Source: a virus
Direction: 5' to 3' (one strand)
Virus record (IMG/VR): IMGVR_UViG_3300020451_001103
Coordinates: 1 to 26,273 of that record
DNA: 26,273 bases
Shown: piece after piece, positions 1 to 26,273 of the stretch
Layout of the letters: every line of letters starts with the position of its first letter
Numbering within the stretch: position 1 is the stretch's first letter
The notes under the pieces: model-generated
What the model saw: the letters and a program-made list of their open reading frames with translations, nothing else
Told to the model about the DNA's origin: nothing
The model's database searches: none
Position numbers and translations under genes: made by a program

Positions 1-3000
1 AGTCTAAATCTTTCAGCTGGATCACTCGTTTTACCAATTAAACTACTCTGACCTGCTCCACCATTTACAGTAAAGCCACCAATTGTACCACCACTAAACA
101 GTACCTTTGAACCAGTTATTTGACCACTATCTTTTAATTTTAGAATAGAACCTACAGATACCTCACCTGATGCTACAACCAAGCCACCGACTTCACCACC
201 TGTAAGGCTAAGAGCAGAAGCAGTTACATCACCGCCAGCAGAAACTTTAAATCCACTAGATGATATAAAAGAAACTGGATCAGCAGTATTTGTAGACGAT
301 GATATTTCATATGCCGTTCCTGAACTTAATTTTGTAGAACCGATTGTAAGACCACCGATTTCACCAGTTGTAGCAGTGACTTTACCACTCATTATAGTAC
401 TTCCACCACTTACATGAAATGTCGAAGAACTTATCTCTAAATTTCCATTCGAGCCACTTACAAACTGAGCTCCACTTCCAAGATAAAAAGCAGAAGAACT
501 CATAAATACAGCATCACCATCAAAACTTAAACGACCACCGGCAGCATCCCCAACTAAAAATTTAGTTTTGTTATCCGATGGATTATTGCCTTGTACAAAA
601 AATCCTTTGTTGGTGCCAGTTATTCCTGTTGGTCTGGGATTACCAGCGGATATAAATCCACCATCACTAGAGCTAATAAATAAATTATTTGCAGATAATT
701 TAAAAACATCAACATCAACAGAAAACACAGAAGCAGTTACGTTTATATCCTCAGACCTTATGTTAACAGAAGTACCATCGAAGTAAATGTAAGAAACACC
801 CTCACCTATCTGAAATTTGTATTTTCCATCTGTATCCTGACCAAACAATATACCAGATACACTATCCGCTCCGAATTGTGAACCACTTCCCATTCTTATT
901 AACTGATCTTCACCACTCATCGTTACCGAACTGTTTCCAGTACCAGCAGATAGTTGGTCATCTTCTATTGTAAATCCACCAATGTTACCAGCATTAGCAG
1001 TAATTGTTCCTGTCATATTAACATCACCACTTGATGAGAGATGAAAATTTGATGAACTTATTTCAATTTTTTGTCCAGAACCACTTATAAATTGTGTGTT
1101 TGTTTTTCCCACAAAGAATGAATCGGCTTGTACATCAAACACACTTGGATTAGTTCTGAATTTCAAAGAACCACTAACACCAACTAACTCTAAACCTACG
1201 CCTTTGTAATCATCGCCGCTGTCAGGAAATACTGAACCACTAAACATCATAAAGCCATGCTTACCATCAAGACTAGCATTTGAAGCACTTGTAAATCCTT
1301 GATAACCTATAGAACGAACATAACCAGAGCCACCGACTAATTTGCCTGTTTCACTAGAGACTGCTTCAGCACCACCCATATCAATACCATCACCAGACTC
1401 ACCACCAATAAACATATTACCTTTTAAGACATTATCAGTTCCAACAACAACCAAATTAGAACCACTAAACTCTACATTTTCTAACCTGACAACAGAGTCT
1501 GCTAAATTGTTACTTCTATCATAGAAGTTAACTATGAAATCAAATTTGTCTGGTCTTACCAAAAATTCTTCTGGCATCTGTTGTAAGAAGTTTACATAAG
1601 ACGGCGAGTATCCAGTTCCATATGCGGGTGTTATAGATATATCAGATAAGTTCCACTCCCCATCAAATACTCTAAACTGAACAATAGCACTACCACTAGA
1701 ATTAAAAGCAAAATTATGTTCTACTCTACCATAAGACGAAGTTAATTGACCATCTATGTCCGTAAGATATCCAAGTCGGTATCCGTAATCGTTACCATCA
1801 ACTATTTCAGTTTCTTGACTATCAGTTTCTACAGGATAATATAACTTATCATCTGCATGTGATGTTATAGAACCTGAAACATATACTAACATTAAAGACT
1901 TTTCAGTTAGTCTATCTAATCTCGTTACTGCATTAAAAGAAAGAGTATAATCAACATTTTTTCTCAAGTAAAAAGAGTAAGTATCATCTAATTGAAATGT
2001 TAATTGTTTATCAGAACCAGAAATGCTACCTGATAAATGAACAGAATCAAGTAAGTAATTGTTTGTATAAGAAGCAGTTACAGTACTAGCTAATGAAGAA
2101 TCCAATCCACTCATAGTACTACCTGAAACATTCCAATAATTGTCTATTTCTTGTGAAGCACTAAAGTGACCATCCAAACCACCAAAGTAACCAGTTCTTA
2201 TCCTACCAGCAACAACATTTTCATTTACTAATAGTTCAGGTGGCTGTAGTGGAACATATGCTAAAGTTCTAAAGTCTGATATATCTTGAGAAGTTCTACT
2301 TCTAATTAAAACTTCTGCTGAGTAAGCCTCACCTGAAAAGGTTCTAAGGTTTGCTAAAGTCATATTTGCAACAGATACAGTATTTGTAAAATCAAAAGAT
2401 GATGATGGCGGAACTTCATATTCCACTTTACCTATACCTTCAAACGGCAATACCCTTTTGTTAAAAGTGTATGGTACTCCTGTAAAAGCAACTTTATTAT
2501 TAGACAGTCTATCTATTGATGCAGAGTATGGTTTAGTATCATTGGAACTTGATACAGCAATCGGCGGCGTTACATCTAATTCTCTTAATGAATTGTCATC
2601 TAAACTAGATGTAAAATTACTAAAAATTATTCTACCACCAGCATATTTAGTTAGAAATTCGCTATTACTTTCATCAGCTATCTGTATGGCATATGGAAAA
2701 GATACCGGAGAGTTTTTCTTTTGTATTTTTCCTGAACGAAACTCATAGGCATTATCTTTTATACCCTTTTTTTCCGCATAACTTTTTTCTTTAACATCAG
2801 ATTTTGGGTCTAATGGATTTTTTATAATTTCGTCAGATGAGTCTTTTGTAATATCTATTATTTGGTCTTTTAATAAATCTCCCTGATCTGCATCTTTGTC
2901 ATGATTTTCAAATTCTTTACCTTCTGAATTTTCTAAAGGTAAACCAAAAACTCTACCTAAAGAAGCAGTTGCTAGTGTTCCAAAGTTACTCACTTCCAAA

Positions 3001-3506
3001 CTACCATAAACTTTTTCGGTAACAGTTAATGTCGGTTGTGTGTAAAATTTTATGGGTTGTACATTTATATCGGTTGGATTGACTATAAAGTTTTTAGTAA
3101 ATCTTAAATTGTAAGTTCCACTATACTCTTCAGGTACTGCTTCAACTTCAGAGAATTCACTAGGACCAGATGGTATAACTTCTAACTCTGCCGCTATTAT
3201 AATCGTGGCGATGCCAGGAGCAGTATCATCATGTATCTCAACTGATATTCTTCTAGAAGTTCCCTCTAAATGATCAGAAACTGGTTCATGATATATAGCA
3301 GACCCTTTACTATCAAATATGTCTATTTTTAACTCAACATCATCCTTTAGATACTTAGATACCTCTATTAGAAAAGAACTTTTTCCTTGTGGAAAGCTTT
3401 CTGGAAAATCAGAGATAGATATGTATCTAGACTTATCAAATTCGTCTATGAGAACATCAATATTTTCTAGTTCTTGTAATCGAATAAATCTTTTTACAAC
3501 GCCCAT
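1..3506 (-). CDS. giant virion structural / tail-fibre-like protein, N-terminal 1168 residues (partial)
   Basis: Reading the minus strand from the ATG at 3506-3504 gives an open frame to the window edge, about 1168 codons with no stop; the C-terminus lies outside. A ribosome site (AGGGAA) sits just upstream of the ATG. The N-terminal part (about 1-190) is beta-rich and is followed by a charged K/D/E linker (about 195-260). The middle is Ser/Gly-rich with many SGS tripeptides. From about residue 790 there are repeated beta modules, each with an EISSS core and ending in GNIGGFTI, GEIGGLTI, GEVGGLVV or GTIGGFTV. This composition is typical of large fibre or baseplate-associated proteins of environmental T4-like phages, where the GG(F/L)T(I/V) repeats suggest beta-helical or triple-stranded fibre segments. 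The exact role (fibre, adhesin or wedge component) is inferred from composition and from neighbouring tail genes. I found no receptor-binding tip in the visible part. Confidence 0.85.
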   Translation of the reverse strand, partial: MGVVKRFIRLQELENIDVLIDEFDKSRYISISDFPESFPQGKSSFLIEVSKYLKDDVELKIDIFDSKGSAIYHEPVSDHLEGTSRRISVEIHDDTAPGIATIIIAAELEVIPSGPSEFSEVEAVPEEYSGTYNLRFTKNFIVNPTDINVQPIKFYTQPTLTVTEKVYGSLEVSNFGTLATASLGRVFGLPLENSEGKEFENHDKDADQGDLLKDQIIDITKDSSDEIIKNPLDPKSDVKEKSYAEKKGIKDNAYEFRSGKIQKKNSPVSFPYAIQIADESNSEFLTKYAGGRIIFSNFTSSLDDNSLRELDVTPPIAVSSSNDTKPYSASIDRLSNNKVAFTGVPYTFNKRVLPFEGIGKVEYEVPPSSSFDFTNTVSVANMTLANLRTFSGEAYSAEVLIRSRTSQDISDFRTLAYVPLQPPELLVNENVVAGRIRTGYFGGLDGHFSASQEIDNYWNVSGSTMSGLDSSLASTVTASYTNNYLLDSVHLSGSISGSDKQLTFQLDDTYSFYLRKNVDYTLSFNAVTRLDRLTEKSLMLVYVSGSITSHADDKLYYPVETDSQETEIVDGNDYGYRLGYLTDIDGQLTSSYGRVEHNFAFNSSGSAIVQFRVFDGEWNLSDISITPAYGTGYSPSYVNFLQQMPEEFLVRPDKFDFIVNFYDRSNNLADSVVRLENVEFSGSNLVVVGTDNVLKGNMFIGGESGDGIDMGGAEAVSSETGKLVGGSGYVRSIGYQGFTSASNASLDGKHGFMMFSGSVFPDSGDDYKGVGLELVGVSGSLKFRTNPSVFDVQADSFFVGKTNTQFISGSGQKIEISSSNFHLSSSGDVNMTGTITANAGNIGGFTIEDDQLSAGTGNSSVTMSGEDQLIRMGSGSQFGADSVSGILFGQDTDGKYKFQIGEGVSYIYFDGTSVNIRSEDINVTASVFSVDVDVFKLSANNLFISSSDGGFISAGNPRPTGITGTNKGFFVQGNNPSDNKTKFLVGDAAGGRLSFDGDAVFMSSSAFYLGSGAQFVSGSNGNLEISSSTFHVSGGSTIMSGKVTATTGEIGGLTIGSTKLSSGTAYEISSSTNTADPVSFISSSGFKVSAGGDVTASALSLTGGEVGGLVVASGEVSVGSILKLKDSGQITGSKVLFSGGTIGGFTVNGGAGQSSLIGKTSDPAERFR

Positions 3507-3531
3507 TTATATTCCCTATTGATTCTATAAT

Positions 3532-3552
3532 AAATATTAAATTTGAATATTT
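3532..3552. repeat. inverted repeat in divergent control region (possible operator)
   Basis: AAATATT (3532-3538) and AATATTT (3546-3552) are perfect 7-bp inverted arms separated by 7 bases. They lie between the minus-strand structural gene and the plus-strand ribbon-helix-helix gene, so they could be an operator for that small regulator. The arms are pure A/T, so chance occurrence is a real possibility. Confidence 0.3.
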
Positions 3553-3555
3553 TAC

Positions 3556-3563
3556 TATTTATA
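3556..3563 (-). promoter_or_regulatory. T4-type late promoter octamer for the giant structural gene
   Basis: The minus strand reads TATAAATA here, an exact match to the T4 late promoter consensus, 50 bases before the structural gene's ATG. Because the region is AT-rich, single octamers can occur by chance. The intergenic position and correct orientation make this the best late promoter candidate in the window. A plus-strand TATAAT (3560-3565) overlaps it. Confidence 0.5.
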
Positions 3564-3591
3564 ATATGTATAAGATATGGAGATTATCGGT

Positions 3592-3765
3592 ATGAAAAAA
3601 AAATATTCCTTTACTATAGATGAGAACCTTATGAACTGGTTTAGAGTCTATGTTAGAGAGGAAAGCACCACGATGTCCGCTGTTTTAAATCAGCACATAC
3701 TAAAACTAAAACGTGGCGAGAGTAAACCTAAAAATATATTATATTCTAATCAAAAAAAACATTAG
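3592..3765 (+). CDS. small ribbon-helix-helix (CopG/Arc-like) DNA-binding protein
   Basis: This encodes a basic 57-residue protein. A short beta strand (KKYSFTIDENL) is followed by helix A (about 9-19) and helix B (about 22-37, TTMSAVLNQHILKLKR), the order expected for a dimeric ribbon-helix-helix repressor that binds DNA through its paired strands. The ATG at 3592 is preferred because GGAG (3579-3582) lies 9 bases upstream. An in-frame ATG at 3577 would add five residues but has no evident ribosome site. The gene is divergent from the giant structural gene. It runs convergently into the 3' end of the Mre11-Rad50 gene, overlapping it by 20 bases. A plausible role is autoregulation or repression of the shared upstream region. 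Assignment rests on fold pattern only; the C-terminal 17 residues look disordered. Confidence 0.6.
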   Translation: MKKKYSFTIDENLMNWFRVYVREESTTMSAVLNQHILKLKRGESKPKNILYSNQKKH

Positions 3766-6700
3766 AAAAAGTGTTTTCTTTTTTAATTTCTAATAGAGTA
3801 TCCACAGCATCTCTCATAGAATCTATATGAGATACAATCATTGTAAATTGGAATTGTGATTTGAGATATTGAAATAAGTTATAAACAGAATTAAGGTTAT
3901 CGGAATCCATTGTCCCCCAACCCTCATCGATTGCCAGAAAGTTAGCAGCTGGTAAGTTACTCACATTTACCAATCCCACACGTATAGCTAGAGAGGAGAT
4001 AAATCGTTCCATACCGCTACTTAATTCAAGAGGCCATACATTGTCATCATCGTACACTATGTAACAATTAATATTCTTACCATCCATTTCTAATATCATA
4101 GAAAAATCTACTATCTGTGCTAGTATATCGTTTACAGCACCCTCAACAGTTGGAAGTGCTTTGGATATCAACTCATACGGAATACCATCTCTTTTTATAG
4201 CATCCATATAGTATTGATAAGCTGCATATTTATCTTCTAATTCTTCCACTTTCTTTATGTTCTGCATAATGGTTTTTCGTTGAGTCTCTAATACCTTTAC
4301 TTCACCATTCACAGATTGGAGTTTTTTATCTGTATCTTCTATAAACTCTTCTATTACATCAGATTGTTGCTGAGCATCCTCAATATCATTAATTAACTTC
4401 CTGTTGAATATGATATCTTTTTCTTGTTCGTGATATAGATTAATCTTATCTTCTATTAGTGCTAACTGACTAATAAGATTTTTTCTTTTTTCGGTAGTAA
4501 GTTTTTTCTCACTATCCAACTTACTGATATTGGTTGTTAGTAAACTCAGGCTACTTATAGATTCATCCATTTGTTCTTTATGTGCAGTAATGTGAGATAG
4601 TCCGTTTATGATATCGTCTAAGTTATCAGATTGTTTTACAAAAGTATCCGCTAACATCTTATCATCATTAAGCTTCTTTTTAGTTTCCATAGCATCTAAT
4701 GTAAAAGGATTTGCCATACAATAATCACAATTGGAATCATATTCTAAATTACCAAGCTTATCAATCTTGTCTAATTTGTTCTTTACCTCTATTTTGAGTT
4801 TATCTATCTCAATTTGATTGTTACTCTTATCTAATTTATACTGTTCTAATTGAGCAAACTTTTTATCTATTTTATTCTCTCTGTAGATTTTTATCTTCTC
4901 ATTTAATTCAGTTTCTTCTACTGAAAATTGTTCTGATAATGTGGCAATCTCACCAACCCTTTCATCTACTTTGTTTAAAGAGTTAGTTAGATTAATTTTA
5001 CGTTCTTGTAACTCATCTAAACTGTCAGCACTTTCATCAACTTTTCTAAGTTCTTTAGTTAAATCAATAATTTTTTTATCGTATTTTTTCTTATCAGAAA
5101 CTAAGTCTTTCTTAGTAATTGTTAACTCTTTGGAGTCTTTTTTCATATCAACTAAATCTTTTTTGATATCAGCTAAGTCTCTGTCGTAATTATTCTTTTG
5201 AAAAGATTTTAAAAGTGATTGTACATCGTGAATCTCATCAGCAGCTAAAGTATATAATTGGTCAAAAACACCAATACCCATAAACTGTGCAAGCAAATCC
5301 TTTCTTTCTTTTTGTGTCTTATCAATAAATACCGTAGAATTCGACTGTAGAGATAATGAAGTCATAATAAAATCTTCATATGTGCCTATAACTTTACGGA
5401 TATTTACATCAGTAGTTCGTCTCTGGTCTCCATTCATAGAAACTTTTTCTCCATCATCGGCGAATGTATAAAAATCTACATTCACTTTCACATGACCATT
5501 ACGTTGTTTTTTACCGGTTCTTTCTATAAAGTATTTCATGCCATCAACTTCTAATGTTGCTTTACAATAAAAGTTATTTTTCTTACTGTTGAGAACGTTT
5601 ATAGCTTTGAAGGCTCGAGAAGAGGTATCAAATAGACAGAATGAGAGAGCATCTAATAGTGAAGATTTGCCACTCGCATTCGGTGCAAACATTCCGATTA
5701 TACCATTTAGTTTTGTGAAATCAACAACATTGTTTTCCCCATAACTAAACATATTATCAAACTCGAACTTTTTGACTTGCCAGGTTACGCCTCTATTTAC
5801 ATTATCTTCAGGTAACCTCACATTCAGTTCTTCATTAATTTTCTTAATATCGATAAGCGTATCTTCATCAACAAAATGATTTGATTTTAGGTACTCTTGT
5901 ATTAACCCATATTGGTAATCAGCATCCCTAATATTTCCGACTGTAATTCTCTGACCACGCACTTTTTCCATTGTTGAAAATGAGTCTGTTTTTGTAACCG
6001 ATACTTCTTTTATCCCATACTTACTGTGGATAAGAGTCATAGCCTTTTTTAACTGTGATGGTGTGGTATCCGAAACTCTAACTCTCAATCGAGCTTTCTT
6101 TGGCATATCAGGACAATCAGGAACCCGCCCATCTTTTATATCTAAAGTGTAATAGCCGTAGTCATTTGGTACTTCAATATACTCTGACTTTCTCTTTGGA
6201 ACATCCCACAATAAATAACCGTGGCTCAAACCTTCCCCATGATTTTGCTGAACCAGAGAACCACAATAAGATATGGTTTCTTTTTTGTTGAGATGCTGTC
6301 TTTTGTGGATGTCACCTAGCAATCCCAAATCGTAACCTTTGAACTTAGAGATTTTAACATCAGATGGTAAGAAAAATCCCAAATCCGTTTCTGACTTATC
6401 AACTGTTCCGTGAAAGAGAACTACCTTTGTATCACCATCAAAGTCTTTAGCTTCAATATAATCATCTTCTTTCTCCCACACATCCCAAACAACAAACTTT
6501 ACATCAGCACATTTGTATACACCACTGTGTTTTAAGTAGTGTAAATCAGAATGTTGTAGGTTGTTTACGATAGGAGAGAGTACATCCATTCGAGAAAGAT
6601 TATTTAAATTACAATCGTGATTGCCTGCAATAATAATTGTAGGACATATGTCTGCAAGATTTTTAAATAATCTAGAAAGCTGATCGACTAATTCAGGCGA

Positions 6701-6901
6701 CATTTCGGTTTTTGAATGAGCTATATCACCACCAATATAGACTACGGCATTATCTTTATGTTTTTTTACTTCTTCGTATGTACGTTCAAATACTTCTTCA
6801 TATTCCTTATGTCGCTTAAGGTTACGGATTTGAATATCCGAAATATGATGTATGTATTTTAACTTCCGAAAAGGTACTTTAACAACATTTTCTTTAATCA
6901 A
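3746..6901 (-). CDS. gp47/gp46: Mre11-Rad50 (gp47-gp46 / SbcD-SbcC) single-chain recombination nuclease
   Basis: The 1051-residue protein joins two subunits that are separate in T4 (gp47, 339 aa; gp46, 560 aa). Residues about 14-330 are an Mre11-type phosphoesterase: SDIQ (21-24), GGDIAHS (57-63), GNHD (93-96), HG (164-165) and GDIH (196-199). Residues about 376-1051 are Rad50-like: Walker A GMFAPNASGKSS (403-414), long coiled coils (about 555-900) around a zinc hook CDYC (725-728), ABC signature LSSGMERF (960-967), Walker B FLAIDEG (988-994) and switch His in VSH (1023-1025). The family resects DNA ends for recombination-dependent replication. The start is TTG at 6901-6899 with an AGGA ribosome site 6 bases upstream; no in-frame ATG occurs before residue 67. 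The TTG overlaps the TGA stop of the upstream small gene. The motif I His is Gln24 here. Confidence 0.93.
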   Translation of the reverse strand: MIKENVVKVPFRKLKYIHHISDIQIRNLKRHKEYEEVFERTYEEVKKHKDNAVVYIGGDIAHSKTEMSPELVDQLSRLFKNLADICPTIIIAGNHDCNLNNLSRMDVLSPIVNNLQHSDLHYLKHSGVYKCADVKFVVWDVWEKEDDYIEAKDFDGDTKVVLFHGTVDKSETDLGFFLPSDVKISKFKGYDLGLLGDIHKRQHLNKKETISYCGSLVQQNHGEGLSHGYLLWDVPKRKSEYIEVPNDYGYYTLDIKDGRVPDCPDMPKKARLRVRVSDTTPSQLKKAMTLIHSKYGIKEVSVTKTDSFSTMEKVRGQRITVGNIRDADYQYGLIQEYLKSNHFVDEDTLIDIKKINEELNVRLPEDNVNRGVTWQVKKFEFDNMFSYGENNVVDFTKLNGIIGMFAPNASGKSSLLDALSFCLFDTSSRAFKAINVLNSKKNNFYCKATLEVDGMKYFIERTGKKQRNGHVKVNVDFYTFADDGEKVSMNGDQRRTTDVNIRKVIGTYEDFIMTSLSLQSNSTVFIDKTQKERKDLLAQFMGIGVFDQLYTLAADEIHDVQSLLKSFQKNNYDRDLADIKKDLVDMKKDSKELTITKKDLVSDKKKYDKKIIDLTKELRKVDESADSLDELQERKINLTNSLNKVDERVGEIATLSEQFSVEETELNEKIKIYRENKIDKKFAQLEQYKLDKSNNQIEIDKLKIEVKNKLDKIDKLGNLEYDSNCDYCMANPFTLDAMETKKKLNDDKMLADTFVKQSDNLDDIINGLSHITAHKEQMDESISSLSLLTTNISKLDSEKKLTTEKRKNLISQLALIEDKINLYHEQEKDIIFNRKLINDIEDAQQQSDVIEEFIEDTDKKLQSVNGEVKVLETQRKTIMQNIKKVEELEDKYAAYQYYMDAIKRDGIPYELISKALPTVEGAVNDILAQIVDFSMILEMDGKNINCYIVYDDDNVWPLELSSGMERFISSLAIRVGLVNVSNLPAANFLAIDEGWGTMDSDNLNSVYNLFQYLKSQFQFTMIVSHIDSMRDAVDTLLEIKKENTFSNVFFD

Positions 6902-7116
6902 GTATTATCCTTTAAGAACTTTTTAACTTTATCAATTTTATTATTTGGCACTATGACGTCCCAAGCTGTTTCTTTAGAAAGTCTACCACTTTCGTAGTAT
7001 ATAGTAGAACCGTCCAAACCAAAAGCATCGTTAAGTTTTTTACGAATACTGTTATCAGTAATGTGAACTTTCCATTCATCATCATTAAATTTCCATATAT
7101 TTTCGTTTTTTGCCAT
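6898..7116 (-). CDS. small conserved-type protein between primase and gp47/46
   Basis: This 72-residue protein is not recognised. It is soluble, mixed alpha/beta and Trp-containing (W8, W15, W52), with a Lys-rich C-terminal helix (VDKVKKFL-like). It begins 32 bases inside the primase gene, and its stop overlaps the TTG start of the Mre11-Rad50 gene, so it is part of a tightly coupled replication/recombination transcript. That context suggests a small accessory factor for primase or nuclease, but no motif shows it. The reading frame is accepted because of the overlaps on both sides and an ATG consistent with operon spacing. Confidence 0.75.
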   Translation of the reverse strand: MAKNENIWKFNDDEWKVHITDNSIRKKLNDAFGLDGSTIYYESGRLSKETAWDVIVPNNKIDKVKKFLKDNT

Positions 7117-8026
7117 TAAGTCTCATCCTCATTAAATCGGAAAAGGAAGTTTGTTTAGTTTCTTTAATAAGATTATTGGTTTTCTTAAAGCCATAATCTG
7201 ATGGGTCTCCCTTTTCAAGATTTACGAAATAAACATTTATTCCATTTTTCATAAAATCATCTATCATTTTAATAGAGTCTTTTACTGCATCCCTATCTAA
7301 TAATATATATATAGTCTTGACTTGTTTTTCATAAATTTTTTTCATTAATATTTTAGGTACAGTTTTACCGAAAAGTGGAATAGCATTTCTCTTTACAGCA
7401 ATAGCATCAAAAACACCCTCACACAAAACAATTGGCTCATCCCAATTAATAAATAAATCAAATCCTATGATATTTTTAGATACAGGTGGATTTTTATACT
7501 TCATACCATCTTTGTAAATACTCCTACCAACAAAATAATTTAACTCTCCATTAGAATCATAGCTTGGTATGATAACTCTATTAGAGTACAAACCACCATC
7601 ACAGTAGCCAATTCCATATCTGAGAATATCACCTTTAGTAATACCCCTATTTTGTAGATACACCCACGAGTGTTTTTGAATTATACCACCACCATTATCC
7701 CACATTGGTTTAAATTCATTTGGCAACCTTAATATTTTTTCCTTGTTTTTTTTACGATTTGATGATAGTGATTGAGATGGTTTTCCAACTAATTCACTAA
7801 GCTCTGTAAATTGCTCTCTATTTGCTTTTAGTTTTTTGAATAATTGAAATAGATTATGACCACCTTGATTAGATACCCAACAATGCCATTTGCCAGTCTT
7901 TACATTAATTTGTAGTTTTGGTTTGTGGTGTGAAGTAAAGGGAGACCAATACATATACTCATCGGCTTTCTTTAACCGTCTGCCGTGATTTCCTATTACT
8001 CTATTTAGAAGATTTATTATTTTCAT
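7085..8026 (-). CDS. gp61: DnaG-type DNA primase (gp61-like) with degenerate zinc ribbon
   Basis: The 313-residue protein has the layout of a phage primase that lays RNA primers at the fork with a helicase. The N-terminal region WSPFTSHHKPKLQI...GKWHCW (27-50) aligns by eye with the CHC2 zinc ribbon (normally CPFH...YHCFGCG). Only one Cys (C49) remains, at positions where three Cys and one His are expected. The TOPRIM catalytic domain is intact: acidic EG at 203-204 within VLCEGVFDAIA, DRD at 244-246 in ILLDRDA, and GDPSDYG (273-279). T4 gp61 is 342 aa, so the length is a little short. The start overlaps the upstream nuclease gene by 26 bases, and the end overlaps the next small gene by 32 bases. 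TOPRIM makes the primase call strong; loss of zinc binding is inferred from residues alone. Confidence 0.88.
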   Translation of the reverse strand: MKIINLLNRVIGNHGRRLKKADEYMYWSPFTSHHKPKLQINVKTGKWHCWVSNQGGHNLFQLFKKLKANREQFTELSELVGKPSQSLSSNRKKNKEKILRLPNEFKPMWDNGGGIIQKHSWVYLQNRGITKGDILRYGIGYCDGGLYSNRVIIPSYDSNGELNYFVGRSIYKDGMKYKNPPVSKNIIGFDLFINWDEPIVLCEGVFDAIAVKRNAIPLFGKTVPKILMKKIYEKQVKTIYILLDRDAVKDSIKMIDDFMKNGINVYFVNLEKGDPSDYGFKKTNNLIKETKQTSFSDLMRMRLNGKKRKYMEI

Positions 8027-8354
8027 TAATTAATTCTATAAACTTTTCTACATTAACAACAGCGTATGTTTTACTTCTGTTTCTTTTAAATATCAACACA
8101 GGATCGTAATCACCACTATTTTCTTCTGCTTGATTTAATGAATCCCATATATTTAATTTTTCTTGATTTTTACATTCAAATGAATAAGGAATGAGTCTAC
8201 GAGCCGCGGGGGATAATTTAATATCTTCTCCTGATTCACCCATGATAGCAGATTTGATATCATCGGGTTCTAGTTGATTAAAGGTTTCTAACAAAAGATC
8301 TCTAACATTGTTCTGAAGTCTCTTACCTTTATTCTTGGCACTTCTTGATTTCAT
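8001..8354 (-). CDS. putative PD-(D/E)XK-type nuclease (possible Holliday-junction resolvase-like)
   Basis: A 117-residue basic protein. The N-terminal helix KNKGKRLQNNVRDLLL is followed by GED (42-44), then a strand ending FECK (59-62), which together fit the D...(E)xK core of PD-(D/E)XK nucleases: D44, E60, K62. The final third (PVLIFKRNRSKTYAVVNV) fits the last two strands of that fold. Related small nucleases in phages act as junction resolvases or structure-specific endonucleases. Its place at the head of the primase/Mre11-Rad50 block agrees with a DNA-processing job. The 3' end overlaps the primase start by 26 bases. No clear Shine-Dalgarno is seen; the leader instead carries heptamer repeats ending a few bases before the ATG. 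The specific substrate cannot be told from the sequence. Confidence 0.65.
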   Translation of the reverse strand: MKSRSAKNKGKRLQNNVRDLLLETFNQLEPDDIKSAIMGESGEDIKLSPAARRLIPYSFECKNQEKLNIWDSLNQAEENSGDYDPVLIFKRNRSKTYAVVNVEKFIELINENNKSSK

Positions 8355-8361
8355 AATTAAT

Positions 8362-8411
8362 ACTTGTAATACTTGTTAATTAATACTTATACTTGTTACT
8401 TGTTACTTGTT
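8362..8411. repeat. ACTTGTT heptamer direct repeats
   Basis: Three head-to-tail perfect copies of ACTTGTT (8391-8411) are preceded by a further ACTTGTT (8371-8377), an ACTTGTA (8362-8368) and a degenerate ACTTAT (8385-8390). On the transcribed minus strand the unit reads AACAAGT. The array ends a few bases before the nuclease ATG, so it lies in or next to the 5' leader of the replication block. It could be a protein-binding iteron-like array, an mRNA control element or a slippage product. Confidence 0.75.
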
Positions 8412-8425
8412 AATATTTAATTGAG

Positions 8426-8431
8426 ATTATA
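8426..8431 (-). promoter_or_regulatory. possible -10 box (TATAAT) for the replication/recombination block
   Basis: The minus strand reads TATAAT 72 bases before the nuclease ATG and directly upstream of the heptamer array. No good -35 box is found at 16-18 bases, so this would need a host activator or an extended -10. It is listed because the block needs a promoter distinct from the tail operon. Confidence 0.3.
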
Positions 8432-8543
8432 TAATTCAAGGCAGAAATATTTTATTAAAAAACCTATCAGAATTTTTTATAACCAAATTAAATGTCAACA
8501 TTATTAATACATATATAGCAATTATCTCAAATACAAATTTATT

Positions 8544-8930
8544 TTACATCCATTTAGATAATTCCCTTTTTGCAAATCTTTCTGCTTTCTCTTCCCACTT
8601 ATTATCATCGTGAGGATCTAATCCATCATAAGCTGCCATTGTGCCAGCCTGTGTATATTTTTTTATATACTTCCTTACACCTAATCTTTTAGCATCCAAT
8701 GCGTGTCCTATTTCGTGTAACACAGTCATTAAGAATTCCTTTACATTTGGATATGATGGTCTTATCGTTACTGTATCGGTTTCTGGTACATATTCACCGA
8801 AGTCTTTACCTCTTCCCATTTTAATTTTAGATTTTAAGCCATATTGCCTAATCAACTCTCTAGCAGTCTGTAAATAATCTATCCTTTCAATAAGAAAGGA
8901 AGTTTCCATCATTCTTTTGAAATTACCCAT
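8544..8930 (-). CDS. small HExxH zinc metallopeptidase-like protein
   Basis: A 128-residue protein with a zincin motif HEIGH at 72-76 (H72, E73, H76). A second acidic cluster EEKAERFA (113-120) probably supplies the third zinc ligand, as in the small SprT/ImmA-type gluzincin-like families (E-x-x-A-x-x-F-A pattern). The upstream strand DTVTIRP (52-58) fits the edge strand that precedes the active-site helix. There is no signal peptide and no membrane segment. Its ATG overlaps the stop of the preceding virion gene (TAATG), so it is co-translated as the last gene of the tail operon. That suggests a late role such as virion maturation, peptide trimming or attack on a host protein; the substrate is unknown. 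Confidence 0.75.
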   Translation of the reverse strand: MGNFKRMMETSFLIERIDYLQTARELIRQYGLKSKIKMGRGKDFGEYVPETDTVTIRPSYPNVKEFLMTVLHEIGHALDAKRLGVRKYIKKYTQAGTMAAYDGLDPHDDNKWEEKAERFAKRELSKWM

Positions 8931-9901
8931 TATCCGTCAAACCTTACAACTATACCCAATGATATTTCAGGATCATTCTTCATAGGACTTGATAATTGTC
9001 CAACCGCAAGTAACTCATTAAAATCATTGTACAGACCTACTTGTGTAACATAAGGAGACCACTTTGAATGTGTGTAGTGATTTGTAAACTCGGTTGCTGG
9101 TTCATATTTTGTACTATATGAGCCGGATTTATACAGTGCGTCACCGGGTGGTAAACTCCTCCACGTATCAGAACCACTTATGTTTAAGCTACCACTTCTT
9201 CCGTGAGTCATTGTTATGTTCATAGTCGCATTAAACTCTCTTTCTCCTACTATACAAACATACTCATATTCATTTATTGTTACTTGTGCTTTGTATTTCA
9301 AACTATAACCATCAGTACCTGTGCCAGTTCCTATTCCATTGTATCTAGATCCTGTATTTGTAAATACTAATAAACCATGTTCGTAAAAAGCATTTCCTAC
9401 AAAACTTCCGGTTTCAGAATTTGAGAAACTACTTGTTGAAAATGAAGCAAAACTAGCAGAATAAGCAGCACTACTATTATCATACAAATTGCCATGACCA
9501 TCATCTACTATGGTAAGTGTAGTTGATGTGCTATCATCTGTTAATTCAATAGATCGTGGTTTGATTCTCTCACCATACAAATCTTTTGATACAGCAACTA
9601 TAGAAGCAGATGAGTGTAGTTCTCTGTATTGTCTGTTATCATTTTGCCCAAAATTGTTATATGGATTAATTGTGTCACGATAGTACATATGATTTATCAT
9701 TAACCAAGATGGCATTTGATAAAAACTAGCAGAGTCGAATGTTGTTTTTACTCCTGTAGATTCTGTCCATCCGTGTGCACTGGCACTTACAGCTTTAAAA
9801 CCATAAACGCCGCTACCACTATCTGTATTTGTGACTGTGAATTGCTTGTAGACTTTAAATGGTGTTATATTAATGTCTTGAGGGTCTAGTGCCTTAAACA
9901 T
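8930..9901 (-). CDS. virion structural protein, paralogue of the upstream 360-aa protein
   Basis: The 323-residue, Ser/Thr/Tyr-rich, beta-type protein has no signal peptide. Its last 110 residues match the preceding gene: YVCIVGEREFNATMN (214-228) against the neighbour's YFCRVPNKEFNFSSN, and the ending TQVGLYNDFNELLAVGQLSS (286-305) against TQVGLYNNANELLAVAKLSK. A middle region (GERIKPRSIEL at 110-120, then IVDDGHGNLYD and YEHGLLVF) also follows the neighbour. Proteins with this TQVGLY...NELLAV ending are common in environmental T4-like virions near baseplate genes. The function is probably a tail/baseplate peripheral or short-fibre component. The stop overlaps the metallopeptidase start by one base. 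Confidence 0.85.
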   Translation of the reverse strand: MFKALDPQDINITPFKVYKQFTVTNTDSGSGVYGFKAVSASAHGWTESTGVKTTFDSASFYQMPSWLMINHMYYRDTINPYNNFGQNDNRQYRELHSSASIVAVSKDLYGERIKPRSIELTDDSTSTTLTIVDDGHGNLYDNSSAAYSASFASFSTSSFSNSETGSFVGNAFYEHGLLVFTNTGSRYNGIGTGTGTDGYSLKYKAQVTINEYEYVCIVGEREFNATMNITMTHGRSGSLNISGSDTWRSLPPGDALYKSGSYSTKYEPATEFTNHYTHSKWSPYVTQVGLYNDFNELLAVGQLSSPMKNDPEISLGIVVRFDG

Positions 9902-9919
9902 GACCTTTATCCCCTATGT

Positions 9920-11002
9920 TTAGAAGTCTAATTTGACTTTGATAATAGCTTCCCTTGAATAAGATTTTAATAAAGGTTTACTTAGTTTAGCTACAGCCAA
10001 TAGTTCATTTGCATTATTATAAAGCCCGACTTGTGTTATAAAAGACTTTGGATTTTTAAAAAATGTAGCTTGTTGGAAATTACCAGCAGAGCCAGAAACA
10101 AATGTTGGGTTGGAAGAAAAGTTAAACTCTTTATTAGGAACTCTACAGAAATAATGTTGTGAAGTAATTACCTCTTCTCTTCTTGCCTGAAATTTAGCAC
10201 CATCACTAATTCTTTGAAATAGTTTATCATTATTACCACCTAAATCGTTTGATGTAGTATTGGTACTTAAAGAAGCAGATGCGTTCAAAATAGGACCATT
10301 CAAAATTATAATCCCTAAATCAGGATAAAATAACCCGTAAGCACCACCTGGCTGTGCAGCAGCAGTTGTTTTGGTAACTGCAGTACCACTAGCTATCGAA
10401 CCACTAACAACATTAAAAACTCTACCACCCTTTTGAACGCTTGGGTTAGTTGTAGCACCACTATCGTCAATTAATTTAATTTTATTGTTAGCGCCTAATA
10501 AAGCACCACTTCCACTCAATACAAGTTCCCAATTACCTGGATCCATCTTTTCACGAAGTTGTCGTCTTGAAATTGATATGGCGTATACATAGTCAGGTGA
10601 AAGTTTAGTTAAATTTCCACCAGAACCAGCAGCAGAACCTGCGAAGGTAAATTGGTCTGAATCAGGACCTAATAATGTATTTGATAGTTGTCTGTAAATA
10701 CCAGCAGCTGCTCTATTACCATTTACACCTACCGCACCTAAAGAACCACTTCCATTAAAATTAGCATAAGCAATTGAAAATTGTGGTTTAGAAGTAGAAT
10801 CTGATTGTGGATTTGCTGAATATACATCTAAGAAAAAATCTCCTGTACTACCACTCTGTGTAGATGATGTAAAAAAAGCAGTTATTGATGTAGAACCATC
10901 AGCCCACATTCCAGAGGAAACGATATCCTTTACATTTGATACCACATCTCCAGACTCAGGACTTGATTCATCTACTATGTTAAAATTTTTATAAATTGCC
11001 AT
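9920..11002 (-). CDS. virion structural protein (TQVGLYN...NELLAV family), 360 aa
   Basis: A 360-residue Gly/Ser/Ala-rich beta protein. The segment FSIAYANFNGSGSLG (75-89), the RRQLREKMDPGNWEL stretch (146-160), LFYPDLGIIILNG (224-236) and the C-terminal TQVGLYN/NELLAV motif (323-336) are the recurring signatures. The next gene downstream is a shorter paralogue sharing the last two thirds of this order. The gene lies 12 bases after the 212-aa virion gene with a good AGGAGT ribosome site. The likely location is the distal tail or baseplate rim. This rests on family resemblance and context; no enzymatic motif was seen. Confidence 0.85.
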   Translation of the reverse strand: MAIYKNFNIVDESSPESGDVVSNVKDIVSSGMWADGSTSITAFFTSSTQSGSTGDFFLDVYSANPQSDSTSKPQFSIAYANFNGSGSLGAVGVNGNRAAAGIYRQLSNTLLGPDSDQFTFAGSAAGSGGNLTKLSPDYVYAISISRRQLREKMDPGNWELVLSGSGALLGANNKIKLIDDSGATTNPSVQKGGRVFNVVSGSIASGTAVTKTTAAAQPGGAYGLFYPDLGIIILNGPILNASASLSTNTTSNDLGGNNDKLFQRISDGAKFQARREEVITSQHYFCRVPNKEFNFSSNPTFVSGSAGNFQQATFFKNPKSFITQVGLYNNANELLAVAKLSKPLLKSYSREAIIKVKLDF

Positions 11003-11014
11003 TATTTACTCCTA

Positions 11015-11653
11015 TTAAACAATAAAGTTGTTAGCTATTTCAAGAGAAGTTGTTGCGCCTGTGTCATTTCCAACGATAACCAGTGTGGTTTTTTGAACCT
11101 TTGAAACAGCAACCACTCCAATATTTACAGTTTTAGCAACCAAAGTTTTACTGTTTGGTGCATCATCCTCACCTAAAAAGAAAGGGGTTGTAGCACCTGT
11201 AGTACCACCACCCGCAGCAGTTGCTACAGTCATATTAGCTATACTTTGGTCTTTCAAAATAAACGTATAAGAGTTATCATTAGCATTAGTTGTCGATGGT
11301 GTCACCACGTTAGGAGCAGCTGAAGCACCAGCAACAGCAGTAAATGTTATAGAACCTGGTGAAACATTGATTACAGGCATCTTCTGTGTATTTTTTGGTA
11401 GTGTTACTAGCTTATATCTCATTATATGATTTTCGTCAGCAAATGCTTCTAAAAGTGGCATAGCTTCTATCACACTTCCGTAATAATCACTACCATTCGG
11501 ATGTGAAGTATCGAACAATCTATAATCCACCTCATCATCTGCTAATGCAAATTTGGTAATTTGAAATGCATTTGTACCTTGTGCTAATAACTCTCGACCT
11601 TTTTTAGTTAAAATAGCGTCTACTGTTACAGTTGTATTATTTAAAAATCCCAT
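11015..11653 (-). CDS. virion structural protein with conserved MGFLNN...LTKKGRELLA N-terminus
   Basis: A 212-residue protein. The first 60 residues (VDAILTKKGRELLAQG, then FQITKFALADDEVDYRLFD) form a head common to structural proteins of environmental T4-like phages that sit beside the wedge genes. The second half (about 92-212) is Ala/Thr/Val-rich and reads like an Ig-like beta domain (INVSPGSITFTAV...). AGGAG precedes the ATG. A 75-base gap upstream separates it from the 2059-codon gene and carries a TATAAATA-type octamer, so it may begin a sub-operon with the next three genes. Confidence 0.85.
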   Translation of the reverse strand: MGFLNNTTVTVDAILTKKGRELLAQGTNAFQITKFALADDEVDYRLFDTSHPNGSDYYGSVIEAMPLLEAFADENHIMRYKLVTLPKNTQKMPVINVSPGSITFTAVAGASAAPNVVTPSTTNANDNSYTFILKDQSIANMTVATAAGGGTTGATTPFFLGEDDAPNSKTLVAKTVNIGVVAVSKVQKTTLVIVGNDTGATTSLEIANNFIV

Positions 11654-11692
11654 GTTTAACTCCTAATTTAAAAATCGATATGACTTATCATA

Positions 11693-11700
11693 TATAAATA
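11693..11700 (+). promoter_or_regulatory. late-promoter-like octamer, plus orientation, upstream of 212-aa gene
   Basis: TATAAATA on the plus strand (TATTTATA on the strand of the flanking genes), 40 bases before the ATG of the 212-aa gene. It is in a gap but points the wrong way for a standard T4 late promoter. It may be a variant element or simple AT-richness. Confidence 0.25.
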
Positions 11701-11728
11701 TAAATCATTTTAATTTTCGTTAAAATAA

Positions 11729-14700
11729 TTACTTACTACCTTCTTCTTTATCATCTAATTCTTTTTGTATTTGATTTGTTAACTGATCTTTTTGAGACTT
11801 TGTTAATTCATCTACTGAATCAAATGTTACTTCTTTTCCTGAAGTATCAACAAAACTTTTTGCTCCCGTATCATCTTGTTTTACTGATTGAATTTTTTCA
11901 TCTTTAGATAATGTTTTCTCTTCTTTTTCTTTTTTATCCTTAAACTCTGATTCTTTACCAAACCCAGTTTTCAAAGATGACTCTGCAGTTTTTGTTGTTA
12001 CTAGCTTAGTTGGTGCTGTAATAACAACTTCTATCGGAGAACCACCATCTAAAGTAGTTTTTAGTGTATTTTTAACACCTCCGTATAGAATATTAAATAA
12101 AGCTTGATTTTCTTCTGCTTTGTTATCTATATCAACATTTTTGAAAGACGATGAATGAAAATTATCTGCGGAAGCACTAGCTTGTGTAGAATAAAATTTT
12201 CTTATCTTTTGATTTCTTCCGTAAATTCTAGACCCACTAATTACTGGTTGTAAAACTTCAGCATACTTTACATCACCAAATGTTATTGTGGAGTGTGAAT
12301 AGAAAGCATCATTATTATTCAGTCTACTCCAAATAGTTCCCTGTGTAAATCTATCTCTTACTTCAGAACCACTAGCCTCAAATGTAGAATATTCACCGCT
12401 TGATGAAACTACTGAAGAGCCTGTTTCATAACTGTAAATGGGTATTCTACCATTATAAGCATCATATGTTGTAATTGTAGAACCAGCATTATATGAACTT
12501 GATATAAAAATACGTTCACTGTAATCAATTGATGAAGAGTAATAAAAGTTTTTAGCATCAGGTTTTCTTCCTCTTATTACTTTGGATCTCTCTAATATAT
12601 TGGGTTCAACCAAAACTCCCACCCTAGCTTTTGCTCTAGCAGGAATCATTTTTCTTATTTGTGGAAACATAGACTGATCGTAGTACTTTAGTATTCTTAT
12701 ATAATCCCAAAAATTATTTGGTGAATTGTACTTTTTCCAATAGTTATCTGCAACATACTCTAATCCTCTATACTCATATTCTGTTATATCTCTAGGGTCT
12801 CCTAAGAAGTTATCGTAATTCAGATTAGCAACAGAATTTATGATATCGGTATTTATTACATCAGTTGGAGCAAAGTAAACACCAACTCTATTTGAGTCTA
12901 AGGGTGCAGTATCGTAAGCACCAACAGTTACTCTACGATTCGCATCTAAATTTCCAAGAACTCTTTCATTACTTTCTAGTCTAATTTTTTTCGTAGTTCT
13001 TCTTAGTGCGCCTATACTTGGTATGTGAGTTTTTTGTTCATCCACCACACTTCTAAAAAAGTTACCTGTAAATCCAACATAAGAACCAGAAAAAGCCTTC
13101 TGCTGTTCAGCTCTAGAATCAAGTATACCACCAGCATATGTACTTAAATCTTGATTATCGTCAAAGGAATATCTTAGTGTCAAGTGTTTGTAAGAAGATG
13201 AAATCGAATTACCATCATATGCTTTTGGGTTAGATGCGTGATTTCTAAAGGATGATGTTTGTAGTGTTTCTGTCCAATGTCTATACTCCATAATTGAACC
13301 ACTAAGTCTTATTCCAGTTCCTGTAATAGTTTCCTTACCACCTATGTATATGTCTCCACTACCAGTCCAAGCTAAATTAAAAGATGCCGAAGCTGCCACA
13401 TCAACATTCATCGTTGACTTACTATATAGATTAATTCTACTCATTCCAGCATCGTATTTAGCAACATGTAATTCATATGATTGTGATACATTTGGATTAC
13501 TGCTACCAGACATCCTACGAAGCATAACAGAATAAAAATCTCCATCATATACAGGTAAAGCAGATGAAGTTAATTCTTTATACTGACCAATAGAAGTTCC
13601 AGTTGCTGAACCTGACAGTAAAAATGAAACATGACCATAGTCATCTGATGAATTATTATCTTTTAGTCTTATAATCCAATCTTGGTCAGTTGTGGTAGAT
13701 TGTTTCTCTACAAGTATTTGATTTGAGCCAGTAGCAGATCTAAACCTAAACTCTACAGTGTCAGGCTTTCTATTTGTAAATCCATCATCAGTCCATACAG
13801 TATTAACATACTGAGCACTTCTGAAATCTAACGCTTTTGTAAATTTTCTTGTAATTTCATATGATACATTTTTAGTATCAGGTAAATCAGGACCACCATA
13901 TTCTTTAACTCTTAGTATGGTTGATGGTATACCATAAATATTTATCAATCCTTTTAGTGCTTTTACTGTTCCTTTATGTTTTAAGAAAAATGGCATATTG
14001 TTTATTATACGACTCCATATTTCTCTAGATATATCCCTATCGGATACTGCTGAAAAATCTGAGTACGATGAGCCAGTAACCTCAACACCGTAAGCATATC
14101 TTGGAAGATCAACCAAATCTTTAGCATCAGGTAACTTCCAACCTAAAGACCTAGCCATAGTATATAGCAACTCTTTTGATACACCCTCATCTAACTTTTC
14201 TCTTCTATCGTACACGTCAGTCATACCCTTTGTATACAGCCATATTTGGTCAAAGTGTTGAGCAACCATATCTATAAAATTAGTAAAATCAGTATTTTCA
14301 GAATCCTCAGTAAGATATGCGGGTAGGTGATAACTTAACCTATTTAGATTTTCAGCATCATAAACTGAAGCACTTGTTATCTGATTAGAAAAAAAAGTTT
14401 GTCCTTGAGACGAAGTTGTATGTGCTAATGTATACGGATACTGTACTGATCCTGAACCTCCCGTTTTCGGCCAAGAATTACTGTAGTATATGCCAAGAGA
14501 ACCACTTGAACGAGAGGAACTTTCAAAATACATATAACTTTCAAAATCATCGAAGTTATTTTTTACATCATCAATTTTTGTTTGCCAAGATTTTCTGTCG
14601 TCTAAAGAACCACTAATTCCAACTAGAGAACCGCTTGAATCTGAATATGATTCTAATAATTCAAGTTTATATTTGAAGTTTTTAATTCTCTTTTCAACAG

Positions 14701-17700
14701 AACTAAAATTTATAAAGTTTTCAAATTGTCTATAGTCTGTGTTTAACTCTACACTTTCAAAACTTTGAGATATAAAATCATTTCTTAACTTATTAGAAAT
14801 ACTAGCATCATCAGTTAGTATTTCAGTTTCACTTTTATAATCAGTTGATTGTCTACTTACAAAGTCAATACTGTTTATGTCTGGTGTTTTTAAAACTATA
14901 TCACCGACCTCCGTATCAACAAAGTCAACTATTTTTACAGCATCAGTAACAGGGTCCATCATTTCTTTTACAATGGTAAATTCATCAAATCTCCTAATAT
15001 CAGGAGGAAGTGGTTTGTATAGCTTGAAAACTATAGAGTAAGGATAGTTAGGATTATTTATTGCATCTCTTTTGAAATTAGTTGTTAAAAATAAATCATT
15101 ATCCCTCATCAAATATGTTCTTAAATCGTAGGGATTATTTACAACATAACTTAGTGTAGCATAATTAAATGAGTTTGAAAAATTTCCATCATTGTACTCG
15201 CTGTTTTCTTCACCGTAAAGTTTTAATCTAGCATCTTCCCAACTATCTTCTACTTGAATAACATTGTTAGTTAGAACATTAGTTATTGTTGTTATGTATG
15301 GTTTAAGAACATCTTTTGTAGTAGTTTGTGACTCATATGTTATATCAGCAAAAACATTATCAACCCAAACAATTCCTTGTTGCTGTACAAGACCTGAAAA
15401 TCCACTGTGACCATAAAATCCTATGTTATATGGAAGGTCTAACCGAAAGCGTTCAGGAATAATAATTTGAACTTCGTATCTATTCCATTCATTTGAGGTT
15501 GCCACAGATACAACTTCACTAGCCCCATCTCTACCAACCACATATTCATAAGCACCATATAGGTCAGTTTGCAAATCCTCCCACTCAGTACCATTCCACT
15601 TAAATCCGTTATTTGCTGAAAAGAATTCAGTATCAGTTGTAAAACTATTGGTTTGAAAATTATAATATTGACTTATAATATTATTTCCTGTTAAACTATT
15701 TAAAACTGGCAGAGTCGCAGGAGTAACTTCAGAAACAATTCCTTCATTTATTACATAGTCAAGTAAACCTAAGTATGTACTGTAGTCAGGAGTAAGAGCA
15801 GCTGGAGACCAATCATCAAACCCATTCCACTGCCATTGTCCAGATTCGTCTAACAAGCCACGTCTAGTGTATAATCCTGTTGATAGTAAGCTTTCATTTC
15901 TATACCAAACAACATCTTGCTGTGTAATAAATCCTATTTGCCAAAGTCCAACACCACCAAATATTTCACTACTAGCACCAATCGCAATATCACTTGTAGT
16001 AAAGCCTTCAGCAAGAATTGGAGCTAAGATAGAAAGTGATGTTTCAGGTATGCTTTCTGCCAACGAAGCACCCGCATCTGTATTTGGAACAAAACCTTGT
16101 GGTGGAGATGTTGGTTTATCTACTGTTGGTGTCGTAATATTAAGTAATTCTGATAATCCACTACTGTTAGGATTCCATTGGTTTCCATTCCAAATCCAAC
16201 CACCACCTGGACTTAATGTACCAGCTTTTGAAAATGTAGTTCCCCACCTATTTTGGTTATGTAAATCAGGTAACCAGTCTACCGCTGTTAACTCCTGTTC
16301 ATCGAACGCAACTGTAACGTCTACCTTATCTGTATATCTCCAATATCCATTTTCACTTTGACCACTATTCGGTATAGTTCCAGTAAGTTCATTACCCACA
16401 ACCCAATAGCCTGCAATAAATTCATTTTCAGGATCATCAGCACCTATTTGAAACGGGTCTACAAGTCCAAATGTTTGACTCGCATTAAAGAGACTTTCAA
16501 ACACTTCTGCTTCATTCGGTCTGTTAGGAACATAACCTGTAGGGGGATCTTCTGGCTCTTCTTCATCTGCACCAGATTCCAATTGTTCATTTATAAGAGA
16601 TAAATCAATAGTGAGTTGGTAATCTGGTTGCTCTTCTACTTCTTCTCCTTGAGCATATCTCAAGTAGACATTAACACCCTTACCAGCAATATTTGCTTTC
16701 ATATCAAATGCTATATTTACTGTATCTCCTATGGATACACCTTGACTTAACAGAGTTGTTAATGCACCACCTTCAGTTTCTATTCTTAATGGTCTGTACT
16801 CATCCCCATTCCAACCTGGACTATCAATAAAATCTAAATTGGTGTCTGGAAATTTCATACATACACCACCATCAACACCCTCTCCTCTAGCCCATTGTGC
16901 GTGAAATCCATAAGCAGCAGTTCCATACCAATCACTACTAGGAACATCAAAGGGTGAAAATCCTGAAGTCCATCCCACAGCCCTTACAGCAGCAATATGT
17001 AGATACTCATCCCAAACAGAACTTATATCACTCCAAACTAACAACTGACCAGTATCAAGATTATAAGATAGTTCTTCTCCTGAAGGATTGCTTATTAGAT
17101 TTATTTCACTTCTAACTTTAGATTCTATCTCAGAAATTTTGTATACATCTGGTATCGCAACAACACCACCTATCATTCTATCTGCAAATCCACCATTCGT
17201 TGCTGCTTGAAAGCTGGGAGAAAGTACTGACAATATTTTTGAAGTTGTTTCAGCACCATCATCCGCAACAAATCTTATTTCGGCATCACTTGGAGGATCA
17301 GCATTTGGCGGAGAACCTATTAGTCTAAACCTATTACTTTCTTGTGCTTTACTAAAACTTTCTTGATAAGAGCCCTTTATGTCTTTTGCTTTTAGTCTGA
17401 CCTCAGTTCTACTTGGAGATATCAAGTCAATTTGATATTTTAAATCTTCTATTCTCAAAGGAACTGAAGTTTGATTTGACTGTTGCCAATCTTCTTCTGT
17501 TCCCTCAAATATTAATCCATCTTCCGTTATATGAAAATTATTTGTCTTAGAGTAAATTTTTCCTTCTTCTTCAGGTGGTGTAGTCTTTACCAATACACTC
17601 TGTTCATTTCCGGCTACTCTTCTCAAAAATTGATATTTTACTGTAAAAAGTCCACTGTTAAAACCAGCATTTTGAATATGAATTGAAGGGTATAGTGCTA

Positions 17701-17908
17701 AACTTTGATCTGTGTTACTAGATGTTCCGTTAGAGGATAAAAGGTTTTTATATGTTATTAGATTTCCAGATGCATCATATAATTCAAACAATATAAAGTC
17801 ATTTTCTTGAGTACCAAACTTTCCGTTCTCATAAGGTCTAATACCTACAATTCTCTTTGATTGAGTAGTTAGTGCTTCTCTATCTTTTCTTGTTAATTTA
17901 CTAGACAC
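11729..17908 (-). CDS. 2059-aa baseplate wedge / tail protein with gpI-like core, lectin-like domain and nested repeats
   Basis: The largest gene starts with GTG at 17908-17906, overlapping the previous TAG stop by one base (TAGTG). Domains seen: an N-terminal beta domain (about 20-180); a jelly-roll, CBM-like domain (about 300-422 plus 783-860) split by a three-repeat insertion (about 424-782); and a tail-protein-I-like helical core (about 1185-1340: LSYHLPAYLTEDS, FDQIWLYTKGMTDVYD, FFLKHKGTVKALKGLINIYG). A LamG/concanavalin-like sandwich follows (about 1350-1600), then an IRKMIPARAKARVGVLVEP segment (1751-1769) typical of wedge proteins, and a K/E-rich tail (about 1985-2059). Position after gp6 and the gpI-like core suggest the place of T4 gp7 (1032 aa), with sugar-binding modules added. 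The wedge role is inferred; the gp7 equivalence is uncertain. Confidence 0.9.
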   Translation of the reverse strand: MSSKLTRKDREALTTQSKRIVGIRPYENGKFGTQENDFILFELYDASGNLITYKNLLSSNGTSSNTDQSLALYPSIHIQNAGFNSGLFTVKYQFLRRVAGNEQSVLVKTTPPEEEGKIYSKTNNFHITEDGLIFEGTEEDWQQSNQTSVPLRIEDLKYQIDLISPSRTEVRLKAKDIKGSYQESFSKAQESNRFRLIGSPPNADPPSDAEIRFVADDGAETTSKILSVLSPSFQAATNGGFADRMIGGVVAIPDVYKISEIESKVRSEINLISNPSGEELSYNLDTGQLLVWSDISSVWDEYLHIAAVRAVGWTSGFSPFDVPSSDWYGTAAYGFHAQWARGEGVDGGVCMKFPDTNLDFIDSPGWNGDEYRPLRIETEGGALTTLLSQGVSIGDTVNIAFDMKANIAGKGVNVYLRYAQGEEVEEQPDYQLTIDLSLINEQLESGADEEEPEDPPTGYVPNRPNEAEVFESLFNASQTFGLVDPFQIGADDPENEFIAGYWVVGNELTGTIPNSGQSENGYWRYTDKVDVTVAFDEQELTAVDWLPDLHNQNRWGTTFSKAGTLSPGGGWIWNGNQWNPNSSGLSELLNITTPTVDKPTSPPQGFVPNTDAGASLAESIPETSLSILAPILAEGFTTSDIAIGASSEIFGGVGLWQIGFITQQDVVWYRNESLLSTGLYTRRGLLDESGQWQWNGFDDWSPAALTPDYSTYLGLLDYVINEGIVSEVTPATLPVLNSLTGNNIISQYYNFQTNSFTTDTEFFSANNGFKWNGTEWEDLQTDLYGAYEYVVGRDGASEVVSVATSNEWNRYEVQIIIPERFRLDLPYNIGFYGHSGFSGLVQQQGIVWVDNVFADITYESQTTTKDVLKPYITTITNVLTNNVIQVEDSWEDARLKLYGEENSEYNDGNFSNSFNYATLSYVVNNPYDLRTYLMRDNDLFLTTNFKRDAINNPNYPYSIVFKLYKPLPPDIRRFDEFTIVKEMMDPVTDAVKIVDFVDTEVGDIVLKTPDINSIDFVSRQSTDYKSETEILTDDASISNKLRNDFISQSFESVELNTDYRQFENFINFSSVEKRIKNFKYKLELLESYSDSSGSLVGISGSLDDRKSWQTKIDDVKNNFDDFESYMYFESSSRSSGSLGIYYSNSWPKTGGSGSVQYPYTLAHTTSSQGQTFFSNQITSASVYDAENLNRLSYHLPAYLTEDSENTDFTNFIDMVAQHFDQIWLYTKGMTDVYDRREKLDEGVSKELLYTMARSLGWKLPDAKDLVDLPRYAYGVEVTGSSYSDFSAVSDRDISREIWSRIINNMPFFLKHKGTVKALKGLINIYGIPSTILRVKEYGGPDLPDTKNVSYEITRKFTKALDFRSAQYVNTVWTDDGFTNRKPDTVEFRFRSATGSNQILVEKQSTTTDQDWIIRLKDNNSSDDYGHVSFLLSGSATGTSIGQYKELTSSALPVYDGDFYSVMLRRMSGSSNPNVSQSYELHVAKYDAGMSRINLYSKSTMNVDVAASASFNLAWTGSGDIYIGGKETITGTGIRLSGSIMEYRHWTETLQTSSFRNHASNPKAYDGNSISSSYKHLTLRYSFDDNQDLSTYAGGILDSRAEQQKAFSGSYVGFTGNFFRSVVDEQKTHIPSIGALRRTTKKIRLESNERVLGNLDANRRVTVGAYDTAPLDSNRVGVYFAPTDVINTDIINSVANLNYDNFLGDPRDITEYEYRGLEYVADNYWKKYNSPNNFWDYIRILKYYDQSMFPQIRKMIPARAKARVGVLVEPNILERSKVIRGRKPDAKNFYYSSSIDYSERIFISSSYNAGSTITTYDAYNGRIPIYSYETGSSVVSSSGEYSTFEASGSEVRDRFTQGTIWSRLNNNDAFYSHSTITFGDVKYAEVLQPVISGSRIYGRNQKIRKFYSTQASASADNFHSSSFKNVDIDNKAEENQALFNILYGGVKNTLKTTLDGGSPIEVVITAPTKLVTTKTAESSLKTGFGKESEFKDKKEKEEKTLSKDEKIQSVKQDDTGAKSFVDTSGKEVTFDSVDELTKSQKDQLTNQIQKELDDKEEGSK
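15563..16639 (-). repeat. three-unit protein repeat inserted in a beta-sandwich of the 2059-aa protein
   Basis: Residues about 424-782 contain three units ending in WIWNGNQW (571-578), WQWNGFDDW (692-700) and FKWNGTEW (769-776). Units 1 and 2 begin with PPTGYVPN (455-462) and PPQGFVPN (602-609). The sequence before (NVYLRYAQGEE) and after (YEYVVGRDG) reads as the two halves of a single carbohydrate-binding-like sandwich. Confidence 0.7.
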
Positions 17909-18216
17909 TATAATTCTCTAAATTCTCTGTTTATAAGTTCATTAATTGATAAATTATTTTTTAACTGTTCACTATTCATATCAGCAACTATTTTGTTGTT
18001 TTCATCAGGTGGGTCTAATTGACCATTAAAGGGATTTTCAAATACCAATATATTACCATCTTCATCTCTAATAGTCTGAGTACCATCATCAGCAGATCCT
18101 GATGCTTTGAATCTAGCTTCTAAAATATCTCTATTATTTATATATCTCTGTTCATCTTCATTTTTTAGATTTTGATAAAATTCTAATTCTTGAAGTTCTT
18201 CTTTTGTATATGGCAT
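17908..18216 (-). CDS. small acidic tail-operon protein
   Basis: The 102-residue acidic protein has a helical N-terminus (YTKEELQELEFYQNL), a central loop with DGTQTIRDEDGNILVFENPF, and a helical C-terminus. No known domain is recognised. It lies between the DNRLRE-like protein (3 bases apart) and the 2059-aa protein (one-base overlap, TAGTG). This fixed spacing in the wedge region suggests a small partner or assembly factor for the 2059-aa protein. A minus-strand TATAAATA occurs inside it (18142-18135). Confidence 0.8.
   Translation of the reverse strand: MPYTKEELQELEFYQNLKNEDEQRYINNRDILEARFKASGSADDGTQTIRDEDGNILVFENPFNGQLDPPDENNKIVADMNSEQLKNNLSINELINREFREL
18135..18142 (-). promoter_or_regulatory. 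possible internal late promoter octamer before the 2059-aa gene
   Basis: The minus strand reads TATAAATA inside the 102-aa gene, 227 bases before the GTG start of the 2059-aa gene. Orientation is correct. It is intragenic and could be chance; a similar octamer inside the gp6-like gene (19764-19757) shows that such matches occur within genes here. Confidence 0.25.
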
Positions 18217-18219
18217 TTT

Positions 18220-19341
18220 TTATCTCACAACTTTGAAAATAAAATCGTCATCAAAATATTCAACAGTTTCGTCAACAGTATTACTTCCACTCACGACTTT
18301 AAATTCAAATTTGTAATACCTTTCGGATTGTAATCCGTTCATCCAAAAATTAAAGTAATTTCCTGTAGAATCACAACTAACTATAGATCCTGTACCGTAG
18401 TTAACGATTACATCATCAGTCTGTACATCTCTTACAGAATAGTAAGTTCCATCTCCCATCTCTTGACTACCGCTTGGTAAATATTTTGCTGTTAAGAACT
18501 CAGAGGCAGTATTAGAATATGATTTTGTTGGATATCTCTCTCTACCAACCACTCTAAATTTTACTTTTGATTTCTCTTTATACTCTGGTCTTAAACTTTT
18601 CATATAAAAAACTAAATCTTCTAAATTTGCAGAAGTTAGTGGACTTAATGAACCAGCACTAAATTTAGCATCAAACCACTCCACTTCTAATTTAGGTGGG
18701 TATATGGTATGAGTTTGTCTAGAAAAGAATGCGAGATTACCTAACACATCAGTACTTCCTTCATCAGCATTAGTATCCGTATTCCCAACACTACCACTTC
18801 TTTTGATTATAAAACCTTCATTTGGAAAAGTTCCTTTTAACCACGCATTAACAATCGGAGTAACATTCATTCTTATGTCTCTGGTTTCAAACTCTAAAGA
18901 CTGTGATGCGTAATGAGTATCAAACCACGTACCACCTGAAGCAGTTATTGAACCAGTCCAAAAAGTAGCAACATTAGAACCATCTCTATATCTCCAACTA
19001 GAACCCTCTGTAGTTATTGGATTATCACTAAAAAATCCTTCACCTGGCACCCAACTCTGACTTATTGGATAAGCATACAACGATTGACTATACGATAAAT
19101 TAACAGAATTAGCATCATACAAATTCAAATAAAATTTAGCATTAGTACTAATAATTCCTGTGTGTATTGATTGTGATATTTCACTTATATCAAATTTAAT
19201 CAGAGCTCTAGAAACTTTTGGATTACTGCCTGCTTGATTTAAATCTTTCCTTACTTCTAATATTTCATCTAAACCTGTGTTCTGACTACTACTTGCTTGA
19301 TATAATGTGGTGTCTATGTCTGGAAAAATAAAATAATTCAT
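18220..19341 (-). CDS. tail-operon structural protein with DNRLRE/CBM96-like domain
   Basis: The N-terminal two thirds of this 373-residue protein follow the pattern of the extracellular DNRLRE/CBM96-type beta domain. Residues 11-50 (TTLYQASSSQNTG, then SRALIKFDIS) are followed by FYLNLYDAN (70-78), ISQSWVPGEGFF (93-104), SSWRYRDG (114-121) and VNAWLKGTFPNEGFIIKR (164-181). In bacteria this fold occurs in secreted and surface polysaccharide-binding proteins. Here it lies directly after gp6 with a TAATG coupling, so a baseplate or side-fibre role is inferred. The last third (about 230-373) is a separate beta domain ending in DDDFIFKVVR. Not recognised from T4 itself. Confidence 0.8.
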   Translation of the reverse strand: MNYFIFPDIDTTLYQASSSQNTGLDEILEVRKDLNQAGSNPKVSRALIKFDISEISQSIHTGIISTNAKFYLNLYDANSVNLSYSQSLYAYPISQSWVPGEGFFSDNPITTEGSSWRYRDGSNVATFWTGSITASGGTWFDTHYASQSLEFETRDIRMNVTPIVNAWLKGTFPNEGFIIKRSGSVGNTDTNADEGSTDVLGNLAFFSRQTHTIYPPKLEVEWFDAKFSAGSLSPLTSANLEDLVFYMKSLRPEYKEKSKVKFRVVGRERYPTKSYSNTASEFLTAKYLPSGSQEMGDGTYYSVRDVQTDDVIVNYGTGSIVSCDSTGNYFNFWMNGLQSERYYKFEFKVVSGSNTVDETVEYFDDDFIFKVVR

Positions 19342-21284
19342 TAGTTACCTCCTGCGGCATCTCCAACCACTCTACCTTCTATATCAGTAGCTGGAAATTT
19401 AAGTTCAAAACAACTTGGGTCCATAGACGGATAAACTACACCATCTTTTGTCGCAGTTGTTATATCATACACATTACCTGAATAACCATTAGCAGCCGAA
19501 AATTTGTTTGTAACTATTACTGGCAAACCATTGGGATTATCCTCAGTAGGCGGAACTACAGCAGACACGCCTTCCGTTAAGGATATTTGATAAGATAAAT
19601 CTGCTAAAATAATTGGTTGACCTATCTGCCATTTGTCTATTTGAAAAAACTCTCTTATCTTCTGTATTGCTCTTAGAACTACTTCTTGTTTATTATATCC
19701 AACTTTAGTAAGAATATTGAACTGTACTCCGATGTTGATAACAAATGCATTTTTTATATTTATAGCATCCGTAATCATTCTGAACTGTGATAAGTAAGTT
19801 TGAATGTTAGTTTTAACACCATCATTTAAATTAGTTAATTGCTTACTTGAATTATAACCTAACACATATAAATTTAAAGCAAATGGATTTATGTTTCCTG
19901 TATTTTCAACATTGGTGTTATCAAGTTGAACATCTTGTACAATGTAAGCTTTTGCAATATTACCATATCTTGCAGGTAAAGCATAAACTCTAGCTATATA
20001 ATCTTCCTTAGTTACCGCTCTACCTTGAGACTGAAAGTACGCTAAAGCATTCTGTCTTACTTCCAAAACACTTTCAGCATCCCTTCCTCCTGTTGCTGGA
20101 ATAGTATTGTTAATTGCTACTGAAGCTTTAGTGGTGGCAACTAAGTTAGAAGATAGTGTAGACTCATCAAGAGTTATGTTAACACTATCAATACTTCTTA
20201 CTGTACTTGACGGAGTATTGTGACTAATGCCACCACCATACTTATAAGTAACAGTCAAAGTAGTATTTGATGGTGCTGTACCATATGCATTAGTTTTCAA
20301 AAAATTTGAAGGGTCAAATGCTTCACCAAGTTTTGTAACTCCACCAGCAAGAGCTGAACCTACATTATCAGGATTAGGTATAATCTCTTCATCAGGACTA
20401 TCCGATGTTCCAGCTCCAAACCTTAACTCTGTCTTTCCGTCTTGTCTTATAAAAGTTGTAAATCTTCTTGATGTTTTCAAAAGTTTCAGTAGATAAGGAG
20501 CTTGGTCAGAGTATGTAAATAATTCATCATCATTAGCTGCTTTATTTTCTACATCTGTAAATACTGTATCTTGTGCTAAGAAAGGAACTTCGTACCAATT
20601 GTTACCATCACTGTCTGTTACCGAAATTATTTCTGTGATGTTTTCATTACCTAAAGCAACTCTACTATATTTTTCTGCAGCACCAAATGTTATGTATTCT
20701 GTGTTAGTTTCACCACTAGATACTTTTACTTGTTTTTTTAGTAAATATGTTACTGGAACATTATTACTACTTTCATATATACTTATATCCATTGGATCGA
20801 AAGAACTTGAAAACTTAAAACTACAATCTTCTTGTGATGTAAATTTTATTCCATTGGTAGAAGAAACTATCATTCCTTGTTTCAAAATCATAGCGTAACT
20901 TAAATCTGGCTTAGTAGCATAACTCCCACCTGTTCCTGTAGATGTTGCTGGAACAGTTTGAAATACATCTAAATTAACAGTAGATGGTGATGATAATTTT
21001 GGTTTGTATCCAAAAGATTGTGCCATATTGTAAACTGTTTTTTTCTCTTCAGCAAAAGCTAACAAACTTTCTTTAAATTGGTTATCTATATAGTAAGAAA
21101 GTACATCACCTACATAAGAAGCCATCTCTATAAAAATCATAGCAGGTGATGCTTCATTGAAATCATTGTATGTATTTGGAAAGTAAACTTTTGAAAATTC
21201 TATTAAATTATTTTTGAATCCTTCAAAATCTTTGTTTAAATATCTTACTTCTTTTATTGATTTTTTTGGTGCTGAATAAGGCAT
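19341..21284 (-). CDS. gp6: baseplate wedge protein gp6 (P2 gpJ-like)
   Basis: This 647-residue protein is close to the length of T4 gp6 (660 aa). The N-terminus has the family features: KDFEGFKNNLIEFSKVYFP (19-37), then ASPAMIFIEMASYVGDVLSY (45-64) and FGYKP (91-95). The middle contains RAVTKEDYIARVYALPARYG and IAKAYIVQD (around 420-447), the gpJ/gp6 core that forms the wedge ring. The C-terminal region has the Q(I/P)GQPIILADLSYQI segment near 550. gp6 dimers link neighbouring wedges around the hub in T4-type baseplates. AGGAG lies before the ATG, which follows gp25 after a 12-base gap; the stop overlaps the next start by one base. Confidence 0.95.
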   Translation of the reverse strand: MPYSAPKKSIKEVRYLNKDFEGFKNNLIEFSKVYFPNTYNDFNEASPAMIFIEMASYVGDVLSYYIDNQFKESLLAFAEEKKTVYNMAQSFGYKPKLSSPSTVNLDVFQTVPATSTGTGGSYATKPDLSYAMILKQGMIVSSTNGIKFTSQEDCSFKFSSSFDPMDISIYESSNNVPVTYLLKKQVKVSSGETNTEYITFGAAEKYSRVALGNENITEIISVTDSDGNNWYEVPFLAQDTVFTDVENKAANDDELFTYSDQAPYLLKLLKTSRRFTTFIRQDGKTELRFGAGTSDSPDEEIIPNPDNVGSALAGGVTKLGEAFDPSNFLKTNAYGTAPSNTTLTVTYKYGGGISHNTPSSTVRSIDSVNITLDESTLSSNLVATTKASVAINNTIPATGGRDAESVLEVRQNALAYFQSQGRAVTKEDYIARVYALPARYGNIAKAYIVQDVQLDNTNVENTGNINPFALNLYVLGYNSSKQLTNLNDGVKTNIQTYLSQFRMITDAINIKNAFVINIGVQFNILTKVGYNKQEVVLRAIQKIREFFQIDKWQIGQPIILADLSYQISLTEGVSAVVPPTEDNPNGLPVIVTNKFSAANGYSGNVYDITTATKDGVVYPSMDPSCFELKFPATDIEGRVVGDAAGGN

Positions 21285-21296
21285 CTTAATCTCCTA

Positions 21297-21716
21297 TTAA
21301 TACCCATCTGACTGAACATCTATTGATAGCTCTTCTTGTTGAGTTTGGTCAGTATCGATTGAAAATCTCAAATTTACTAAATGAATATTTTTATCTGTTC
21401 CCGAAGCAGATGATTCTACACTATTAACTATTACATATGGCAACTGAGAGTTAATTGTTTCTCTTACCATTTCTTCAACCCTATCACCTAAATCTGAAGA
21501 TTCTTGTTCAAAAAGTAACAAATGTAAATCAGAACCAAAATTGGGATTGCCAACTCTCTCTCCTCTTCTTGTAAGAAGAAGATTTCTAATATTGTGCTTT
21601 GCTTGCTCGAGTAAAGTTTGAGTTGTTTTGAAAAACCCAAAAGAACTGTCGTGTGTTAGTGGTAGTGATAAACCAATAGTTACATCCGGATTTAAATCAT
21701 TTTCTACTTGCGACAT
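21297..21716 (-). CDS. gp25: baseplate wedge protein gp25
   Basis: 139 residues, like T4 gp25 (132 aa). The diagnostic gp25/gpW core is present: HNIRNLLLTRRGERVGNPNF (41-60), GSDLHLLLFE, then EMVRETINSQLPYVIV. In T4-like baseplates gp25 sits in the wedge core next to gp6 and gp53 and shares a fold with sheath-initiating TssE proteins of type VI secretion. Its ATG overlaps the TAA of the 157-aa gene by one base, and gp6 follows at once, the usual gp25-gp6 order. Confidence 0.95.
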   Translation of the reverse strand: MSQVENDLNPDVTIGLSLPLTHDSSFGFFKTTQTLLEQAKHNIRNLLLTRRGERVGNPNFGSDLHLLLFEQESSDLGDRVEEMVRETINSQLPYVIVNSVESSASGTDKNIHLVNLRFSIDTDQTQQEELSIDVQSDGY

Positions 21717-22189
21717 TACCTACCCTTTTTCTTTTCTACTGCTTTCATTACATCTCTATAATCTCTTGTTAAATTACTCATTACATCTTGCACTGCTGGA
21801 TTGTTAGGATCTACACCAACTGATTGAGCAGTTTGAATTGCTGAAGCTTTTCTCCTACTTTCAGAATCACCTAACACATTTCCATAACCCATAGCTTCAG
21901 TCATTTTTGAAGTATCAAATGTTCCACCACCCATTGTTGGATACTCATCAAATTCACCAGTATTTGCTGTTTCATTAAGTATCTTATTTAGTGTAGGGTC
22001 TTTGGTATAACTTACTTCTTTAGGTTTAGTTTTTTTAGGAGAGGGTTTGGCTAGTACTTCAGGAACAATGTTTTTGTTTTGAGTTACAGCTTTAACTCCT
22101 TCCCTAATAAATATCTCTCTAACTTCTTTTTTTACTTCTTGTCTTACCATTTCTTTAATTAAATTGACAAGTGTTTTTGTTTTAGCCAT
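21716..22189 (-). CDS. unidentified tail-operon protein with amphipathic N-terminal helix
   Basis: Not recognised. This 157-residue protein is basic at both ends. Residues about 7-28 (LIKEMVRQEVKKEVREIF) form a charged helix, followed by a Pro/Lys linker (47-60). A middle segment follows (DPTLNKILNETANTGEFDEY, about 64-83), and the C-terminus is VMKAVEKKKGR. The helix-linker-helix design resembles assembly chaperones or scaffolding factors rather than a folded baseplate subunit. It starts after a 51-base gap holding a TATAAATA-like octamer and an AGGAGT ribosome site, and is coupled to gp25 (TAATG). Confidence 0.8.
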   Translation of the reverse strand: MAKTKTLVNLIKEMVRQEVKKEVREIFIREGVKAVTQNKNIVPEVLAKPSPKKTKPKEVSYTKDPTLNKILNETANTGEFDEYPTMGGGTFDTSKMTEAMGYGNVLGDSESRRKASAIQTAQSVGVDPNNPAVQDVMSNLTRDYRDVMKAVEKKKGR

Positions 22190-22207
22190 AATTGACTCCT
22201 GTTTTAT

Positions 22208-22215
22208 TATAAATA
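22208..22215 (+). promoter_or_regulatory. late-promoter-like octamer, plus orientation, upstream of 157-aa gene
   Basis: Plus-strand TATAAATA (minus TATTTATAATA) in the 51-base gap, only 19 bases before the ATG of the downstream minus-strand gene. The minus reading also contains TATAAT, so either a reversed octamer or a plain -10 could be meant. Confidence 0.25.
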
Positions 22216-22240
22216 TTATTTTAACAAATTATAGTGAATA

Positions 22241-22984
22241 TTAATAGCCACCACCTGTAGATTCTGTTGAACCATCGTCAGAATCAGAGTCAGCATTTTC
22301 TGATGTTTCAGTTGTTTGTTCTTCATCACTTTCCTCTGATGTATCAGTAGGTGGTGGTATAAAATCATAATCCTCAAATTCAAAGTCCAATTCCTCTACT
22401 TCTACATCATCTAACATTTGAATATCTGGATATTTTGCATCAGCAGCTGCGATTATTTTTCTATTTCTGGCTCTAACTCTTTCATTCCACTTTTCCTGTT
22501 GTGCTTCTAACTTTTTAACATCAGTACCAAGTTTTTCTAATTGTGCTGTAAAGAATTTTTCTATTCCTATCACAAATGATATTATAGCAAATATTCTGGC
22601 AGATGCTTTTGAAGCAAGCTTTGATACGGCTTTTTGTGCAAACTCTATGACTTTATTAGGAATAGCAGTAGCACCTGGAGCAGGTGGTACTATAGCACTA
22701 AGACCACTAATTGCATTTGCTTTTTCCAAAGCATCAGCTATTTGTATAGCACTGTTTTTTATTTTATTGTATGACTTACCAGCTGATACGATTGGTTTCA
22801 TTGTATCTTCGTATTTTTTCTGTATCTTCTGTAACTTTTCTATTGATTTTTGCAATTTACCTTCCCCTGAAGATTGTCCTGTACGAATTTGATTTTGTAT
22901 ATCTTTATAGTCTTTTTTGTATTGTTCAAGAGGACCTTGAAAAACTGAATCAGGTATGTTTAATAACTTATCTTCTAAACCCAT
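22241..22984 (-). CDS. unidentified helical tail-operon protein with acidic C-terminal tail
   Basis: Not recognised. In this 247-residue protein, the N-terminal half is helical and Lys-rich (about 14-75, coiled-coil-like). A central hydrophobic stretch (about 130-150, ARIFAIISFVIGIEKFF) could be a buried helix or a membrane-active segment. Then comes another charged helix, and the last 50 residues are very acidic and Ser/Thr-rich (EESDEEQTTETSENADSD...). Position just after the gp5-like spike suggests a hub or tail-tube-associated factor; a tape-measure-like or chaperone role is possible but not shown. AGGAGT precedes the ATG. Confidence 0.75.
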   Translation of the reverse strand: MGLEDKLLNIPDSVFQGPLEQYKKDYKDIQNQIRTGQSSGEGKLQKSIEKLQKIQKKYEDTMKPIVSAGKSYNKIKNSAIQIADALEKANAISGLSAIVPPAPGATAIPNKVIEFAQKAVSKLASKASARIFAIISFVIGIEKFFTAQLEKLGTDVKKLEAQQEKWNERVRARNRKIIAAADAKYPDIQMLDDVEVEELDFEFEDYDFIPPPTDTSEESDEEQTTETSENADSDSDDGSTESTGGGY

Positions 22985-22993
22985 AATTCACTC

Positions 22994-24142
22994 CTATTTG
23001 TAATTCGTAAAAACAACGCCACTCGCAATAGTTGGTAAATCTTCCTTTATACTACTAATAGCACTGTTGATGGGGCTTAAATTAGCAGTTGACTCACCAT
23101 CCTCATTTTGAGTAGCACTATCTACTATTGCTGCAAGCCCTTCTAGCACACTAACCATATCCCCCAATACTGACTTTAACTCATCATATTTAACCAATGG
23201 ATTCCTCACTATATCAGCACATCTAGCAGGATCAGCATCAGAACCCAAATATATTTTTTCAGCCTCAAGCACAAATTGATCACCGGCAGATAAAATAAAA
23301 TCGTCAGCTGCTAGCATATGGATTGTACCAGTTAAACTAACACCCTCTTTATTTACCTTTCCTTTAGCATTAAAAATTAATCTATCGGAATTCAAAATAA
23401 TTTGATTTCCATACAGAGAAGTGGGTAAGTTATTACTTACAGCTGCCGGTATCAATTTCACCTCATCAATTCCTGCAGTCATATATATAGAAGAACCATC
23501 AGAATTTATATCTTCAATGTGAGGGTAATCTGATTCTACATTTTTGTATTGTAATGTTTCAGTTTTTTGATTTTGCCCATTCACTATTTTTATAGTAGGA
23601 GTCTGATATAAACTATCACTACCCAACTTTACAGAGTTTCCAAATCTCCCTTGTACTACAGTATCACCATGCCACGACCAAACTCTTCTGTTAAATTTTG
23701 TGTGTTGTGGAACAACTGTACCGTCTCCCCTTTCCGATGGTGGTCTGTTCATATTTACTTTTTGATTCAAATTTAGAGGTACAGTATAGTAATACTCCCC
23801 ACCATATTTTGTTATGTTTACAACCTCTCCCTTTAATGGATATGTAATTATATTATGTGTTAATGGCTTTATATAATTTGGAAGCGGCTCTGAACTGTAT
23901 ATAAATGTGGCATCAATAGTTCCATAGACTTTCCAATCAGGTATCTCATAATTTAGTAATTTTTTCTTAGGTAAATCAGTAGATTTCATATAAACTCTGT
24001 TTACAATTGCTGGCTCGGTTGAGTGAAATTCTCTGTAGTGGTCAGTTGCTTCTTGTATCATATCATACACTTGACTTCCATCCACGACGCCTAACTTATT
24101 TGGGTCTCTAACTATTGGTTTTTTTGGTGAAAAATATGCCAT
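22994..24142 (-). CDS. gp5-like baseplate hub/spike protein without lysozyme domain
   Basis: The 382 residues compare with 575 for T4 gp5. An OB-fold-like region (about 98-178) contains YPLKGEVVNI and VVQGRFGNSVKLGSD (162-176), typical of gp5/VgrG-related spike proteins. The following stretch (NQIILNSDRLIFNAK at 246-260, DDFILSAGDQFVLEAEKIYL at 280-299) has the alternating pattern of the gp5 C-terminal beta-helix needle. No T4-lysozyme-like segment exists between them, as also known for other environmental relatives. The last 80 residues are helical. The ATG overlaps the upstream TAA (TAATG). The spike role is inferred from fold pattern and from the gp25/gp6 neighbours. Confidence 0.75.
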   Translation of the reverse strand: MAYFSPKKPIVRDPNKLGVVDGSQVYDMIQEATDHYREFHSTEPAIVNRVYMKSTDLPKKKLLNYEIPDWKVYGTIDATFIYSSEPLPNYIKPLTHNIITYPLKGEVVNITKYGGEYYYTVPLNLNQKVNMNRPPSERGDGTVVPQHTKFNRRVWSWHGDTVVQGRFGNSVKLGSDSLYQTPTIKIVNGQNQKTETLQYKNVESDYPHIEDINSDGSSIYMTAGIDEVKLIPAAVSNNLPTSLYGNQIILNSDRLIFNAKGKVNKEGVSLTGTIHMLAADDFILSAGDQFVLEAEKIYLGSDADPARCADIVRNPLVKYDELKSVLGDMVSVLEGLAAIVDSATQNEDGESTANLSPINSAISSIKEDLPTIASGVVFTNYK

Positions 24143-24531
24143 TAGTTGTTTACTGTTTTAATGTCATCATCTATTTCATCTGCTCTGCTCTGTAAATCAG
24201 AGGCAGCATCCTCCAATGCTCCCATAAGTTGCTCTTTTTCTTTTTCAGATAAACCAAATTCATCTTCAGATCCACCTTTACTTTCAGCTGCTATGATACG
24301 TTGTACGACAGCTGCCATTTTAACTAATTGGTCATCATTCTTTACATTGATTTCTAAATACTCTTTCAACATAGGAATTATTTGAACAGCAGTATCGCCA
24401 TCCTTTATAAAACCAACAACTTCTTTCATAAGAACTTCTAACTGTTCTTTATTTCTATTTGAATTATCATATATATCTTTAAACAAATCAGATAAAGATT
24501 TACCTTCAAATATTTCATAATCGATAGCCAT
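24142..24531 (-). CDS. first gene of the tail operon, helical acidic protein
   Basis: Not recognised. This 129-residue, all-alpha, acidic protein begins MAIDYEIFEGKSLSDLFKDI, then a long helix with hydrophobic heptads (about 17-80), a Gly/Ser break (KGGSEDEFG), and a final helix ending DDDIKTVNN. There is no membrane segment. It is transcribed first, from the divergent gap at 24532-24665, with a GGAG ribosome site, and is coupled to the gp5-like gene. Its place and helical nature fit a hub/spike assembly factor, but nothing in the sequence proves it. Confidence 0.8.
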   Translation of the reverse strand: MAIDYEIFEGKSLSDLFKDIYDNSNRNKEQLEVLMKEVVGFIKDGDTAVQIIPMLKEYLEINVKNDDQLVKMAAVVQRIIAAESKGGSEDEFGLSEKEKEQLMGALEDAASDLQSRADEIDDDIKTVNN

Positions 24532-24572
24532 TTTTTACTCCATAGGTAATAATTGATAGATTTGTAGTTATA

Positions 24573-24580
24573 TATAAATA
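24573..24580 (+). promoter_or_regulatory. T4-type late promoter octamer for the 73-aa membrane protein gene
   Basis: Plus-strand TATAAATA exactly matches the T4 late consensus, 85 bases before the 73-aa gene's ATG, in correct orientation for it. It would give a leader of about 70 bases that contains the inverted repeat at 24602-24626. The same site read backwards (TATTTATATATAA) lies 42 bases before the 129-aa gene on the other strand. Confidence 0.5.
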
Positions 24581-24601
24581 TTTAGGTTTTAAACTTTTAG
24601 T

Positions 24602-24626
24602 CTATATATATGATAGTTATATATAG
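24602..24626. repeat. 9-bp perfect inverted repeat in the leader of the 73-aa gene
   Basis: CTATATATA (24602-24610) and TATATATAG (24618-24626) are perfect inverted arms around TGATAGT. In RNA this would be a hairpin shortly after the expected late start. In DNA it could be an operator in this divergent control region. An AGGG/CCCT mini-stem with a T-run (24625-24644) follows. Confidence 0.55.
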
Positions 24627-24665
24627 GGTGAGATTCCCTTTTTTGTTAACTAATGGAGAATAAAC

Positions 24666-24887
24666 ATGAAGGAAATAATAACAATGGTAAAAGGATACAT
24701 AGATGATTTAGCTCATCTTATGATATCTTTTGTTGCTATAGGTGCTATATCTGAAGTAATTTTTGGAAGTGGTGTCTTTGGCGTCAATGTTATTGGTAAC
24801 CTGACATCTATCATAAACACATTCGGCGAATCTGGTTTCGCTGGACTCGTCGCATTGTTGGTGTTGGTGGGTTTGTTTCGTAAGTAG
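24666..24887 (+). CDS. small two-helix membrane protein (holin-like or virion membrane-associated), solitary gene
   Basis: The 73-residue protein has two hydrophobic segments, about 17-38 (LMISFVAIGAISEVIFG) and about 55-71 (GFAGLVALLVLVGLF), ending in RK. The N-terminal helix is amphipathic (KEIITMVKGYIDDLAHL). There is no signal peptidase site. Size and topology would fit a class II holin or another small phage membrane protein, but no family is recognised. GGAG (24655-24658) precedes the ATG by 7 bases. It is the only plus-strand gene in the right half, with its own late-type octamer and leader hairpin. A strong bidirectional terminator starts 10 bases after its stop. This suggests separately controlled, possibly abundant late expression. 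Confidence 0.8.
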   Translation: MKEIITMVKGYIDDLAHLMISFVAIGAISEVIFGSGVFGVNVIGNLTSIINTFGESGFAGLVALLVLVGLFRK

Positions 24888-24896
24888 TTCTAAAAC

Positions 24897-24925
24897 AAAA
24901 AGGGGGAGTTTTCACTCCCCTTTTT
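24897..24925. terminator. bidirectional rho-independent terminator
   Basis: AAAAAGGGGGAGT and ACTCCCCTTTTT pair around a TTTC loop with one bulged G. A T-run follows on the plus strand and, read backwards, on the minus strand as well. It sits between the convergent 73-aa gene and the sigma factor gene; the sigma TAA (24928-24926) touches its right edge. It should end both transcripts. Confidence 0.9.
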
Positions 24926-25702
24926 TTACTCTTCTTTTTCTCTAACTAAAGAACCAGTGTGGTTTACATCAACCATACCATACATATCAAATTCGTACTG
25001 TAACCTTTTGTTGTATTTTTTCATCACATTGATAATACGAGTAATGTGTTGAGTGTTAGAACCTGTCATTTCACGAATAAGAATGTAAAGAGCTTTCTTA
25101 TTAAAATTTTCTATATTCTCTTTTATACGAAAAATATGTAGTACAGAATCAGCAACTCTGATGTCTTTGTCTCTACGAAATACATTGGTTAGATTTACAT
25201 CCCAAAATCTATGTAATTCATTTATAAATAATTCAGCGGTCTCAGATTTACTTTCCATCTCATTTTCATTCTGAACATTTCTTTTATAGTCTAATACATC
25301 CATTTGCTGATGTATCTTACCCATTTTGTAATTCTTATTATTATTAAGAATCAGGTAGTTTTTTGCAACTATGCTGAAATAAGAAAATGCTTTACCTTTA
25401 CCCTCTTTGAATTTATGAATATTCAAAACCAAAAATGATACCACCTCATTTTTAACTTGTTCTGAAGATACATCAAAATAATAGAACTTAAAAGTATGTA
25501 TGATATTTTCAGCTAACTTATCAAAAGCAGCTCTGATATGTTCATTATAAATCTTATTTTTAAGATGTGCGTTATCGGTATTATTGTAACGAATAATTGC
25601 TTTTTCAGTCCCTTCATGAAAGTAATAGTTTTTCTTTCTCTTTTTTCTTTTACGAACCTTCTTAACTACTGAACCTGATGCTGCTGTTTTTGTTGATGGC
25701 AT
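24926..25702 (-). CDS. gp55: late-transcription sigma factor, gp55-like, with C-terminal helix-turn-helix
   Basis: Length 258 aa; T4 gp55 is 185 aa. A basic N-terminus (KKVRKRKKRKK, 14-24) precedes a sigma-70 region-2-like core (about 55-125): FDKLAENIIHTFKFYYFD, VVSFLVLNIHKF and KAFSYFSIVAKNYLI (104-118), a pattern shared by gp55-type factors, which direct RNA polymerase to TATAAATA late promoters. Unlike T4 gp55, residues about 203-235 (ALYILIREMTGSNTQHITRI, then NVMKKYNKRL) look like an added region-4-type helix-turn-helix. The C-terminus (NHTGSLVREKEE) shows no hydrophobic clamp-binding tail. The gene follows the 85-aa gene after 2 bases and ends at a bidirectional terminator. Confidence 0.88.
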   Translation of the reverse strand: MPSTKTAASGSVVKKVRKRKKRKKNYYFHEGTEKAIIRYNNTDNAHLKNKIYNEHIRAAFDKLAENIIHTFKFYYFDVSSEQVKNEVVSFLVLNIHKFKEGKGKAFSYFSIVAKNYLILNNNKNYKMGKIHQQMDVLDYKRNVQNENEMESKSETAELFINELHRFWDVNLTNVFRRDKDIRVADSVLHIFRIKENIENFNKKALYILIREMTGSNTQHITRIINVMKKYNKRLQYEFDMYGMVDVNHTGSLVREKEE

Positions 25703-25704
25703 TA

Positions 25705-25962
25705 TTATTCTTCTCCTTTGAATTTATTTAATTGATTTACTATTTCTTTTATCTGATTGAATATTACACCAGTTTCATCATCTGCTTCAAACGAGCCTTT
25801 GTAGTCTATTTGTTTTAAATCAAACTGAATCTTTTCAGCTGCATCCATAAAATTAACTATCCAATCTTCTAATGTTTCTAACTTCATTGTTAGATTCCAT
25901 ATTATATAACATGAAGTTACTAACAAAAGGACCAATAATACAAGGATTATTTCCAGAATCAT
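25705..25962 (-). CDS. small single-pass membrane protein
   Basis: This 85-residue protein has one N-terminal transmembrane segment (about 2-23, ILEIILVLLVLLLVTSCYII). A cytoplasmic helical domain follows, with the stretch DYKGSFEADDETGVIFNQIK (53-72), and the C-terminus is charged. It is probably anchored N-out. It overlaps the upstream gene by four bases (ATGA) and precedes the sigma gene by two, so the three are co-translated. A membrane anchor or small phage-specific factor is possible; the function is not recognised. The FEADDE(T/V)G segment looks conserved in type among environmental T4-like phages, from memory only. Confidence 0.8.
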   Translation of the reverse strand: MILEIILVLLVLLLVTSCYIIWNLTMKLETLEDWIVNFMDAAEKIQFDLKQIDYKGSFEADDETGVIFNQIKEIVNQLNKFKGEE

Positions 25963-26273
25963 TCTTTATCTCCAAATAGTTCGTCAAAGAGGTCTTGTGA
26001 TTTTTCACTTAACTTCGGTGATGGTTGTTTAGTTTTAGTTTTTGAATCAACTGCTTTTTTCATATTTGTGGAAAGTTGAGTATTATACTCTTCATCTGCT
26101 CGTTTCCACTCATCACCTTCGATGTGTGTCGCCATCATATCTGCTTGATGAAGTATGTACGCTATGTTGGATTTTAACGCCCAATCGGGATTGTAAGTTA
26201 GATAGTAAGACTTATTCGCTTCTTCGTACATACCATCAGTTAAACGTAATCCGATGTATTCCCATTGTGACAT
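25959..26273 (-). CDS. small acidic protein with clamp-binding-like C-terminus (possible gp33-type late co-activator)
   Basis: The 104-residue protein is complete, starting at the last three bases of the window. Residues 1-70 are a compact helical domain (YLTYNPDWALKSNIAYILHQ, then WKRADEEYNTQL). A Lys/Pro/Ser linker (about 75-88) leads to the C-terminal KSQDLFDELFGDKE (91-104). QDLFDELF resembles beta-clamp peptides (Q-x-x-L-F type). T4 gp33 (112 aa) is a late co-activator that binds RNA polymerase and, by its hydrophobic/acidic C-terminus, the sliding clamp. Linkage to the late sigma gene two genes downstream supports that reading. The N-terminal domain itself is not diagnostic, so gp33 is a hypothesis. 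Confidence 0.75.
   Translation of the reverse strand: MSQWEYIGLRLTDGMYEEANKSYYLTYNPDWALKSNIAYILHQADMMATHIEGDEWKRADEEYNTQLSTNMKKAVDSKTKTKQPSPKLSEKSQDLFDELFGDKE

Follow-up and report, generated by a model that had tools for sequence, protein, structure and literature searches.

In this analysis, we show that a gene on the minus strand of a 26,273-nt stretch of viral DNA (positions 1 to 26,273 of the IMG/VR record IMGVR_UViG_3300020451_001103, hereafter the window) is an Mre11-Rad50 fusion, in which the counterparts of T4 gp47 and gp46 share a single uninterrupted frame with the nuclease at the N-terminus. Mre11, a nuclease, and Rad50, a motor, are the two partners of a universal machinery that processes DNA breaks. 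It is very probable that this gene supplies a marine T4-type phage with the gp47-gp46 (SbcD-SbcC, Mre11-Rad50) complex as a single chain, which would process DNA ends for recombination-dependent replication. Direct support for this reading comes from the fusion itself, the order of its domains, the ATPase motifs, the retained helix-loop-helix of the nuclease, the conservation of the protein, and the finding that nearly all long relatives have no second Rad50-type gene. The coordinates of the features are given in Table 1. An initial annotation of the sequence had offered the fusion as novel; this claim does not survive, as hundreds of IMG/VR loci, the Microcystis phage Mel-JY01 and two megaphages have the same arrangement and a paper of 2011 deals with fusions of just this kind. 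The fusion adds to an already described kind, published since 2011.

Table 1. Features of the fusion gene and its upstream neighbours in the window
Feature	Position	Strand	Basis
Mre11-Rad50 fusion gene, 1051 codons + stop, TTG start	3746..6901	minus	ORF, Pfam, PHROGs
Rad50 C-lobe ATPase, residues 905-1051	3749..4189	minus	Alignment, structure matches
Rad50 coiled coil, residues 572-902	4196..5188	minus	Long helices predicted (AlphaFold2)
Zinc hook CDYC, residues 725-728	4718..4729	minus	Alignments
Rad50 N-lobe ATPase, residues 373-570	5192..5785	minus	Pfam, model, structure matches
True inter-domain linker, residues 362-372 (~11 residues)	5786..5818	minus	AlphaFold2, alignment
Mre11 C-terminal helix-loop-helix (Rad50-binding), residues 327-361, retained	5819..5923	minus	AlphaFold2 helices; T. 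maritima alignment
Mre11 capping-domain region, residues 241-325	5927..6181	minus	Alignment to T. maritima Mre11 3qg5_C
Mre11/SbcD phosphoesterase domain, residues 15-240	6182..6859	minus	PF00149 17-199; Z ~23-24 to SbcD/Mre11 entries
Gln24 codon, motif I D-I-Q vs canonical D-x-H	6830..6832	minus	Alignment, tree
72-aa ORF between primase and fusion	6898..7116	minus	Without family match
AAAGGA, Shine-Dalgarno-like, 6 nt ahead of fusion TTG	6908..6913	minus	Direct sequence reading; function inferred
DNA primase (phrog_47; DnaG_N, Toprim)	7085..8026	minus	Profile matches
PDDEXK phage endonuclease/resolvase-like (phrog_244, PF24608)	8001..8354	minus	Profile matches

A single frame for both halves

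The initial annotation had placed both halves in one 1051-codon frame without stating the strand. Pfam and PHROGs confirm this frame on the minus strand, and in a frame check the plus strand across 3746-6901 is riddled with stops. Read directly, the sequence TTGA combines the start codon of the fusion with the overlapping stop codon of the 72-aa ORF before it. Pfam assigns Metallophos (PF00149) to residues 17-199, AAA_23 to 382-621 and SMC_N to 376-1043, and the PHROGs profile phrog_77 (SbcC) covers residues 375-1048. The protein contains GGDIAHS, GNHD and GDIH, followed by Walker A APNASGKSS (residues 406-414), the hook CDYC, the signature SSGME (961-965) and Walker B AIDE (with D992/E993), and D999 and H1025 also lie in the C-lobe. 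An alignment of 38 members shows no variation at the residues of Walker A, the signature, Walker B and the H-loop, or at C725 and C728 of the hook, which sits at the coiled-coil apex. Like Rad50/SbcC, the C-terminal half is an ABC ATPase whose lobes are separated by a coiled coil; it has Walker A, the signature, Walker B and the D- and H-loops, and it matches Rad50 entries at Z ~22-29. The chain has SbcCD and Mre11-Rad50 heads as its structural neighbours, the ATPase half matching at Z ~24-29 and the nuclease half at 23-24. In an AlphaFold2 monomer model built from the 38-member input, the order is phosphoesterase, capping region, two helices, linker, Rad50 beta-1 at residue 373, coiled coil with a CxxC turn, and C-lobe; the arrangement of the domains in this model is not settled because its mean pLDDT is 75 and its pTM 0.43, and its confidence is weak near the nucleotide site and in the final 140 residues and low at residues 306-320 within the capping region.

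It had also been claimed that a short linker at residues 330-376 takes the place of the Rad50-binding helices of Mre11. This was wrong, because a profile of residues 1-400 aligns residues 192-365 with 202-375 of Thermotoga maritima Mre11 (3qg5_C) through the C-terminal helix-loop-helix, the aligned part of which binds Rad50 in T. maritima (Yoshida, Claverie, & Ogata, 2011; PMC3175470). The model likewise has helices at 327-341 and 346-361, leaving a linker of ~11 residues, and the stretch 366-374 is 9 residues long in 157 of 161 aligned sequences. Post-translational cleavage into two proteins, which would make the fusion purely genetic, is highly improbable; it might be argued from residues ~276-325, which precede the helix-loop-helix and are the least conserved stretch of the nuclease half in the alignment, whereas the near-constant length of the linker speaks against it.

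The window is a single 26-kb metagenomic virus record and the two T4 genes are near neighbours, so that an assembly or sequencing error could in principle have joined adjacent gp47 and gp46 genes. However, 156 of 161 related loci have a single frame of 1000 aa or more that contains both halves, with the same join and a near-constant linker at 39-96% identity, and the fusion is present in an isolated phage, Mel-JY01, as well as in two megaphages. Given these independent fused copies, the chance that the join is an artefact is negligible and we reject it. The junction DNA, read directly, has no in-frame stop and no frameshift hides two genes, which upholds the earlier identification of the frame as gp47-gp46 with no stop between its halves. 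The five loci outside this count comprise four that end at a contig edge and one (megaphage LR756508) interrupted by an insertion. A search for such fusions among viral and metagenomic proteins, which the initial annotation had proposed, found many: a whole-protein search of IMG/VR returned 133 relatives and a profile search at least 583 confirmed ones. Among the fetched loci, no split, two-gene relative was found in the clade of the window. Plasmid relatives in PLSDB were limited to weak, partial matches at the sensitivity used, which is why the known Clostridium kluyveri fusion was not recovered there.

The nuclease half and its motif I

The homology of the nuclease half to Mre11/SbcD is not in doubt and rests on Pfam, profile alignment and structure. 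D22, D59, H62, N94, H95, H164, D197 and H199 are invariant in the 38-member alignment, and according to the alignments the metal and catalytic residues of motifs II-V (D59, N94, H95, H164 and H199) are kept. In motif II a His replaces the terminal Asp, as it does in T. maritima Mre11 (GDLLH), and in GHxH the position of the first His is taken by Asp197, whose acidic side chain might still coordinate metal. The ratio dN/dS is ~0.03 for the nuclease and ~0.05 for the ATPase lobes. All phosphoesterase motifs had been credited to this protein, and this stands in part: GGDIAHS, GNHD and GDIH are present, but the His of the D-x-H motif I of an Mre11/SbcD nuclease is absent and replaced by Gln, so that the motif reads D-I-Q.

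Among 157 aligned sequences, residue 24 is Gln in 54, namely the window and 53 relatives of one marine clade, and His in the other 103. On a tree of 79 rows, the deep root of which is unusable since LR756501 sits on a very long branch, this corresponds to a single His-to-Gln change with an SH-aLRT of 100. As judged from sequence, Gln in motif I lowers the claim of a canonical metal site and leaves the homology intact. Activity with Mn2+ is not assured in the clade of the window because of this residue. The confinement of Gln to one clade by a single change might be taken to mean that the nuclease half there has lost or changed its catalysis and that the fusion acts mainly as a Rad50-type tether and ATPase with a modified metal site. 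We regard this as distinctly unlikely, as no other metal ligand varies, nor does the catalytic His, and the constraint on the nuclease domain is as strong with Gln (dN/dS 0.033) as with His (0.035). This equal constraint makes decay of the nuclease unlikely, and outright loss of the nuclease in the Gln clade was rejected since its dN/dS is not relaxed. The strict retention of the domain argues instead for activity, perhaps with altered metal use. We would tentatively suggest that Gln24 may alter the metal site of the nuclease in this clade, and perhaps also its preference in cleavage; such a change could be tolerable or even useful since nuclease and motor are in one chain. The change is the one unusual detail of the window fusion, of single origin and fixed in its clade, in a domain that remains under strong purifying selection.

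Phage context and proposed role

The genes around the fusion are those of a phage. Of 144 testable loci, at least 137 have a primase upstream of the fusion, 47 the PDDEXK gene and 37 the 72-aa ORF; farther upstream in the window there are T4-type baseplate genes (gp25-like and gp6/J-like). We read the virus carrying the window fusion as a marine T4-type tailed phage. In 16 relatives on records of at least 94 kb, the fusion is the only AAA_23 (Rad50-type) gene in 15, a Gp23-type capsid gene is present in 13 and RecA/UvsX in 11, these counts being those of relatives, because the 26-kb record of the window is too short to show such features. Several of the relatives' records are fragments, and some of these phages may have a second copy outside the part recorded. 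The other Metallophos matches in the long relatives are short ORFs of 193-278 aa, and one Metallophos frame, of 243 aa, represents the initial half of the interrupted fusion in LR756508. The relatives include T4-type phages with UvsX/RecA in which the fusion is the sole Mre11-Rad50 complex.

Two further observations concern the window itself. A small zincin-like metallopeptidase with weak matches to MPTase-PolyVal and phrog_87 is encoded at 8544-8930 (-), with the PDDEXK gene on one side and the tail genes on the other. The tail region contains two very large ORFs, at 11729-17908 (-) with 2059 aa and at 3-3506 (-) with at least 1168 aa, and neither has a PHROG match.

In T4, gp47-gp46 serves end resection in recombination-dependent replication and repair (Yoshida et al., 2011; PMC3175470). 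The domains of the fusion, its status as the sole copy and its neighbours make a similar end-resection role the most likely one. We infer that two fusion chains would dimerise into the standard M2R2 head, in which the Rad50 heads, opened and closed by means of ATP, would gate the access of DNA to the nuclease, with the CxxC hook pairing the coiled coils. The trimming of ends would then expose 3' single strands for the phage UvsX/RecA, in recombination-dependent replication as well as in repair.

Relation to known fusions and separate complexes

Thirteen cases of Mre11/Rad50 (SbcDC) fusion were reported in 2011, among them Mimivirus R555, Bacillus phage 0305phi8-36, a Clostridium kluyveri plasmid, a Deferribacter megaplasmid and several eukaryotes (Yoshida et al., 2011; PMC3175470). 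As in the window, Mre11 is N-terminal and Rad50 C-terminal in these proteins, and most keep the helix-loop-helix with a linker of ~9-12 residues (Yoshida et al., 2011; PMC3175470). R555 has His for the last Asp of GDxxD and Asp for the first His of GHxH (Yoshida et al., 2011; PMC3175470), and both substitutions are common to it and the window protein, which is shorter (1051 aa vs 1351 aa). Among viral proteins, those that best match the window protein in structure come from giant viruses and are as long as a fusion. Marine scaffolds with such fusions were found to have phage primases and endonucleases as neighbours (Yoshida et al., 2011; PMC3175470), as does the window. The window fusion differs from those of 2011 in its carrier, a T4-type tailed phage, and in the Gln at the motif I His. 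A close parallel in an isolate is the 'AAA domain containing protein' of Mel-JY01 (PP395634, WWT39521), a full-length fusion of 39% identity with the gene order primase, small ORF, fusion; this phage has a T4-type Gp23 capsid and RecA, whereas its host is the cyanobacterium Microcystis and its motif I His is intact.

In T4 itself the two domains occur in the same order, with 47 upstream of 46, but gp47 and gp46 are separate genes with two small ORFs between them. The hhalign probability is clear for T4 gp46 (97%) and weak for T4 gp47 (17%), the motifs of which read GDIFD and GHFH. Escherichia coli SbcCD and the Thermotoga and archaeal Mre11-Rad50 complexes share the fold of both halves (Z 23-29), and the helix-loop-helix of T. 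maritima Mre11 can be aligned; however, these complexes consist of two chains and have the canonical DxH motif I and the first His of GHxH (DWH and GHIH in T. maritima Mre11). Tenacibaculum phage pT24 encodes a 1310-aa metallo-phosphoesterase (phrog_35725) that is likewise a long single gene with an N-terminal phosphoesterase and matches the window protein structurally over most of its length, whereas its sequence similarity is confined to the nuclease half and the remainder has no Pfam match. In the PHROG profiles, T4 gp46 begins at position 294 of phrog_77 and phrog_100 (SbcD) spans 989 positions, which hints that both profiles may already include fused members.

We found no description of phage fusions in the literature newer than that of Yoshida et al. 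(2011), nor any experimental work on this family, and the accessible part of a jumbo-phage review presents SbcC and SbcD as partners and does not mention their fusion. The 2011 paper termed the fused form sporadic; among aquatic T4-type phages there is a large group in which it is the rule and mostly the sole form. A phage source had been suspected for the Mimivirus-R555-like reads of marine origin (Yoshida et al., 2011; PMC3175470), and a fused form common in aquatic T4-type phages would explain why such reads are numerous in marine viral metagenomes. The window fusion opens no new type of system; it is a compact single-gene Mre11-Rad50 enzyme useful for structural work.

Some of the related loci deserve mention in their own right. 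In LR756508, a 484-kb megaphage, an insertion of ~1 kb (L084:5585-6653) follows directly after GDIHKRQ of the fusion and holds a 305-aa ORF that has Cys clusters resembling zinc fingers and matches a TnsA-like endonuclease (PF08722); Rfam gave no group I intron match in it, and it looks like a homing-endonuclease insertion. The 735-kb megaphage LR756501 (L083, L163) has a fusion of 1202 aa and, ~390 kb away, a separate Rad50-type ORF of 566 aa, and may therefore carry both forms of the complex. Five fusions (L157-L161) come from bacterial or archaeal metagenome-assembled genomes labelled Chloroflexi, Nitrosopelagicus, bacterium, Pelagibacteraceae and Gammaproteobacteria; their probable source is phage contigs that were sorted into host bins, as the two placed on the tree (L157 and L158) cluster among phage sequences.
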